A stretch of 64,000 nt of DNA, from positions 1 through 64,000 of the forward strand of contig PKUO01000002.1 in NCBI GenBank assembly GCA_002869585.1, written 5' to 3'. The notes beneath the pieces are model-generated. The model saw nothing but the letters and a program-made list of their open reading frames with translations. It was not told the DNA's origin and did not search any database. Origin of the DNA: Sedimenticola sp. (GTDB lineage: Bacteria > Pseudomonadota > Gammaproteobacteria > Chromatiales > Chromatiaceae). Of this stretch, positions 1 through 64,000 are shown piece after piece; the first letter of the stretch is position 1; the number at the start of each line of letters is the position of its first letter. The position numbers were made by a program, and so were the translations under genes.

Positions 1-99
1 CTAATTGCGCCGATCGCTATGGAAGAAGGTCTGCGCTTTGCAATCCGCGAAGGTGGTCGTACAGTTGGCGCCGGCGTGGTTTCCAAGATCATTGAGTAA
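1..99 (+). CDS. tuf: Elongation factor Tu, C-terminal end (partial)
   Basis: The first 32 codons read in frame 1 and end with TAA; they match the last residues of EF-Tu ([18 protein letters not shown], then [11 protein letters not shown]). EF-Tu is the GTPase that carries aminoacyl-tRNA to the ribosomal A site. The 5' part lies outside the window. Only 7 bases separate it from rpsJ, so tuf is probably the last gene of the str operon read through into the S10 operon. The identification rests on the highly conserved beta-barrel domain III terminus. Confidence 0.97.
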
Positions 100-106
100 A
101 TAAGAT

Positions 107-418
107 ATGGCCAACCAGAGAATTCGTATTCGACTGAAGGCTTTCGATCATCGTTTGATCGATCAGTCTGCGCGTGAAATCGTCGATACTGCTAAGCGCA
201 CAGGTGCGCAGGTCCGCGGCCCTATTCCGCTGCCGACCAAGCAGGAGCGGTATACCATTTTGATTTCACCGCATGTAAACAAAGATGCACGTGACCAGTA
301 TGAGATTCGTACGCACAAACGTCTGATGGACATAGTTGATCCAACAGATAAGACGGTTGATGCGCTGATGAAGCTCGATCTTGCTGCTGGCGTGGATGTT
401 CAGATTAAGCTGAACTGA
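107..418 (+). CDS. rpsJ: 30S ribosomal protein S10
   Basis: 103 residues, the usual S10 length, opening with [16 protein letters not shown] and holding the conserved GPIPLPT and YEIRTHKRL segments. S10 sits in the head of the 30S subunit and, in gammaproteobacteria, also forms the NusB-NusE antitermination pair. It is the first gene of the S10 operon here, following tuf by 7 bases and preceding rplC by 10. No separate promoter or L4-binding leader fits in that short gap, unlike the long S10 leader of E. coli. Confidence 0.99.
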
Positions 419-428
419 GGTTAAGAAA

Positions 429-1079
429 ATGGCGATTGGAATTGTCGGACGTAAGGTAGGCATGACTCGGGTATTTACCGAGGATGGTGCCTCTGTCCCT
501 GTAACTGTCATCGAGGCAGAGCCAAATCGTGTTACCCAGCTTCGCTCCAGCGAAGTGGATGGCTATAACGCCGTTCAGGTAACAACCGGTAAGCGCAAGG
601 CGTCTCGTGTTAATAAGGCAACGGCTGGCCACTATGCGAAAGCAGGTGTTGAGGCGGGTCGTGGCGCTTGGGAATTTCGTTTGGCTGAAGGCGAAGGCGA
701 AGGCATCGAGGTTGGTGGTGATATCAAAGTTGATATCTTCGCGGCCGGTCAGATTGTCGACGTGCGTGGGACCAGCAAGGGTAAGGGTTTTCAGGGTGCG
801 GTGAAGCGTCACAATTTCCGCACTCAGGATGCCACCCACGGTAACTCGCTGTCGCATCGTGCACCTGGTTCCATCGGTCAGTGTCAAACGCCTGGTCGTG
901 TCTTCAAAGGCAAGAAGATGGCGGGTCACATGGGTGATGTTCAGTGCGCTGTCCAGAATCTGGAAATCGTGCGTGTTGATGCCGACCGGAATCTTTTGTT
1001 GGTGCGGGGGCCGGTACCTGGTGCTCCTGGCGGTGATGTCATCATCACGCCTGCCATCAAGATGAAGAATAAGGGGTAA
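429..1079 (+). CDS. rplC: 50S ribosomal protein L3
   Basis: 216 residues, starting [16 protein letters not shown] as bacterial L3 does. The extended loop with [12 protein letters not shown] and the glutamine methylated by PrmB in relatives ([20 protein letters not shown] region, about residues 145-165) are present. L3 is an early 50S assembly protein reaching towards the peptidyl transferase centre. Its TAA stop shares one base with the ATG of rplD (TAATG), suggesting translational coupling. Confidence 0.99.
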
Positions 1080-1699
1080 TGTCGATGGACCTCAATGTAC
1101 AGACCAATGGCAGCAATACTGGATCGATTCAGGTTTCTGATGATGTGTTCGCTACCAAGTATAATGAATCACTGATTCATCAGGTTGTTTCGGCCTACAT
1201 GAATGGCGCACGCGCTGGAAGTAAGGCACAGAAAAACCGTTCGGATGTCAGTGGTGGCGGGGCCAAGCCCTGGCGTCAAAAAGGTACAGGCCGTGCGCGT
1301 TCCGGCTCAAGCCGTAGTCCAATCTGGCGTTCTGGTGGTGTTACGTTTGCTGCTAAGCCACGTGACTATACCCAGAAGGTAAATCGGAAGATGTATCGTG
1401 TTGCGCTGCGCTCGATTCTGTCCGAACTGGTGCGCCAGGAGCGTCTGCTGGTGGTTGACGAATTTGCACTCAGCGCGCCAAAAACCAAAGAATTGGTTGG
1501 CAAGTTGAATCAGATGGGGCTGAAAGAGGCCTTGGTTATCACCGAAAATCCGGATGAAAACCTCTATCTGGCTTCGCGCAACCTCTATGGAGTCGATATG
1601 CGCGATGTGAATGAAGTGGATCCTGTCAGCCTGATTGGCTACGAAAGGATTGTAATCACTTCTTCGGCCATCAAACGTCTTGAGGAGCGTCTGTCATGA
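1079..1699 (+). CDS. rplD: 50S ribosomal protein L4
   Basis: 206 residues. The long loop with [19 protein letters not shown] (about residues 63-81), which lines the exit tunnel, is intact. In E. coli L4 also represses its own operon through the S10 leader; that leader is absent here. The start ATG overlaps the rplC stop, and a second in-frame ATG lies two codons on (MSMDL), so the exact start could be 1079 or 1085. The 3' end overlaps rplW by four bases. Confidence 0.98.
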
Positions 1700-1992
1700 A
1701 TAAAGAGCGTTTGATGCAAGTGCTGCTTGGGCCGGTGGTTTCGGAAAAAAGTACCATAGCTGCGGATGCAAACAGACAGTTCGTATTTCGCGTTGTTAGT
1801 GATGCTACCAAGCCCGAAATAAAAAAGGCTGTGGAGATGATGTTTGAAGTCAAGGTGGATAACATCCGCGTTGTAAACATAAAGGGCAAAACGAAGCGGT
1901 TCGGCACGATTCATGGTAAGCGCAGCGGTGTACGCAAGGCTTACGTAAAGCTGGCCGAAGGCAGCGACATCGATTTCGGTGCGGGTGCCTGA
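1696..1992 (+). CDS. rplW: 50S ribosomal protein L23
   Basis: 98 residues, with the L23 signature [13 protein letters not shown] near the N-terminus and the [19 protein letters not shown] segment. L23 sits at the tunnel exit and is the docking site for signal recognition particle and trigger factor. It starts at an ATGA overlap with the rplD stop, so translation is probably coupled. 42 bases follow before rplB, with no evident terminator. Confidence 0.99.
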
Positions 1993-2034
1993 TCGTTTCT
2001 GGGCACGATAAAGTATTAGGGCGGAAGAAATACA

Positions 2035-2862
2035 ATGGCAATCGTTAAAACCAAACCCACATCGGCCGGCAGACGGTTCGTGGTCAAGGTGGTTAACTCG
2101 GAGCTTCACAAGGGACAGCCTTACAGTCCTTTGGTTGAGCAAAAGAGTCGGACCGGCGGCCGTAACAATAATGGTCGCATAACCACTCGTCACATTGGTG
2201 GTGGGCATAAACAACGCTATCGTCTGATTGATTTAAAGCGTAACAAAGATGGCATCCCAGGTGTTGTCGAGCGTTTGGAGTACGATCCCAATCGTACTGC
2301 GAATATTGCGCTGATTAAGTATGCTGATGGTGAGCGCCGCTACATCATTGCACCGAAAGGTGTCAGTGCTGGAAGTAAGATTATTTCTGGCGAGCAGGCA
2401 GACATCCGTCCGGGTAACTGTATGCCGCTGAGAAACATTCCGCTCGGTTCGGTTATCCACTGTGTCGAACTGAAGCCGGGCAAGGGCGCGCAACTTGCGA
2501 GATCTGCTGGTACTTCAATCCAGTTGGTTGCAAGAGAGGGTGAATATGCTACCCTGCGCCTCCGCTCAGGCGAGATGAGAAAAGTGCGTTACGAATGTCG
2601 CGGTGTTATCGGCGAAGTCAGTAATGCAGAACATAGCTTGCGCAAACTGGGCAAGGCCGGTGCAGTCCGCTGGCGTGGTGTTCGTCCGACCGTTCGTGGT
2701 GTTGCCATGAACCCGGTAGATCATCCGCATGGTGGTGGTGAAGGTCGTACCTCAGGTGGTCGTCATCCAGTGAGTCCTTGGGGTGTGCCAACCAAAGGCT
2801 ATAAGACACGTACCAACAAGCGTACAAATAAGATGATTGTGCGTCGTCGCAATCGTAAGTAA
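2035..2862 (+). CDS. rplB: 50S ribosomal protein L2
   Basis: 275 residues, the normal L2 length. The conserved C-terminal block [20 protein letters not shown] (about residues 224-243), containing the histidine next to the peptidyl transferase centre, is complete, and the basic tail [12 protein letters not shown] ends the protein. L2 is a primary 23S-binding protein required for subunit association. It lies in standard S10-operon order between rplW and rpsS. Confidence 0.99.
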
Positions 2863-2882
2863 ACGGAACTGAGGTAAGAACT

Positions 2883-3158
2883 GTGCCACGTTCAATTAAA
2901 AAAGGCCCGTTTGTAGACCATCATTTGATCAAGAAGGTCGATGAAGCGGTAGCAAGCAATAGCAAGCGTCCAATTAAAACCTGGTCGCGCCGTTCAATGA
3001 TCCTGCCTGAGATGGTCGGTCTCACGATCGCGGTCTACAACGGACGTCAGCATGTGCCTGTTCTGGTTACCGAAAATATGGTCGGCCACAAGCTAGGTGA
3101 GTTTGCACTGACCCGCACTTATCGCGGTCATGCGGCTGATAAGAAAGCAAAACGTTAA
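2883..3158 (+). CDS. rpsS: 30S ribosomal protein S19
   Basis: 91 residues, beginning [14 protein letters not shown] and ending with the [10 protein letters not shown]-type basic tail typical of S19, which contacts the A-site region in the 30S head. The start codon is GTG (2883), preceded by GAGGTAAGAACT with the GAGG at a normal distance. No ATG is available at the conserved N-terminus, so GTG decides the start. Neighbours are rplB and rplV in the usual S10-operon order. Confidence 0.98.
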
Positions 3159-3172
3159 TCGGGGTTTGAACC

Positions 3173-3505
3173 ATGCAGGCAGTCGCTAAATTACGTCACG
3201 CGCGCCTATCGGCCCAAAAAGGCCGACTGGTTGCAGATCAGATCAGAGGACTCTCGGTCGAGCAGGCTCTGAATATTCTGGTATTCAGCAATAAGAAGGG
3301 CGCGGTACTGATGAAAAAGGTACTGGACTCGGCTATTGCAAACGCCGAGAACAATGAAGGCGCGGATATTGATGAGCTGAAAATCTCTGCTGTGACCGTT
3401 GATGAAGGTCCCACCATGAAGAGAATTCGCGCACGGGCAAAAGGGCGTGCGGCTCGTATTTTGAAGCGTACCAGTCACATTACCGTGACTGTGTCGGACA
3501 AGTAA
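3173..3505 (+). CDS. rplV: 50S ribosomal protein L22
   Basis: 110 residues with the typical [18 protein letters not shown]-terminal segment and the C-terminal beta-hairpin carrying [19 protein letters not shown], which reaches into the exit tunnel. Length equals that of E. coli L22. It is separated by 14 bases from rpsS and by 15 from rpsC. Changes in its hairpin loop alter macrolide sensitivity in relatives; the loop looks wild-type here. Confidence 0.99.
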
Positions 3506-3520
3506 GGTAGAGAGGCCAAC

Positions 3521-4222
3521 ATGGGTCAAAAAGTACATCCAAATGGCATTCGGTTAGGTATTGTCAAACAGTGGACATCCAAATGGTATGCCGACTCAAA
3601 AGACTATGCCGATTTACTGAATACCGACTTAGAAGTTCGGGACTACCTGAAACAACGTCTCTCGCAGGCTTCGGTTAGTCGTATTCAGATCGACCGACCA
3701 GCCAAGAACGCCCACATCACCATTCATACCGCGCGTCCGGGCCTGGTGATTGGTAAGAAGGGTGAAGATATTGATTCACTGCGTGCTGAGGTTTCCAAGC
3801 GTATGGGAATACCAGTACACATCAGTGTAGAAGAGATCCGCAAACCGGAGCTTGATGCACAACTGGTTGCAGAGGGTATCACTCAGCAGCTTGAGCGCCG
3901 TGTCATGTTCCGTCGTGCAATGAAAAGATCTGTACAGACCGCTATGCGTCTGGGTGCCGAAGGCATCAAGGTAAACATTGCTGGACGTTTGAATGGTGCA
4001 GAGATCGCTCGTAGCGAGTGGTATCGTGAAGGTCGCGTACCGCTGCATACCCTGCGTGCTGATATCGACTACGGCTTTGCGGAAGCAAAAACAACCTACG
4101 GAATCATAGGTGTGAAGGTCTGTATCTTCAAGGGCGAGGTTTTCGAAGGCGCTGATACTGCAGCTTCCGTAGCCCAGGAAGAGGAGAAGGCACCTAAGCG
4201 CAAGTCCGGGAAGAGGGGCTAA
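3521..4222 (+). CDS. rpsC: 30S ribosomal protein S3
   Basis: 233 residues, opening [17 protein letters not shown]. The KH domain with its GxxG loop (GKKGEDI, about residue 79) and the C-terminal S3 domain with [18 protein letters not shown] are present. S3 lies at the mRNA entry channel and takes part in ribosomal helicase activity. The C-terminal tail is short and charged ([14 protein letters not shown]). Three bases separate it from rplP. Confidence 0.99.
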
Positions 4223-4225
4223 ATC

Positions 4226-4639
4226 ATGTTGTTGCCAAAACGGACAAAATTTCGCAAACAGATGAAGGGTCGCAACCGGGGCCTTGCTACTACGGGTAGT
4301 AAAGTAAGCTTCGGTGATTTTGGTCTTCAGGCTGTTGCGCGTGGACAGATTACCTCGCGTCAGATCGAAGCAGCGCGTCGTACGATCAGTCGTACCGTAA
4401 AGCGTGGTGGTAAAATCTGGATTAGTGTATTTCCAGACAAGCCAATCACGAAAAAGCCGCTCGAAGTACGCCAGGGTAAAGGTAAGGGTAATGTTGAATA
4501 CTGGGTGTGTCTGATACAGCCAGGACGCATGCTCTATGAAATTGAAGGCGTTTCGGAAGAGCTCGCTCGCGAGGCTTTCAAGCTGGCAGCAGCGAAACTG
4601 CCGTTTAAGACCACTTTCGCAAAACGGACGGTACTGTGA
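4226..4639 (+). CDS. rplP: 50S ribosomal protein L16
   Basis: 137 residues, starting [19 protein letters not shown]. It contains the conserved [21 protein letters not shown] region; the arginine hydroxylated by RoxA in E. coli (in the GRMLYE neighbourhood) is conserved in sequence. L16 helps shape the A-site tRNA channel. Its TGA stop overlaps the ATG of rpmC by one base (TGATG). Confidence 0.99.
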
Positions 4640-4839
4640 TGAAGGCGAGTGAACTTCGGGAAAAATCTCCAGCTGAGATCGAAGAGTCTCTGCTTGAGTT
4701 GCGTAAAGAGCAGTTTAATCTGCGTATGCAGCAGGGTACCGGTCAGCTTTCTCGGCCATCTGAGATCAATCGGGTGCGTAAAGAGATTGCCCGGGCTAAG
4801 ACCGTGTTGAATCAATTGAAAGCAGGTGAAAAGAAATGA
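4639..4839 (+). CDS. rpmC: 50S ribosomal protein L29
   Basis: 66 residues from the ATG at 4639, reading [18 protein letters not shown] as in other L29 proteins. A GTG three bases upstream would add one methionine, but the family starts at this ATG, which overlaps the rplP stop. The two-helix hairpin with EQFNLRMQ and [16 protein letters not shown] is complete. L29 lies near the tunnel exit beside L23. The 3' end overlaps rpsQ by four bases (ATGA). Confidence 0.97.
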
Positions 4840-5096
4840 GCGAGCAGACTTCTAGCAACCGCACGCTCCAGGGTCGAGTCGTTAGCGACAAGATGGATAA
4901 AACCATCACGATACTTGTCGAGCGCCGGGTTAAACATCCGATTTACGGTAAGTTTGTACGTCGCTCAACCAAAGTACATGCACATGACGAGACCAATGAA
5001 TGCGGTGTCGGTGATGTGGTGATGGTCGAGCAGTGCCGTCCGTTGTCCAAGAGCAAAACCTGGCGATTGGTCAAGGTGTTGGAAAAGGCTTCCTGA
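4836..5096 (+). CDS. rpsQ: 30S ribosomal protein S17
   Basis: 86 residues with the S17 core [19 protein letters not shown] and the C-terminal [18 protein letters not shown] segment. S17 is a primary 16S-binding protein of the 30S body, with an OB fold. It is the last gene of the classical S10 operon; 59 bases follow before rplN, where E. coli has the spc promoter. I see no convincing promoter there. Confidence 0.99.
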
Positions 5097-5155
5097 TTCG
5101 GCCACGAGGTTCTGGCAGTATTCGGATAACTGAATTTTAGAGTTGGAATAGACCA

Positions 5156-5524
5156 ATGATCCAGATGCAGACAATGCTGAATGTCGCCGACAACAGCGGT
5201 GCGAAGAGAGTCCAGTGCATAAAAGTACTGGGTGGTTCTCACCGTCGTTATGCCGGTATCGGGGACATTATTAAAGTGAGCGTAAAAGACGCTATTCCCC
5301 GCGGTAAGGTGAAAAAAGGCGACGTATTCAATGCGGTAGTGGTCCGCACCAAGAAGGGCGTTCGTCGTCCTGATGGTTCCTTAATCCGTTTCGATGGCAA
5401 TGCAGCGGTACTGTTGAACAACCAGTTGCAGCCTATCGGTACACGTATCTTCGGTCCGGTTACCCGCGAATTGCGTAGCGAGCGTTTCATGAAAATCATT
5501 TCGCTTGCACCAGAAGTTCTTTAA
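5156..5524 (+). CDS. rplN: 50S ribosomal protein L14
   Basis: 122 residues, starting [20 protein letters not shown]. The signature [20 protein letters not shown] and the GPVTRELR segment are intact. L14 forms part of the intersubunit bridge and the binding surface of the silencing factor RsfS. It is the first gene of the spc group in the usual order rplN-rplX-rplE-rpsN. Confidence 0.99.
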
Positions 5525-5534
5525 GGGGTGAATC

Positions 5535-5858
5535 ATGGCCACACGAAAGATTAAAAAAGGTGACCAGGTCGTTGTTCTTACAGGTAAGGACAAGGGCAAG
5601 CAGGGATCGGTCCTGCAGGTTCTCGATGGCGAAAAGGTCATCGTGGAAAACATTAACATAGCGAAGAAGCACGCCAAGGCAAACCCGATGAAGGGTGAGC
5701 CCGGTGGTATTCTTGATAAAGAGATGCCGATCCATATCTCCAACGTTGCGATCTATAATCCAACCACGGGTAAGGCTGACCGCGTTGGTATGAAAACGCT
5801 GGATGATGGACGCAAGGTGCGCTACTTCAAGTCCAACGGCGAAGTCGTGGATATCTGA
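5535..5858 (+). CDS. rplX: 50S ribosomal protein L24
   Basis: 107 residues. The N-terminal KOW motif ([20 protein letters not shown], about residues 6-25) is clear, followed by the [16 protein letters not shown] strand-turn region. L24 is one of the two initiator proteins of 50S assembly. It lies 10 bases after rplN and 13 before the chosen start of rplE. Confidence 0.99.
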
Positions 5859-5871
5859 GGCGATAAGCAAG

Positions 5872-6411
5872 ATGGCAAGATTACAGCAACAATACCGCGA
5901 TGAAATCGTAGGTCAGCTGAAAGAGAAGTTCAGCTATAAAAGCGTTATGGAAGTACCGAGAATCACCAAAATCACCCTCAATATGGGTGTCGGTGAAGCG
6001 GTAGGTGACAAGAAAGTCATGGATAACGCGGTGAGCGACCTCGAGAAGATTACTGGCCAGAAAGTGGTTGTCACTATGGCGAGAAAATCGGTTGCAGCAT
6101 TCAAGATCCGCGAAGGCTGGCCAGTGGGGTGCAAAGTTACCCTGCGTCGCGAGCGCATGTACGAGTTTCTTGATCGCCTGATCAATATCTCGATTCCACG
6201 TATACGTGACTTCCGGGGAATTAACGGTAAGTCCTTTGACGGCCGCGGCAACTATTCTATTGGTGTCAAGGAACAGATTATCTTTCCTGAGATCGACTAT
6301 GATAAAGTAGATGCCCTGCGTGGACTGGATATTACCATCACGACAACGGCGAAAACTGACGAAGAAGGACGCGCTCTTCTGGAAGCGTTCAACTTTCCGT
6401 TCAAGAACTGA
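5872..6411 (+). CDS. rplE: 50S ribosomal protein L5
   Basis: 179 residues from the ATG at 5872 ([20 protein letters not shown]), the same length as E. coli L5. An open frame extends upstream into rplX, but the conserved N-terminus and the length fix this start. L5 binds 5S rRNA and contacts P-site tRNA; the [20 protein letters not shown] segment and the [13 protein letters not shown] strand are present. Confidence 0.98.
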
Positions 6412-6422
6412 GTAGATCTGAT

Positions 6423-6728
6423 ATGGCAAAAAAGAGCATGATCGCGCGCGAAGTAAAGCGGGCTAAACTGGCAACTAAATATTCAAACAGACGTAACGAG
6501 CTCAAGGCGGTTATCAATAATCCTGAAAGCACGTCTGAACAGGTGGATGATGCAGTCTTGAAACTGCAGAAGATGCCGCGTGATGCCAGTCCGTCCCGTC
6601 AGCAGCGCCGCTGCCGTGTGAGTGGTCGTCCTCATGCTGTATACCGTAAATTCGGCCTGTGCAGAAATAAGCTGCGCGAAGCTGCCATGCGCGGAGATGT
6701 ACCAGGGCTTGTAAAGGCTAGCTGGTAA
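6423..6728 (+). CDS. rpsN: 30S ribosomal protein S14
   Basis: 101 residues, the long zinc-free (C-minus) form of S14: it has the C-terminal [20 protein letters not shown] block, but not the paired CxxC motifs of the short zinc form. It assembles late into the 30S head. Its last codons carry a consensus-like promoter (6709-6737) apparently serving the downstream genes. It is separated from rpsH by 128 bases, the longest gap in this cluster. Confidence 0.99.
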
Positions 6729-6737
6729 GTATATAAT
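6709..6737 (+). promoter_or_regulatory. Sigma-70-type promoter at end of rpsN
   Basis: TTGTAA at 6709-6714, a 17-base spacer, then a perfect TATAAT at 6732-6737. The -35 box overlaps the end of rpsN. The predicted start near 6743 would give a leader of about 114 bases before rpsH, beginning at the first of two hairpins. Inferred from motif match only. Confidence 0.6.
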
Positions 6738-6741
6738 TCGC

Positions 6742-6797
6742 GCCCCACTGTAGAGGTGGGGCTGAATTCATTAAGAATCCGCCCATGGGCGGATTTT
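6742..6797 (+). promoter_or_regulatory. Tandem hairpins in the rpsH leader
   Basis: First hairpin: GCCCCAC (6742-6748) pairs with GTGGGGC (6756-6762) around a seven-base loop. Second: a 20-base perfect palindrome at 6776-6795, AATCCGCC-CATG-GGCGGATT, followed by TTCTA. The second resembles an intrinsic terminator with a weak U-tract. As essential genes follow, it more likely acts as an attenuator, processing signal or protein-binding structure than as an operon end. Confidence 0.55.
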
Positions 6798-6856
6798 CTA
6801 CAATCGTTTGGGTATCGCACTGTTTTGATAGTGGGCTGACCCCGAGGGTTTACAAT

Positions 6857-7249
6857 ATGAGTATGTCTGATCCGATCGCGGATATGCTGACCCGTATTCG
6901 TAACGGTCAACAAGTTGGAAAAGTCGCGGTTTCCATGCCGAGTTCCAAGAAGAAAATCGCTATAGCCAAACTGCTTGAGAGTGAAGGTTATATCGCCGGT
7001 TTCTCTGTCGATGAGTCCGCAAAAAGCGTTCTCAGTATCGATCTCAAATATTTCCAGGGTAAGCCTGTTATTGAAATGGTCCAGCGCGTTAGCCGGCCAG
7101 GTCTTCGCATCTATAAAGGATGCAAGGACTTGCCTAAGGTGCGCGGTGGTCTGGGCATTGCCATTGTATCCACTTCCCAGGGCCTGATGTCTGACCGTGC
7201 CGCGCGTGTCGCGGGTCATGGCGGTGAGATTCTGGCGTATCTGGCATAA
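6857..7249 (+). CDS. rpsH: 30S ribosomal protein S8
   Basis: 130 residues from the ATG at 6857 ([20 protein letters not shown]), the length and N-terminus of E. coli S8. An upstream in-frame ATG at 6785 lies inside a hairpin and is not used by the family. The C-terminal [20 protein letters not shown] 16S-binding block is intact. In E. coli S8 represses spc translation near rplE; here the structured leader lies directly in front of rpsH. Confidence 0.98.
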
Positions 7250-7264
7250 TCGGAGGCGAGAGCA

Positions 7265-7801
7265 ATGTCACGTATAGCAAAAGCTCAAATCAATCTGCCT
7301 GCCGGTGTCAATGTCACCCTTTCGGGCAGTGAGATTGCTGTAAAGGGCGCAAAGGGCAATATGTCTCTTGCACTGCATGACTTTGTTACTGTCGTGCAGG
7401 AAGATGGGGCAATCCAGGTCGCTCCGAAAGATGCAAATGTTCAGGCGCAATGGGCGATGGCAGGTACCTTTCGTGCCTTGATCAATAATATGGTAACTGG
7501 CGTCAGCGACGGCTTTCAAAAGAAGTTGCAATTGATCGGTGTTGGATATCGTGCGCAGGCTAAGGGTAATGTATTGAACCTGAGTCTGGGTTTTTCCCAT
7601 CCTGTCGATTACCCGATTCCTGAGGGAATCACTATAGAAACCCCTACTCAGACTGAGATCCTCGTTTCAGGCTGCGACAAGCAGAAGGTAGGCCAGGTGT
7701 CTTCAGAAATTCGCGCTTACCGCCCACCAGAGCCATACAAGGGCAAGGGTGTCAGGTATTCGGACGAGTATGTCGTCCGTAAAGAAGCGAAGAATAAATA
7801 A
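7265..7801 (+). CDS. rplF: 50S ribosomal protein L6
   Basis: 178 residues with both L6 domains; the C-terminal [19 protein letters not shown] signature (about residues 155-173) is complete. L6 lies near the sarcin-ricin loop and the factor-binding site. It follows rpsH by 15 bases, with GGAGG upstream as a good ribosome binding site, and precedes rplR in the normal order. Confidence 0.99.
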
Positions 7802-7812
7802 AGGGTAATATG

Positions 7813-8169
7813 ATGGATAAGAAAGCCGCACGTATACGCAGAGCGCGCCGCTCTCGTGCAAAGATTCGCGAACTGGGTGTTAATCGACTGACCATCTTTC
7901 GTACCCCGCGTCACATCTATGCTCAGGTCATTGCGCCAAATGGATCGGAAGTGCTGGCAAGCGCTTCTACTGTTGAGAAAAACATCAAATCCGAGTTGAG
8001 CGGACATGCAGGTAATACAGCTTCTGCTGCATTAGTTGGCAAGGCTATCGCTGAACGCGCAAAAGCCGTTGGCGTTGAGACGGTAGCATTTGATCGCGCA
8101 GGATTTAAATATCACGGGCGGGTAAAGGCGTTAGCTGACGCTGCCCGCGAAAACGGTCTTCAGTTCTAA
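7813..8169 (+). CDS. rplR: 50S ribosomal protein L18
   Basis: 118 residues from the second of two adjacent ATG codons, giving [18 protein letters not shown] as in the family; the first ATG at 7810 would add one methionine. GGGT at 7803-7806 serves either start. L18 binds 5S rRNA together with L5; the conserved C-terminal [20 protein letters not shown] is present. Confidence 0.97.
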
Positions 8170-8181
8170 GGGGCTCTGGGT

Positions 8182-8688
8182 ATGTCGAACTATGATGCAA
8201 ACCCGCAAGGCGATGATCTGATTGAAAAATTGATCAACGTTAATCGCGTCGCCAAGGTTGTTAAAGGTGGTCGTATTTTCGGTTTCTCAGCCATTACAGT
8301 GGTTGGTGACGGTAACGGAAATGTTGGCTTTGGAACAGGCAAGGCGCGCGAAGTGCCGATTGCCATTCAGAAAGCGATGGAAACCGCACGTCGCAACATG
8401 AAGAAGGTAAAGCTGAATGAAGGCACTGTTCAGTATCCTCTGATTGGCCGTCACGGTGCAGCGAAAGTCTACATGCAGCCGGCATCTGAAGGTACCGGTA
8501 TCATCGCCGGCGGTGCAATGCGCGCCGTGTGCGAGGTGGTCGGTGTGCAGAACGTATTGGCCAAATGTATCGGAACCAACAACCCGATTAATGTGGTTCG
8601 GGCTACTATCAATGCTTTGACTGATATGACGGATCCTGAAGCTGTAGCTGCCAAGCGTGGCAAAACTGTTGATGAGATTCTGGGGTAA
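8182..8688 (+). CDS. rpsE: 30S ribosomal protein S5
   Basis: 168 residues. The double-stranded-RNA-binding-like N-terminal domain carries [18 protein letters not shown], and the C-terminal domain [20 protein letters not shown]5 contributes to decoding accuracy and the mRNA entry helicase. It follows rplR by 12 bases and is followed three bases later by rpmD. Confidence 0.99.
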
Positions 8689-8691
8689 GTC

Positions 8692-8880
8692 ATGGCTGAG
8701 AAGAAAATGATGAAAGTCACTCTGGTGCGCAGTCTGAATGGCCGTCTGGCCTCCCATCAGGCCTGTGTGCGTGGTCTCGGATTGCGCCGCATACACCAGT
8801 CAGTTCTCGTTGAGGATACCCAGGCCACGCGTGGCATGGCCAACAAGGTGTCCTACATGGTCAAGGTTGAGGAAGCCTAA
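8692..8880 (+). CDS. rpmD: 50S ribosomal protein L30
   Basis: 62 residues, with the L30 fold signature [21 protein letters not shown] and the [19 protein letters not shown] segment. Length is within the bacterial range of about 58-62. Only one base separates its stop from the rplO start, so coupling is likely. Confidence 0.98.
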
Positions 8881-8881
8881 A

Positions 8882-9316
8882 ATGCGACTGAATTCCATTA
8901 AACCTGCAGAAGGTTCAAAGAAGTCAGCCAAGCGCGTCGGTCGTGGTATCGGCAGCGGTCTGGGTAAAACCTGTGGGCGTGGCCATAAAGGTCAGAGTTC
9001 ACGCTCCGGTGGCTATCACAAGGTCGGTTTTGAAGGCGGTCAGATGCCTTTGCAGCGTCGCCTGCCGAAGGTTGGTTTTACCTCACGCAAGGCAAAATAT
9101 ACCGCTGAGGTCAGACTTGACGAGTTGGCCAAGGTCAGCGCTGATGTTGTGGATTTGCAGGCATTGCAGGATGCAGACGTTCTCTCAACTGCAATCAAGC
9201 GTGCCAAAGTGATCCTTTCCGGCAAGATCGAAAAGGCTGTCACCGTAAAGGGCCTTGGTGTAACCAAGGGCGCCCGGGCTGCAATTGAAGCCGCCGGCGG
9301 GAAAGTCGAGGAATAA
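8882..9316 (+). CDS. rplO: 50S ribosomal protein L15
   Basis: 144 residues from the ATG at 8882 ([20 protein letters not shown]), equal to E. coli L15. The frame is open further upstream inside rpmD, but the conserved start and rpmD overlap rule that out. The glycine- and arginine-rich N-terminus ([19 protein letters not shown]) and [15 protein letters not shown] follow the family. The stop abuts the secY start with no gap. Confidence 0.98.
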
Positions 9317-10666
9317 ATGGCTTCTAAGGGTTCAGGTGCCGGTGCTCTCGCCGGAATGGGGAAGTTCACGGAGCTGCGTCAGCGTCTGCTGTTCGTGATC
9401 GGTGCGTTGCTGGTGTTCCGAATTGGAACATTTATACCCGTTCCTGGTGTGAACCCTGCGGCACTCGCTGTGCTCTTCGATCAGCAGCAGGGCACGATTC
9501 TGGACATGTTCAACATGTTCTCGGGTGGCGCGCTGAAGCGGGCCAGTCTGTTTGCATTGGGTATCATGCCCTACATCTCTGCTTCTATCATTATGCAGCT
9601 GATGTCTACCGTGATCCCGAAGCTGGAACAGCTGAAGAAAGAGGGTGAGCAGGGGCGTCGAAAGATCACCCAGTACACCCGTTACGGAACAGTGTTGCTC
9701 GCCACCTTTCAGGCGATCGGCATCTCGGTTGCCTTGCAGGCGCAGACGGCAGGTGGAATGCCCATCGTTGTTCAGGCCGGCCCGGGTTTCGTGTTTACCT
9801 CGGCGGTAAGTCTGGTGACCGGAACCATGTTTCTGATGTGGCTGGGTGAGCAGATCACCGAGCGCGGTCTCGGTAACGGTATCTCGCTGATCATTTTTGC
9901 GGGTATTGTTGCCGGTCTGCCATCGGCAATAGGCGGAACCCTTGAGCTGGTTAGAACGGGTGAAATGAACGCAATTACCGTTCTGACGCTGTTTGTACTG
10001 GCGGCGCTGGTGACGGCATTTGTTGTCTTCGTCGAGCGCGGGCAGCGCAGGATTACGGTGAATTACGCCAAGCGTCAGCAGGGCAGAAAGATGTTTGCTG
10101 CGCATACCAGTCATTTACCCCTGAAGCTGAACATGGCGGGTGTAATTCCACCAATTTTTGCCTCCAGTATTATTTTGTTCCCATCAACACTGGGACAGTG
10201 GCTGGGGACACAGGAAAATATGCGCTGGTTGCAGGATATCGTTGCCAAGATATCCCCGGGGGAGCCGATTTATGTACTCCTGTATGCAATGGCGATTATT
10301 TTCTTCTGTTTCTTTTATACCGCCTTGGTGTTCAATTCCAAGGAGACGGCGGATAATCTGAAACGTTCAGGTGCATTCATTCCAGGTTATCGGCCTGGTG
10401 AGCAGACGGCAAAATACATCGACAATGTGATGTCACGTCTGACTCTGGCTGGTGCGATATATATAACATCGGTCTGCCTGTTGCCTGAGTTTCTGATCGT
10501 TGGCTGGAATGTGCCGTTCTACTTTGGTGGAACATCATTGCTGATTATTGTGGTTGTGGTTATGGATTTTATGGCCCAGATACAAGCGCATTTGATGTCG
10601 CACCAGTATGAAGGGTTGATGAAAAAAGCGAATCTTAAGGGTGGTGGTGCAGGTCTGCTGCGCTGA
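9317..10666 (+). CDS. secY: Protein translocase subunit SecY
   Basis: 449 residues with about ten membrane segments. SecY is the channel of the SecYEG translocon that moves presecretory proteins across, and membrane proteins into, the inner membrane. Conserved SecY blocks are visible: the plug-proximal [31 protein letters not shown], and the C-terminal [14 protein letters not shown] helix. Cytoplasmic loop C5, which binds SecA, lies around [18 protein letters not shown]. It is co-transcribed with the ribosomal genes, as in most bacteria. Confidence 0.99.
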
Positions 10667-10702
10667 GCCTGGTGCTAGTTAAAGAATTGTGGAGATACAC
10701 CC

Positions 10703-10816
10703 ATGAAAGTTAGGGCTTCAGTTAAAAAGATCTGCCGTAACTGCAAGATCATCAAACGCAACGGTGTTGTGCGCGTGATCTGCAAGGAACCCCGGCACAA
10801 GCAACGTCAAGGCTGA
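10703..10816 (+). CDS. rpmJ: 50S ribosomal protein L36
   Basis: 37 codons: [20 protein letters not shown], then a short tail with [12 protein letters not shown]. The three cysteines and final histidine (Cys11, Cys14, Cys27, His32) form the zinc ribbon of the zinc-binding L36 type. GGAG at 10691-10694 is a suitable ribosome binding site. It lies between secY and rpsM as in other gammaproteobacteria and ends the spc group. Confidence 0.98.
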
Positions 10817-10837
10817 TAAAAACGTAAGTTTTATCCC

Positions 10838-10866
10838 TTGAATTAAGCAAACAATACAGATATGAT
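10838..10866 (+). promoter_or_regulatory. Alpha-operon promoter before rpsM
   Basis: TTGAAT at 10838-10843, 17-base spacer, TATGAT at 10861-10866. It lies just after rpmJ, where E. coli has the alpha promoter, and gives a leader of about 50 bases before rpsM. A small A/T hairpin (GATAAAA pairing TTTTATC, about 10814-10834) precedes it. The leader could hold the S4 repressor-binding structure known from E. coli, but I cannot fold it here. Confidence 0.6.
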
Positions 10867-10920
10867 TACGCGTTTTCCGCGCGTGTCGTGGATGAGTTTT
10901 ATTTTTTCAGGAGTTACCAG

Positions 10921-11277
10921 ATGGCCCGTATTGCAGGCGTCAATATTCCAGATCGAAAGCACGCCGTCATTGCGTTGACCTCGATCTATGGGGTTGGTCG
11001 TACCCGAGCCGCCAACATCTGTAAGGCTGCAGGCATCGCAGAGACTGCAAAGATTATCGATCTTAGCGAAGGCGAAGTTGAGTCACTGCGTACAGAAGTT
11101 GCGAAGTTCACTGTAGAAGGTGATCTGCGGCGTGAAATATCCATGAACATCAAACGTCTCATGGATCTTGGTTGCAATCGGGGTATCCGTCATCGTCGTG
11201 GCTTGCCGCTACGTGGTCAACGGACCCGTACCAATGCGCGCACACGCAAGGGCCCACGTCGCCCAATTAAGAGATAG
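10921..11277 (+). CDS. rpsM: 30S ribosomal protein S13
   Basis: 118 residues from the ATG at 10921 ([20 protein letters not shown]), equal to E. coli S13. An upstream in-frame ATG at 10888 would add eleven residues ([11 protein letters not shown]) not found in the family. CAGGAG at 10908-10913 is the likely ribosome binding site. The C-terminal [20 protein letters not shown] block contacts P-site tRNA. First gene of the alpha operon. Confidence 0.98.
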
Positions 11278-11336
11278 ATCCAGTCTCCGGCCCGTCCGGT
11301 AGGTGTTTTAGATTAAAAGTTCGCAGGAACAAGCTA

Positions 11337-11726
11337 ATGGCAAAACCGAGCAGCCGTTCGCGGAAAAAGGTTAAAAAAGTAGTAACGGATGGTGTGGCGC
11401 ATATCCACGCATCTTTCAATAATACTATTATCACCATCTCTGATCGCCAGGGGAACGTATTGTCCTGGGCAACAGCAGGTGGTTCCGGTTTCCGTGGATC
11501 ACGTAAAAGTACACCCTTCGCAGCACAGGTTGCGGCGGATCGTTGTGGTGAGAAAGCTAAGGAATATGGTGTTAGGAGCCTGGATGTCAACGTCAAAGGC
11601 CCAGGCCCGGGACGTGAATCCGCAGTGCGCGCACTGAACAACGCGGGGTTCAAGATCACCAGTATTTCTGATGTCACCCCGATTCCCCACAATGGTTGCC
11701 GTCCGCCCAAAAAGCGTCGCGTCTGA
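11337..11726 (+). CDS. rpsK: 30S ribosomal protein S11
   Basis: 129 residues with the S11 signatures [20 protein letters not shown] and [20 protein letters not shown], ending in the basic [14 protein letters not shown]11 sits on the 30S platform near the mRNA exit. Spacing to rpsM is 59 bases and to rpsD 17 bases, in normal alpha-operon order. Confidence 0.99.
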
Positions 11727-11743
11727 TCTGGAGTTAAAACATC

Positions 11744-12364
11744 ATGGCAAGATATCTCGGACCAAAGTGTAAACTCAGTCGTCGTGAAGGAACTGACCTG
11801 TTCCTGAAGAGCCGGGTTCGTTCGCTTGATTCAAAATGTAATATGGAGAAGGTACCCGGTCAGACCACCGATCGCCGTCGCCGTCTCTCTGATTACGGTT
11901 TGCAGCTGCGCGAAAAACAGAAAATGCGCCGCATCTATGGAATTATGGAAAACCAATTCCGTAACTACTATAAAAAGGCCGCTCAGCAGAAGGGTGCGAC
12001 AGGTGATAACCTGCTGCGCCTGCTCGAACAGCGCCTGGACAACGTCGTGTACAGAATGGGCTTCGGTAGTACCCGTGCTGAATCGCGTCAATTGGTCAGC
12101 CACAAATCAATTTTGGTTAATGGCAAGGTGATCAATGTTCCTTCCTACCAGATCACGGCGGAAGATGTCGTAGAAGTACGTGAAAAGGCCAAGAAGCAGC
12201 TGCGTATTCAGAGTGCCTTGGCTCTGGCTGAACAATACGGTCTTGTTGATTGGATAGAAGTCGATGCCAAGGGTATGAAAGGTACCTTCAAGCGTGTTCC
12301 AGATCGCTCCGAACTGCCGGCTGAGATCAATGAGCAGCTGGTTGTCGAGCTGTACTCCAAATAA
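11744..12364 (+). CDS. rpsD: 30S ribosomal protein S4
   Basis: 206 residues, starting [20 protein letters not shown]. The S4 RNA-binding domain (about residues 96-156, [20 protein letters not shown] and onward) is complete. S4 is a primary 16S assembly protein and, in E. coli, the autogenous repressor of the alpha operon, acting on the rpsM leader. The zinc-type cysteines of some S4 proteins are not present. Confidence 0.99.
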
Positions 12365-12386
12365 GGGATAGCATAAGAGGTCTTCG

Positions 12387-13385
12387 ATGCCGGAGTTCGT
12401 CACCGAGTTTTTAAAGCCAAGACTGGTCAACGTCCAGTCTATTAGCGAAAATCGCGCCCGGGTCTCTTTGGAGCCTATGGAGCGAGGTTTCGGGCATACA
12501 TTGGGCAATGCCCTGCGTCGGATTTTGCTGTCGTCCATGCCAGGATGTGCAGTGATTGAGGCTGAGATTGAAGGGGTTCTTCACGAGTACACCACTATTG
12601 AAGGTGTGCAGGAAGATGTCCTGGAGATCCTTTTGAATCTGAAAGAGCTGGCACTCGTGATGCACGCGCGCCACGAAGCCACCCTGACGCTAAAGAAGAA
12701 AGGACCTGGGGCGGTGCTGGCAAGCGACATCACCTTGGATCACGATGTAGAGATCGCCAATCCGGATCACATCATCGCCAATCTCACCAAAGATGGCGAA
12801 TTGAACATGACCCTCAAGGTCTCTCGTGGAATTGGTTATCAGCCTGCGACTGCCCGGCAGAGCGCCGCCGGGGATGATCGTCCTATCGGCCGGTTGCAGC
12901 TTGATGCTTCATTCGCACCGATTCTAAGTGTGGCTTATACGGTTGAAGCAGCGCGTGTTGAGCAGCGCACGGACCTGGATAGTCTGGTTATTGATCTCGA
13001 GACCAATGGAACTATTGATCCTGAAGAGGCGATTCGCAATGCCGCGACCATCCTTCAGGACCAGCTGTCTGCATTCGTAAAACTGGATGAGACAGCATCG
13101 ACAGATAAACCTGTTGAGGAAAAAGGGCCCTCTGTGGACCCGATACTGCTGCGCCCGGTTGATGATCTGGAACTGACGGTTCGATCAGCCAACTGTTTGA
13201 AAGCAGAGAATATTTTTCTGATTGGTGATTTGATTCAACGTACTGAAGTCGAGTTGTTGAAGACCCCTAACCTGGGTAAAAAATCGCTGACAGAAATCAA
13301 GGATGTTTTAGCAACGCGTGGTCTTTCTCTGGGAATGCGGCTGGAAAACTGGCCTCCCGAGGGTATGGACGGCGCTACTCGCTGA
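12387..13385 (+). CDS. rpoA: RNA polymerase alpha subunit
   Basis: 332 residues. The N-terminal dimerisation domain carries [20 protein letters not shown] (about residues 31-50). The C-terminal domain (about residues 250-325), with [17 protein letters not shown] and the [20 protein letters not shown] helices, binds UP elements and activators. The linker between them is short and charged. Alpha nucleates core RNA polymerase assembly. It lies between rpsD and rplQ as usual. Confidence 0.99.
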
Positions 13386-13439
13386 ACATCTGAACAACGA
13401 ACCCTAGTTAGTAACTTTTTGATTTAAGGAAGTCGATCC

Positions 13440-13832
13440 ATGCGACACCGCAAATCCGGACGGCAATTGAACCGTGACAGCGCACACCGTAAGGCCATGT
13501 TCCGTAACATGACTTGTTCTCTGTTACGTCATGAGCTGATCAAGACCACATTGCCAAAAGCCAAAGAGTTGCGCTCAGTTGCCGAGCCTATTATCACCAT
13601 GGGCAAAAGCGACAGTGTTGCTGCTCGTCGGTTGGCCTTCTCCCGTCTCAGGGATAATGAAGTCGTTGGCAAGCTGTTCAACGAGCTGGGCCCCCGTTAC
13701 CAGGAACGCCCAGGTGGTTACCTGCGTATTCTGAAGTGCGGCTACCGTCCCGGTGACAAGGCCCCGATGGCCTATGTTGAACTGGTTGATCGCCCAAAGC
13801 CTGTTGAAGAAGAGGCTGTAGAGACAGAATAG
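13440..13832 (+). CDS. rplQ: 50S ribosomal protein L17
   Basis: 130 residues, starting [20 protein letters not shown], with the conserved [21 protein letters not shown] block and the [22 protein letters not shown]-terminal strand. L17 lies near the tunnel exit. It is the last gene of the cluster, followed 23 bases later by a strong terminator hairpin. Confidence 0.99.
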
Positions 13833-13855
13833 CAACGGGTTGTTATCCGTTGATC

Positions 13856-13887
13856 AAAAAAGCCGGGCAATTCAGTCCGGCTTTTTT
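13856..13887 (+). terminator. Rho-independent terminator of the ribosomal cluster
   Basis: AAAAAAGCCGG (13856-13866) pairs with CCGGCTTTTTT (13877-13887) around a ten-base loop, giving a stem followed by a run of T. It ends the alpha operon directly after rplQ. Confidence 0.92.
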
Positions 13888-13921
13888 GTTGTCTGAACAA
13901 ACCTTGTGCTTTAATTCTGGA

Positions 13922-14668
13922 ATGGGGCCAGCACGCCAAAAACCTGAACTGATTGCACTATTTACCGATTTTGGTTCAGATGGAATCTATACCGGGCAGA
14001 TGCATATCGCATTGGCAGGCGCCGGTGTGCCGGTAATCGACCTCCTTTCCAATGCCCCGGCTTTCAATCCTCGGGCATCTGCCCATCTCCTCTCAGCGCT
14101 AATAGCCTCTCAGAAACCTGGAATTCTCTATCTCTGTGTTGTCGATCCAGGGGTTGGCTCTGATCGTCTGCCATTACTGATAGCCACCGGCAGAAACTGG
14201 TTTGTCGGGCCTGATAATGGCCTGTTTTCGCAGATTCTCAAGGGTAACACTGATGCCCAGGTGAGAAGTATCGAGTGGCGCAGACAAGGCATCTCCAACA
14301 GCTTTCACGGGCGGGATCTGTTCGCGCCGGTGGCCGAAAGGGTTTGCCAGGGGTTGGCGGTAGCCTCGAAACCGCTAGATGCGGCAGATCTTGTCGGCAG
14401 CGATTGGCCTTCTGATCTTGCCGAGATTATCTATATCGATAGTTTTGGCAATTTGATGACGGGAATCCGCGCCGGAGATGTGGCACAGGATAGGACCATC
14501 AAAATCCACAATGTGAATGTTCCCTACGCCAGGACCTTCAGCCTGGTGGAGGAAGATCAGCTATTCTGGTATGAGAACTCCATTGGGCTGGTAGAGATTG
14601 CCGCCAACAAGTGCAGTGCGGCAACTATGTTGGATGCGTTGATCGGTACGCCGCTAGTGATCGGCTAA
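13922..14668 (+). CDS. SAM hydrolase / SAM hydroxide adenosyltransferase (DUF62)
   Basis: 248 residues from the ATG at 13922; the frame opens at 13850 inside the terminator, so the later start is preferred. Family marks are ALFTDFGSDGIYTGQMHIAL at the N-terminus, VVDPGVGSDRLPL, the GPDNGLFSQIL segment and FHGRDLFAPVAERV, matching the SAM hydroxide adenosyltransferase family (relatives of fluorinase and chlorinase), which cleaves S-adenosylmethionine to adenosine and methionine using water. Its physiological role is not well settled. It follows the ribosomal terminator and is convergent with uvrA, with only five bases between the stops. Confidence 0.88.
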   Translation: MGPARQKPELIALFTDFGSDGIYTGQMHIALAGAGVPVIDLLSNAPAFNPRASAHLLSALIASQKPGILYLCVVDPGVGSDRLPLLIATGRNWFVGPDNGLFSQILKGNTDAQVRSIEWRRQGISNSFHGRDLFAPVAERVCQGLAVASKPLDAADLVGSDWPSDLAEIIYIDSFGNLMTGIRAGDVAQDRTIKIHNVNVPYARTFSLVEEDQLFWYENSIGLVEIAANKCSAATMLDALIGTPLVIG

Positions 14669-14673
14669 CTGTA

Positions 14674-17532
14674 TCAGCCCGTGTTTCTCGCCTGGCCAGT
14701 GCTATCCAGGTGCAGCAGTGGTTTTAGATACCTGCCGGTGTGGGAGTTCTCAATCTGGCAAACCATTTCAGGGGTTCCCTCGCAGATGATCATTCCCCCC
14801 TTGTCACCCCCTTCCGGTCCCAGGTCGATGACCCAGTCGGCGGTTTTGATAACATCCAGATTATGCTCAATCACCACCACGGTATTGCCATGGTCGCGCA
14901 GACGATGCAGTACCTCCAGAAGGTGTTTCACATCATGAAAATGCAGCCCGGTGGTGGGCTCGTCCAGGATATAAAGCGTGTTGCCGGTATCCCGCTTTGA
15001 TAGCTCCCGCGACAGTTTCACGCGTTGGGCCTCGCCGCCGGAAAGGGTAGTGGCATTTTGTCCGAGTGTGATATAGGAGAGACCGACATCCATCAGCGTC
15101 TGTAATTTACGCTTGAGCGCTGGGATGGCGTCAAAGAACGCCAGGGCATCCTCCACGGTCATGGCCAGAACCTGATCGATGCTTTTCCCCTTGTACTTGA
15201 TGTCGAGGGTTTCGCGGTTGTAGCGTTTACCCTTGCATACATCGCACTGCACATAGATGTCCGGAAGAAAATGCATCTCGACCTTGATTACGCCGTCGCC
15301 CTTGCAGGCCTCGCAGCGGCCTCCCTTGATATTGAAACTGAAGCGGCCGACATTGTACCCCCGCAAGCGTGATTCCTGGGTTCCGGCGAAAAGTTCACGG
15401 ATGGCGGTAAACAGGCCGGTATAGGTGGCGGGATTGGAGCGTGGCGTGCGTCCGATGGGGCTCTGGTCGATATCCACCACCTTATCAAAATGCTCGAGCC
15501 CGAAGATCTTTTCGTAAGGGGCGACATCCTGGCTGGCATGGTTGAGGGCATTGGCCGCTAATGGATAGAGGGTGTCGTTGATCAGGGTGGATTTCCCTGA
15601 GCCGGAGACCCCGGTGATGCAGGTAAACAGCCCGACCGGGATCTTCAGGTCCACCTGTTTCAGATTGTTGCCGCTGGCCCCCTGCAGGTTCAGGGTCTTT
15701 TCAAAAAGCTCGTCTGAACGGCGTCGCGGCAGCTCTATGGTCAGCCTGCCGGAGAGGTATTGGCCGGTCAGCGATTCAGGATTTTGGCTGATCTGATCGG
15801 CCGTTCCCTGGGCGATGACACGCCCACCATGCACCCCGGCGCCCGGGCCGATATCGATCACGTGGTCGGCGCTGCGGATGGCCTCCTCATCATGTTCCAC
15901 GACAATAACCGTGTTACCCAGGTCGCGCAGATAGGTGAGGGTATTGAGCAGGCGGGAATTGTCGCGCTGGTGCAGGCCGATGGAGGGTTCATCGAGGATG
16001 TACATCACACCCACCAACCCGGCGCCAATCTGGCTGGCCAGGCGTATACGCTGGGCCTCGCCGCCGGAGAGGGTATCGGCGCTGCGATCCAGGGTGAGGT
16101 AGTCGAGGCCGACATTGACCAGAAACTCCAGCCGTTGGGCGATCTCCTTGATCACCTTGGCCGCGATCTTGCCGCGTTTGCCGGGCAGGGTCAGGTTGTT
16201 GAAATAATCGAGTGCGCGATTGACCGGCAGGCGGGTGATCTCCGGTAGATTATGGCTGCCGACAAACACATGCCTGGCGGCTTGGTTGAGGCGGCTGCCT
16301 CCACAGCTGCGGCAGGTATGGGTGGAGATGTAGCGCGACAGCTCCTCCCGGACCGCGTTCGACTCAGTCTCGCGATAACGGCGCTCCATGTTCGGGATGA
16401 TGCCCTCAAACGGGTGGGTCTTGCTGTAGCTCGAGCCTTTTTCATTGATGTACTTGAACTGGATCGGCTGCTCGCCACTACCGTGGAGAATTACCTGCGT
16501 CACGCTGTCCGGCAGATTCTCCCAGGAGGTTTCGACATCAAAGCCGTAGTGCCGCCCCAGGGAGGAGATCATGCCAAAGTAATAGGCGTTGCGCCGGTCC
16601 CAGCTGCGAATAGCGCCGGCCGCCAGGCTCAGGTGAGGATCTATCACCACCCGCTGGGGATCGAAAAACTGCTCCACGCCCAGACCATCGCAGGCGGGGC
16701 AGGCGCCAACCGGATTGTTGAAGGAGAACAGGCGCGGTTCCAACTCCTGCAGGCTGTAGCCGCACTCGCGGCAGGCGAACTTGGCGGAAAAGACCATATC
16801 CTGCTGACCGGGTTCAGGTTCCATCCAGGCAACCCGCGCCAGACCGCCGGAGAGGTTGAGGGCGGTTTCGAACGACTCCGCCAGACGCTGCTCCATGCCC
16901 TCGCGGACCTTGAAGCGGTCGATTACCACCTCGATGCTGTGCTTCTTGTGCAGATCGAGCGGCGGTGGCTGATCCAGTTCAAACACCTCGCCATCGATTC
17001 TGGCGCGGATGAACCCCTGGGCATTCAGCTCCTGCAACAGCTTGCTGTGTTCGCCCTTGCGCTCGGATATGACCGGCGCTACCAGCATCAGCTTGCTCTC
17101 TTCGGCCAGGGAGAGGACATGATCGACCATCTGGCTGATGGTCTGGGCCTCCAGTTCGACGTCATGCGTCGGGCAGCGTGGCGTGCCGGCCCGGGCAAAC
17201 AGCAATCGGAGATAGTCATGGATTTCGGTGATGGTGCCGACCGTTGAACGGGGGTTGTGTGAGGTGGTCTTCTGCTCGATCGAGATCGCTGGCGACAGCC
17301 CCTCAATATGGTCCACATCCGGTTTTTCCATGATCGCCAGAAACTGCCGGGCATAGGCGGAGAGTGACTCGACATAGCGTCGCTGCCCCTCGGCGTAGAT
17401 GGTGTCGAAGGCGAGCGAGGATTTTCCCGAACCTGACAGGCCAGTAATCACAATCAGCTTATCCCGGGGAATATCGAGATCGATATTCTTCAGATTGTGG
17501 GTGCGAGCACCGCGAATATAAATCGTGTCCAT
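14674..17532 (-). CDS. uvrA: UvrABC system protein A
   Basis: 952 residues from the ATG at 17532 ([20 protein letters not shown]), which matches family N-termini; a TTG at 17547 would extend it by five residues. UvrA is the damage-recognition ATPase of nucleotide excision repair. Two ABC cassettes are visible: Walker [10 protein letters not shown] (about residue 31) and GVSGSGKST (about 640), with [12 protein letters not shown] and [12 protein letters not shown] signatures. Both zinc modules are complete (CRECG with [14 protein letters not shown] with CDVCKGK). Upstream is a TTGGCC-N18-TATAGT promoter, but no LexA-type box is evident. Confidence 0.98.
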
Positions 17533-17561
17533 CTGCGTACCAGCCAAGAAGCGAACCTGAT

Positions 17562-17591
17562 ACTATACGCGTTCTTGAGATTTCGGGCCAA
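17562..17591 (-). promoter_or_regulatory. Candidate uvrA promoter
   Basis: Read on the minus strand: TTGGCC (17591-17586), 18-base spacer, TATAGT (17567-17562), 29 bases before the uvrA ATG. No CTGT-N8-ACAG SOS box overlaps it. Confidence 0.5.
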
Positions 17592-17637
17592 AGGCAGAGT
17601 TGAAATAGTGAGCGGAGCGTCGGTAAAACAGGATCAC

Positions 17638-18993
17638 ATGTCGGCAACAGAGAGCCGCGCCGCTATCTCCCTGGCCGGAATATTTTCCCTGCGCATGCTT
17701 GGGTTGTTTCTGATTCTGCCGGTGTTCGCCCTCTATGCGGAGAACCTGGATGGCGTGACTCCACAGTTGATCGGTGTCGCGATTGGCGCCTATGGTCTGA
17801 CCCAGGCGCTGCTGCAGATCCCCTTCGGCATGCTCTCCGATCGCATTGGGCGCAAACCAGTGATTATTGGCGGCCTGCTGATCTTTGCCCTGGGCAGCGT
17901 GATTGCTGCCATGTCGGATAGCATCTGGGGCGTGATTCTGGGTCGGGCGATACAGGGCAGCGGGGCGATTGCCGCTGCGGTCATGGCCCTGGCGGCGGAT
18001 CTGACCCGCGAGCAGTATCGTCTGCGCATCATGGCGGTGATCGGTATCAGTATTGGTGTCGCCTTCGCCATAGCGCTGGTGCTGGGGCCTATTCTCAACA
18101 GCCTGATCGGTGTGAAGGGGATTTTCTGGCTGACGGCCGTGCTGGCAATCTCCGGTATTTACATCACCATCGTGCTGGTGCCCAATCCTGAGCGCAGCAC
18201 CTTTCACCGGGATGCCGAGCCTGTGCCCGCGCTTTTTGGCCGGGTGCTGACCAATGCCAATCTGTTGAGGCTGGATGCCGGTATCCTGATTCTCCACATG
18301 ATCCTGACATCGGTGTTCATCGTTGTCCCCTTTGCCCTGCGCGATGCCATCGGCTTGACCAGCGATCATCACTGGATGGTTTACCTGCCGGTGCTGCTGC
18401 TGGCGATGGTCATGATGATTCCTTTCGTCGTGATTGCGGAAAAACGCCGCCAGATGAAACCGGTGTTCCTGGCCGGGGTTGCCGCGCTGATGCTCTCGCT
18501 GCTTGGTTTCAGCCAGTTTTATCAATCCCTTGTCGGGCTCAGTCTGATGCTGTTTCTGTTCTTCACCGCATTCAATCTGCTCGAGGCGACACTGCCGTCT
18601 CTGATCGCCAAGGTGGCGCCTGCCGACAGCAAGGGTACGGCGATGGGGGTCTATTCAACCTCGCAGTTTATGGGCGCCTTTTTGGGCGGTGTGGTTGGCG
18701 GCTGGATTTATACCCACCACGACATGCCGGGTGTGTTCCTGTTTGCCGCCCTGGCGGCGCTGGTCTGGCTGATCATTGCCTCCGGTATGGCACAACCCAG
18801 CTATGTCAGCAGCCATGTGTTGCGGGTGGGCGCGATGGATGAGGCCCAGGCCAGTGAACTGCGCGCAGCCCTGCTGGATATTGCAGGTGTCGCCGACGCA
18901 GCGGTTGATGAGGTGGAGGGTATGGCCTACCTGAAGATAGATCCCCAGGTGATCGATCTGACAAAACTCGATCAGTTCGCCGAGGTATCCTGA
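17638..18993 (+). CDS. Major facilitator transporter, YajR type
   Basis: 451 residues, close to E. coli YajR (454). Twelve membrane segments are expected. The loop 2-3 signature GMLSDRIGRKPVIIGG (about residues 61-76) is the MFS motif A. The last 65 residues (from about HVLRVGAMDEAQASELR) form a soluble ferredoxin-like YAM domain, as in YajR, which sets it apart from ordinary drug exporters. Substrate is unknown; YajR is a proton-driven exporter candidate. AGGA precedes the ATG by about five bases. It is divergent from uvrA and overlaps the convergent downstream gene by 22 bases. Confidence 0.9.
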   Translation: MSATESRAAISLAGIFSLRMLGLFLILPVFALYAENLDGVTPQLIGVAIGAYGLTQALLQIPFGMLSDRIGRKPVIIGGLLIFALGSVIAAMSDSIWGVILGRAIQGSGAIAAAVMALAADLTREQYRLRIMAVIGISIGVAFAIALVLGPILNSLIGVKGIFWLTAVLAISGIYITIVLVPNPERSTFHRDAEPVPALFGRVLTNANLLRLDAGILILHMILTSVFIVVPFALRDAIGLTSDHHWMVYLPVLLLAMVMMIPFVVIAEKRRQMKPVFLAGVAALMLSLLGFSQFYQSLVGLSLMLFLFFTAFNLLEATLPSLIAKVAPADSKGTAMGVYSTSQFMGAFLGGVVGGWIYTHHDMPGVFLFAALAALVWLIIASGMAQPSYVSSHVLRVGAMDEAQASELRAALLDIAGVADAAVDEVEGMAYLKIDPQVIDLTKLDQFAEVS

Positions 18994-19448
18994 ACTCGGT
19001 TCTTCTTCTTTCTCTTGGCTTTCTTTCGCCAGAGCCCAAAGGCGAGCAGATATCCCACAGCTGCAACGATCACATGCTCCAGATTCAGACTGGCCTGTTG
19101 TGCGGGAGTGTTGAGTGCCGGGAAGGCAGCCAGATAGCGTACCTTGAACTCCTTTCCGCCGTAGCCGGCAGGCAATGAAAAAGGGCTGCCCACCACATGG
19201 GTAAATCCTTCCACAGTCTCTTCGTTGGCCAAGGTGAAGCGATAGCTGACGACATAGTTGTAGCGGTTGGGCAGTGCCTCGTCACGTTCTCCGCCCTGCC
19301 TGCGAGCATGGGTTACAGTGGCATCGGCTGTCTCCCCGATCAGTCCCAGTAGCGGAATGCCCAAGCCCCAGGCCATCAGTAGCAGGCCGAGCAGCGTGAG
19401 AAATATTCTGGGTAATTGTTGCTTTACTGTGTTCAACCGGTCGTACAC
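18972..19448 (-). CDS. Membrane protein of unknown function, DUF3592-like
   Basis: 158 residues. One membrane helix near the N-terminus (PRIFLTLLGLLLMAWGLGIP, about 14-33) is followed by an extracytoplasmic beta-rich part and a second helix (HVIVAAVGYLLAFGLW, about 124-139), then a strongly basic tail (RKKAKRKKKNR). The pattern resembles DUF3592-type proteins, in which a beta domain lies between two helices, but I cannot confirm the family. No ligand-binding motif is visible. Its 3' end overlaps that of the YajR-like gene. Confidence 0.65.
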   Translation of the reverse strand: MYDRLNTVKQQLPRIFLTLLGLLLMAWGLGIPLLGLIGETADATVTHARRQGGERDEALPNRYNYVVSYRFTLANEETVEGFTHVVGSPFSLPAGYGGKEFKVRYLAAFPALNTPAQQASLNLEHVIVAAVGYLLAFGLWRKKAKRKKKNRVQDTSAN

Positions 19449-19563
19449 CCTTCCGCTTTGAGTCTATCCGCGCTCCACTGAATTATAAGACTTCGGTGCG
19501 TGGGCATTTGTTCTTTTTCAACGGTGACTGGAGAAACAGGGTTTAAGTTGATAGGGGTCAACG

Positions 19564-19592
19564 TTGGGACAATTCTCTGGTACTAGTATTCT
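19564..19592 (+). promoter_or_regulatory. Candidate promoter of the 331-residue membrane protein
   Basis: TTGGGA at 19564-19569, a 17-base spacer and TATTCT at 19587-19592, 26 bases before the chosen ATG at 19619. Confidence 0.4.
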
Positions 19593-19618
19593 GATTATCG
19601 ATGCGAACGAGGCGAATG

Positions 19619-20614
19619 ATGTCGACTAAACAACCACCGCTGGAGTGGGAGATCAATATCCCGTTGGTTACCAACCCGCTGATGCTGGGTGCCTGGGTCA
19701 AGGCCATGGGGGCCACCTACCTGGTCTCCATGCTGATCCTCTCGGCGATATTCATTGGCACCGGTGAGGTGGATGGCCTGCCTCTGCTGGCCGGCTGGTT
19801 TGCCCTGATCACCGCGGGTCTGACAGTCGCGGGTCTGTTGATCATGCTGGTGGTGTTTGGAAATCGTTTTCGGGCACGTTTCACGGTTTCCGATAAAGGC
19901 ATCGGCTACGAGGGCATAGATACCCGTGCGCGTGCCCTGGCGCGGATGTCGGTGGTCGCTGGTGCGCTCGGGGGCAGTCCGCGCACGGCGGGCGCGGGGC
20001 TGCTGGCAATCTCCAATGAGCGCGTCGATCTTGCCTGGTCCGGCGCCTTTGCGGCACGCTATCGCCCCAGACAACATACCGTTGTCCTGCGAAATCAGTG
20101 GCGCGATCTGTTGCATGTTTACTGCACGGCAGACAACTACGAGGCGGTCAAGTCCAGGGTCAGTTCAATGCTTTCGACACGGGGAACAGAGACAAGGCTG
20201 GAGAAGCACGGTTCTCCTCTGCCGGGGGCGCTGTTTTCCACGCTGCTGGTCGTGGCGGCCTGTCTGCCTCTGTTTGCCCTTAATGAGATCACCGGGCTGG
20301 ATATCTTTGTGCCACTGCTGGTCATGCTATTCAGTCTGGCCACGGTCTGGCTGATTCCGCTGTTTGGCTGGGTCATATTGCCGTTATTGGGGTATATCCT
20401 GATACACCTGGTTGTGGCGCTGTCCGGGGTGCGAGAGTTGAAACTGGTCAGCACCTACCGTTTCCGGGCCTTCGAACTTTTGGATGGGGGTGAGTGGATG
20501 GTCCTGATTCTTGGTTTGGTGGGTATCAGCTACCTGGCGGTGATCTCTGTCAGGGCACTGCGCGGACGGTTGGTGCCGGTTTTATTTCAGGATTATCAAG
20601 GCCATGGCCAGTGA
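19619..20614 (+). CDS. Integral membrane protein of unknown function
   Basis: 331 residues. The start at 19619 puts GAGG (19609-19612) six bases away; ATGs at 19616 and 19601 are alternatives. Two helices near the N-terminus (about residues 25-80) are followed by a cytoplasmic stretch of about 120 residues resembling a PH-like beta domain (ARFTVSDKGIGYEG, HTVVLRNQWRDLLHVYC), then three or four helices to the C-terminus. I do not recognise a named family. It is followed by a possible 38-codon frame and a terminator. Confidence 0.7.
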   Translation: MSTKQPPLEWEINIPLVTNPLMLGAWVKAMGATYLVSMLILSAIFIGTGEVDGLPLLAGWFALITAGLTVAGLLIMLVVFGNRFRARFTVSDKGIGYEGIDTRARALARMSVVAGALGGSPRTAGAGLLAISNERVDLAWSGAFAARYRPRQHTVVLRNQWRDLLHVYCTADNYEAVKSRVSSMLSTRGTETRLEKHGSPLPGALFSTLLVVAACLPLFALNEITGLDIFVPLLVMLFSLATVWLIPLFGWVILPLLGYILIHLVVALSGVRELKLVSTYRFRAFELLDGGEWMVLILGLVGISYLAVISVRALRGRLVPVLFQDYQGHGQ

Positions 20615-20637
20615 CTGGATGTATTCTGGCTAGAGAT

Positions 20638-20754
20638 ATGCCGACTAGCGAAAAAAATCCTCAGATATGGTTTAATCCCCCACTGGTTTACGAGAAAATT
20701 CAAAAAATCATTCGGGTTTCCGGACGGTTCAGTTCGGAAGACATCACTGAATAA
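20638..20754 (+). CDS. Possible 38-residue small protein
   Basis: ATG at 20638 opens a 38-codon frame (MPTSEKNPQIWFNPPLVYEK, then a basic-acidic tail), whose TAA lies one base before a clean terminator hairpin. The sequence is more A/T-rich than the flanking genes. AGAG at 20632-20635 is a poor and close ribosome binding site. The position between a gene and a terminator is suggestive, but there is no family evidence; it could be only the 3' untranslated region of the membrane-protein gene. Confidence 0.25.
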   Translation: MPTSEKNPQIWFNPPLVYEKIQKIIRVSGRFSSEDITE

Positions 20755-20755
20755 T

Positions 20756-20783
20756 CTGGACACAGCCTGTCCAGCCGTTTTTT
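20756..20783 (+). terminator. Rho-independent terminator upstream of ssb
   Basis: CTGGACA (20756-20762) pairs with TGTCCAG (20768-20774) around CAGCC, followed by CCG and six T. It lies 45 bases before the ssb start. It either ends the preceding transcript or, if ssb starts upstream of it, acts in the ssb leader. Confidence 0.8.
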
Positions 20784-20827
20784 GTTGAGTGCTGTGTGTG
20801 TCGGCACTTGGTGGTTTAGGAGGAGTC

Positions 20828-21298
20828 ATGGCCAAAGGTATTAACAAAGTAATCCTGATCGGTAATCTGGGCGTCGACCCGGAAACCCGCTTTATGCCCA
20901 GTGGTGGTGCGGTGACCAACATTCGGCTGGCGACATCAGAGACCTGGAAGGACAAGAATACTGGCGAAACGCAGGAGCGTACCGAGTGGCATCGCGTGGT
21001 GTTTTTTAACCGCCTGGCGGAAATCGCCGGTGAATACCTGAAAAAGGGTTCAAAGGTCTATGTGGAAGGGAGTCTGAGGACACGCAAGTGGCAGGACAAG
21101 GATGGACAGGACCGCTATACCACCGAGATCGTCGGCAACGAAATGCAGATGCTGGATTCGCGTGGCGCCGGCGGCAGTGCCGATTTTGCACCCAGTTCGC
21201 GTTCGGAGCAGGGGGGATCATCCTCATCTTTATCATCTTCCTACTCTGGTTCTCAATCCATGCCTGACCAAGGGTTTGATGACGACATACCCTTCTGA
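20828..21298 (+). CDS. ssb: Single-stranded DNA-binding protein
   Basis: 156 residues from the ATG at 20828, preceded by an excellent AGGAGGAG site; an open frame starts earlier but lacks conservation. The OB fold covers about residues 1-110 ([56 protein letters not shown]). A serine-rich linker leads to the acidic tip DDDIPF, which recruits replication and repair partners. SSB coats single-stranded DNA in replication, recombination and repair. No SOS box is visible upstream and uvrA is not its direct neighbour, unlike the divergent uvrA-ssb arrangement of E. coli. Confidence 0.98.
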
Positions 21299-21325
21299 GT
21301 TTACCATAGACATTGGTTGTAAATT

Positions 21326-21359
21326 AAGCCCGAAGTCTCTTGCGGATTCCGGGCTTTTT
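21326..21359 (+). terminator. Terminator after ssb
   Basis: AAGCCCG (21326-21332) pairs with CGGGCTT (21350-21356), followed by TTT. The loop is long at 17 bases. It lies between ssb and the convergent PAS-GGDEF-EAL gene. Confidence 0.75.
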
Positions 21360-21389
21360 GTTTTGATTGCCCATTCAAACAAGATCAGC

Positions 21390-24300
21390 TCAGGAGTTCA
21401 GTAGAATCTGTTCCAGCTCATCAGCGGTGATCGGTCTGCTGTAGAGGTATCCCTGGGCCTCCTGGCAGCCTGCGGCTTTCAGGAAATTGGCCTGCTCCTG
21501 TGTCTCCACCCCTTCGGCGATAACGGTCAACCCAAGGCTCTTGCCCATGGCGATTATCGCATCGGCAATCGCCATGTCATTCGGGTCTTCCGGTATGTCG
21601 CGGACAAAAGACTGGTCGATTTTGAGTTTGTGTATCGGCAGCTGTTTCAGATAGCTCAGCGACGAGTAACCGGTACCAAAGTCATCGATGGCCAGGGTCA
21701 CGCCCATCTGCCGTAGCGTCATCAATTGGCGAATCGCAAAATCCGCTTGCTGCATGATGAACCCCTCGGTGACCTCGAGTTCCAGTTGCGAGGAGGGGAA
21801 CCGGGTTTCGGCCAGGATCTTTTTGACATCCTCGGGTAAGTTTCCACGCTGAATCTGGTGTCCGGCCACGTTCACCGCAATACTGCCGAAATCTATACCC
21901 CGTTCCAGCCAGTCCCTGCCCTGCCGGCAGGCGGTGCGCAGCACCCACTCGCCAATGGAGTGGATCAGGCCGGACTCTTCGGCAAGGGGAATGAATTTTA
22001 TCGGGGAGATAATTCCCAGTTCCGGGTGTTGCCAGCGTATCAGCGCCTCGACGCCGATAATCTGGCCGCTTTGTAGATCAACCTGGGGCTGGTAGACCAA
22101 GCGCAGTTCCTCTCGACTGATCGCCTGCCTCAGGTTGTTTTCCAGCAGTACGCGCTCGAAGGCGTTACGGGTCAGCTCCTCGGTGTAGAACTGGTAGGTG
22201 TTGCGCCCTTCCTCCTTGGCGCGATACATGGCTGCATCGGCGTTGCGCAGCAGGCTGGCTGAATCCTTGCCATCCCGTGGGTAGAGGGTGATGCCGAGGC
22301 TGGCGGTAATGCGGATTCCCTGGTCTCCCAACTGGAAGGGTTCAGCGAAGATTGCCATCAGTTTTTCTGCTGCGACGACGACATTATCGGCAATGTCGAT
22401 CTCCTCCAGCAGCAGCACGAACTCATCCCCACCGATACGCGCGACGGTATCGCCCTGACGCACTGTCTGCACCAGTTTGGCTGCTACCTTCTGCAACAGG
22501 CTGTCCCCGGCGGGGTGGCCGAGACTGTCATTGATATGCTTGAAGAGGTCGAGATCGAGGAAGATCACCGCCAGTTTGCTGGCGTTGCGCTCGGCGTGCC
22601 GGATCGCCTGTTCCAGGCGTTCATTCAACAACAGGCGATTGGGCAGGTCGGTCAGGGCATCATGGTGGGCCAGGTGATCCAACTGTTCCTGGGAGTGCTT
22701 GATCTGGCTGATGTCCGAGAAAACGCCGACATAATGGGTCAGCCGGCCCTCTTCGTCGGTAACGCTGCTGATGGTCTGCCACTCCGGGAATACCGAGCCG
22801 TCCTTGCGCCGGTTCCATAGTTCGCCGCGCCACTGGCCGGTTTCGGTGAGAGATAACCACATGTTCCGGTAAAAACTCTCGTCATGGCGTAATGATTGCC
22901 ACAAGCGCGGGTTGCGCCCTATGACCTCATCTCTTGTGTAGCCGAGAATCTCCGTAAAGGCGCGGTTGACCTCAAGGATTTTGCCCTGGGCATCGGTGAT
23001 TACTACGCCTTCATCGGTATTTTCAAACACACTGGCGGCCAGGCGCAGGGTTTCCTCGACCTGGCGCGCCCGGCTCAGGTCATGCAGACTGACCAGCATG
23101 CTGGTGGCCTGTCCACTGTTATCCCTGACCAGTTTCTGCCTCAGCTCGAGGGGTTTGTCGCTAGGGTTGTTGAAGTCATCCGGTTCCAGGGTGATTACCA
23201 CTTCACGCTGTGCCTCCTGGGCCTGACAGACCGGGCAGGCCTCCTTTTCGCCTTCGGGATGGATGAGATCGACGATATGCCGGCCTATGCAGTGCTTGGG
23301 GTCAGAGTTGACCATTCGGTAGAACGCCTGATTCGCTCGCATCAAGCGGCGCTGCATATCCAGCAGATAGATAACGTCATCAATCTGGTCCATGGCCAGG
23401 GTCCACTCGACATTGGCAAGGGCCAGTTGATCTTCGATGTGTTTTTGTTCGGTGATATCCGAAATGACCGAGATAAAACCGGTAACTGCCCCTGCATCAT
23501 TGCGCTGGTAGTTCCAGTTGATCTCGAGTGTCACCTCGCGGCCATCGTCACGGAAGTTACGTGTTACATAGGGTTCGGGTTGGGGTTGTTCGGCAACCAG
23601 GTAGCGCAGATAGTCGCGCAGTTTCTGCCGGTTCTGCTCGTTGATCTCGGCATGCCAGATGGGCTGCCCAAGCAGGCTTCCCGGTGCCTTGCCAAGGATG
23701 CGGTGGTGGGCGCTGTTACTGTAGGTGATCACGCCCTCGACATTGTTTTCCTGGATGCCATAGGGGATGGTATTCAGCAGCAGGGTGAGTTGTTGCTTTT
23801 TATCCTCCAGGCTTTTCTGGGTTTTGTACTGCTCGGTAATATCGCGCGCAATACCGAATATTCCCTCAATCTGACCATTAATGATCAGAGGACCTTTGGT
23901 GGTCATGTAGGGGAGGGTTTTATCACCGGCAATCACCGGCTCCTCATACGTCAGTGTCTTGCCTTGGGCGATGATTTTCTGATCGTCCGCCTGGAATTGC
24001 TCGGCCAGCGCCTTGGGAAACAAGGCGAAGTCATCCCTGCCTATCATCTCATCGGGTGTTTTACCCAGGAGATCGCTGAGCGCACGATTGCTGGTCAGGT
24101 AACGGCCTTGCCTGTCTTTGACAAAAATGGCGTCGGTGGTGTTGCTGGTGATCGATTCGAGCATGGCGAGGGTATGCAACTGCTCGGCATGCATTTTTCC
24201 CTCACGACGGTAGCCCTCGGTTATCTCTTCGATCAATCGCTTTAGCAGAAAGTAGAGCAGTAGAGATGTGACGCCCACAAAGAACCAGCCCTTGAGTGCG

Positions 24301-24470
24301 CTGACGATGGTGATGGTGGCTGGATCATGGAAGATGAGACCGACCAGTGCGTCGGAGAAGAGAATCCACAGGACCGAGAGGAATGCATAGAGTATGACAA
24401 TTCTGGACAGGCGAGTACCCGCGTTGCCGCTGACCGGGTGCGTTGGTGAAGGTGAATTCTCTTTTTTCAC
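21390..24470 (-). CDS. Membrane PAS-GGDEF-EAL cyclic-di-GMP protein
   Basis: 1026 residues starting at GTG 24470. Two membrane helices (about 20-42 and 60-85) form the short module common in such sensors. Four PAS-like domains follow (about 107-215, 228-343, 352-470, 478-597), then GGDEF (motif GGDEF near 681, preceded by the RQGD inhibitory site) and EAL (EALIRW near 808). Both catalytic signatures are intact, so it could make and degrade c-di-GMP. The third PAS domain carries a CPVC pair (near 412) that could bind metal or respond to redox. It is convergent with ssb and follows the acyltransferase by 139 bases. Confidence 0.93.
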   Translation of the reverse strand: MKKENSPSPTHPVSGNAGTRLSRIVILYAFLSVLWILFSDALVGLIFHDPATITIVSALKGWFFVGVTSLLLYFLLKRLIEEITEGYRREGKMHAEQLHTLAMLESITSNTTDAIFVKDRQGRYLTSNRALSDLLGKTPDEMIGRDDFALFPKALAEQFQADDQKIIAQGKTLTYEEPVIAGDKTLPYMTTKGPLIINGQIEGIFGIARDITEQYKTQKSLEDKKQQLTLLLNTIPYGIQENNVEGVITYSNSAHHRILGKAPGSLLGQPIWHAEINEQNRQKLRDYLRYLVAEQPQPEPYVTRNFRDDGREVTLEINWNYQRNDAGAVTGFISVISDITEQKHIEDQLALANVEWTLAMDQIDDVIYLLDMQRRLMRANQAFYRMVNSDPKHCIGRHIVDLIHPEGEKEACPVCQAQEAQREVVITLEPDDFNNPSDKPLELRQKLVRDNSGQATSMLVSLHDLSRARQVEETLRLAASVFENTDEGVVITDAQGKILEVNRAFTEILGYTRDEVIGRNPRLWQSLRHDESFYRNMWLSLTETGQWRGELWNRRKDGSVFPEWQTISSVTDEEGRLTHYVGVFSDISQIKHSQEQLDHLAHHDALTDLPNRLLLNERLEQAIRHAERNASKLAVIFLDLDLFKHINDSLGHPAGDSLLQKVAAKLVQTVRQGDTVARIGGDEFVLLLEEIDIADNVVVAAEKLMAIFAEPFQLGDQGIRITASLGITLYPRDGKDSASLLRNADAAMYRAKEEGRNTYQFYTEELTRNAFERVLLENNLRQAISREELRLVYQPQVDLQSGQIIGVEALIRWQHPELGIISPIKFIPLAEESGLIHSIGEWVLRTACRQGRDWLERGIDFGSIAVNVAGHQIQRGNLPEDVKKILAETRFPSSQLELEVTEGFIMQQADFAIRQLMTLRQMGVTLAIDDFGTGYSSLSYLKQLPIHKLKIDQSFVRDIPEDPNDMAIADAIIAMGKSLGLTVIAEGVETQEQANFLKAAGCQEAQGYLYSRPITADELEQILLNS

Positions 24471-24609
24471 GATAGCTTATCTGGCCGGTATCGCGATAGT
24501 GATGGCTTCCATACTTGAAATGATAATAACCCTGTTCGCAGCAGAATCTACTCAGAAGGACAGTATATGCGAGTCTTTTAGGGATATCCCCATGAACATA
24601 AACGGGTTT

Positions 24610-26547
24610 TTAGTCTTGTGTGCGCAATCCGCTGAATAGGGGCAGCAGCAGGCGATTGCCGAATTCGCTCAGATGGTCATCATCAAAATAGAGTGGACGA
24701 CCATTAAGTGAGCCGTAACAGACCGTTTCATCACAGAGATGAGGCGTAGGGTCAAGCACCCGGATGCCGCATTCGTCGGATGCCCGGTTCAGTGCGGCAA
24801 GTGCGACATCATTGCGGGAATAGTAGTCGGCGAGTGGGAGAGTGATATCCACAACCTGACCAGAGGCCATGGCGCGCCGCGCCATGGTTTGCGGGACTTC
24901 AGTCCCTATTTCCGGGATGGGCGCAACGGTGTACACCTTGTGTGACTGTCCGATCCGGCATAACGACCCGACCAATCGCTGGCTGTAGAGCGTCGCAGCG
25001 TCTTCGATTGGCGCATCCGGGGCACGGTCTGTGTAGATGATGCCCCAGCGTTTGTGCAACCCTTCGTTCGGGCCTTTGATATGCACCGAGTAGCGGTTGA
25101 TGATAATCACGCCAACATCGCCGGGGAGCTGTTCAATCTGCTCCAGCACCTTGCGATTGAATTCAACGCAGTGGTTATTCTGCGCCTTGGCTTTCAGTTC
25201 GGTATTGAACAGGGTGGCGCACTGGTGGGTATAAAAACGTACACCGGCCTGGGTGGCGGCCTGTACGGCGCTGACAATCGAGCCGGCATGACTGTCTCCC
25301 CATACCACCCAGCGGATGTTGTTCTCATCGCCCAGGGTGCAGGGGACCAAAGTCTGGGTCTCGCGGGCGAATCCACAGGGCGTGTTGAATCCCTGGAGGC
25401 GATTGTCAGCCTCACGATCGATCAGTAGCAGTTGATCGGAAACCCGCGACTCGAACCCCTGCTTGAGCACTATCAGGGTGCCGCCTGCAGCGATGACCAG
25501 AATCGCTGCCAGGCTGGCGATCGTTGCCCGCCGCCGCGAGGCGAAGATGTGCCGGGCCGGGTTTTCAACCAGTGCATAGGAGATCGCGCCCAGCAGGATA
25601 GCCAGCAGAAAACCACCAACGACATAGGGCAGGGTTCGCAGTGAGAAATACCCCAGGGTCACCACAATCGGCCAATGCCACAGGTAGATGGAGTAGGACC
25701 AGCGGCCCAGGGCGCTGATCGCCGGGCTGGCGGTTAGTGCGGAATCCTGTCGCGCCGCGACCATGATCAGCACCGCGCCGGCAACCGGCAACAGGGCATA
25801 GGCGCCGGGCCAGTTCATCTCCGGCTGGAACAGCCCGGCAGCCAGAATGATGCAGCCAAGGCCAGCCAGTTCGATAGTTTTTGCTGCGGTTGCAGAAGAT
25901 CTGACACGGGGGTTGAGCAGAAATACCAGACCCCCGGCGAGCATCTCCCAGGCACGGGTGGGCAGCATGTAGAAGGCAAAGCTGCCATCTTCCCGGGAGA
26001 TGTCGATGCAGGCGCCCAGGGAGAGGAGGGCGAGGATGATCAGCACAATCATCATCGTCCGTGGGCTGGGTGACAGGGTTTTTGCCACGGCCGCGAGCAG
26101 CAATGGATAGAGCAGATAAAACTGCCATTCCACGGAGAGTGACCAGGTATGCAGCAGCCACTTGGTCTGTGAAGGTGCGTCGAAATAACCCTCCTCGTCC
26201 ATGAAGGTGAAGTTCGAGAAGAACCCCATGGCCGAAGCGGCATGTTCGCCCAGTTTGCGGTAGTCCGAAGGGGTCAGCCAGGCCCAGCCGAGGGCCAGCA
26301 GAACCAGGCACAACACTGCCAGGGCCGGAATGATCCGGCGTGCGCGTGACAGGTAGAAGTCAGTCACCGAGAATCGCCCCTGTTCGATGCCGCGCATGAT
26401 AATGCCGGTCATCAGAAACCCGGAAATCACGAAGAAGACATCAACCCCGATGAATCCACCGCTGAAGCCGTCTATGCTGAAGTGGTAGAGCATCACGGCG
26501 ATCACCGCGTAGGCGCGCAGGCCGTTGATATCCTGACGAAAGCGCAC
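24610..26547 (-). CDS. Acyltransferase 3 family protein with SGNH domain
   Basis: 645 residues. The N-terminal acyltransferase-3 part (about 1-345) has some ten membrane helices and the family marks INGLRAYAVIAVMLYHF, GVDVFFVISGFLMTG and HTWSLSVEWQFYLLYPL. A linker helix leads to an extracytoplasmic SGNH-hydrolase-like domain with WGDSHAG (near residue 413) and DDDHLSEFG near the end. OafA/OatA-type proteins of this design O-acetylate surface polysaccharides such as lipopolysaccharide O-antigen. The substrate here is unknown; no polysaccharide genes are adjacent. Confidence 0.92.
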   Translation of the reverse strand: MRFRQDINGLRAYAVIAVMLYHFSIDGFSGGFIGVDVFFVISGFLMTGIIMRGIEQGRFSVTDFYLSRARRIIPALAVLCLVLLALGWAWLTPSDYRKLGEHAASAMGFFSNFTFMDEEGYFDAPSQTKWLLHTWSLSVEWQFYLLYPLLLAAVAKTLSPSPRTMMIVLIILALLSLGACIDISREDGSFAFYMLPTRAWEMLAGGLVFLLNPRVRSSATAAKTIELAGLGCIILAAGLFQPEMNWPGAYALLPVAGAVLIMVAARQDSALTASPAISALGRWSYSIYLWHWPIVVTLGYFSLRTLPYVVGGFLLAILLGAISYALVENPARHIFASRRRATIASLAAILVIAAGGTLIVLKQGFESRVSDQLLLIDREADNRLQGFNTPCGFARETQTLVPCTLGDENNIRWVVWGDSHAGSIVSAVQAATQAGVRFYTHQCATLFNTELKAKAQNNHCVEFNRKVLEQIEQLPGDVGVIIINRYSVHIKGPNEGLHKRWGIIYTDRAPDAPIEDAATLYSQRLVGSLCRIGQSHKVYTVAPIPEIGTEVPQTMARRAMASGQVVDITLPLADYYSRNDVALAALNRASDECGIRVLDPTPHLCDETVCYGSLNGRPLYFDDDHLSEFGNRLLLPLFSGLRTQD

Positions 26548-26730
26548 TATGTCTCAGTCCCTTGGTAGAGGCCGGGCAGTTGGCTGGCTGGTGTGGGCTT
26601 CAGGTGTTGACGGGACTACAGCATACCGGTTGATCATCGTTGCCATCACTTCTCCAGCTGACCAGAGCGCTTCGGGGAAAGATCAATAGGATACCAGTCA
26701 AATGGCAACCCCGGTCAGTTTACACCCCTG

Positions 26731-26764
26731 AAAAAACACGAAGCCGCCTGGTGGCGGCTTCGTG
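26731..26764 (-). terminator. Strong terminator of the sulfur globule gene
   Basis: On the minus strand: CACGAAGCCGCC, loop ACCA, GGCGGCTTCGTG, then six T (26736-26731). A perfect 12-base-pair stem, 38 bases after the stop of the sulfur globule gene. Confidence 0.93.
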
Positions 26765-26801
26765 GGTGGACAGGTATCGTCCCGGAATGGCAGGGATTCC
26801 G

Positions 26802-27143
26802 CTATTTGTCTTCTGCGGCAGGCGCCTGAGGTGCTACGGGTGCTACCGGAGCATAGGGATAGCCGTAGCCATAGCCGCCATAGTAGGGATAGCCATAACC
26901 ATAGCCGCCATAGTACGGATAGCCATAACCGTAGCCACGACCATAGCCGTAGCCGCGTCCGTAGCCTGAGCCGCGTCCGCTGAAGTTCATGTTGAAGTCA
27001 CCCCAGCCGTCACCCCAGAAGTCGTCGCCCCAGCCACCGGGGCCGCCCCAGCCTGAACCGGGACCCCAGCCCCACCAGGCATTTGCAGAAGAGGAGAGGC
27101 CGATCAGCGCGGCGATGGCAGCAGTCTTGATAATGGTTTTCAT
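26802..27143 (-). CDS. Sulfur globule protein (glycine/tyrosine-rich)
   Basis: 113 residues. A signal peptide ([20 protein letters not shown], cleavage after NA at about 22) is followed by a Trp/Gly-rich part ([20 protein letters not shown]) and Gly-Tyr repeats of GYGYPYYGG type, ending in a Pro/Ala tail. This composition and the [13 protein letters not shown] block match the structural proteins that coat sulfur globules in Allochromatium-type bacteria. The protein would act outside the cytoplasmic membrane in a structural role. It is a single-gene unit with its own promoter, GGGAGA ribosome binding site and strong terminator, consistent with high expression. No other sulfur-oxidation gene is in the window. 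Confidence 0.85.
26871..26930 (-). repeat. Tandem 30-bp repeat inside the sulfur globule gene
   Basis: Two head-to-tail 30-base units (26871-26900 and 26901-26930) differ at one base (position 16, g versus c). Each encodes a ten-residue Gly/Tyr/Pro unit. Partial copies flank them. Such in-frame repeats can change number by slippage or recombination. Confidence 0.9.
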
Positions 27144-27231
27144 ATTCTATTCTCCCTAAACAAACGAGTAATCTGTCTGCAGTTCGAAAAGCGGTTTTAA
27201 ACCCTGAACCCAGAGCGCTCTTCGTAAGAAA

Positions 27232-27260
27232 AGAATATTAGTGGTTCCTTAATTTGACAA
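27232..27260 (-). promoter_or_regulatory. Promoter of the sulfur globule gene
   Basis: On the minus strand: TTGTCA (27260-27255), 17-base spacer, TATTCT (27237-27232). The predicted start near 27225 gives a leader of about 80 bases. Spacing is ideal and it lies in an A/T-rich region. Confidence 0.6.
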
Positions 27261-27264
27261 ATAA

Positions 27265-27298
27265 GGATTATCTATAGATATCCATAATTTCAAATTAT
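27265..27298. promoter_or_regulatory. Two palindromes just upstream of the sulfur globule promoter
   Basis: GGATTATCTATAGATATCC (27265-27283) has the perfect core ATCTATAGAT. Next to it ATAATTT-C-AAATTAT (27284-27298) is perfect around one base. They sit directly upstream of the -35 box and may be activator sites or an UP-like element. They also lie just after the lon stop, so the second could instead be part of a weak lon 3' hairpin. Confidence 0.4.
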
Positions 27299-27314
27299 AG
27301 GAATCTAATGCCGT

Positions 27315-29699
27315 TTACTTTTTGGCAAACAGCAAGGGCGCCACATCCTCGAAGGTGGAGGCAAAATGGACCTTCAGCCCCTTTTTGATGTGATCCGGTA
27401 CCTCGTCGAAATCGCCGCGATTCTCATCGGGTAGAATCAGCTCTTTAAGGCCTGCACGGCGGGCGGCGATCACCTTTTCCCGGATGCCGCCGACCGGGAA
27501 CACCTGCCCGGTCAGGGTCAGCTCGCCGGTCATGGCGATATCCCGGACTGGCCGGTTGGTGGCCAGGGAGAGCAGGGCAGAGGCCATGGTGATGCCTGCG
27601 CTCGGGCCATCTTTCGGGGTGGCGCCGGCGGGGACATGCAGGTGGATGAAGCTCTTTTCGAAGAACTCGGAACTGGCCCCAAACTGCTCGGCGTGACCGA
27701 CGATGTAACCGTAGGCGATTTCGGCGGATTCCCGCATCACCTCGCCCAGTTGTCCGGTCAGCTTGAAACCGCGGGTGAAGCTGTGGGTTCTCGCCGCCTC
27801 GATGCTCAGGGTTGCGCCGCCCATGGCGGTCCAGGCCAGGCCGGTCACCACTCCCGGACCGCTGAGGTTCCGCTCATCGCGGAAGATCGGGCTGCCCAGG
27901 TACTCCTTGAGATCCTCTTTGTTGACACTGATCGGGGTCTTGGCGCCGTCGAGAATCTTGATCACCGCCTTGCGCACGATCTTGCCCAGCTGCTTTTCCA
28001 GCCTGCGCACGCCGGCGTCGCGGGCATAACCATCGATAATGGCGCGCAGGGTGGCGGCGTTGATCTTCACCTGGCTGCGTTTCAGTCCGGCGCGATCCAG
28101 CTGCCGCGGTAGCAGATAGCGACGGGCGATCTGCAGCTTCTCCTCGGCGATATAGCCGGAGAGGGAGATCACCTCCATGCGGTCCAGCAGCGGGCCTGGA
28201 ATGGTATCGAGCTGGTTGGCGGTACAGACAAACAGCACCTTGGAGAGGTCGAAGCGCAGATCCAGGTAGTGGTCGAGAAAGTCGTTGTTCTGTTCCGGGT
28301 CCAGGGCTTCCAGCAGCGCCGAGGCCGGATCGCCGTGATAGGAGGCGCCGATCTTGTCGATCTCGTCGAGCATGATCACCGGGTTCTCGGTGCCGGCCTC
28401 TTTCATCGACTGGATGAACTTGCCGGGCATGGCGCCGATGTAGGTGCGCCGGTGGCCCTTGATCTCGGCCTCGTCACGCATGCCGCCCACTGAGAAGCGG
28501 TAAAAGCTGCGACCCAGGGCCTCGGCGATGGATTTGCCGATCGAGGTCTTGCCCACGCCGGGCGGACCGACCAGCAGGATGATCGAGCCGTTGACCTCGC
28601 CCTTCATGATGCCCACCGCGAGGAATTCCAGGATGCGCGACTTGACGTCATCCAGGCCGTAATGGTCCTTGTCCAGGGCGCTGCGCGCGGTGCTGATGTC
28701 CAGCTTGTCCTGGGAGTGCCGGCCCCAGGGCAGCAGGGTGATCCAGTCGATATAGTTGCGGGTCAGGGCGTACTCGGGTGACCCGGTTTCGAGAATCGAG
28801 AGCTTGTCCATCTCCTCGTCGAGGCGCTTCTGGGCCTGGGCGGGAAGGGTCAGGCTCTCCAGGCGTTCACGGAATTTCTCCAGTTCGGCGGTGCGGTCAT
28901 CCTTCTCCAGCCCCAGCTCCTTCTGGATGGTCTTGAGCTGCTCCCTGAGCATGAACTCGCGCTGCTGGGTCTCCATGCGCTCTTCCACCGAACGGCGGAT
29001 ATCGTGCTGGGTTCTGGCCAGTTCCAGCTCGTTGTTGAGCAGCACCAGCACCTTCTCCATACGTGGCATCAGGTTGATCGCCTCCAGCACTTCCTGTAGC
29101 TGAAAGCGGTTGGCGGTGGTCAGGCTGGCGGCGAAATCGGCCAGGTGCGAGGGGTCGTCCGGCCCCATCCGGTCGAGGAACATGCGCAACTCTTCGCCAT
29201 ACAAGGGATTCAGCGGCACCAACTCCTTGATGGTGTTGATCACCGCCATGGCATACGCCTTGATCTCGCCTTTGGCCGCCTCTGCCGGTTCGTCGAAATA
29301 GCGCACCTGGGCGGTGAATGGCGGTTTGTCGGTGAGCAGCTTCTCGATACGAAAGCGCTTCAGGCACTCGACCAGCACCTGCAAGCGTCCGTCCACCTTC
29401 TGAACACGGTGAATGCGGCAGGCCGTGCCCACCATGCGCAGGTCTTTCGCCCCCGCATCCTCGGAGGTGGCGGTATTCGCCAGAATGATGCCGAGGATGC
29501 TGTTGCTCGATTCCCCGGCCGCCTTGATGGTGTTGCTCCAGTGCTTGGCGTTCATCACCAGCGGCACCGCCTGGCCCGGAAAAAACGGCCGGGTGGAGAC
29601 CGGCAGCAGGTGAATAATTCCGGGCAGCAGCTCGCCCGGTTTGGCCAGGGCGTGGTCAGTGATGATGTCGATTGCGTCTTCGTATATATCGTCGTTCAT
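27315..29699 (-). CDS. lon: Lon ATP-dependent protease
   Basis: 794 residues from the ATG at 29699; a GTG at 29714 would give 799, and neither start has a clear ribosome binding site. The N-terminal LON substrate domain begins near [16 protein letters not shown]; the AAA+ Walker [10 protein letters not shown] lies near residue 378; the S16 protease domain has the catalytic serine in KDGPSAG (near 697) and the lysine in [14 protein letters not shown] (near 741). Lon degrades misfolded and regulatory proteins in the cytoplasm. It follows rsmA on the same strand by 72 bases, an interval that includes a small CGGCGG/CCGCCG hairpin (29740-29756). Confidence 0.97.
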
Positions 29700-29771
29700 T
29701 GTTTCTGTGTTCACCCTGACGGATTGTGTCTGATGGTTTCGGCGGGAATGCCGCCGTTATGCTCAACAATA

Positions 29772-30572
29772 TCAGGTCGATTGTCGGGTTTTCCAAGCGA
29801 GATTGGATAATTTCACGAACTCTGCGAGGGAGAGGCGCTCTGCGCGCAACGCCGGATCTATCTCTGCCGCTGCGAAAATCTCGTCACTGATCAGCTCCCG
29901 GAGGCTGTTGCGCAGGGTCTTGCGGCGCTGTCCAAAGGCCTGGGTGACTATCTGGCTGAACAGGGCCTGGTCTTCGATCTTCAGCGGGGGCGAGGAGAAA
30001 GGGATCAGGCGCACGAAGGCCGAGTCCACCTTCGGGGCCGGGGTGAAGGCACCGGGTCCGATATCGAACAGGGGTTCGACCTTGCACAGGGCCTGGAGCA
30101 TGACCGACAGGCGGCCGTAGATCTTGCTGCCCGGGCCGGCGGCCATGCGCTCCACCACCTCTTTCTGCAACATGAAGTGCATATCCTTGATGCAGCGGGA
30201 TTGCTCAAGCAGATGAAACAGGATGGGGGTGGAGATGTTGTAGGGCAGGTTTCCCACCAGTCTCAGCTGGGCGGGGCGCTCCTCGGTCTGCAGCTGGCAG
30301 AAGTCAAACTTCAGGGCGTCGGCGTTATAGATCTGCAGGCTGCCGAGCTCGGCGCACATCTGCGCCAGGGGGCGGAGCAGGTCGCGGTCCAGTTCGATCG
30401 CCTCCAGCCGGCCGGTGGCTTTCAACAGCTCTCGGGTGATGGCACCCTGTCCCGGGCCAATCTCAATCAGATGGTCCTCCGCTGTCGGGCGGATACTGTG
30501 AACTATCCGGCTGATCACCCCCTGGTCGTGCAGAAAGTTCTGACCGAAGCGTTTTTTGGCCTTGTGGGTCAA
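29772..30572 (-). CDS. rsmA: 16S rRNA dimethyladenosine transferase RsmA (KsgA)
   Basis: 266 residues. The N-terminal KKRFGQNFLHDQGVI and SAM-binding EIGPGQGAITREL (about residue 37) are typical, and the catalytic NLPYNISTPIL motif IV (about residue 113) is intact. It dimethylates two adjacent adenosines in the 3' end helix of 16S rRNA late in 30S assembly. In E. coli it sits with surA-pdxA-apaG; here it is next to lon. Confidence 0.97.
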   Translation of the reverse strand: MTHKAKKRFGQNFLHDQGVISRIVHSIRPTAEDHLIEIGPGQGAITRELLKATGRLEAIELDRDLLRPLAQMCAELGSLQIYNADALKFDFCQLQTEERPAQLRLVGNLPYNISTPILFHLLEQSRCIKDMHFMLQKEVVERMAAGPGSKIYGRLSVMLQALCKVEPLFDIGPGAFTPAPKVDSAFVRLIPFSSPPLKIEDQALFSQIVTQAFGQRRKTLRNSLRELISDEIFAAAEIDPALRAERLSLAEFVKLSNLAWKTRQST

Positions 30573-31033
30573 TGGTATCCCCTAATATTTTATTGATTGC
30601 AGTAATGCTCGATTCGGCAGGTGGGACGCTTTTGTGTGCCAGTTCCCCCGCTTCATGAGTAGTCTCTCAATTTCAGTGCCCGGTTGGAAATAAAGTTTTG
30701 ATTAAGAATTACTGAATCTTTCGAAATTGCCGTGCCCGCACACTGTATTCCAGGGGAGCGAATTTCGGGAACATCTTCTCTATTCAGGGTTGGGTCACAG
30801 CCGGTTCCAGGAGCGGGATGCCGAGACAGGTCGCCCGCGGGTTACCGGCTGGGAGTATCCGCCGCGAATCTATGCCGCGCTGACTGGCGCATTCAGCGTC
30901 TGCCTCTTGCCCTCCTCGGATATTGCAGATATAAAATCGGCAGATACGCGCCCGCTGCAGGCGTCTGACAGCCGGTCGGTATTTCCCATCTGTATTTATC
31001 TATCTATAGGGTCTCGGTGAGACAGGAGTCAAA
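30573..31033. other. 461-bp divergent intergenic region, rsmA / FKBP
   Basis: No convincing gene. The first 150 bases are A/T-rich and would hold the rsmA promoter. An open frame at 30727-31020 is rejected: its residue make-up looks non-coding and it runs through the promoter of the downstream gene (30907-30935). Confidence 0.6.
30907..30935 (+). promoter_or_regulatory. Candidate promoter of the FKBP isomerase gene
   Basis: TTGCCC (30907-30912), 17-base spacer, TATAAA (30930-30935), about 92 bases before the predicted start to ATG. Confidence 0.5.
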
Positions 31034-31690
31034 ATGAAGTATGCAATGATCGCGATTTTGTCTTTTGGGTTTAGCGGCGTTCCCTATGCAGCGGATGCGC
31101 CCGCCGCGCCGGAGAGTGAGAACGACAAGGCCATCTACAGCCTGGGGTACGAGCTGGGCCGCGAGGTGAAGGGCAATAAGCTGGAAATGAATCAGAATGT
31201 GCTGATGCAGGGGGCGAAAGATGCCATGGAGGGTAACCGGCCGCTGGTCGATGCCCGCCAGCGCCAGAAGGCGCTGAACAAGATCAAGGAGCAGCGCGAA
31301 CAGGAAAACCAGGAGAAGTCCCAGGCCTACCTGGCGGAGAATGCCAAGAAAGAGGGTGTGGTGACCCTGCCCAGCGGCCTGCAGTACCGGGTGATTCAGG
31401 CCGGCGAAGGCAAGATGCCGGGTGGTGCCGACAGCGTCACGGTGCATTACCGCGGCAGTTTCATCAACGGGGTCGAATTCGACAGCTCTTACCAGCGCGA
31501 CAAGCCTTCGACCTTTCAGGTGAAAAAGGTGATCAAGGGCTGGACCGAGGCGCTGCAACTGATGAAGGAGGGCGCCAAGTGGGAGCTGGTCATTCCACCG
31601 GAACTGGCCTACGGGAAAAATGGCCGCGGCAAGCGCATCCCACCCAACAGCGCCCTGGTGTTTGAGGTCGAGCTTCTTTCGGTCAAGTGA
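31034..31690 (+). CDS. Periplasmic FKBP-type peptidyl-prolyl isomerase
   Basis: 218 residues of the FkpA/Mip class. A signal peptide (about residues 1-20, ending PYAAD) precedes an N-terminal helical dimerisation domain (DKAIYSLGYELGREVKG) and a long charged helix (about 75-112). The FKBP domain follows (about 113-218), with VHYRGSFINGVEFDSSY, the conserved GWTEALQLMKEGAKWELVIP and ELAYG. It would assist folding of exported proteins. AGGAGT precedes the ATG by seven bases. It faces the large secreted-protein gene, with a shared terminator between them. Confidence 0.92.
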   Translation: MKYAMIAILSFGFSGVPYAADAPAAPESENDKAIYSLGYELGREVKGNKLEMNQNVLMQGAKDAMEGNRPLVDARQRQKALNKIKEQREQENQEKSQAYLAENAKKEGVVTLPSGLQYRVIQAGEGKMPGGADSVTVHYRGSFINGVEFDSSYQRDKPSTFQVKKVIKGWTEALQLMKEGAKWELVIPPELAYGKNGRGKRIPPNSALVFEVELLSVK

Positions 31691-31720
31691 GCGCCGGGTG
31701 CTTGAAATTCAGATGAGACG

Positions 31721-31750
31721 AAAACAGCGGGCCACCTTTCGATGGCCCGC
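31721..31750. terminator. Bidirectional terminator
   Basis: GCGGGCCA (31727-31734) pairs with TGGCCCGC (31743-31750). On the minus strand it is followed by TGTTTT, on the plus strand by CGTCTCTT. It lies between the convergent FKBP and 1371-residue genes. Confidence 0.75.
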
Positions 31751-31795
31751 CGTCTCTTCGCACGCCTTATCGTGCGTTGTCAGGAGAGAGATCTT

Positions 31796-34700
31796 TTATT
31801 CAGAATCGGTCCCTCCACTGGTTCCCGGCAATGTCCAGGCATTTTCGTCTGAAGGAATGTAATCCTCAATCCACCAGACTCTCCGTGCCATGGCATCAGA
31901 CTCGATCTCTTCCTCGCCGGCCTCGTCGAACACCCACTGTGTCCAGACGCCATACAGCTTGGAAGCGTTAGAGTTGCCAGCCAGACTGGCTTCACTGGAG
32001 TGTGTATCTCCGCCGGTGTTCATGTTGTCGAACTCGTTACAGAAGCCTGAGTCAATGATTACTTCCGAAACATCATCCACTAAGTGTGGATCACTCGGAT
32101 AGCAGACACTCAAATCAGTCTCTTCCGCCCAAACTGCATAGTCGTCACCAAAGTTGATGCCGCGGCTGTAGTTGAGGTCAAGAGGCTCTGCTTCGCCTTC
32201 GCTCACGGTGCTGTTGTCACCGGTCTCGAAGACCATGAAGTAACGGGATGGATCACGCAGGTCGGTGTCATCAAGCTCTGAACCGTCGTCACAGGTCATT
32301 GCATCACCCGTGGTTGGGTCAAGTGCATCAAAGCAATCTTCTGCCGGGATGCCCACGCCTGTTGTAGATCCGCTGATTGCATAGCGCGGATCCAGGGTGG
32401 TGATGCGCATGGACTTGTGCTGGGTCACGTTGCGTGCATGCTCTGCGCCGCCAGCCGGGAAGTCGTAGCAGACCTTTGGTTCAGTGACTTCACCACTTGT
32501 ACCACTATCGGCACTGCGGTAACTCTCGCAGGTAACCGTACCGTCGCCCGAATAGTCCTCGCCATTGCTGGCCTTGAATGAGCTCGGGGTTGTGGTCCAG
32601 GTGTTGCCGCCGTCAAATGAGCGTCTTACATAGAGCTCGTAGCGGTCGTGGCCGTCCTTGTTCAGGCGCCAGTTGGGTGACCAGGCATAAAGTATCATGA
32701 CGAAGTCGCCGTCGATGAAACCCCTGTGGCCCTTGGAAACATCCAACGGGTTGTACCAGGACTGATCGGCCAGGTTGCTGTCACCTGATTCACAGGATAC
32801 CAGTGTGGCGTCAATATCAGACCCTGGTTGTGCAACGCCACCGGATGGGCACTGATGCCAGGTGAGTACCTTGGTGGTAACCGGCTCTTCGATCTCCTTA
32901 CCCTGAATGATCGGGTTAAGACTGCCGACACCGAACGTCCCTTGGTTGTAGTCCATAACCGGGCACTCCAGTGTTGAACCATCGGCTGAGTCGACACAAG
33001 TATCAGGCACCACGGCTGACAGATTGGTAGCCGGAGTTCCGCAGACACCGCCTGGGTAGTAGGGGTTTTCACCCGGTCCGACCAGCCAGGTGTCACACAC
33101 CATGTTTTCAAAGTCATACGGATTGACAAGAGTACCTGTGGGTGTTGCGGCCAATGTTGCTATATCGTCGCTGCATGCCGTCGGGATTGCTCCGACACAG
33201 CCACCAGGTATCGCATTAGGGTTGGAAATGGCGATCCATGGTCCATACTGAGGAGTTCCGTCCCAATCCGCTGCCTGTATGGCACAAGGGATCTCTGTCC
33301 ATGTATCAGCATTGATGGCGTAGGCGATGAAATCGCCTGTTTCATCGACTGACCGTGCATAGCCATAGTCATCCAGGTTTACCGCATTGCGAAGCCGAAT
33401 CTTGGTGGCGGCATCGCCATCATAACCCGTGACGGTGACTATAAGGCGTGCTGCACCGGTAGATGTGGTTTTATAGAAGGCATCGGTAACTACCGGTTGG
33501 GCCACATCTATATTCTCATCTATCGAGCATACACCACCCGTGTCATCACCATAGCCATCTGGCAACACGATGCGACGCAGCATGGTATCTGCCGGTCCAC
33601 CCTGGTTCATGGCGCCCTGTTTCCAGCTGGACATAACCAGCAGGCCGTTTTCGCTGGCCTGTGCCTTTCCGATGCCCTGGATCAGCAGGCTGGCGCGACG
33701 GGCGATTTCGGTGTTGTACATGTCGAAATCGGTTCCGCCATTCGCACTGAAGTTCCACATGTTGACGGTATTGAGCACTGGATAGTACTCACCGGTGCGC
33801 CAGTCAACTTCGGGTTGGTTCAGCAGGTTACCCTGGCTGACGACATTCGCGACCAGGCTGTATTTGCCATATTTCTCCAGGTTGGCAGAGGTAGCCGGTT
33901 CACCCATGTTGTAGCTGTAGTACCACTGGTTCTTGCCTATATCCGCCTCTTCGCAGAGGTATGTATAGTCTCCAACCGTCCTGGCTGGATCGCCTTCAGT
34001 ACAAGCTTCACCAGTATCTGCGTAGAAGAAGAATGCACCCAGTCCCTTGGACTCTTCAGATGCAAAGACCGCCCAGGCAGAATCAACCGCGCCATCGCCA
34101 TCGGAGTCAAAGCCCTTCAGGCCAAGACGTGGACGGGTTGAGGCGGTGTTGGCTACCAGCGGTATGCCATCTTCGGTAACGCAAATGGTATTGACTTTGT
34201 CTTTACTGGTTACTGTATCCACGGTAGTTGCACAGTTGTTCTTCAGACCATAGCTTGCAGCGACTGCGTAATTACAGTAGCTGAAGTAATTAGGGTCTGT
34301 GGGATCGGTCGGGATCGGGGCAACGCACTTGGCGTTGTTGGTGATCCGTACCGGCACTGCCATGGGTACGCCAGGCTGGGCTTTGGTGAGCTGTTCTTCT
34401 GCTGCAACGCTTGCCTCGATGTAATCAGCAAGATTGATGGGTTCTGACCAGGTATCATCCTCGGTCTCTACTTCAACCAGATCAAAGTTTTCCCAGTTGA
34501 TGAAGCTGTACCATACATCTGTCTTGTGATGGGCAACAGCGCCGCTCCAGCCTTCGCCGGGGCCTTCACCATCGCCGGGCCGCAGACCTTCAGGGTCTTC
34601 CTGCCAGGTAATTGCAAAACCGGCGCCTTCCACGCCCTTAACCTCGATGCGGTTCGGGTCGCGTTTGCCGGAGGTGAGACGTTCGGCCTTGAACCATTCC

Positions 34701-35911
34701 ATGTGAGTGGCTTCCTCGACATCAGTGGTTCTTGGATCGTCGCCGTCAACCAGCACGCCACGGGCCGTCCATACACAGCGGAACGGCACTTCACCGGCCT
34801 GGGGGTAACCCTCTTCAGCAAAGTCAGAGGAGAGCTGAGAGCCGGAAACATCGAACAGGTCGGTGAGATACAGGTCCTTGGCTACGTCGATACCCAGATA
34901 CCCAGCAAGGCCTTCACGTTTGGCGAGCAGCTTTGCATCGAGATCGGTATCATCACCGCCATCATAGGCAAATGAGTAGGCGGGCTGACCAACCTTGCAA
35001 TATGTGCTTGGCCAGGCGACCAGCACCTTGTTGCCCACAACAGCGTGGAAGACGTTGGATACGCCACCGGGGTATTCGGTCAGGTCGTAAGACCCTTCTG
35101 ATCCTCCAGGGTGTCCAACACAGTCTGCCGGTGCATTTTCAACATGCACCGCAGGGCTGATGTCCTCTCCTACTTTCGCCGATACAGTGCAGGGTAGCTC
35201 GGAAACCCTTGTTTCGGCTTCAAACTCGCCATCTGTATCCGCGCGGACCTTGAACAGCAGCGCTTGGGTTTCACCATTGATGATTTCGATCATCGCCGGT
35301 AAGAGTGCTCCTTCGCCTTCCACTTTCAGCTTGGTGCTGAGCGGACGAACGATCAGTTCGGCTTCTTCAATTCTCAAGCCTCCGTCATCGGCATCGTCTG
35401 CGTCGTTATCATCAGAGCTGACGGTGCTGCTGGTTGATGCCAGGTTGAAAGAGCTCTTGTCAGCGGATTCGGACAGGTTGACTGTCTTCCAGGTTACGCC
35501 GTCGTCCAGGCTGACTGAACCAAAGGTGTCCATGAAGCTGTGGCCGAACGGGGTGCCATCGACACCGATGGTGGGGCCATAGATAAAGACACTGACCAGC
35601 GGTTGGGCTACGTCGAGGGTCTCTACCAGTTCTTCATCGATGTTGTAGTAGTCGCGAGGGTCTTTGTCAGCTTCTAATTCATCCAGAAGGGTACCGTTAT
35701 CACCACTCGCGGATTGCATGGGCACGTAAAATTTCATCGTATCGATGAAGGCGTGCTCGGCTTCGGAAATTGTCTCGCCCACCTCTTCGGGCGTGACGGT
35801 TAGTTTAGCGTTGCGCGACATATTCTTGTTGTTGATCGCACCGTCGTCTGAGAACGCCTGGCTGGTCGCTAGGATCAGACCAAGTGTGAACGGGAGAATG
35901 CGTAGTTTCAT
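31796..35911 (-). CDS. Very large acidic secreted protein, Asp-box motifs
   Basis: 1371 residues. A signal peptide (MKLRILPFTLGLILATSQAF) is clear. The mature protein is rich in Asp, Gly, Thr and Ser, contains many cysteines in exported-protein spacing, and looks beta-rich throughout. Two Asp-box (BNR) motifs, SLDDGVTW (about 134-141) and SFDGGNTW (about 1098), are of the kind found in propeller turns, and a calcium-loop-like DSDGDGAVD lies near 602. The C-terminus has no membrane helix or recognisable sorting signal. It resembles poorly described large surface proteins of marine and sulfur-oxidising proteobacteria, but I cannot name the family surely. GGAGA lies seven bases before the ATG. 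Confidence 0.75.
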   Translation of the reverse strand: MKLRILPFTLGLILATSQAFSDDGAINNKNMSRNAKLTVTPEEVGETISEAEHAFIDTMKFYVPMQSASGDNGTLLDELEADKDPRDYYNIDEELVETLDVAQPLVSVFIYGPTIGVDGTPFGHSFMDTFGSVSLDDGVTWKTVNLSESADKSSFNLASTSSTVSSDDNDADDADDGGLRIEEAELIVRPLSTKLKVEGEGALLPAMIEIINGETQALLFKVRADTDGEFEAETRVSELPCTVSAKVGEDISPAVHVENAPADCVGHPGGSEGSYDLTEYPGGVSNVFHAVVGNKVLVAWPSTYCKVGQPAYSFAYDGGDDTDLDAKLLAKREGLAGYLGIDVAKDLYLTDLFDVSGSQLSSDFAEEGYPQAGEVPFRCVWTARGVLVDGDDPRTTDVEEATHMEWFKAERLTSGKRDPNRIEVKGVEGAGFAITWQEDPEGLRPGDGEGPGEGWSGAVAHHKTDVWYSFINWENFDLVEVETEDDTWSEPINLADYIEASVAAEEQLTKAQPGVPMAVPVRITNNAKCVAPIPTDPTDPNYFSYCNYAVAASYGLKNNCATTVDTVTSKDKVNTICVTEDGIPLVANTASTRPRLGLKGFDSDGDGAVDSAWAVFASEESKGLGAFFFYADTGEACTEGDPARTVGDYTYLCEEADIGKNQWYYSYNMGEPATSANLEKYGKYSLVANVVSQGNLLNQPEVDWRTGEYYPVLNTVNMWNFSANGGTDFDMYNTEIARRASLLIQGIGKAQASENGLLVMSSWKQGAMNQGGPADTMLRRIVLPDGYGDDTGGVCSIDENIDVAQPVVTDAFYKTTSTGAARLIVTVTGYDGDAATKIRLRNAVNLDDYGYARSVDETGDFIAYAINADTWTEIPCAIQAADWDGTPQYGPWIAISNPNAIPGGCVGAIPTACSDDIATLAATPTGTLVNPYDFENMVCDTWLVGPGENPYYPGGVCGTPATNLSAVVPDTCVDSADGSTLECPVMDYNQGTFGVGSLNPIIQGKEIEEPVTTKVLTWHQCPSGGVAQPGSDIDATLVSCESGDSNLADQSWYNPLDVSKGHRGFIDGDFVMILYAWSPNWRLNKDGHDRYELYVRRSFDGGNTWTTTPSSFKASNGEDYSGDGTVTCESYRSADSGTSGEVTEPKVCYDFPAGGAEHARNVTQHKSMRITTLDPRYAISGSTTGVGIPAEDCFDALDPTTGDAMTCDDGSELDDTDLRDPSRYFMVFETGDNSTVSEGEAEPLDLNYSRGINFGDDYAVWAEETDLSVCYPSDPHLVDDVSEVIIDSGFCNEFDNMNTGGDTHSSEASLAGNSNASKLYGVWTQWVFDEAGEEEIESDAMARRVWWIEDYIPSDENAWTLPGTSGGTDSE

Positions 35912-36497
35912 GATATTCTCTCCATGATTTCCTTCATTGCAAATTTTGCTCCCAAGTCAGGCGTGTGTTTGTGGTTGCAATTTTGCCGCAAGCACCACGC
36001 CGTAAATCAATTAAAGTCAGTCACCTCCGATAATCTGTGTGGGGTCGATCAGGACCGTTGCTGATAAGTTTTTGAGCTTGGAATAACATCCCCGGAAATA
36101 CTTTACTTCTGATTAATGTGAGCCAGTTAACAGTTTTCCCGTATATAAAAGTATAGAGAGTCAATTCTGTTTGTCAGTTGATTTAGACCTTTTTTAAAAC
36201 ATGTTTCTTGATTGAAATCAGTTAAATATCTTTTGTAATATTTGACGGCATAAAATTGACACGTACGCATTTTTTGTTATTTGCGACGCCTATCGTTTCT
36301 GAGGTTTTCATTTATTTTGACTAACTGTCGTGCTGTATATCAGTGCAGAGAGCGATAAAAACATCAGGGTTTCACTATGTCTTTGCGGCTGTTTTTTTCT
36401 TAGTGCGAGCCTATTTGTCTGTTTTATCCGGTAGATGACTGGATAACTGATTTCAAAATCTCTATGCTTAAGCAAGCTTCGCGATAAAAGAAAGATA
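35912..36497. other. 586-bp AT-rich intergenic region
   Basis: Strikingly more A/T-rich than the flanking genes. It holds two palindromes near the 1371-residue gene (listed separately), and TTGACA and TTGACT -35-like hexamers at about 36256 and 36318 without good -10 boxes at proper spacing. No gene, tRNA or clear terminator is visible; an unannotated small RNA is possible. Confidence 0.5.
35939..35986. promoter_or_regulatory. Paired palindromes upstream of the 1371-residue gene
   Basis: GCAAA-T-TTTGC (35939-35949) and GCAA-TT-TTGC (35977-35986), both within near-identical TTGCAA(A)TTTTGC direct repeats, centres about 37.5 bases apart. They lie 28-75 bases before the ATG of the minus-strand gene and look like tandem operator half-turn sites. 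Confidence 0.35.
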
Positions 36498-37085
36498 ATG
36501 CGAGACAATCTGACCTATTCTGAACTCCTTGATGTCCTCACCGGCCTGGTCGATGAAAAGACCAGTGGCACACTGTTTATCCGTACGGATAGTAATCATG
36601 TGATCACCATTGCGCTGGATGCCGGCCAGATCTACGCCATGTTCTACAGCGCCAGGCGTGGCCGGAAGGCGATTCCCCTGATCAGCAACATAGCGGGTGG
36701 CAGCTACAAACTGGAGAGTTCGGGACTGAAGGGGATATCCCACGATCTGCCCAGCACCCCGGAGATTCTGAATCTGCTGAGAAATCCCCATGTGGCCGAA
36801 GAGTCCGGGCCGGATTCCGGTGCCGGCGCGAGTGGCGGGGAGATAACCGATAAGAACAAGACGATTCTCTGTCAGGAATTAAAAAACCTGCTGGCCGAAC
36901 ACCTGGGGCCAATCGCCGAGATGGTATTCGATGATACCGTGGATGAGGCTGGTGATTTCTGTGCTACCCCTGAGTTGGCCCAGGCACTGGTCAGCAAGCT
37001 GGCCGCTGATATTGACGATGCCGACGAGGTGGAGCAGTTCAAGTCCAGGGCCTATGCGGCCATCAACCGGATGTTGAGAATCTGA
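36498..37085 (+). CDS. Conserved cytoplasmic protein of unknown function
   Basis: 195 residues, no signal peptide. The N-terminal part (about 1-95: LLDVLTGLVDEKTSGTLFIR, IALDAGQIYAMFYSARRGRKA) resembles the DUF4388-type fold of signalling proteins that respond to or display c-di-GMP-related or gliding signals. A Gly/Ser linker leads to a helical C-terminal part (LLAEHLGPIAEMVFDD, then FKSRAYAAINRML) resembling the tail domain found after some kinases and scaffolds. The assignments are by eye and uncertain. It faces the haem-HAMP sensor gene, with a shared terminator. Confidence 0.7.
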   Translation: MRDNLTYSELLDVLTGLVDEKTSGTLFIRTDSNHVITIALDAGQIYAMFYSARRGRKAIPLISNIAGGSYKLESSGLKGISHDLPSTPEILNLLRNPHVAEESGPDSGAGASGGEITDKNKTILCQELKNLLAEHLGPIAEMVFDDTVDEAGDFCATPELAQALVSKLAADIDDADEVEQFKSRAYAAINRMLRI

Positions 37086-37098
37086 TCGTCTGACGAGC

Positions 37099-37136
37099 AA
37101 CGAACGGGGCGCACCAGGGTGCGCCCCGTTCGTTTT
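37099..37136. terminator. Strong bidirectional terminator
   Basis: A 17-base-pair perfect stem: AACGAACGGGGCGCACC (37099-37115), loop AG, then its complement (37118-37134), with TT following on the plus strand. It separates two convergent genes; the last base touches the stop of the minus-strand gene. Confidence 0.85.
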
Positions 37137-38041
37137 CAGGGTTTGCGTTTTATTCGTTTCATGGCGGTAACCAGACTGCGGCGCATCAGTTCAAAGGCGT
37201 TGGCCAGGTCCGAGATCTCATCGTTGCGGTGGCGCACAATCACCTCGCGGCTGATGTCACCATGGCTGACCGCCTTCGCCACCGTGGTGATGTCCACGAT
37301 CGGCTCCAGGATCAGACGCCGCACCAGCAGATTCACCACGATGAACAGGATGGTGAACAGGGCCGTGATGCCGCCCAATATCATCAGGCTGCGAGAGAGG
37401 GTCAGGGTTTGCACGTCATCCAGGGGCACGCCCACCACGCTCACGCCGACAACTTCATCGGGCCGGTAGCCATAACAGGAAGTCGTGCCGTAGGCGACTT
37501 TGACGTCGTCCGGGGCGGCTTCCGGTTTCCCGTGGCAGCGCAGGCAGCCTTTTGTGCTGATCTTCGGGGCGGAGCTGACCAGGTAGGTTTGTCCGTCGAT
37601 GGTGCCCACGGTGTTCAGCGTCTCCAGGTTGCGATCGCCGCGAAAGGTCTCCAGCAGGTTCTGCTCAATGCCACGCACCTGGTTCTGCGGGTTGAGCGGG
37701 TTGTCGGAGGCGTTATTGATATAGTATTGCGGCTGCTTCTCTTTCAGATATTTTGCAATGCGCGATGTCGCCACGATGCCGGAGAAGGCGGGCGAGTATA
37801 AGATCTGCTCCTTCATGAAATGGGGGCGAAGATCGGTGGCGACAAAGTCCTGGATCGATTTGACCACATCGACCAGCAGCACCAGGTCCTTTTCGGCCAG
37901 ATCGTAGACCTGTTTCTGGGTGACGAAATAGATTGTCGGTGCCGTCACCAGAACCGTGACGATGTACATAATGATAAGTGACAGGTTGAAGCGCTTCGCC
38001 AGGCTGCGACGGGCGCCCTGTCCGGTCGATTGTTTTTCCAT
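37136..38041 (-). CDS. Membrane haem sensor (Tll0287-like/DUF3365) with HAMP
   Basis: 301 residues. An N-terminal helix (about 20-42) leads to a periplasmic domain of about 175 residues with a single c-type haem motif, CLRCH (about 165-169), inside the conserved SSAPKISTKGCLRCHGKPEAAP segment typical of DUF3365. A second helix (about 222-245) is followed by a HAMP domain (about 246-298). The protein then stops: there is no histidine kinase, GGDEF or methyl-accepting part. It could act through a separate partner or as a truncated receptor. c-type cytochrome maturation would be needed. Confidence 0.85.
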   Translation of the reverse strand: MEKQSTGQGARRSLAKRFNLSLIIMYIVTVLVTAPTIYFVTQKQVYDLAEKDLVLLVDVVKSIQDFVATDLRPHFMKEQILYSPAFSGIVATSRIAKYLKEKQPQYYINNASDNPLNPQNQVRGIEQNLLETFRGDRNLETLNTVGTIDGQTYLVSSAPKISTKGCLRCHGKPEAAPDDVKVAYGTTSCYGYRPDEVVGVSVVGVPLDDVQTLTLSRSLMILGGITALFTILFIVVNLLVRRLILEPIVDITTVAKAVSHGDISREVIVRHRNDEISDLANAFELMRRSLVTAMKRIKRKP

Positions 38042-38298
38042 CCCCTTCCCTCATTCCTGAATCAGTTATTAGAGTTTTCTGCCTGGGCGTCGCCCGGGTT
38101 AGCTTTTGATGGCAAATGCCCAGGGACGCCCAAGTCTTCTCAGTATCAACCAGGCCATTGAATAATAAAAGGGTCTGGGTCGATGAATCTTAGCAGGGTG
38201 TTAACAGATACTGGGATAGATATAGCCCTGAACGGCTGACGGCTTTACACCAAACCCCGGTGATTGGCTGCATCTCTCTTGTCGGTTTTTTCTCCGCA

Positions 38299-39084
38299 CT
38301 ATTCCTCGCCCTCCGCGAGATGGTGATCACGGTGCTCAGTCGGGCTTTGCTCATCGACGGTGCCATGGGCAGAATCCGGGGCATGGATATGCAGATGCGA
38401 ATGGGTGTGGGTATGTGGGTGGCTGTGCAGCAGCGCATCACTCAGCTGTCCCTGTTGCAACAGTATCGCACGCGTTGCCAGTCGCTCCACGAAGCGGCGG
38501 TCATGGGAGACGAACAGCATCGCCTGGGGCAGGCCTTCCAGGTGTTCGATCAGGAGACGCTCGCTTTTTTCATCCAGCCCGCTGGTGGGTTCGTCCAGTA
38601 GCAGCACCTCAGGCTGCATCGCCAGCACCGTGGCGAGTGACACCAGGCGTTTCTCGCCGCCGGACAGCTTGTGGGTAACCCGTTCTGCGAAATTCTCAAT
38701 GCCGAGGGTGGCAAGGGTCGCTTGGGCGATCGCCTCGGCCTGTTGCCTTGAATTCCCCTGGTTCAGGGGGCCGAAGGCGACATCCTCCAGCACCGTCGGG
38801 CAGAACAGCTGGTCATCCGGGTCCTGGAACAGCAGCCCGACCCTTAGCCGCAGGTCACGAAACGCCTTTTCCTCGCGGCGATCCTGTCCGAATGCGGTGA
38901 TGTGCCCCGTGGTGCAGGGGTGCAGACCGACCAGCAGCTGCAGCAGGGTGGATTTACCCGCACCGTTGTCTCCAACCAGGGCCACCCGCTCACCGGCATG
39001 CAGGGCGAAATCCACGCGATTGAGTATCGGGCGGCCGGGATAGGCAAAACTGACCTGGTGCAGGGCGAGCAGGGGAGTGTTCAT
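38299..39084 (-). CDS. cbiO: ECF nickel/cobalt transporter ATPase
   Basis: 261 residues. Walker A GDNGAGKST (about 38-46), Q-loop FQDPDDQLFCPTV, signature LSGGEKRLVSLA, Walker B VLLLDEPTSGLDE and the switch histidine in VSHDRRF are intact. The last 45 residues contain an unusual His-rich stretch (HSHPHTHTHSHLHIH) that could bind nickel or cobalt. It is the energising subunit of the transporter. Its start overlaps cbiQ by four bases; it is the last gene of the operon. Confidence 0.93.
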   Translation of the reverse strand: MNTPLLALHQVSFAYPGRPILNRVDFALHAGERVALVGDNGAGKSTLLQLLVGLHPCTTGHITAFGQDRREEKAFRDLRLRVGLLFQDPDDQLFCPTVLEDVAFGPLNQGNSRQQAEAIAQATLATLGIENFAERVTHKLSGGEKRLVSLATVLAMQPEVLLLDEPTSGLDEKSERLLIEHLEGLPQAMLFVSHDRRFVERLATRAILLQQGQLSDALLHSHPHTHTHSHLHIHAPDSAHGTVDEQSPTEHRDHHLAEGEE

Positions 39085-39842
39085 GACTGATGCTCCAGGA
39101 GCAGAAGGCCCAACAGCAGGGAGGCTGCGATCACTCCAAAATAGCTGTCCATGGCCTGCCAGTGATAACGCCCGAGCAGGTAGAGACGGCCATCAAACCC
39201 CCGACACTTCATGGCCGCGAGGATACGCCGTGAGCGCTCCAGGCTGCGCACCAGCAGCATGCCGGTCAGCCAGCCGAGGGTTCGCCAGGTGTGGAGATCG
39301 CTGCGGGGAACGAAGGCGCGGGCACGCATCGCCTGGCGCAGGCGCTGGTACTCTCTGTGGACCACGTCGATGTAGCGCACGGTGAACAGAAACAGGTGGA
39401 CCAGCTTGTCCGGCACCCCCAGCCGCGACAGGGCATGGCCGAGCACCACCGGCTCCAGGGTGCCGAGCAGGGCCAGCAGGGAGATCACCACGGCGTTGGC
39501 CCTGAGCAGAGTCAGGAGAGCGTGGTTCATGCCCTCCTGGCTGGCCATGAACGGCCCGAGCTGGAAGAGCGTCTCGCCGGGAACGCTGAACGGCAGGAAC
39601 AGCAAAAGCACCAGCATGAAGCCCTCGAGCAACAGCAATCGCCGCGCCAGCTGCCGCGGCTCTATTCCTGCCGCCATGGCGAGTGCGGCGGCCCCGCCCA
39701 AGGCCAGCAGCAGTATGGGAGGATGGTGCAGATTGACCACCACCAGGGCGAACCCCAGCGCGGCGAGGATCCTCAATCTTGGATCGCGGTCGCTGAGCCA
39801 GCCAGCGGCGCTTGAGGAACTGGAGAGCAGTTCGCCGCTCAT
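39081..39842 (-). CDS. cbiQ: ECF nickel/cobalt transporter transmembrane subunit
   Basis: 253 residues with about five membrane helices. The conserved coupling motifs AMRARAFVP and the RSLERSRRILAAMKCRGFDG segment (about 185-225) are the cytoplasmic helices that dock with the ATPase. It joins the substrate-binding M subunit to CbiO. It overlaps both neighbours by four bases (ATGA type), so the whole operon is translationally coupled. Confidence 0.92.
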   Translation of the reverse strand: MSGELLSSSSSAAGWLSDRDPRLRILAALGFALVVVNLHHPPILLLALGGAAALAMAAGIEPRQLARRLLLLEGFMLVLLLFLPFSVPGETLFQLGPFMASQEGMNHALLTLLRANAVVISLLALLGTLEPVVLGHALSRLGVPDKLVHLFLFTVRYIDVVHREYQRLRQAMRARAFVPRSDLHTWRTLGWLTGMLLVRSLERSRRILAAMKCRGFDGRLYLLGRYHWQAMDSYFGVIAASLLLGLLLLEHQS

Positions 39843-40447
39843 GGCTTTTTCGCCGGTTGCCGGCTACGCCACCACAACGCCAGTCCTGCAAGGCCGAGGA
39901 TGTAGCCGATGCCCCCGATGATATCCAGCCAGCGCCGCCTATCCTCGTAGGCGATCAACGCCTCGCGCAGGGGGCGTATCTGGCGCGCCACGGCCTGTTC
40001 AACATGCGCTGATAATTGTAGTTCATTGAGGGTTATAGTGACGTCAGTGGCACTCGCCGCTGGTGGCGTGGGCGCAACCCTGGGGGAGGGCTCTGTTGCC
40101 TGCTCTTCCACTGGTGCGGGGAGTTCGCCAGGGAGTTGATCCGCGCTGACCATCCACTTTGCCAGGTGGCCGTCACCACTGTCGGCCAATACCAGGTGAT
40201 CCATGCGTCGGGTGGCAGTAAAGTTGAACTGGCCCTCGGCATCGGGCGCCAGTTCCGCAAGCGTCACCCCGTCGGGATCACGGATGCTGATGTTCGCCCC
40301 GGACGCCTTGGCGCCACCCACGAAATAGGCCGAACCCTGGATATGACTGCCCTCGGCAAACGCGAATACCTTCAGCCGGTGCGCCTGCAAGGGGGCGCTG
40401 AACAGCAGGGTCATGCCCAGCAGGAAACCGAAAACAGCCCTAGCCAT
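39839..40447 (-). CDS. Accessory Ni/Co transporter subunit, NikL-like
   Basis: 202 residues from the ATG at 40447, with GGAGG eight bases upstream; the frame is open earlier but overlaps cbiM. A signal peptide ends PLQA, so the mature chain begins His-Arg-Leu-Lys-Val-Phe. A carboxypeptidase-like beta domain (about 20-85, SIRDPDGVTLAELAPDAEGQ) is followed by a Pro/Ala linker, a helix (about 130-165) and a C-terminal membrane helix (about 175-193). This layout fits the NikL/CbiL-type subunit of NikKMLQO nickel systems. The start overlaps the cbiM stop by eight bases. Confidence 0.82.
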   Translation of the reverse strand: MARAVFGFLLGMTLLFSAPLQAHRLKVFAFAEGSHIQGSAYFVGGAKASGANISIRDPDGVTLAELAPDAEGQFNFTATRRMDHLVLADSGDGHLAKWMVSADQLPGELPAPVEEQATEPSPRVAPTPPAASATDVTITLNELQLSAHVEQAVARQIRPLREALIAYEDRRRWLDIIGGIGYILGLAGLALWWRSRQPAKKP

Positions 40448-41060
40448 GTTGCTCCTCCGGGACAAACAGCAATTCAGGGGCCACGCGCCAGACGAAACTG
40501 ACCGCTGCGCCGGTGACCACCGCCTCGCCAATCACCAGGGGCAGATAGGTGAACGGGATCACCTTGGCCGCCGGCAGGAAGGCCGGTCCGCTGAGCGCCA
40601 GCGAGAGAGCCACCAGCACGCCGGTCAATAATACCCCCAGCCCCCCGGCGGCGGCACCCAGCAGAAAGGGGCGCGGTATCTGCTTTTGCCTCAACCGCCG
40701 CCCGAACAGCGCGGCGCAGACCAGTGCCGGCAGGGCAATGTTCAGGGTGTTCACCCCGAGCACCAGCAGACCGCCAAATCCGAAAAAGACCGCTTGCAGC
40801 AACAGCTCCACGAAAATGGCCGGGACTGCCGCCCAGCCCAGCACCATGCCCATCAGCCCGTTGAGAATCAGGTGCACGCTGCTGGGCCCGACCGGGACGC
40901 TGATCAGCGACGAGACGAACAGGGCAGAGGAGAGCACCGCCGCCTGGGGGATGCGCTCGTACTCGAGCCGTCGCACGGCATAGGCCAGGGCGCTCGCGCT
41001 CAGCAGCGCCCCGCCGATCAGCAGGGGTGCGCTCAGTACGCCGTCGGGAATGTGTGCGAT
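40440..41060 (-). CDS. cbiM: ECF Ni/Co substrate-binding membrane subunit, ATC start
   Basis: 206 residues if translation begins at ATC (41060-41058), giving (M)AHIPDGVLSAPLLIGGAL. That is the conserved CbiM/NikM N-terminus, whose amine and histidine bind the metal. Upstream only seven codons separate it from an in-frame stop, and none is ATG, GTG or TTG; AGGAG ends nine bases before ATC. The next ordinary start (GTG 40976) would delete 28 residues including this motif. GPSSVHLILNGLMG holds the second metal-site histidine. If Met is removed before Ala, His becomes residue 2, as in NikM. It follows nikK by 18 bases. Confidence 0.88.
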   Translation of the reverse strand: MAHIPDGVLSAPLLIGGALLSASALAYAVRRLEYERIPQAAVLSSALFVSSLISVPVGPSSVHLILNGLMGMVLGWAAVPAIFVELLLQAVFFGFGGLLVLGVNTLNIALPALVCAALFGRRLRQKQIPRPFLLGAAAGGLGVLLTGVLVALSLALSGPAFLPAAKVIPFTYLPLVIGEAVVTGAAVSFVWRVAPELLFVPEEQHG

Positions 41061-41078
41061 GGGGAGATTCTCCTGTGG

Positions 41079-41855
41079 TTATCGCATGTCGCGGGTATGG
41101 ACCCAGATCAGGCCGCCGGTCTCCACCGGCACCTGTTTACCATCGGGGTTGAGCATGGTCTCATTCCCCTCCGGCAGAGCGGCGAAACCCCACCAGCCGG
41201 CGCGCGGCATGGCGTAGACGAAGACGCCGTTGGCGTCGGTCTTTATCACCTGGGTGATATAGGCATCCGCCGGGGGTGTCAGCGAGCCGTCGTTGCGCCA
41301 CTCCACTTCGATTCGCGTGTTGGGGGCCGGTTTGCCGTTGCGCTTGACTACACCACGGAACAGATTGCCGCTCCACAGGCCGTAGGGGCGGGTCAGCGGG
41401 GCGATCTCGACCGGCAGGCCAATCTCACTGTCCCAGCCCTGCTCGGCTCCGTAGGCGCCGACGATCACCTTGGTGTAGTGGACGATCATCACCCCCTCCG
41501 CCGGCTCCCAGTAGGCCGAAGGCTCGATAAAGAAGAGGTAGTCGCCGGGCCGTTTGAAGGTGTAGTCGGCGCGGTAGGCACGTTTGCCATCCAGCTCAAT
41601 CGGTTGCAGGCTGGCCCTGAGGTCCTGTTCGCCTTCCGGACCGATCACGCCAAAGCGCCGTGGCTCGCCCATTGCCATCACCGGACCACCCTGCATGGGG
41701 TGGGTGAAGGCCAGGCTCAGGCCAGCGCGGTTGCCGGTTTCATGGGTGATCAGATCGCTGTCCGGGATCAACTCCTGGAAATGGGCCTGAGCCTGCCATG
41801 AGATTGTCCAGAGCAGCAACGCCATAGATAGGGCGGTGGATTTAACCGGTGTCAC
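41079..41855 (-). CDS. Periplasmic Ni/Co-binding protein, NikK-like (DUF4198)
   Basis: 258 residues from GTG 41855, with AGGA upstream. A signal peptide ends WQAQA, so the mature chain starts His-Phe-Gln-Glu-Leu. The body has the DUF4198 pattern ([23 protein letters not shown] segment; a second domain beginning [20 protein letters not shown]; a final WVHTRD). Such proteins are the K component of NikKMLQO-type uptake systems and probably deliver metal to CbiM. First gene of the operon. No NikR site or riboswitch is recognisable in the 277-bp region upstream. Confidence 0.85.
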
Positions 41856-42132
41856 TTGGATTTCCTGCCTCCAAATTGATTTTGCGCTGGGAGGATGTGA
41901 GTAATACTTTTGTAAATTAAATAATATTTGCTTCGGATTGTGAAGCAGGGATTGCCGTTTTCCCTGGCCAACGCGCCAAACGATGTGGGATAGGCCGGTT
42001 TCGAGGAGGGGGTGTTGCGATATTTTTATTACAATTTAAGCGGTTAAAATCCCGGAATGCGCCCACCTTCGCTGGAAAAAGGCTACTATAGGGGGTAAGC
42101 TAGCGCGCCCTTTTTGACTGTATTAGATTTCC

Positions 42133-43479
42133 ATGCCCGGCAAACTTTATATCAAAACCTTCGGTTGTCAGATGAACGAGTACGATTCGGCGAAAATGTC
42201 CGATCTGCTGCGTGAATCACATGGTCTGGAGTTGACTGAGCACCCCGAGCAGGCAGATGTGCTGCTGCTCAACACCTGCTCGATCCGCGAAAAGGCCCAG
42301 GAGAAGGTCTTTTCCCAGTTGGGTCGCTGGCGCCCCTGGAAAGAGCGGCGCGAGGATCTGATCATTGGCGTCGGCGGCTGTGTCGCCAGTCAGGAGGGCG
42401 AGGCGATCAGAAGCCGTGCGCCCTACGTCGACCTGGTCTTCGGGCCTCAGACCCTGCATCGCCTGCCGGAGATGATCAACGCCGCCCGCAACCGCGAGGG
42501 TGTGGTGGTGGATGTCTCCTTCCCGGAGATCGAAAAATTCGACCGCCTGCCGGAGCCGCGCGCCGAGGGACCGACCGCCTTTGTCTCGATCATGGAGGGG
42601 TGTTCGAAATACTGCACCTTCTGCGTGGTGCCCTACACCCGTGGCGAGGAGATCAGCCGGCCGTTTGACGATGTGATCGCCGAGGTGGCCGCCCTGGCGG
42701 AGCAGGGGGTGCGCGAGGTCAATCTGCTCGGGCAGAACGTCAATGCCTTCCGGGGCGTGATGCACGATGGCGAAGTGGCCGATCTGGCCTTGCTGATCCA
42801 GTATGTCGCGGCCATCGAGGGTATCGAACGCATCCGCTTCACCACCTCCCATCCGGTGGAGTTTTCCGATCGCCTGATCGATGTCTACGCCGAGGTGCCG
42901 GAGCTGGTCAGTCATCTGCACCTGCCGGTGCAGAGCGGCTCCGACCGAATTCTGACGCTGATGAAGCGCGGCCACACCGCCTTCGACTACAAGGCGAAAA
43001 TACGCCGCCTGCGCGAGATCCGGCCCAACCTGAGCCTCTCCTCCGATTTCATTATCGGCTTTCCCGGCGAGACCGAGCAGGATTTTCAGCGCACCCTGGA
43101 GCTGATCGAATCCATCGGTTTCGATCACTCCTTCAGTTTTATCTACAGCGCCCGTCCCGGTACCCCGGCGGCGGAGCTGCCGGACGATGTGCCCCTGGCG
43201 GAGAAACAGCAGCGCCTGGAACAGTTGCAGCAGCGCATCAACGCCATGGCCCAGCAGATCAGCCGGCGCATGGTCGGCACGGTCGAGCGCATCCTGGTGG
43301 AGCGCCCCTCGCGCAAGGACCCCGGGCAGTTGGCAGGGCGCACCGAGAACAACCGGGTGGTCAATTTTGACGGACCGGCTGAGTTGATCGGCCAGTTCGT
43401 TGACCTGCGCATCACCGAGGCGCTGCCTAATTCACTGCGCGGGGAGCTTATCCCGGAATCACTGGCCGCATCGGCATGA
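42133..43479 (+). CDS. miaB: tRNA-2-methylthio-N6-isopentenyladenosine synthase
   Basis: 448 residues. The N-terminal MTTase domain (about 1-120) has three cysteines ([22 protein letters not shown]) for one 4Fe-4S cluster. The radical-SAM core carries [16 protein letters not shown] (CxxxCxxC, about 157-164), and a TRAM domain occupies the last 65 residues. MiaB methylthiolates A37 of tRNAs reading UNN codons. It overlaps phoH by four bases and heads the operon miaB-phoH-ybeY-ybeX-lnt. Confidence 0.98.
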
Positions 43480-44495
43480 CGCAACAACCCAATCTGACCA
43501 AAACATTGTCCGACCACCCCGAATCTCTCGATCTGACCCTGCTGCCGGAAGACAATCACCGGCTGGCGAATCTGTGCGGCCAGTTGGATGAGCATCTGCG
43601 CCAGATCGAGCGCCGCCTGGGGATCGAGATCAATTACCGCGGCAACCATTTCAGGCTGCTGGGTGAACCCCACGCGATACATGCCGGCGACAAGTTTATG
43701 CGTTGGCTCTACGACGAGGCGCGCAACGAGGTGCTTTCACCGGAGCGCATCCATCTCTATCTCCAGGAGTCGGGTGTTGAGTCGCTGCTAAGGGCAGAGG
43801 CCGAGCATGAGGTCCCCGAGGTGGTGATCAAGACCCGCCGCGGTCTGGTCAGGCCACGCGGCCCGAATCAGCGCGAGTACCTGCACAAGGTGGTGACTCA
43901 CGACATCAATTTCGGGGTCGGGCCGGCTGGTACCGGCAAGACCTATCTGGCAGTGGCCTGCGCTGTGGACGCCCTGGAGAGGGATCAGGTGCGGCGCATC
44001 CTGCTGGTGCGCCCGGCGGTCGAGGCCGGGGAGCGCCTGGGCTTTTTGCCCGGCGATCTGGCCCAGAAGATAGACCCTTACCTGCGGCCTCTGTATGACG
44101 CGCTGTATGAGATGCTCGGCTTTGAGCGGGTCGCCAAGCTGATCGAGCGCAATGTGATCGAGGTCGCGCCTCTGGCCTACATGCGCGGGCGGACGCTGAA
44201 CGAGTCCTTTATCATCCTCGACGAGGCGCAAAATACCACCCCGGAGCAGATGAAGATGTTTCTGACCCGCATCGGCTTCGGCTCGACCGCGGTGATCACC
44301 GGCGATGTGACCCAGGTGGATCTGCCTCGCGGGCAGACCTCCGGCCTGCGGCAGGCGGTTGAAGTGCTGGCGCGGGTCGAGGGTATCAGTTTCACCTTCT
44401 TCAACGCCCGTGATGTGGTGCGTCATCCCCTGGTGCAGCGTATCGTTGGCGCCTACGACAACTTCACCCGAGAGTCGGACGGAAAGGGCAAGTGA
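43476..44495 (+). CDS. ybeZ: PhoH-like ATPase YbeZ
   Basis: 339 residues. Walker [12 protein letters not shown] (near residue 148) and Walker [11 protein letters not shown] lie in the PhoH P-loop domain; an N-terminal KH-like part (about 40-110) precedes it. YbeZ works with the RNase YbeY and the S11 protein in ribosome maturation in E. coli. It overlaps both miaB and ybeY by four bases, so the genes are tightly coupled. Confidence 0.96.
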
Positions 44496-44968
44496 GCTAC
44501 GAAATCGATATCCAGCGCGTGATAGACGCCGATCATCTGCCCTCTGACCAGGAGTTTCGCATCTGGGTGGAGGCGGTGCTCAAGCCCCGTCTGCCCGCCG
44601 CTGAACTGGTGATCCGCATCGTCAGTGAGCAGGAGAGTCAGGCCTTGAATCTAGAGTACCGGGGCAAGGACTGTCCCACCAATGTACTGTCGTTCCCCTT
44701 TGAAACCCCGGATGTGGTGGAGACCGACCTGCTCGGCGATCTGGTAATCTGCGCGCCGGTGGTTGTGCAGGAGGCCCTTGATCAGGGAAAATCCCTGGAT
44801 GCCCACTGGGCACACATGGTCGTGCATGGGTTAATGCATCTGCTGGGGTTCGACCATCAGAATGACGAACAGGCCGCTGAGATGGAACACCTCGAGGTGG
44901 AGATCCTCACCGGTCTGGGTTTTCCGGATCCCTATGCCGATCCTTCAGACGTTGAAAGGACAACATGA
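44492..44968 (+). CDS. ybeY: Endoribonuclease YbeY
   Basis: 158 residues starting at GTG 44492, which overlaps the phoH TGA. The metal-binding [11 protein letters not shown] motif (HxxxHxxxxxH, about 110-120) is complete, and NVLSFPFE is conserved. YbeY is a single-strand endoribonuclease involved in 16S 3'-end processing and ribosome quality control. It ends in an ATGA overlap with ybeX. Confidence 0.97.
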
Positions 44969-45828
44969 GTAACGATGACTCGAGTAGCGGTTCGCTTCCG
45001 CGCGCGTGGATCAAGAATTTTCTGCGCACCTTCGGAAATGAACCGGAAAACAAAGAACAACTGTTAGAACTCCTGCGCGATGCGAAGAAGCGCGCCCTGC
45101 TGGATACCGAGGCACTCTCGATGATGGAGGGTGTGCTGCAGGTCTCGGAGATGCGGGTGCGCGATATCATGATCCCGCGCGCCCACATGGCCGTGATCGA
45201 GAGCGACAGCCCATTTGACGAGATCCTGCCGGTGGCGATCGAGTCAGCCCACTCACGGTTTCCGGTGATCGGCGACGATCGCGGTGAAGTGGTCGGCATC
45301 CTGCTCGCCAAAGACCTTCTGGCGTACTGTGGTGACAGCCGGGGCCGGCGCTTTGATATCCGCGATGTGCTGCGCGCCGCGGTGTTTGTCCCCGAGAGCA
45401 AGCGCCTGAATGTGCTGCTTAACGAATTTCGGGCGAACCGCAACCACATGGCGATCGTGGTCGATGAGTTCGGCGCCGCCGCCGGGCTGGTGACCATTGA
45501 GGATGTACTGGAGCAGATCGTCGGTGAAATCGAGGACGAACATGACTTCGACGAGGGAACCGATATCCTGCGTCGCGGCGAACGCGAGTTTACCGTCAAG
45601 GCGCATACCACCATCGAAGAGTTCAACGACTACTTCGATACTGACTTCTCCGATGAGGAGTTCGATACCATCGCCGGGCTGGTGACCAATGCCCTGGGGC
45701 ATCTCCCCAAACGTGGCGAAAAGGTGGATATCGATGGTTTCAGCTTCAAGGTGTTGCGCGCCGACAGCCGCCGCATTTATCTGCTCAACATCCGCCTGCT
45801 CTCATCGAGTGAGGCGCACCCTGACTGA
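44965..45828 (+). CDS. ybeX: CBS-domain protein YbeX (CorC family)
   Basis: 287 residues, soluble, with two CBS domains (about 68-190: [17 protein letters not shown] and [20 protein letters not shown]) and a C-terminal CorC/HlyC transporter-associated domain (about 200-280). It was linked to magnesium and cobalt efflux in Salmonella (CorC) and to ribosome metabolism in E. coli. It follows ybeY with a four-base overlap and precedes lnt by 11 bases. Confidence 0.95.
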
Positions 45829-45839
45829 GGGTCACTGAG

Positions 45840-47378
45840 TTGCTGCGCAGGCATTTGTCCCGGCTTGAGAGTTACTGGCGCGCGCTGTTTGCCCTTGCCG
45901 CCGGGCTGTTGACGCTGTTCGCCTTTGCCCCCTACTCCTTCTATCCCTTTGCCGTGCTGGGGCCGGCGCTGCTGTTTCTGCTCTGGCTGGACGCCACACC
46001 GAGGCAGGCGCTTGCTGAAGGCTGGTCCTTTGGCATTGGCCTGCTCGGATTCGGTGTGTTCTGGATGCACATCAGCATCGACCAGTTCGGCAATGTCGGC
46101 ACAGTGTTGGCCATGCTGATCACCCTGCTATTCATCATCGCCGTCTCCGGTTTTTACGGTCTCGCCGGCTGGCTGGGCAGGCGGCTGATGGCCAACGCCC
46201 GACCGGCGGTGTTGCTGATTCTGGTATTCCCCCTGACCTGGGTGCTGGGGGAATGGCTGCGCGGCTGGTTTCTCACCGGTTTTCCCTGGCTGGCCCTGGG
46301 CTACTCCCAGATTGATTCACTCCTCTCCGGTTTCGCGCCGGTGTTTGGGGTCTACGGTGTGTCGCTGGCGGTGGCGGTCAGCTCCGGGCTGCTGGTGTTG
46401 GCCTACTCCGACCGGCGAATCGAACCGCTGATGGCGCTGGTGCTGGCCATCGTCATCTGGGGTGACGGCTATCTCCTCGGCCGGGTGCAGTGGACTGAGG
46501 ACACCGGGGAGACGCTCAAGGTGAGCCTGATTCAGGGCAACATCGATCAGGCGGAGAAGTGGAAGCGTGAGAACCTTGAGTCCACCCTGGCCCTTTACCG
46601 CGATCTGAGTCGGGAAAGCCGTGAGAGTGATGTGATCATCTGGCCGGAAACCGCCGTGCCGGCATTTCTGCATCAGCTTGACGAGACGTTTCTGACGCCC
46701 CTCGAGGAGGAGTTTCAGGCGCAGGAGTCCCAGGGTAAAAAAAGCGCCCTGCTGATGGGTATCCCGGTCTGGCAGCCGGAAGGCAAACACTACTACAACG
46801 CCTTGCTGGCGCTGGATGGGGAGCGCGACGAATACTACAAGCGCCATCTGGTCCCGTTCGGTGAATTCATGCCGCTCAAGTCGCTGATCGGCCCCTTGCT
46901 GGAGTGGATAGAGATTCCCATGTCAGATTTCTCCGCCGGCGCGGCGGTGCGGCCGCTGATACGTCTGGCCGGGCGCCCGGTGGGGGTCTCCATCTGTTAC
47001 GAGGACGCCTTCGGCGAGGAGATGATCCAGGCATTGCCCGATGCCCAGTACCTGGTCAACGTCAGCAATGATGCCTGGTTCGGGGATTCACTGGCGCTGC
47101 CTCAGCACCTGGAGATCGCCCGGATGCGCGCCCTGGAGACCGGTCGCTATCTGCTGCGCTCGACCAATACTGGCATCTCGGCGTTGATCGATCAGCGCGG
47201 GCAGCTGATGGGTCGTTCACCCAAATTCCAGCAGCATGTCTTGTCCGGGGATATCCAGGCGATGCAGGGGATGACACCCTATGCCCGCTATGGCAACTGG
47301 CTGGTGGTGGCTTTCTCGGTTGCAGGGTTGCTGCTGACGTTGATCATCTGTCGCTACAGGAACTGCAGGCACACCTGA
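45840..47378 (+). CDS. lnt: Apolipoprotein N-acyltransferase
   Basis: 512 residues starting at TTG 45840; no ATG or GTG lies near the conserved N-terminus, and GAGGG at about 45827-45831 is a fair site. Six to eight membrane helices (about 15-215) are followed by the nitrilase domain with the catalytic triad: Glu in WPETAVP, Lys in YYKRHLVPFGEFMP, Cys in SICYEDAFGEE. It adds the third acyl chain to lipoproteins at the periplasmic face of the inner membrane. Last gene of the operon. Confidence 0.97.
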   Translation: MLRRHLSRLESYWRALFALAAGLLTLFAFAPYSFYPFAVLGPALLFLLWLDATPRQALAEGWSFGIGLLGFGVFWMHISIDQFGNVGTVLAMLITLLFIIAVSGFYGLAGWLGRRLMANARPAVLLILVFPLTWVLGEWLRGWFLTGFPWLALGYSQIDSLLSGFAPVFGVYGVSLAVAVSSGLLVLAYSDRRIEPLMALVLAIVIWGDGYLLGRVQWTEDTGETLKVSLIQGNIDQAEKWKRENLESTLALYRDLSRESRESDVIIWPETAVPAFLHQLDETFLTPLEEEFQAQESQGKKSALLMGIPVWQPEGKHYYNALLALDGERDEYYKRHLVPFGEFMPLKSLIGPLLEWIEIPMSDFSAGAAVRPLIRLAGRPVGVSICYEDAFGEEMIQALPDAQYLVNVSNDAWFGDSLALPQHLEIARMRALETGRYLLRSTNTGISALIDQRGQLMGRSPKFQQHVLSGDIQAMQGMTPYARYGNWLVVAFSVAGLLLTLIICRYRNCRHT

Positions 47379-47388
47379 TTGCCTGGGA

Positions 47389-47616
47389 TCATTGGGCTGG
47401 TACGCTTTGCAGGGAATTCAGTTGCTCCTGTTCCAGTTGCTGCAGGGCATCCACATAGCGGATCACCTCACGGGTCTGGTGCAGCACCTCGGTCTGTATC
47501 TCCAACTGCTTCTCCGGTGATTGACGATCGCTCTCGTCAAGTGTTCGACCGCAGGCGGTGAGCGCAACCATCACAGCGAGTGCGAGGCCTGGTACGGCGG
47601 TGGAGTAGGTCATCAT
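47389..47616 (-). CDS. Small predicted lipoprotein
   Basis: 75 residues (74 from the second ATG). The N-terminus is a lipoprotein signal with lipobox LTAC (cysteine at about 22). The mature part is about 53 residues, mostly helical and acidic, with heptad-like Leu/Val spacing (QLEIQTEVLHQTREVIRYVD), so a short coiled coil is likely. No family recognised. It is convergent with lnt with ten bases between the stops; no clear ribosome binding site is seen. Confidence 0.65.
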   Translation of the reverse strand: MMTYSTAVPGLALAVMVALTACGRTLDESDRQSPEKQLEIQTEVLHQTREVIRYVDALQQLEQEQLNSLQSVPAQ

Positions 47617-47753
47617 TGCTGGATTGCCCGGCTATCTTGCCGGGTTATGCCGGGATAAATAAATTGTCATAAAACCCACTGACTAAGATGCTAGTCTTAG
47701 CAAAAAATAATAGAACCATTTAATCCACAGACAACTATTCAGGAGTAGTAAGT

Positions 47754-48128
47754 ATGGCCAAAGAGAGCGGCAAGTCCAAGGCTAAGAAAGATGAAAAGGA
47801 TGCAGGCAAAAAGGCTGAAAAAACGACTAAACCCGCCACCAAGGTTGCTGTAAAGAAAACCGCGACCCCTGCCACGACGGTGAAGAAAAAGGTCGCCAAG
47901 AAGAAGGCGGCGCCTCGAAAAAAGGCAGTGACAAAGGCCCCGGCGGCCAGATCCAGAACCAGTCCGGCGAGCGTCTCCCCGGTCGGTGTCTCTATGGAAG
48001 AGCGCTGGCGCATGATTGCCACAGCCGCCTATTACAAGGCTGAAAAGCGTGGTTTCGCACCGGGTAATGAGCTTCAGGATTGGATTGATTCAGAGGCGGA
48101 AATCACCGCGCTGCTCTCCAAGCAGTAA
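47754..48128 (+). CDS. Histone H1-like Lys/Ala-rich protein with DUF2934 domain
   Basis: 124 residues. The first 75 consist of Lys, Ala, Thr and Pro in H1-like repeats (KSKAKKDEKDAGKKAEKTTK and similar), probably disordered and DNA- or RNA-binding. The last 45 (RWRMIATAAYYKAEKRGFAP, then ELQDWIDSEAEI) match the DUF2934 pattern. CAGGAG lies nine bases before the ATG. It is a single gene with a terminator after it. The role is unknown; nucleoid association is an inference from composition. Confidence 0.8.
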   Translation: MAKESGKSKAKKDEKDAGKKAEKTTKPATKVAVKKTATPATTVKKKVAKKKAAPRKKAVTKAPAARSRTSPASVSPVGVSMEERWRMIATAAYYKAEKRGFAPGNELQDWIDSEAEITALLSKQ

Positions 48129-48139
48129 ACAAAGCATGA

Positions 48140-48166
48140 CTGACCGGGCGGCAATCGCCCGGTCAG
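48140..48166. terminator. Terminator between the H1-like gene and rnd
   Basis: CTGACCGGGCG (48140-48150) pairs with CGCCCGGTCAG (48156-48166), an 11-base-pair stem with a five-base loop, followed on the plus strand by CTTTACT. It lies between convergent genes. Confidence 0.75.
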
Positions 48167-48168
48167 CT

Positions 48169-49326
48169 TTACTCCGTTGCCGGCTGCAGCGCCAACACCC
48201 CGTTCACCACCGCCGGCCGCTGTCTGCCCTCAAGGACTTCCAGCAATCCCTTGCCCGCCAGCGCGCGGCGCCAGCCGTGAAGAATCTCCAGATCGCGGTC
48301 ACCGCTGATCAGTCTCTCCAGCTCTTTGCGCGTGCACAGTGCGCTAGGGGTGATGTTGTGATGATCCGCCTGCAGGCGCAGGGCCGCCATCAGCAGATCG
48401 GTCAGGGCATCCTGGTTGGCGTTGAGTTTCTGGGGTATGCGCTTTTCCCGTGGCCACTGCTCCTTGGGCAGTTGTTTCGACTCCCGGATCAGCTCGAGGA
48501 TCAGCTCTCCCCAGCGCTTTACCGCGCCGGGCTCCAGGCCGCGAATCTGCTGCATTTTCTGCAGATCAGCCGGTTGGCGGCGCGCCAGGTCGACCAGAAC
48601 CTCATCCTTGAGAATCCAGCGCTTGGGACGGTTATGGGTCTGCGCCTCGGTCTCGCGCCAGGCGGTCAGACGCTGCAGCACCGCGAGTTGCACGCCGCGC
48701 AGATGTTGGCGTCCCTTGATGCGCTGCCAGAGCGTGTCCGGATCGACGTTGTAGGTCGCCGGGTCAGTCAGCCCGCTGAAATCCTCCGCCAGCCAGCTTT
48801 CTCGGCCCTGGTCGATCAGCTGCTGTCGGAGTTTATGATAGATCTCCCCGAGATAGATGACATCGTCGAGGGCGTATCTGAGCTGGGCCTTCTCCAGGGG
48901 GCGGCGTGACCAGTCGGTGCGGGTGAGGCCCTTGTCCAGTTCATGCTTGAGCAGGGTCTGTACCAGGTTGCCGTAGCCCACCTGGTCACCCAGGCCGAGC
49001 AGGGTGGCGGCGAGCTGGGTGTCGAACACCGGAGAGGGCAGGCTGCCCCAGATCTGATGAAAGATCTCGAGATCCTGGCGCCCGGCATGAAAGACCTTGA
49101 CGATCGACGGGTCGTAGATGATCTCCACCAGCGGGCCGAGATCTTCCAGGGCGATGGGGTCGATGCAGGCGGCCAACTGGCCGTTGCTGATCTGCAGCAG
49201 GCAGAATTGCGGGTAGTAGGTCTTTTCCCGGACGAATTCGGTGTCCAGCGCCAGCCATTCGCTGCCGCGGATCTGCTCGCAGAACTCAATGAGCGCCGCG
49301 GGTGAGTCGATATAGAGTTCCTGCAT
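48169..49326 (-). CDS. rnd: Ribonuclease D
   Basis: 385 residues from the ATG at 49326 (MQELYIDSPAALIEFCEQIR), with AGGGA five bases upstream; an extension to 49368 is possible but not family-like. The DEDDy exonuclease residues lie in LALDTEFVRE, HAGRQDLEIF and the YALDDVIYLGEIY motif. A C-terminal HRDC-type region follows (about 210-290). RNase D trims 3' ends of tRNA and other stable RNAs. It is slightly longer than E. coli RNase D (375). Confidence 0.95.
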   Translation of the reverse strand: MQELYIDSPAALIEFCEQIRGSEWLALDTEFVREKTYYPQFCLLQISNGQLAACIDPIALEDLGPLVEIIYDPSIVKVFHAGRQDLEIFHQIWGSLPSPVFDTQLAATLLGLGDQVGYGNLVQTLLKHELDKGLTRTDWSRRPLEKAQLRYALDDVIYLGEIYHKLRQQLIDQGRESWLAEDFSGLTDPATYNVDPDTLWQRIKGRQHLRGVQLAVLQRLTAWRETEAQTHNRPKRWILKDEVLVDLARRQPADLQKMQQIRGLEPGAVKRWGELILELIRESKQLPKEQWPREKRIPQKLNANQDALTDLLMAALRLQADHHNITPSALCTRKELERLISGDRDLEILHGWRRALAGKGLLEVLEGRQRPAVVNGVLALQPATE

Positions 49327-49483
49327 AAATCCCTGCCAGGCAATGGTTGTGGTCGTGCAGGATAACACCGAATAGCCATCAATGTTTTTCTGCGGCGCTC
49401 AAGACAGGGTATTATGCAGGCATTCAAGGGGCGGCTCTCTTCTCCGGGGTCTGATTGCGATCCATGCCCCGGATTGGCGCAAG

Positions 49484-50017
49484 ATGCAAGCGGAAACTTT
49501 TGTGAATAAACTGGTCAACGCATTTGTGGATATCTGCCTGCTGCGCGCAGGCCCGCAGGATCTGCCTGCCTCGGGTTTTCTGCTGGTGTTGACCGCCGTG
49601 CTGGGGGTGATAACCGGCACGGTGGTCTTGTATGACAGTTTCGGCGATGCCGGACAGGCATTGATGGCGCAGTTGCTGGACCTGGCGTTCATGCTGCTGT
49701 TTCTGCGTCTGGGGCTGAGCTACCGGCGCAAGGAAGCACGCCTGCTGCAGTCGGCCACCGCCGTATTCGGCAGCGGTGTGGTGATGAACCTGGTGTCGAT
49801 GCCGGTTCAGTTGCTGATCGGCAACGATCCAGCGGGATCGGTGCTGGGTGAATTGGGCGTGCTGCTCTACCTGTTTCTACTGGTCTGGGTGATCGTGGTC
49901 ATTGCGCATATCCTGCGACACGCCTTCGAGATCAAATTCGTGGCCGGTTCGCTGTTGGCGATCGGCTATTTTCTTGTTATCAACTGGCTGGTTCAGCTGT
50001 TTTTCCCGGTGGCCTGA
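49484..50017 (+). CDS. Membrane protein of unknown function upstream of mpl
   Basis: 177 residues from the ATG at 49484. Four or five membrane helices are predicted (about 25-45, 52-70, 82-105, 115-135, 145-172) with short loops; no conserved polar motif stands out. An upstream start at 49382 would add a 34-residue stretch that does not look membrane-like. It overlaps mpl by one base (ATG at its TGA), so the two are probably coupled. Confidence 0.75.
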   Translation: MQAETFVNKLVNAFVDICLLRAGPQDLPASGFLLVLTAVLGVITGTVVLYDSFGDAGQALMAQLLDLAFMLLFLRLGLSYRRKEARLLQSATAVFGSGVVMNLVSMPVQLLIGNDPAGSVLGELGVLLYLFLLVWVIVVIAHILRHAFEIKFVAGSLLAIGYFLVINWLVQLFFPVA

Positions 50018-51384
50018 TGCATATTCACATCCTCGGTATCTGTGGCACTTTCATGGGCGGTATTGCCCTGATGGCGCGCGCCATGGGTCATCAGGTGAGC
50101 GGGTCGGACGCGAATGTCTACCCGCCGATGAGTACCCAGCTGGAGGCGGCCGGCATCGAACTGCTGGAGGGGTATCTGCCGGAACACCTGCAGCCGGCGC
50201 CGGATTGCGTGGTGGTGGGCAATGCCCTGTCACGCGGTAATGCGGCCGTGGAGTACATGCTGGACGCCGGTCTGGTCTATACCTCGGGGCCTCAATGGCT
50301 CTCCGAACAGGTGCTGCAACAGCGCTGGGTGTTGGCGGTAGCGGGCACTCATGGCAAGACCAGCACCGCCAGTCTGTTGGCCTGGATACTCGAGGATGCC
50401 GGTCTCTCGCCCGGGTTTCTGATCGGTGGCGTGCCGGAGAACTTCGGCCTCTCCGCCCGCCTGGGCGAGACCCCTTTCTTCGTGGTGGAGGCGGATGAGT
50501 ATGACACCGCCTTTTTCGATAAGCGCTCCAAATTCGTCCACTACCACCCGCGTACCCTGGTGCTGAACAACCTGGAGTTCGATCACGCCGATATCTTCGA
50601 TGATCTGGCAATGATCCAGCGGCAGTTTCACCACCTCGTGCGCACCGTTCCAGGCGCAGGATTGATCATCGCGCCTGCAGCCGAGCGGGCCATGGACGAG
50701 GTGCTGGGGATGGGTTGCTGGACGCCACTGGAGCGCTTTGCCGTTGATGCCGCGAAACAGTGGCACTGTGCGCGGGTCTCCGGGGACAGCAGTGAATTTG
50801 ATGTCTGTTTCGATCAGACCAACTATGGGCGTGTGAGCTGGGATCTGACCGGGCGGCACAGCGCCAACAATGCACTGGCGGCGATTGCCGCCGCACGCCA
50901 CGCCGGCGTGCCGCCCCAGGCGGCGATCGAGGCCCTGGGCCGCTTCAAGAACGTCAAGCGACGCATGGAGCTGCGCGGCAAGCGCCGGGGGGTGAGGGTC
51001 TATGATGATTTCGCCCACCATCCCACCGCCATCGCCACAACCCTGCAGGGGCTGCGCGCCCGGGTCGGCGGCGGACGCATCATTGCGGTGCTGGAGCCGC
51101 GCTCCAATACCATGCGCATGGGCACCCAAGCGGCACAGTTGCCGAATGCCCTCGAGCAGGCCGACCAGGTACTGGTCTACTCCCCCTCGGAACTGGCCTG
51201 GGATGCAGAGGGGGTATTTGCACCGCTGGGGTTGAAAGGGCGGGTGTTCCGGCGGATTCAGGATATCGTCGCGGCGGTGTGTGACAGTGCTGAACAGGGC
51301 ACCCATGTGCTGGTGATGAGCAATGGTGGATTTGACAACATCCACCAGCAGATTCTTGACGCCCTGGAGGTGGATGGTGGCTGA
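50017..51384 (+). CDS. mpl: Murein tripeptide ligase Mpl
   Basis: 455 residues. The Mur ligase layout is clear: N-terminal domain [21 protein letters not shown]-loop [14 protein letters not shown] (about 110-123), and C-terminal [18 protein letters not shown]. Mpl joins the recycled tripeptide L-Ala-gamma-D-Glu-meso-Dap to UDP-MurNAc, returning cell-wall material to synthesis. It differs from MurC by its N-terminus and length. The 3' end overlaps ubiX by 11 bases. Confidence 0.96.
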
Positions 51385-52000
51385 GCAGAACAGCATTTCG
51401 GGTCCGGTGGCGCTGGCCATTACCGGGGCCTCGGGCAGTCTTTATGGCCTGCGTCTGCTGGAGTGCCTGATTCGCGCCGAGCGCCAGGTCTATCTGATGA
51501 TCTCCAAGGCAGGCCAGGTGGTTATCCCGATCGAGACGGCTCTGAATGTCCCTTCACGCGCCGGCGATGCGGAGGTCTATCTTTCCCGGCATTTCGGCGC
51601 CGCCGAAGGGCAGTTGCGGGTGTTTGGCCGGGAGCAGTGGACAGCGCCGGTGGCCAGCGGATCAAATGCACCCCAGGCGATGGTGGTCTGCCCCTGTTCC
51701 ACCGGGACGCTGTCGGCGATTGCCACCGGGGCCAGTAACAACCTGATCGAACGCGCCGCCGATGTGGCGCTGAAAGAGCAGCGCAAGCTGATATTGATGG
51801 TCCGGGAGACGCCCTTTTCCGCGGTGCATCTGGAGAACATGCTGAAGCTGGCGCGGCTGGGGGTGGTGATTATGCCGGCCAGTCCCGGATTCTATCATCG
51901 CCCCGAGAGCGTCGATGATCTGGTCGATTTCATGGTTGCGCGGGTGCTGGACCACCTCGGTATCGATGCCGGGCTGGCCAGGCGCTGGGGGGAGGATTGA
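51374..52000 (+). CDS. ubiX: Flavin prenyltransferase UbiX
   Basis: 208 residues from the ATG at 51374 (GTG 51377 is an alternative); the longer frame from 51323 lies inside mpl. [20 protein letters not shown], the [20 protein letters not shown] block and [16 protein letters not shown] are typical. UbiX makes the prenylated FMN cofactor for UbiD decarboxylase in ubiquinone synthesis. Its TGA overlaps the ATG of the next gene by one base. Confidence 0.96.
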
Positions 52001-52596
52001 TGGCCGATTGGGACGATCAGGAGATTCCGCTGTTTCCCCTGAATACCGTGTTGTTTCCCGGCGGCCTGTTGCCGCTGCGGATTTTCGAACCACGCTATGT
52101 CGATATGATCAGCGCCTGCATGAAAGGCAAGGGTGAGTTCGGCGTGGTGCTGATCCGCGAGGGCGAGGAGACCGGCGAGGCCCCTACCGTGCATGAGGTC
52201 GGTACGCTGGCGCGCATCATCGACTGGGAGATGCTGGAGGACGGACTGCTCGGCATCAGCTGTATCGGCACCCGCCGCTTCAGGGTGCACTCCAGCCGGG
52301 TCACCCGGTCGCAGCTGACCATTGCCCGGATTGAACTCATCGAAGCCCCCCCGTGCCTGCCCGTCCCGGTGGAATATCAATCGCTGGTTGAGCTGCTGCA
52401 AAGGTTGTGGGAACAGGAGGGGGCGCAACTGGCCGAGCTGCCCACCGCGTTCGATAATGCCGCCTGGGTGAGCGCCCGCCTGTTTGAATTCCTGCCCCTG
52501 CCGCTGGCGGAGAAACAGCAGTTCCTTGCGGGCAATGACCCGCTCGCAGCGCTGCACCATCTGGCGCCGCTGATCACGGTTTCGGGATCGGCCTGA
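52000..52596 (+). CDS. LON substrate-binding-domain protein
   Basis: 198 residues. It consists of a single LON N-terminal (PUA-like) domain: IPLFPLNTVLFPGGLLPLRI, FEPRYVDMI, and a helical C-terminal half (LFEFLPLPLAEKQQFLAGND). No ATPase or protease part follows. Such stand-alone LON-domain proteins are common and uncharacterised in proteobacteria. Start ATG overlaps the ubiX stop; its 3' end overlaps the convergent DedA-PAP2 gene by 23 bases. Confidence 0.9.
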   Translation: MADWDDQEIPLFPLNTVLFPGGLLPLRIFEPRYVDMISACMKGKGEFGVVLIREGEETGEAPTVHEVGTLARIIDWEMLEDGLLGISCIGTRRFRVHSSRVTRSQLTIARIELIEAPPCLPVPVEYQSLVELLQRLWEQEGAQLAELPTAFDNAAWVSARLFEFLPLPLAEKQQFLAGNDPLAALHHLAPLITVSGSA

Positions 52597-54577
52597 TCAG
52601 GAGCCTGTTGTCTCTGCGGTTCAGCTCTAGCTGTGGCTGCAGCACTTCTGGCCGGGACAACGCATCGACCAATCTCTCCAGGGGTTGCTGAAAGGCCGGC
52701 TCGGTTCTGGCAAAGGCGATCATGCCGAGGATTTCAGAGCGGGTCTGATCGGAGATGTTGCCTATCCACAACGGCGTGCCGACCGGTGTCAGGGTTACGT
52801 GGGCTGGCCACAGGCGCAGCACCTGTCGGCTATTCGGATCGTCGCTTTTTTCCAGAACCAGTGATTCGTGCAGACCATCGTGAACCTGAGGCAGGATCGG
52901 CAACTCCGCCAGTGGCAGCCGGGTGGCCAGCAGGCGCAGGGCATTGCTCCAGTCCAGCAGCTGCGCCGGATGCCATCCCTGTTCGCCAAGCACACGGGCC
53001 AAGGTTTCCAGTGATCCGGCATACTGGATGTTGAGGGGGTGGTTCTGGCGATTGCGGGTATCCAGGCGACTGTCGGGCAGGTCAGTTTTGTCTGCCTGCC
53101 ACCAGGCATCGGCCGCGATCTCGCTGACGAGCGGAGCGGGTGTGTAGTGCGCCAGTTTCAGCCTGTGATGCAGGGTGCTCTCGGTGATCATCGACAGGCT
53201 GAGTGCCAGCAGCAGGGTGATCGCCAGTCCCCGCAAGTGTGTTTCCGGTATGCTGTGGCGGCGGTAGGCGATGCCCAGGGATGCGACCCAGGCCAGTCCC
53301 AGGGTCAGACTGGCGAGTACATCCGACAGCCAGTGTACCCCGAGATAGAGCCGTGAAACGGCCACCCCGAGGATGATCAATCCGGCGCTGCTGTAGGGTA
53401 TCCAGCGCCACTTTTCCGCAACACTCCAGGCGATCACCACCGACAGATAGCCGTACAGCACCATCGCCTTCAGGGTGTGTCCACTGGGGAAGGAGTAGCT
53501 GGTCTCCGGGTAGGGAATGATATCCGGGCGGGGGATCTGTAATGCGTATTTCAGCAGGGGAGGAACGGCGATGGCAAAGGCGGCGGCGGCCAGCCAGTAG
53601 ACTGCCGAGCGCGGATGTCTCTGCCAGAGAAAATAGAGCAGGACCGCGATCATCAGCGGGTAGATCACCTCGGCGTCGGCCAGCCGGGTCAGGCTGACCA
53701 TAAGGTGATCGGTCCAGGGCGTGCGCAGGCTCTGCAAGGCCAGCAACAGCGTCTGGTCAACCCCGGTCAACGCCCCGCCCTGGAGTACCGCACCGAAGAT
53801 CAGCACCGTCAGTCCGGTGGTGACCACCAGCAGGGTAGCCAGTATCGAGAGCCCCTTGGCTTCGGGGTGGTCCCGGTCGGCCAGCGCGGCGGCGATGGCG
53901 CCGAGCTTTGGGTGGATTTCGCTCCAGTTCAACAGGGATTGGATAATCGCCGAGGAGTGGGGCTGGATCAGGCGGAATACCAGCTTGATGGCCCAGAGTG
54001 CAAACCAGATCAATGCCGCCAGCAGTACAATCAGGGTCACCAGTCGCAGCGCCACCTCGGAGGCCAACTCCAGTGAGGCGCCGAAGACCATGCCGGGCAG
54101 CAGATAGGCCGGGGCCCAGGCCAGCGCCGAGAGGATATTGGCCACCAGAAAGCGCCGGGTGGACATGCCCAGCATGCCTGCAACCAGGGGTATGACCGCC
54201 CGCACCGGCCCGAAGAAGCGCCCGAAGGCCACGCTCTTGCCGCCGTATTTGTGAAAGAAGCGGACACCCCGGTCGAGGGTGTGCGGGTGCTTGCTGAAAG
54301 GCCAGGTATGCTGCAGTCGATCCCGATAATGATACCCGAGCCAGAAGCTGAGGCCGTCGCCGACTACCGCCCCGGCGACCGCCCAGCCCATGGCGGACCA
54401 GAAGGGGATGGCGCCGGTGGCTATCAGCGCGCCGATGCCGAACATGATCACCACGCCAGGGACGAGCAGGCCGATGATGGCCAGGGACTCGGACATGGCA
54501 ACCACAAAGATCACCATGCCCGCCCATAGCGGGTGGAGCGTCACCCAATCAAGTATCTGCTGAAAAAGTTCTGTCAT
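52574..54577 (-). CDS. DedA-PAP2-LssY fusion membrane protein
   Basis: 667 residues. Residues 1-200 form a DedA/VTT domain (SESLAIIGLLVPGVVIMFG, and FGRFFGPVRAVIPLVAGMLG). Residues about 245-440 are a PAP2 phosphatase domain with KYALQIPRPD, SYSFPSGHTLKAM and SRLYLGVHWLSDVLA, the three catalytic blocks intact. Residues about 490-665 resemble the LssY C-terminal domain. DedA proteins flip phospholipids or undecaprenyl phosphate and PAP2 enzymes dephosphorylate lipid pyrophosphates; fusion suggests a coupled lipid-carrier recycling role, which is inference. Confidence 0.9.
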   Translation of the reverse strand: MTELFQQILDWVTLHPLWAGMVIFVVAMSESLAIIGLLVPGVVIMFGIGALIATGAIPFWSAMGWAVAGAVVGDGLSFWLGYHYRDRLQHTWPFSKHPHTLDRGVRFFHKYGGKSVAFGRFFGPVRAVIPLVAGMLGMSTRRFLVANILSALAWAPAYLLPGMVFGASLELASEVALRLVTLIVLLAALIWFALWAIKLVFRLIQPHSSAIIQSLLNWSEIHPKLGAIAAALADRDHPEAKGLSILATLLVVTTGLTVLIFGAVLQGGALTGVDQTLLLALQSLRTPWTDHLMVSLTRLADAEVIYPLMIAVLLYFLWQRHPRSAVYWLAAAAFAIAVPPLLKYALQIPRPDIIPYPETSYSFPSGHTLKAMVLYGYLSVVIAWSVAEKWRWIPYSSAGLIILGVAVSRLYLGVHWLSDVLASLTLGLAWVASLGIAYRRHSIPETHLRGLAITLLLALSLSMITESTLHHRLKLAHYTPAPLVSEIAADAWWQADKTDLPDSRLDTRNRQNHPLNIQYAGSLETLARVLGEQGWHPAQLLDWSNALRLLATRLPLAELPILPQVHDGLHESLVLEKSDDPNSRQVLRLWPAHVTLTPVGTPLWIGNISDQTRSEILGMIAFARTEPAFQQPLERLVDALSRPEVLQPQLELNRRDNRLLIRPIPKP

Positions 54578-54707
54578 CTGTCGGCTGGTGTTCGGGCAGT
54601 GGCTGGATGGTCAGGTTCCAATCATAGGCTGTTTTTGCTGCAGGGTGATAAACCGTGCGAGCGGGAGAGCAGCCATGTGACCGATGGGCGAGCTTGGGAG
54701 ACAGTAC

Positions 54708-54971
54708 CTAGCCGTTCTCCGATATCGATGGTTGGCCTTCACGGAAAACCACCCGGTAGCCGCGCTTGATCTGCGCGTCACGGAATTTGATCATCGCCGC
54801 TTCGGCGGCATCCCAGCTGTCGAAGTGGGTCTTGGTCAACTGTCCGCGCCCGCCCTGCGGCCCCGATTCCCTGACCAGGGTCCAGCCACCCAGAAGATCC
54901 TTCTGCAGGTGCAGGTGGTAAAACCGCATCGGATTGGGCGGAATGTAGGGTGTCTGCATGTAGATGCGCAT
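54708..54971 (-). CDS. WGR-domain protein
   Basis: 87 residues. Almost the whole chain is one WGR domain: RFYHLHLQKDLLGGWTLVRE, then SGPQGGRGQLTKTHFD and a helix AAEAAMIKFRDAQIKRGY. WGR domains bind nucleic acid in PARP and in MolR-type proteins; stand-alone copies are found in many proteobacteria with unknown role. The start is uncertain: ATGs at 54971, 54959 and 54929 are all in frame and none has a clear ribosome binding site. Confidence 0.8.
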   Translation of the reverse strand: MRIYMQTPYIPPNPMRFYHLHLQKDLLGGWTLVRESGPQGGRGQLTKTHFDSWDAAEAAMIKFRDAQIKRGYRVVFREGQPSISENG

Positions 54972-55240
54972 AGGGGGTCAGGGCGGTGCTCTATACTTTC
55001 AAGTGGTCGGAAAACGGCGCCAGATTGCCCATTTGGCCGAAAAATGTGCATTTTTTCAATAGCCGCGTGTAATTAAATCCACAGTTTGGCGTGGTAGTAT
55101 GAACTTTCCGGAGGGCGGATTACTCGAACGCTATGCGCAGTGGGTGGCCGGTCCGGTTCAACTCGCAAAATAGCTTGGCTAATCTTCTGGCCTTTCCTAG
55201 TCTTTAATGATCTAACAATAATTGATCCAGGTATTTTTTT

Positions 55241-58200
55241 GTGCTGACCAGGCCCCTGTTGATGTTTCTTCTTCCTCTGCTTTGCCTGCTCTGGGTGCCT
55301 GCTGCACTCACGGCAACGCCTGCCACTAATTTACAACTGGTAGCTGCGGTCAGCGAAAGCATTTCAGCTGCAGATATCGAGGAGCGGCTCAAGGAGCTTG
55401 AGGCGGTTGCCGAGAAGGATGCCGCAACCACCAAGGCGATAGAGCTCTATCGGGAATCCTTGGGGTTTATCAAACAGGCTGGCGAAGACCGGCTTCTGGC
55501 GGCCAGCTACAAGGCGGCGATCGATGAGGCGCCGCAACGGCTGAAGCAGATGCAGGACGATCTGGAATCGGCCAAGAGGCTGGCTCAGCAGGAGCCCAAG
55601 GTTGACGGTGATCAGTCACTCACTGAGCTGGAGCAGTTGTATGCTCAAATTGCCGCCGACCTCCAGGTGGCGGTGCGCAAGGTGACGGTGCTGGAGGAGC
55701 AGGCGGGCAAGGAGAGGTTGCGCCCTGAGCTGAGTGGCAGCGATCTCTCGGCCGCTCGCAAGAAGCTGGAAGAGCTGGAGGCGAAGAGCAAGGTGGCAAT
55801 CACCGGTGATGATGTCGAGGGACGGGCCAGGCAGATTCATCAGACTACCTCATTGGATGCGATCAAGAGCCGGATCAATCGTCTGGAGATGGAACGCCTC
55901 AGCTATGCGCCGCGTCAGGAGCAGATGGCCCTGACTCTGGAGCGCGAGCGTGAACTATCCAAGCAGATTGAAAGGCGTCAGCAGGCACTGCAAACGCTGC
56001 TGAACCAACGCAGGAGCGCCGAGGTTGAAAAGGCTCGCCAGGAGACCCAGCTGGCCCAGCAAGAGGTCCACGATAAACACCCGCTATTACGCGATGCAGC
56101 CCAGCTGAATGCCGGTCTTTCGGAACAGTTGGCAAGAGCCAGCCGGGAGATCGACAAGGTGATTCTGGCGCGTGAGAGCGTCTCCTCGCAGCTCAAGCTG
56201 GTGCAGCAGAATCTCGATCGCATCCAGCAACAGCTGGATATCGTCGGGTTGGATGCCAAGCTGGGCATGGTGCTGCGCAAGCAGCGTCAGGAGCTGCCCG
56301 ATCTGAACAGGATCGAGGAGAGAATCAGCCAGCGCCGCCAGGAGATATCCGAAGCCAGGCTGGTGCAGTTTCAGATCGAGGAGCAGCGCCAGCAGCTGCT
56401 CATCGAGGAGCAGGAGGCCGCGGCCCTGGGAGCGGTCCGGCTGCCTGACATGAACAGCGAAGAGCGTCAGACGCTGACGACCGAACTGGCCAAGCTGCTG
56501 TCCGACCGGCGTGACCTGCTGGACAAACTCAAGACGGTCTACTCGCGCTACGAGTCGGAATTGAGCGACATCATTCTCGACCGGCTGCAGCTGAGTGACA
56601 AGGTGGATCAGTACGGCAGGCTGCTTGATCGCCATCTGGTGTGGACCCCCAGCACAGGTCGGATGGACCTCTCCACCTTCGGTGGGGCCTTGTTGACCTT
56701 CGGCTGGTTTCTGTCAGCGGACAACTGGATGAGTGCGGTCAACGGCATGATCGGCAGTGCCACGCAGAATCCGGTCAGAACCACACTGCTGGTGCTGCTT
56801 GTGTTGGCCCTGTTTCGGGCGAGAAAGCGCCTTATGGCTGTACTTGAAGAGATCTCGCAATCCATCGGCAACGTTACCCGGGACAGCTTCTTCCTGACCG
56901 TCAAAGCGACGGTCTATACCTTTCTGCTGGCCTTGCCGTGGGTGATTCTGGTCGCCATGGTGGCGCTGCTGCTGGTACGCAGCGATCCCGAGGCGTTTAT
57001 CGATGCGGTGGCCGTCGGGGTGCGCCGGATTGCGGTGTTTTTCCTGCTGATGCAGCTGCTACGCTACTTCTTCGTTCAGCATGGTCTGGCCGAGGCGCAT
57101 TTCCGCTGGAAGGCGCAGACCATTACCATCTACCGGCGCAATCTCAATTGGCTGGTGCCGTTGCTGATGCCGCTGGTGTTCATCGTGGGCATCACCGAGT
57201 GGCAGCTGGACGAGGCATACAAGAACACCCTTGGGCGTCTTGCCTACCTGGTCAGCGTGCTGCTGGTCGGGGTGTTCTTTCATCGTGTACTCAACCCCTG
57301 GAGCGGGGTGATACGCCGCGAGGCCGGTCAGGACTGGCGGCCCAGCCTGCTCTGGTACCCGTTGGCCATGGGTTTTTGCCTGTTACTGTTCGGGCTGGCG
57401 TTTGAGGGCTATTACTTCAGTGCGCTGACCCTGGAGAGCCTGCTGTTCTGGTCAATTATCATCGCCAGCGGCAGCTATTTTATCTACAACCTCTCCATCC
57501 GCTGGGTGCTGGTGACCGATCGGCGCCTTGCCTTTTCCCGTGCGCTGGCCAAGCGTCAGGCGGCGCTGGAGGCGCGGGCGGCAAAAGAGGCGTCAGGCGG
57601 CGCTGCAGGCGGCGAGGGGATTCCAGATATCCACGAACTGGAAGAGGTCAAGCTGGCGGCGATCAGCGAACAGACCCGCCGTATCCTGCATATCATTGCC
57701 TTTGCCTCAGCGGTGGTTGTACTCGGTCTGCTTTGGGCGCAATTGATGCCTGCCCTGGCGAAGCTCGACGATTTGGTCCTGTGGGAACACCTGGGTGGAA
57801 GCGGGCAGGTTGTTCCGGTCTCCCTCTGGGATGGGATAATGGCGATACTGGTGTTTGGGCTTACCCTTGCCGCGGGCCGAAATCTGCCGGGCCTGCTGGA
57901 GTTCGCGTTGCTCCAGCCCCTGTCCCTGTCGGCCGGCAACCGCTATGCCATCTCCATGATCAGCAGCTATGTGATCTACGGGACCGGCACCTTCGCCTTC
58001 TTCAGTATGGTGGGCATGAGCTGGGGCGATGTGCAGTGGCTGGTCGCCGCCATGGGCGTGGGTCTCGGCTTTGGCTTGAAGGAGATATTCTCCAGTTTCT
58101 TCTCGGGACTGATCCTGCTGTTCGAACGGCCGTTGCGGGTAGGCGATACCGTTACAGTGGGTGACATCAGCGGGACCGTGTCGCGCATCAGGATGCGCGC

Positions 58201-58642
58201 GACCACCATCACCGACTGGGACAACAAGGAGTTGGTGGTACCGAATGTGAAATTTCTCACCGATGCGCTGGTCAACTGGACGCTCACCGACACCGTCACC
58301 CGGGTCGTGATCAAGGTGGGTATCGCCTATGGTTCGGATGCAGAACAGGCCTATCAGGTGATCAGGGATACCGTGGTGTCGCGGCCGGATGTCATGCAGG
58401 AACCGCCACCGGCGGTGTTCTTTGTCGGGTTTGGCGATAGTTCTCTGGATTATTCGATCTATGTCTTTGTCAACGATCGCAGTAAACGCCTGCCGGTCAC
58501 TCATGATATCCATATCTCGCTGCATAAGGCGCTGAAGGCGGCGGGCATAGAGATTCCGTTTCCCCAACGCGATCTCCATCTGCGATCCGTCGATCCGGCC
58601 CTGGCCGCGAAATTTTCAGACCCTGGAGAGCGCCCTGATTGA
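55241..58642 (+). CDS. Large mechanosensitive channel, MscK/MscM type
   Basis: 1133 residues from GTG 55241, close to E. coli MscK (1120). A signal peptide (about 1-24) is followed by a long periplasmic coiled-coil region (about 40-430, rich in Glu, Gln, Arg and Leu), several membrane helices (about 480-900) and the MscS pore and cytoplasmic part (GVGLGFGLKEIFSSFFSGL near 940-960; FERPLRVGDTVTVGDISGTV). It would release solutes on hypo-osmotic shock. Whether it needs potassium, as MscK does, cannot be told. Confidence 0.92.
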   Translation: MLTRPLLMFLLPLLCLLWVPAALTATPATNLQLVAAVSESISAADIEERLKELEAVAEKDAATTKAIELYRESLGFIKQAGEDRLLAASYKAAIDEAPQRLKQMQDDLESAKRLAQQEPKVDGDQSLTELEQLYAQIAADLQVAVRKVTVLEEQAGKERLRPELSGSDLSAARKKLEELEAKSKVAITGDDVEGRARQIHQTTSLDAIKSRINRLEMERLSYAPRQEQMALTLERERELSKQIERRQQALQTLLNQRRSAEVEKARQETQLAQQEVHDKHPLLRDAAQLNAGLSEQLARASREIDKVILARESVSSQLKLVQQNLDRIQQQLDIVGLDAKLGMVLRKQRQELPDLNRIEERISQRRQEISEARLVQFQIEEQRQQLLIEEQEAAALGAVRLPDMNSEERQTLTTELAKLLSDRRDLLDKLKTVYSRYESELSDIILDRLQLSDKVDQYGRLLDRHLVWTPSTGRMDLSTFGGALLTFGWFLSADNWMSAVNGMIGSATQNPVRTTLLVLLVLALFRARKRLMAVLEEISQSIGNVTRDSFFLTVKATVYTFLLALPWVILVAMVALLLVRSDPEAFIDAVAVGVRRIAVFFLLMQLLRYFFVQHGLAEAHFRWKAQTITIYRRNLNWLVPLLMPLVFIVGITEWQLDEAYKNTLGRLAYLVSVLLVGVFFHRVLNPWSGVIRREAGQDWRPSLLWYPLAMGFCLLLFGLAFEGYYFSALTLESLLFWSIIIASGSYFIYNLSIRWVLVTDRRLAFSRALAKRQAALEARAAKEASGGAAGGEGIPDIHELEEVKLAAISEQTRRILHIIAFASAVVVLGLLWAQLMPALAKLDDLVLWEHLGGSGQVVPVSLWDGIMAILVFGLTLAAGRNLPGLLEFALLQPLSLSAGNRYAISMISSYVIYGTGTFAFFSMVGMSWGDVQWLVAAMGVGLGFGLKEIFSSFFSGLILLFERPLRVGDTVTVGDISGTVSRIRMRATTITDWDNKELVVPNVKFLTDALVNWTLTDTVTRVVIKVGIAYGSDAEQAYQVIRDTVVSRPDVMQEPPPAVFFVGFGDSSLDYSIYVFVNDRSKRLPVTHDIHISLHKALKAAGIEIPFPQRDLHLRSVDPALAAKFSDPGERPD

Positions 58643-58963
58643 TTGGATAATCAGTTTTAAATCAGCGCGTTGTAAGGTTCTGATTAAGAAATAATCTGGT
58701 CGGGATAAGCACTTCTGATTTGACCGTTGGGCCCCGGCTCTGGTATATATGCACGGCTTTTTTTGCCCAGGTGTGGGCGGTTATGCCTCAAAAAATGTGG
58801 ATTGGGCGGCCGATTTTCGGATTTTTGGACTCGCAGGATCAGGCATCTACTGGTTATTCGTGCTGAGACCCGGCCTGACGCGCATTTCTCGAATTCTGCT
58901 CGGGGAAAGAGCAGGATCGTTTTGCAGGTGAATTTTTTTCAGTCAATTTCAGTAGGTTTGACC
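58643..58963. other. 321-bp intergenic region, cytochrome c4 leader
   Basis: Holds the cytochrome promoter (58720-58749) and an apparently untranslated leader of about 200 bases. Small frames inside (for example from 58749) have no ribosome binding site or family resemblance and are rejected. Confidence 0.5.
58720..58749 (+). promoter_or_regulatory. Candidate cytochrome c4 promoter
   Basis: TTGACC (58720-58725), 18-base spacer, TATATA (58744-58749). About 205 bases before the cytochrome ATG. Confidence 0.5.
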
Positions 58964-59569
58964 ATGAACAAGTGGCTTGTTTCAGTTTCCATAGTTTTGG
59001 CACTCACAGTAAACGGCGTTCAGGCGGCAGGAGATGCGGAGGCAGGTAAGACCAAGTCTGCCACTTGTCTGGCCTGCCACGGTCCCGACGGCAACAGTCC
59101 CAATCCAATCTGGCCCAAGCTGGCCGGTCAGCACCCCGCCTACATCATCAAGCAATTGACCGATTTCAAGGCGGGTGCGCGCAAGAATGACCTGATGAGC
59201 CCGATGGCCACACCGCTGACCGACCAGGACGTTCTGGATCTTGCCGCCTATTTCAGCAGCCAGAGCCAATCCACAGGCACCGCCGCTGCAGATCAGGTGG
59301 AACTGGGCGAGCAGATGTACCGCGCCGGCAACACCACCACCGGTGTCGCGGCCTGTATGGCCTGCCACGGCCCCACCGGAATCGGCAATCCAGCGGCCAA
59401 CTTCCCGCGTATCAGCGGTCAGCATGCCGCTTATCTGGAAAAGGCGCTGAAGGACTTCCGCTCCGGTGAGCGCAATAACGATACCGCCAAGATGATGCAG
59501 GGTGTCGCAGCCCAAATGACCGATGCGGAAATCGCCGCTGTCGCGCAGTATGTGCAGGGTCTGCACTAG
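58964..59569 (+). CDS. Dihaem cytochrome c4
   Basis: 201 residues from the ATG at 58964; the frame is open upstream, but the signal peptide (MNKWLVSVSIVLALTVNGVQ, cleavage after AA-type site) fixes the start. Two c-type haem sites, CLACH (about 35-39) and CMACH (about 130-134), lie in two related halves; each half has the methionine ligand region (SPMATPLTDQDVLDLAAYF; MMQGVAAQMTDAEIAAVAQY). Cytochrome c4 carries electrons in the periplasm to terminal oxidases. A terminator follows. Confidence 0.93.
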   Translation: MNKWLVSVSIVLALTVNGVQAAGDAEAGKTKSATCLACHGPDGNSPNPIWPKLAGQHPAYIIKQLTDFKAGARKNDLMSPMATPLTDQDVLDLAAYFSSQSQSTGTAAADQVELGEQMYRAGNTTTGVAACMACHGPTGIGNPAANFPRISGQHAAYLEKALKDFRSGERNNDTAKMMQGVAAQMTDAEIAAVAQYVQGLH

Positions 59570-59601
59570 GCGCTGACCGATTCCGGCAATCGTGTGTAAA
59601 G

Positions 59602-59626
59602 GGGTGGCCTCTGGCCACCCTTTTTT
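59602..59626 (+). terminator. Terminator after cytochrome c4
   Basis: GGGTGGCC (59602-59609), loop TCT, GGCCACCC (59613-59620), then six T. Confidence 0.93.
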
Positions 59627-59795
59627 ATTACGGCATAGTGTCAATAGGCTATCAGGGTATCCCGGGATTTTTTGAACCCTTTGCCCTGGCCTTTGTCACA
59701 ATTTGGGTGTCTTGCCCCCTACGCAAGCCGCAGGTGTGTTGTTAGACTCAAGATTCGTGGCCCAACGGCCGCAAACCCACTTTAGAGGTGTGATG

Positions 59796-60452
59796 ATGAA
59801 GAAGCGATTAGTCGCGTTGGCATTGATGTTGCTGGCACTGTTGGTATCAACGGTGCTTGTGCAGGCCCAGGAAGTCAGTCAGTTTGAGGAGGAGTTGCAC
59901 TACTTCTCGATCATTCCAGAACAACCGGGCGGGGAAGGCGACCGTGTGCAGGTTGTCGAGTTCTTCTGGTATGCCTGCCCACATTGCTATCAGCTCGAGC
60001 CGCACTTGAACAAGTGGCTGGAGAAAAAGCCCGATAATGTCGATTACGTGTCAATTCCTGCGATGTTCAATCGGCCGAACGTGATCATGCATGCAAAAAC
60101 CTTCTATGCTTTGAAATTGATGGGCCTTGCAGAGCAACTGCATGATAAGATTTTCAGTGCCATTCACACCGACAACATGAAGCTGAACACCCAGGAGGAG
60201 ATGGAATCCTTTCTGGCGTCGCAAGATGTCGATATAGAGGCCTACCGCAAGGCGATGAAGTCATTCGCTGTGCAGACCCAGGCACGCCGGGCAGCGGTGC
60301 TGGCCGAGCGTTTCGACATCCGCGGGGTGCCGGCTATCGTGGTGGATGGAAAATACCGGACCGGCGGTCTCGAAGGTAACCTGATGATGCAGGTCACGGA
60401 TTATTTGATCGACCGGGCTCGTGAAGAGAAGGGTGCCAAATCGCAACAATAA
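59796..60452 (+). CDS. dsbA: Thiol:disulfide interchange protein DsbA
   Basis: 218 residues from the second of two ATGs (59793 and 59796), seven bases after GAGG. Signal peptide about 1-25 (ending QAQE). The thioredoxin-like domain has active site CPHC (about 60-63) in VEFFWYACPHCYQLEP and the cis-proline in RGVPAIVV; the inserted helical domain lies between. DsbA introduces disulfides into exported proteins. It is followed after 17 bases by the endonuclease/phosphatase gene, probably one transcript with the diguanylate cyclase. Confidence 0.94.
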   Translation: MKKRLVALALMLLALLVSTVLVQAQEVSQFEEELHYFSIIPEQPGGEGDRVQVVEFFWYACPHCYQLEPHLNKWLEKKPDNVDYVSIPAMFNRPNVIMHAKTFYALKLMGLAEQLHDKIFSAIHTDNMKLNTQEEMESFLASQDVDIEAYRKAMKSFAVQTQARRAAVLAERFDIRGVPAIVVDGKYRTGGLEGNLMMQVTDYLIDRAREEKGAKSQQ

Positions 60453-60469
60453 CAACTCAGTGGGGAACT

Positions 60470-61240
60470 GTGATAAATCGTGCTCATCCTGACAGATTGA
60501 GGTTGCTGAGTTATAACATCCAGACCGGGGTGGATACCCAGCATTACAGTCAATATCTGACGCATAGCTGGAAGCACGTGCTGCCCAACCGGGCGCGTTT
60601 ACAGAATCTGAATCAAATCGCCGACCTGATCGGCCAGTATGACATTGTCGGGCTGCAGGAGGTGGACTCCGGCAGTCTGCGCAGTGGTTTCGTCGATCAG
60701 ACCGAGTACCTCGCCCACCGGGCGGGGTTTCCCCACTGGTTCAAGCAGATCAATCGCCGTATCGGCAATATCGCCCAGCACAGTAATGGTGTGCTCAGCC
60801 GCTTCAAACCTTCGGATGTGCAGGAGTATCGCCTGCCGGGACTGCGCGGTCGCGGGGTGATAGTCTGTCAGTACGGGGGTGATGACGGGCTGACAGTGTG
60901 TATTATGCATCTCGCCCTGAGCAAGCGTGCGCGCCTGCGCCAGATTTCGTTTGTCAGCCAGCTGGTGAAATCCATGCCACATGTGGTGCTGATGGGTGAT
61001 CTCAACTGTGGTTGTGAATCGAGCGAGATGAAATACCTGATGGACAACATCAACCTCCAGGAGCCATCCTGCGAAAAGAGCACCTTCCCCAGTTGGCGGC
61101 CGATGCGCAAGATCGACCATATCCTGGTGTCCGAGTCGCTGCATATTGAAAATGCCCGGGTGCTGGACTATCCCTTCTCGGATCACCTGCCGATTGGGAT
61201 AGATATCATCATCCCTGACAACCTCAACCTGGCAGCCTAG
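60470..61240 (+). CDS. Endonuclease/exonuclease/phosphatase family protein
   Basis: 256 residues starting at GTG 60470; GGGG at 60462-60465 precedes it. Family motifs: LRLLSYNIQTG, GLQEVDSG, the catalytic MHLALSK region, VVLMGDLNCG, and the terminal FSDHLPI. These are the metal and catalytic residues of the DNase I-like fold. No signal peptide, so cytoplasmic. Substrate unknown: it could be nucleic acid, nucleotide or phospholipid. Stop (TAG) and the next ATG are directly adjacent. Confidence 0.88.
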   Translation: MINRAHPDRLRLLSYNIQTGVDTQHYSQYLTHSWKHVLPNRARLQNLNQIADLIGQYDIVGLQEVDSGSLRSGFVDQTEYLAHRAGFPHWFKQINRRIGNIAQHSNGVLSRFKPSDVQEYRLPGLRGRGVIVCQYGGDDGLTVCIMHLALSKRARLRQISFVSQLVKSMPHVVLMGDLNCGCESSEMKYLMDNINLQEPSCEKSTFPSWRPMRKIDHILVSESLHIENARVLDYPFSDHLPIGIDIIIPDNLNLAA

Positions 61241-62794
61241 ATGAGTAGCAGCGGCGACAACGACCGGGAATGGCAGGAACGATACCAGTCGCTGCAGCTG
61301 CAACGTGAAACGGAACTGGCCGCCCAGCAGAGTACCGAGAAACTGCTCTGCCGCACGATTATCCGCCTGACCCTTGCTGCCAGCGGTTTCAACCCGCAAC
61401 TCGATCCCCATCTCAACAAGCTCCGGGATGGCGTAAAGAAGGGTGTGCAGGCCTCCCAGCTGGAGCGCCTCGAGCAGTTGTCCAACGCCATTCTGCATCC
61501 CGACGAACCCCGCGCAACCAGTCAGTCCGGCGCTGCCGATCCCTTCTCCCGGCTGCTCTCCAGAATCTCCCTGAGTGCCAGCCATAACCAGGCCCTGCAA
61601 CGGCTGGTGAAGGCGTGTCTGGCACATCCTGAGGGGGTGTCTGATCAACAGCTTGATCAGCTTCTGGAGCTGATCTCGCAACCCGAGGCGGCCACAAAGG
61701 GCAAGGGCTTGCTGGGGCGATTGTTTGCCAGACAGGGGACCTCCTCTGATGCAGGCCACGAACCCAATGAACGACTGCTGACCCTGCTGGAGAGACTGAA
61801 TTGGCCGGAGCAGATGGGCCAGGACATCGCGCATCTAAAGGACCGCCTGTCGGGCGCTAAGCAGCAGGATGTCTGGGGGGAGGTGCTCGAGGATCTCATG
61901 GATCTGATCTCGGCCATGCTGCGGGATATCCAGCAGGAGATTTATCACACAGAGGGATTTCTGGTTGAGCTGACCGATCGGCTGAAGGAGATCGACAGGC
62001 ATATCCAGGATGGTCAGGATTGTCGTCGCGAATCCCTGGAGAGCGTCAAGCGCTTTGACCAGCAGGTGAATGATGACATTGGCAGCATCCATGCGTCGGT
62101 GAGCGGGGCCAGCAGCATCCAGCAACTCAGAAGCGATGTGGAGACACACCTGAACGTGTTGAAGCATCACATGGACAGCCACATCGCCGAGGAGATGCAA
62201 CTCCACGAGCAGGCCGAACATATCGAGCTGCAGCTACGCGACCGCCTCCGGCATGTCGAGCTGGAATCAGAAGAGCTGCGCAAAAAGGTGGTGGATGCCC
62301 ATCAGAAGGCGACCACCGACAGCGTGACCGGCCTGCCCAATCGTCTCGCCTATGATCAACGACTGCACCAGGAGTATGTCCGCTGGAAGCGCTTCGGCCA
62401 ACCGGTCAGCCTGTTGGTCTGGGATATCGACGATTTCAAGGGGATCAACGATCGCTTTGGTCATCGTTCCGGGGACAAGGCGCTGGCGGTCATCGGCAAC
62501 CTGCTCAAGCAGCGTTTGCGGGAGACGGATTTTGTCGCCCGCTATGGCGGCGAGGAGTTCGTCATGCTGCATATCGGCGCCAGCCTGAATGAGTCGAAAC
62601 AACTCGCCGAATCAATTCGCCAGGCCATCGGCAAAAGCGGATTTCACAGCAACGGCAACAAGGTGCAGGTGACCATCTCCTGCGGCCTGACCGAGTTCAG
62701 GGAGGGGGACACGGTGGAGTCCATCTTTGAACGTGCAGACCAGGCGATGTACCAGGCCAAAGGCAGTGGCAAGAACTGCTGCGCCACCCTGTGA
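61241..62794 (+). CDS. Cytoplasmic diguanylate cyclase with long N-terminal domain
   Basis: 517 residues. The first 330 are soluble and mostly helical with coiled-coil stretches (about 1-35 and 215-345), ending in a linker into the GGDEF domain (about 350-515). The active-site motif is GGEEF (about 435-439), preceded by RETD at the inhibitory-site position, so both synthesis and product inhibition are expected. No membrane segment or known sensor domain. Its N-terminal region resembles that of other uncharacterised diguanylate cyclases of gammaproteobacteria. It ends seven bases before the convergent zinc-ribbon gene's downstream stop. Confidence 0.9.
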   Translation: MSSSGDNDREWQERYQSLQLQRETELAAQQSTEKLLCRTIIRLTLAASGFNPQLDPHLNKLRDGVKKGVQASQLERLEQLSNAILHPDEPRATSQSGAADPFSRLLSRISLSASHNQALQRLVKACLAHPEGVSDQQLDQLLELISQPEAATKGKGLLGRLFARQGTSSDAGHEPNERLLTLLERLNWPEQMGQDIAHLKDRLSGAKQQDVWGEVLEDLMDLISAMLRDIQQEIYHTEGFLVELTDRLKEIDRHIQDGQDCRRESLESVKRFDQQVNDDIGSIHASVSGASSIQQLRSDVETHLNVLKHHMDSHIAEEMQLHEQAEHIELQLRDRLRHVELESEELRKKVVDAHQKATTDSVTGLPNRLAYDQRLHQEYVRWKRFGQPVSLLVWDIDDFKGINDRFGHRSGDKALAVIGNLLKQRLRETDFVARYGGEEFVMLHIGASLNESKQLAESIRQAIGKSGFHSNGNKVQVTISCGLTEFREGDTVESIFERADQAMYQAKGSGKNCCATL

Positions 62795-62801
62795 GGCAGC
62801 G

Positions 62802-63350
62802 TCACTCCTGAAGGTAAAAATAGTCCCAGCGGCAACCCAGAGCTTCGAGCGCGCTGATCAGCTCAGCTGAGGGAACGGCCTCGCCCGGAAACACCCCCCA
62901 GATCTAGATGAACAGTCGCCCAGTGCCCGCACTTTGGCGCCAGTTCAGGGTGGGCATGGATAGATTCGCTCCGCATCCCTCACAATTAAAACTGTCTTGT
63001 TCGGCCAGTTCCCTCCAGTGAACGTAGCGATGACGGCACACCGGACATCTGGGTGGGGTGGTGTTGGGACCAGAGCGGAAGAGCGGTTCTGCAAAGGGAC
63101 CCCTGATGCGAATGTGGCTGAACTCGCTATCGTCCGGGTGTTCCGGTTCAAGGCGTACGAAGGGTGAACAGCCCAGGAAGGTGATCAGTTGCAGGAAACG
63201 GTCACCTGCGAGATAAGCCGCCTGCCCGGCTACATCGGTGGCGCGGGTTTCTCTGGTCAGACCGATGGCGCTGAGCCTCTCCACAACCTGCCCGGTAGGG
63301 GGTAAGGCGGCTTCGGGCGATGGGGTGAGAATCAGTTTTGAGTGGGGCAT
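62802..63350 (-). pseudogene. Zinc-ribbon protein interrupted by an in-frame amber codon
   Basis: From the ATG at 63350 a frame of 148 codons runs to TAG (62906-62904). The same frame then stays open for 33 more codons to TGA at 62802 and reads IWGVFPGEAVPSAELISALE, then a segment ending CRWDYFYLQE, which looks like genuine protein. The product has CPVCRHR and CEGCGANL, a four-cysteine zinc ribbon (about 104-130). The join (GRLFI, stop, IWGVFPG) suggests a single GAG-to-TAG change. It is either a recent nonsense mutation, a sequencing error, or read-through. Divergent from the ZnuA-like gene, with a Zur-like site between them. Confidence 0.75.
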
Positions 63351-63431
63351 GGGGCAGGGTCGGTTTCTGTTCCCAGCAATCCTAGCAGATATGATGTGAT
63401 CCGGTGTGCATGGATGCTTGCATTTGAATGA

Positions 63432-63450
63432 TATGTGATAACATAACATT
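63432..63450. promoter_or_regulatory. Zur-box-like operator
   Basis: TATGTGATAACATAACATT matches the gammaproteobacterial Zur palindrome AATGTTATAATATAACATT at 16 of 19 positions (consensus recalled, not searched). It lies in the spacer of a possible promoter TTGAAT (63424-63429)-N17-CATTAT (63447-63452), 33 bases before the ZnuA-like ATG, so Zur-zinc would block transcription. Confidence 0.6.
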
Positions 63451-63483
63451 ATTGTTTCCTGGAATATTCAATCGGGATTGTGC

Positions 63484-64000
63484 ATGTACCCCTGGTCAAG
63501 ACCTGTAACGCTTTTGCTGATGCTGTTTTGTATGCAGGGCCTCTCTTTTGCCCAAGTGGCGGAAAAGCCCACGGTGTATGTCAGTATCCTGCCACAGAAA
63601 TTTCTCGTGGATCGTATTGGCGGCGGCAATTTCCAGGTCAGTGTGATGGTGGGTCCGGGGGAGAGTCCGGCGACCTACGAGCTGAAGCCGCGCCAGATGG
63701 CGGGGCTGAAAACCGCACTGCTCTATTACCGGGTAGGCGTGCACTTCGAGGATGTCTGGCTGCCGAAGGTCCTCTCGATCAATCCGCAGCTGCCGCTGCT
63801 GGATGCCCGTGAAGGGTTGGAGTTGCGGGAGATGGAACCTGCTGGCGGGCACCACCACGACTATGACGCTACGCATCATCATGGCAAGGGCGCGGATCCC
63901 CATATCTGGATGAGCCCGCGACTGTACAGCGAGATGGCCAGAAACCTGGCCAGGCGGCTGGGTGAGCTCGATCCGCAACATGCCGATCTCTACCGTGACA
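63484..64000 (+). CDS. ZnuA-like zinc ABC transporter binding protein (partial)
   Basis: 172 codons from the ATG at 63484; the 3' end lies beyond the window. A signal peptide (about 1-23) precedes VYVSILPQKFLVDRIGGG, the start of the cluster A-I metal-binding fold. A His-rich loop (HHHDYDATHHH, about 122-132) precedes DPHIWMSP with the second metal-ligand histidine. The first ligand, the His of the SPHxY motif in E. coli ZnuA, is replaced by Ala (GPGESPATYEL). The loop and operator support zinc, but the altered site leaves the metal open. Together with unseen ZnuBC it would import zinc. Confidence 0.85.
   Translation, partial: MYPWSRPVTLLLMLFCMQGLSFAQVAEKPTVYVSILPQKFLVDRIGGGNFQVSVMVGPGESPATYELKPRQMAGLKTALLYYRVGVHFEDVWLPKVLSINPQLPLLDAREGLELREMEPAGGHHHDYDATHHHGKGADPHIWMSPRLYSEMARNLARRLGELDPQHADLYRD

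Follow-up and report, generated by a model that had tools for sequence, protein, structure and literature searches.

Evidence that nikM of Sedimenticola sp. starts at an ATC codon, recurrent among its relatives

How do bacterial genes come to begin with a codon other than ATG, GTG or TTG? The closest described cases are two. According to passages of one paper (PMC5472188), infC starts with ATT in E. coli and with ATC in Streptomyces, and the GTC start of sigR is repressed by IF3, follows an extensive ribosome-binding site and is misannotated by gene callers. Retained AUC starts are hardly documented outside infC, a translation gene that regulates itself and from which such starts are mainly known. 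Among the papers listed by our literature searches on AUC/ATC start codons and on the NikM start codon, none was seen to report an ATC start in nikM. Here we describe such a start at the head of a transporter gene in the window, a stretch of 64,000 nucleotides of Sedimenticola sp. (contig PKUO01000002.1). The features concerned are collected in table 1.

Table 1. Features of the nik locus and of the nikM start region (positions in the window).
Feature	Position	Strand	Remarks
nikM (cbiM) CDS from ATC	40440..41060	-	206 codons plus TAG; Pfam and NF profile matches
nikK-like gene	41079..41855	-	DUF4198 (PF10670, E 1.8e-57); listed start GTG
nikL	39839..40447	-	NF058648, E 1.7e-55; ATG overlaps nikM stop
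nikQ/cbiQ, T component	39081..39842	-	TIGR02454, E 4e-44
nikO/cbiO, ATPase	38299..39084	-	ABC_tran E 9.2e-33; TIGR01166 below cut-off
nikM (cbiM) start codon, ATC	41058..41060	-	same position as the ATG/GTG/TTG/ATC of homologues
AGGAG Shine-Dalgarno	41070..41074	-	9-base spacer to ATC; duplex -7.4 kcal/mol
TAA stop of nikK	41079..41081	-	same frame as nikM; 18 bases separate it from ATC

The nikM frame covers positions 1–205 of the 205 in the CbiM profile PF01891 (E 6.6e-54, 183.3 bits against a cut-off of 23.1) and also matches NF004905 (E 1.2e-73, 247.7 against a cut-off of 173). This full-length CbiM match above the cut-off marks its product as the S component of a group I ECF transporter. 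The K, M, L, Q and O genes are adjacent and there is no N gene, which is how the nikKMLQO operon type is defined; the order K-M-L-Q-O is that of nickel ECF systems (passages of PMC2667541). Between 37000 and 43500 no Rfam riboswitch or other Rfam RNA was found at the gathering thresholds. Since the neighbour belongs to the NikL family and there is no such riboswitch, we take the gene for the nikM of a nikKMLQO operon and not for a cobalamin cbiM. The original prediction had named it cbiM, for which nikM is the better name. The operon would be of the nickel/cobalt ECF type, with nickel as the putative substrate. Matches to the NiFe-hydrogenase large subunit occur in all five of the ATC genomes that were searched.

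Several observations on the locus and the family stand apart from the start codon. A second, divergent gene of the CbiM family lies elsewhere in the same genome (L002, G000:C101:88544-89158, E 2.3e-11). The leader of the nik operon contains a stem-loop of six pairs (TGCTTC-N7-GAAGCA, 41929-41947) that may be a regulator site or an attenuator. A promoter scan gave no more than chance. In four genomes of the genus coded g15 (L044, L045, L047, L099) NikM has 228–279 residues and its protein match is split midway, as if by an insert.

Where does nikM begin? The minus strand of the window has the sequence TAA CCA CAG GAG AAT CTC CCC ATC GCA CAC ATT CCC GAC GGC GTA CTG AGC, and the first ordinary start in the frame is a GTG at codon 29 (40976), which would give a protein of 178 residues. 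It had been proposed that the AHIPDG N-terminus is encoded in frame upstream of this first ordinary start and that an AGGAG stands nine bases before the ATC; both are borne out on the minus strand, the AGGAG at 41074-41070. The claim of seven codons between the TAA and the ATC needs correction, there being six, or seven if the ATC is counted; that none of them is ATG, GTG, TTG or CTG is correct. Gene callers are likely to annotate nikM wrongly as the 178-residue protein.

If the GTG at 40976 were the start used, the upstream AHIPDG segment would be untranslated. It is the first ordinary start, and this speaks for it. However, codons 2–12 evolve as coding sequence. Among the 105 pairs formed by 15 loci with an ATH start, mismatches at codon positions 1, 2 and 3 number 146, 64 and 674 (1155 comparisons each), and the codon differences are 590 synonymous against 116 non-synonymous, while 63% of the 21 bases upstream of the start differ between loci. 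The start codon itself is ATC in 14 of the 15; the isoleucine at codon 4 is written ATC nine times, ATT four times and ATA twice. The Pfam match begins at residue 3, and in the ATH loci the first internal ordinary codon varies in place from codon 8 to codon 29. In the CbiM/NikM2 structure 4m58, a homologous S component (E 2.4e-9, search of PDB sequences), His2 lies within HIP(D/E)G and aligns with the histidine of AHIPDG, although 4m58 begins M-H whereas the present NikM begins (M)-A-H. Judged from these substitutions, the AHIPDG segment downstream of the ATC is translated, and initiation at the GTG is very improbable.

Is the ATC peculiar to this genome? A protein search of 194 genomes of the family gave a match in 87, and the loci of close homologues were read at their starts. 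At 45 sites in 210 family genomes the codon before AHIPDG is ATG 29 times, ATC eight times, TTG five times and GTG three times, with none other among the 48 codons that the pattern DNN-AHIPDG allows; any codon with C as its first base, CTG included, is invisible to it. ATC thus stands at the same place in seven other genomes of the family by this pattern search. The divergent homologue of one more family member (G096), missed by the tighter pattern, has ATC too. At the level of the order the search took in the same 210 genomes and yielded the same sites. Across the class two of 369 genomes have the site, that of the window and G439, and ATC stands there in each; in the phylum it was found in four of 398, the window's own with ATC and three outside the class with ATG. 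The family of G439 has the site in two of its five genomes (G439 and its congener G953), both with ATC. A scan of contigs for ATH-AHIPDG gave 23 stretches, ten of them nikM (nine ATC, one ATA) and 13 other or chance frames; the ten, from Sedimenticola, Thiococcus, Thioalkalivibrio, Thiotrichales, Chromatiales, Aestuariirhabdus and alphaproteobacterial records, say nothing about frequency because they were collected by the ATH pattern. The nikM of the Aestuariirhabdus MAG (L082, 4359-4384) starts with ATA behind an AAAGGAG.

Several species therefore have, at the conserved position, a start other than ATG, GTG or TTG. Because the same codon recurs at the same place in other genomes of the family and in other lineages, the ATC of nikM is not a matter of chance. 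Nor is it required, since 29 of the 45 relatives' sites have ATG; within Sedimenticola (genus code g4) the nikM genes of G148 and G161 start with ATG. No homologue of the AHIPDG type lacking HIPDG was found. Could the ATC be an ATG misread or misassembled? The genome is a draft of 109 contigs, but ATC occurs in independent genomes, large contigs among them (G003:C1, 3.9 Mb; G032:C1, 4.0 Mb). Since the 45 sites of the family show only ATG, ATC, TTG and GTG, we reject such an error, which is the least probable of all the readings considered here. In six of the seven family ATC loci read, the leader is bounded by a stop and has no ordinary start, while L059 has a GTG 11 codons upstream. An upstream in-frame GTG is present in the nikM of G439 and of Thiococcus, which counts against the ATC reading.

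In this genome nikK and nikM share one frame, and readthrough of the nikK TAA would yield a NikK–NikM fusion. NikK, like the N-terminus of NikM, is periplasmic, and this and the shared frame speak for it. On the other hand the leader is dissimilar in relatives, where nikK ends in other frames, and a fusion would bury the metal-binding N-terminus; we regard it as even less probable than initiation at the internal GTG. Where it was found, the nikK stop lies 4–48 bases before the nikM start in 12 of 14 ATC loci. A special coupling to this stop as the cause of the ATC was rejected, for ATG genes show the same distances. Four ATC loci were folded and revealed no common RNA structure in the leader (z-scores -0.49, -2.26, -1.18 and 0.66); a hairpin of four pairs over the AGGAG of the window is absent from the other ATC loci folded.

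What distinguishes the ATC genes is the strength of their Shine-Dalgarno sequences. In 58 rows from 60 loci (L094 and L098, having no AHI site, were dropped) the mean pairing with the anti-Shine-Dalgarno was -8.44 kcal/mol for ATC (14), -8.2 for ATA (1), -5.21 for TTG (8), -5.30 for GTG (3) and -3.50 for ATG (32). The ATH values lie below those of ATG (p 2e-7) and below those of GTG and TTG (p 2e-5). With one row for each same-start cluster at 70% identity, p becomes 0.012 and 0.0026, respectively; the difference survives thinning at 90, 80 and 70% identity, which is not a phylogenetic test. Between ATC and ATG it also persists within the family sample (52 rows), while independent pairs on the tree, with a single starred pair, have no power. 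Strong Shine-Dalgarno sequences thus accompany the nikM ATC starts, and within one gene family Shine-Dalgarno strength tracks the weakness of the start codon. Passages of PMC5622118 link the weak starts GUG and UUG with strong Shine-Dalgarno sequences. The nikM genes of G187, G183 and G564 (L004, L005, L062) have ATG and a weak Shine-Dalgarno or none, and no end of nikK was found immediately before them.

The same codon thus recurs in independent genomes, substitution of the coding kind reaches up to it, it aligns with the ATG, GTG or TTG of homologues, and it goes with the strongest Shine-Dalgarno sequences of the set; the prediction that ATC is the true start is supported. Taken whole, the best explanation makes the ATC at 41060-41058 the initiation codon of nikM, with a probability of roughly 80%. 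On the evidence of sequence we count an ATC start in nikM as a confirmed observation.

Is the start of nikM part of a general loosening of start choice? We compared 0.72 Mb of the window's genome (G000) with 1.6 Mb of G003, obtaining 89 sense-like reciprocal best pairs, among which nikM and infC alone carry ATC at a conserved start position in both genomes. Fourteen of the pairs were inspected. The twelve besides nikM and infC are explained, on a reading of their N-termini, by aligned ordinary starts, by upstream frames that overlap, by frames in antisense, or by a change confined to one of the genomes. A general loosening was rejected on these 89 pairs, a small sample. An IscR/Rrf2-like gene (L165 minus, about 14565-14574, G000:C8) reads GTG AGG TAA ACC ACA AAA GGT with a stop at codon 3, where G003 has MRLSTKGRY; this may be an error, a pseudogene or another start.

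In G000 infC has ordinary codons further up, in an unconserved leader. Eighteen family genomes were searched for infC (G161 gave no match and G010 was unreadable), and all 16 that were read have ATC-GCN-GC(A/G/T), some of them with an ATG or TTG nikM. These are loci L107-L109, L111-L115, L260, L262-L264 and L266-L269. Since infC has ATC in 16 of 16, this lineage does use ATC as a start, and nikM joins infC as a second case. Outside the family infC has ATT in G439, G955 and G957 and possibly CTG in G956, G959 gave no match, and the gene of the Chromatiales STE_6 MAG (G958, L261) appears to start with ATA.

In a tree of 70 proteins no fewer than five changes are needed to account for the ATH label, and a constraint uniting the 15 ATH genes was rejected (p-AU 0.003); the tree is a quick one, with long branches and a group chosen by the trait. 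Two histories would fit, one early gain of ATC followed by several losses, or repeated gains.

What might leave the start codon free to vary? NikM reads (M)A-H-I-P-D-G, its histidine being codon 3. Methionine aminopeptidase should remove a Met that precedes Ala, so that in the A-H type Ala1-His2 would follow whatever the start codon, and would probably form the metal-binding N-terminus once fMet is gone. M-H-I-V-D-G is found in more distant homologues. According to a passage of PMC6828968 the first two residues of NikM/CbiM participate in binding the substrate, and Met1 would therefore itself be part of the site in the M-H type. Within the family these M-H-I homologues start with ATG in 20 of 20 cases; for the A-H-I-P-D-G type the figure is 29 of 45 (Fisher p 0.0013, phylogeny ignored). 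The figures fit a start codon freer to vary in the A-H type, and are no proof of it.

How would initiation proceed? Ribosomes coming from or near the nikK stop would be held by the strong Shine-Dalgarno some 7–9 bases upstream of the ATC, and fMet-tRNA would then initiate on AUC, a near-cognate codon; it is this holding of ribosomes that would make AUC initiation possible. Removal of fMet before Ala would expose Ala-His. The weak codon would hold the S component, NikM, at a lower level than its operon neighbours, and nikM synthesis would probably be sensitive to IF3, as that of infC in the same genomes; both expectations follow from what passages of PMC5472188 tell of infC and sigR. By this analogy it is plausible that ATC limits the amount of NikM, and the cell may benefit from such a start.

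The AUC start could, more speculatively, be an old retained device that ties assembly of the nickel transporter to the ratio of IF3 to ribosomes. NikM would then rise with a shortage of IF3 or a surplus of ribosomes, the device would have been lost to ATG, TTG and GTG where control was given up, and NikM and IF3 would form a small set of AUC-started genes; we think this unlikely. The main rival concerns the meaning of the ATC and not the site of the start. It holds that the ATC is real but has no regulatory meaning. The cell would tolerate a weak start because it needs little NikM, the Shine-Dalgarno and coupling to nikK would compensate, and the codon would drift among ATG, TTG, GTG and ATC. 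Eight of the 45 sites use TTG or GTG, Shine-Dalgarno compensation is graded and the start switches several times on the tree, all of which agree with such drift. Yet a single change of C to G would restore ATG, and ATC persists across genera while third positions nearby vary freely. Moreover an ancestral reconstruction gives one switch from AUG to AUU in 61,358 AUG starts, AUC being unnamed in the passages concerned (PMC5622118). We give tolerance without regulatory meaning a little under even odds.

The ATC start of nikM offers a natural reporter for IF3 discrimination in culturable bacteria, and it shows Shine-Dalgarno compensation rising by degrees inside a single gene family. It also points to a class of membrane proteins that are likely to lose their functional N-terminus in the output of gene callers. 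With infC, whose AUU or AUC serves autoregulation by IF3, nikM shares a rare ATH start at a conserved position behind a good Shine-Dalgarno. However, NikM is a subunit of a metal transporter with no known role in translation, and its product entails no feedback loop. Streptomyces sigR is comparable, being likewise a gene outside translation whose rare start is conserved in its lineage. The start of sigR differs in being GTC rather than ATC, in being proven by experiment, and in setting the ratio of sigma to antisigma factor.

Follow-up and report, generated by a model that had tools for sequence, protein, structure and literature searches.

The window, a stretch of 64,000 nucleotides which forms part of contig C85 in a draft genome of 3.93 Mb (109 contigs), carries on its reverse strand a conserved zinc-ribbon gene whose reading frame is interrupted by a TAG codon. 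This TAG is very probably an isolated nonsense substitution, real or miscalled, and one of a wider load of stops in the same assembly. This assignment follows from the homologues, which continue past the site, and from the stop itself, which is common to no relative. An earlier note on this DNA had left three options for the codon, i.e., a fresh pseudogene, a sequence error, and a read-through or recoded codon. The first two, i.e., a newly arisen nonsense mutation and an erroneous base, are both supported, while read-through or recoding is not, release factor 1 (RF1) being intact, a CUA tRNA being absent and other genes being hit by TAA and TGA as well. Recoding would have been surprising, and the evidence does not support it. 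What is unusual is the load of single-base stops, which includes one in the sole NAD synthetase gene, and claims of gene loss based on this genome consequently need to be checked against the reads.

The Interrupted Gene

The full conserved extent of the gene is 62802–63350 (reverse strand), homologues spanning its whole length. The frame comprises 148 codons from the ATG at 63350, the TAG at 62906–62904 (codon 149, in the context ATC TAG ATC), the 33 codons IWGVFPGEAVPSAELISALEALGCRWDYFYLQE and a TGA at 62804–62802, which gives 182 residues before the TGA if the TAG is read as a residue. The start at 63350 fits the N-terminus of the homologues (M-x-x-G-x-L-x-L). Direct reading of the window confirmed the open frame of 33 codons beyond the TAG, as previously reported, together with the spacing to the convergent diguanylate cyclase ending at 62794, with 7 bases between the two genes if the long form is taken and 109 if the gene ends at the TAG. 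Premature termination costs the protein its last 34 residues and leaves a product of 148 residues. The zinc ribbon CxxC...CxxC (C102, C105, C123 and C126; 62973–63047, reverse strand), whose cysteines are invariant in a 27-sequence alignment, lies upstream of the stop.

The gene is single-copy in its genome. No second copy of the TAG-bearing sequence was retrieved by a single-protein query of genome contigs or by a search of viral contigs with one exact pattern. In the contig collection, the single-protein query retrieved nothing and it was an alignment query that retrieved the loci. The in-frame TAG sits in a CTAG tetranucleotide, which is about tenfold rarer in the whole window than expected from base composition (24 found versus 240 expected).

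Conservation Through the Stop

Homologues of the zinc-ribbon gene were found in 32 of the 55 genomes searched (31 plus the window's own), mostly of the same family, and in the 31 other genomes no homologue carries an internal stop. The family end FPGEAVP...WxYFYxQ(D/E) was aligned past the TAG column in 29 sequences and in 26 loci of a second collection, which partly overlaps the first; three or four homologues have a slightly different end or a contig break. The homologues hence run on through the tail, and none terminates at the TAG position with unrelated sequence behind it. At the TAG column itself, the expectation of a glutamate held in part. Glu is the commonest residue (10–11 of 26–29), with Lys, Gln, Gly, Thr and further residues in other homologues. 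The proposed change of GAG to TAG is thus plausible, the congener having GAA at this position, but it is unproven since the column is variable.

The 33 conserved sense codons located 3' of the TAG (62805–62903, reverse strand; IWGVFPGEAVP...WDYFYLQE) encode a tail sharing 24 of 33 residues with the protein of the nearest relative. Their nucleotide differences from this relative are distributed 9/3/18 over codon positions 1, 2 and 3; this pattern is one of purifying selection, and the open tail is more than a product of chance. With a mean identity of 0.49, compared to 0.27–0.47 for the other thirds of the protein, the tail is conserved at least as well as the rest, and it contains the invariant or nearly invariant residues P155, E157, A158, P160, L168, W175 and Y179. 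In these respects, the gene resembles a recent pseudogene created by nonsense mutation: a single in-frame stop lies in a frame which is otherwise intact and constrained, and the homologues in relatives are intact. It differs from such a case in that several conserved genes of the same assembly are affected, including the sole nadE, and in that frameshifts are absent.

In a Thiodiazotropha genome (L125), the same locus has lost the zinc-ribbon gene except for its final 37 codons (L125:6001–6111), an independent loss by deletion.

Protein Architecture and the Short Product

A confident AlphaFold model, computed for the protein of the window together with 26 homologues (pLDDT 93.1, pTM 0.88), shows N-terminal and C-terminal strand-helix-strand units flanking the four-cysteine ribbon, an arrangement corresponding to a split alpha/beta domain. 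In this model, the TAG falls in strand 147–151, which is followed by a strand, a helix and a strand extending to residue 181, so that the 33 codons provide the second half of the domain. Since the stop lies inside strand 147–151, translation ending after codon 148 would remove the half of the domain which completes the frame around the ribbon, and we infer from the model that the 148-residue product should not fold and should be inactive.

It could be argued that it is the 148-residue form which functions in this species, the tail being a leftover, as the whole zinc ribbon is encoded upstream of the TAG. Such a reading appears extremely unlikely. The tail carries the invariant or nearly invariant positions listed above, it supplies a helix as well as strands to the domain in the model, and no relative terminates at this position. 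Furthermore, the tail is still marked by selection, so any changed use of the protein would have to be very recent.

Weak structural overlays (VIA-align, best Z 4.9) indicated that both ends of the protein jointly match ferredoxin-like or HMA-like arrangements; at Z ≤ 4.9, the ferredoxin-like reading applies to the arrangement only. Residues 97–138 could be superimposed, again weakly, on rubredoxin (rmsd 2.1 over 39 residues, Z 3.5). Foldseek searches with the model gave no confident match in the PDB. In Pfam and NCBIfam, every match was under its curated cut-off and confined to the ribbon region, leaving the flanking alpha/beta domain without a sequence match. The four-cysteine ribbon is a feature that the protein shares with FmdB (TIGR02605) and other CxxC-CxxC ribbons, but its score against TIGR02605 is 15.2 bits for a curated cut-off of 31.3, which places it outside this family. 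The zinc-ribbon gene belongs to a conserved, lineage-specific family of Chromatiales-like bacteria which is unnamed in the family libraries.

Recoding and Read-Through

Recoding of UAG, as known for pyrrolysine and for code 15 phages (PMC9523058), is likewise accompanied by an in-frame TAG followed by an open and conserved tail. In contrast to these systems, the genome has an intact RF1 gene (prfA, 543.8 bits for a cut-off of 423), and its best match to PylS reaches 30.4 bits for a curated cut-off of 178, comparable matches being present in most control genomes. None of the 44 tRNA matches in the genome has the anticodon CTA expected of a CUA tRNA, with the caveat that an atypical tRNA could evade the model; one match is clipped by the end of contig C38 and does not read CTA. 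In addition, stops of the TAA and TGA types interrupt other genes. Pyrrolysine or suppressor-tRNA recoding was rejected on the basis of the intact RF1, the absent CUA tRNA and the PylS score far under its cut-off.

A less specific possibility is that the TAG is passed at some rate, by leaky or regulated read-through or by an undetected suppressor, and that the full-length protein is made. Consistent with this view, the tail of the zinc-ribbon protein is intact and constrained, many residues are tolerated at the TAG site as well as at the corresponding site in znuC (see below), and a cell could hardly live with its sole nadE interrupted if the base were correct and the stop never passed. However, in addition to the intact RF1 and to the lack of a detectable CUA tRNA and of a curated PylS, no single suppressor covers genes broken by TAG, TAA and TGA. 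TAG also terminates 217 of the 1048 predicted genes in the surveyed sample and is the true stop of the neighbouring genes 58727–59569 and 60470–61240. Finally, the congener has a Glu codon at the site and no relative has a TAG. Passage of this stop is therefore regarded as very unlikely, and a nonsense substitution or a wrong base as the better explanation.

Other Interrupted Genes in the Assembly

In order to place this TAG in context, 1.2 Mb of the genome (about 30%) was surveyed and compared with 0.9 Mb of a complete relative (G004) and with other relatives. At least nine conserved genes are interrupted in these 1.2 Mb, all by single-base changes leading to TAG, TAA or TGA. The closest lies in znuC, just past the window, where a TAG in the context AAG TAG ATC (C85:64919–64921; L083:10920–10922) is followed by the conserved last 61 codons of the gene. 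This stop precedes the conserved segment VVSHDIGF, which contains the H-loop histidine of ABC ATPases, and ten relatives read on with R, K, Q, G or L at the same position.

Alignment with homologues further revealed interruptions in pilB (TAG at C85:261185 and TGA at C85:261116; L173), nadE (TAA at C85:270984; L173), a glyoxalase gene (TAG at C53:139018; L183), thiC (TAG at C36:41596; L217) and an acetolactate synthase gene (TAG at C53:230881; L188). A DNA ligase-like gene (TAG at C36:102281; L220) was identified both by homologous alignment and by a Pfam domain running across the stop. A Pfam domain across the stop also identified genes coding for a TonB-dependent receptor (TAA at C32:43808; L226), a TauE-type transporter (TAA at C53:16952; L177) and MltG (TAG at C66:24202; L192). 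A histidine kinase gene and a SixA-like phosphatase gene, each with a TAG, are probably interrupted too. No other copy of nadE was found in the genome; Glu is the residue of its PDB relatives at the stop position, and the E. coli-type acetolactate synthase likewise has Glu at the stop of that gene. The stops look slightly clustered, the two of the zinc locus being separated by 2 kb and the two of pilB by 69 bases, a point against the preferred explanation.

The controls gave a different picture: the 79.9k aligned residues of G004 contained no real internal stop, nor did the 72.5k of the other relatives, where the stops listed either preceded a start codon or belonged to antisense frames. Frameshift pairs were found in none of the comparison sets. 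Most entries of a first stop listing were discarded as lying in antisense or shadow frames, and a scan of codon statistics for post-stop tails returned mostly gene pairs, candidates being kept only if a domain bridges the stop. Similarly, stops noted in other ABC ATPases (C53:236904, C66:64587 and C66:65287) proved on reading to be ordinary gene boundaries.

Spectrum of the Base Changes

The former residue can be read for seven of the stops. It is Glu in the zinc-ribbon gene (by majority), at one stop of pilB, in nadE, in thiC and in the acetolactate synthase and glyoxalase genes, and Gly at the other stop of pilB. The stop types match GAG>TAG, GAA>TAA and GGA>TGA, all of which fit G>T changes. 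Given the codons of this genome, G>T accounts for 24.6% of the one-step routes to a stop, and under equal rates seven G>T changes out of seven would arise in about 5 of 100,000 cases, a figure to be used as a guide only, the set having been assembled during the search. The former codon is unreadable for znuC and for the ligase, MltG and TonB receptor genes.

G>T changes are the mark of oxidised guanine, be it of cellular origin or formed in the library, and ex vivo G>T mismatches have been described with strand asymmetry (PMC12390751). The readable stops resemble this 8-oxoguanine sequencing artefact (PMC12390751) in fitting G>T and in being substitutions only. They differ from it in one respect, as artefacts of this kind usually affect few of the reads and only seldom appear in a consensus. 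Two sources can thus be envisaged: a real and recent burst of G:C to T:A mutations (mutator) or relaxed selection on the one hand, and consensus errors, due for instance to oxidised guanines in the library, on the other. As to this cause, which we infer from the pattern of changes, real mutations and consensus errors appear about equally probable. The interruption of the sole nadE tips the balance towards wrong bases, while the contiguity of the assembly (a contig of 323 kb) and its completeness of 100 argue against low coverage and tip it towards real bases. That the stops are both real and tolerated, owing to recent mutator activity of the G:C to T:A type or to translation passing all three stops often enough for nadE and the other genes, is considered unlikely. 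Should the bases prove real, the strain would be a candidate mutator.

Two further observations speak against the preferred explanation. The mutY and mutM genes appear intact, and radical missense changes showed no G:C to T:A excess (5 versus 6 in the reverse direction), a comparison which is underpowered with an expectation of only about 4. At codon positions 1 and 2, G>T plus C>A changes numbered 220 versus 160 in reverse, and transitions 240 versus 230. This missense excess was not relied on, because the GC contents of the genomes differ (0.546 versus 0.585) and because the excess lies in conservative changes. Private changes at invariant columns amounted to 14 in the locus of the window, several being G:C to T:A, and to none in 405 UvrA columns, numbers too small to carry weight.

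The Zinc Locus

The zinc-ribbon gene is divergent from a znuA-like zinc-binding protein gene (63484–64000, forward strand), which continues past the window and codes for 297 residues in C85. Downstream of znuA are found znuC, znuB and a gene of the Fur/Zur family. Between the divergent genes lies a Zur-like palindrome (63432–63450) with 3 mismatches to AATGTTATANTATAACATT. No other site of the window has 3 mismatches or fewer, an overlapping register at 63427 having 4. Across 37 non-redundant loci, the window's included, znuA is divergent from the zinc-ribbon gene in 11; a Zur-like box (at most 5 mismatches) is present in 10 of these 11 and in none of the 26 others, a few of which are ended by contig breaks. 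The hint of a role in zinc homeostasis, previously drawn from the ribbon and from the adjacent site, is hence favoured by gene order and by the Zur-like box beside znuA, the role itself being a prediction. On these genomic grounds, a zinc-related role is likely, and this unnamed family, often encoded across a Zur-like box from znuA, would be a candidate for a zinc-starvation protein, putatively Zur-regulated.

On the other side, the GGDEF diguanylate cyclase gene (61241–62794, forward strand; TIGR00254, E 1.9e-45) is the convergent neighbour, an arrangement which recurs in many relatives. An endonuclease-like gene (60470–61240) shows a steadier linkage to the zinc-ribbon gene than znuA. Elsewhere in the window, an alpha operon ribosome binding site (RF00140) is located at 10869–10953, in keeping with its position in an operon of ribosomal proteins.
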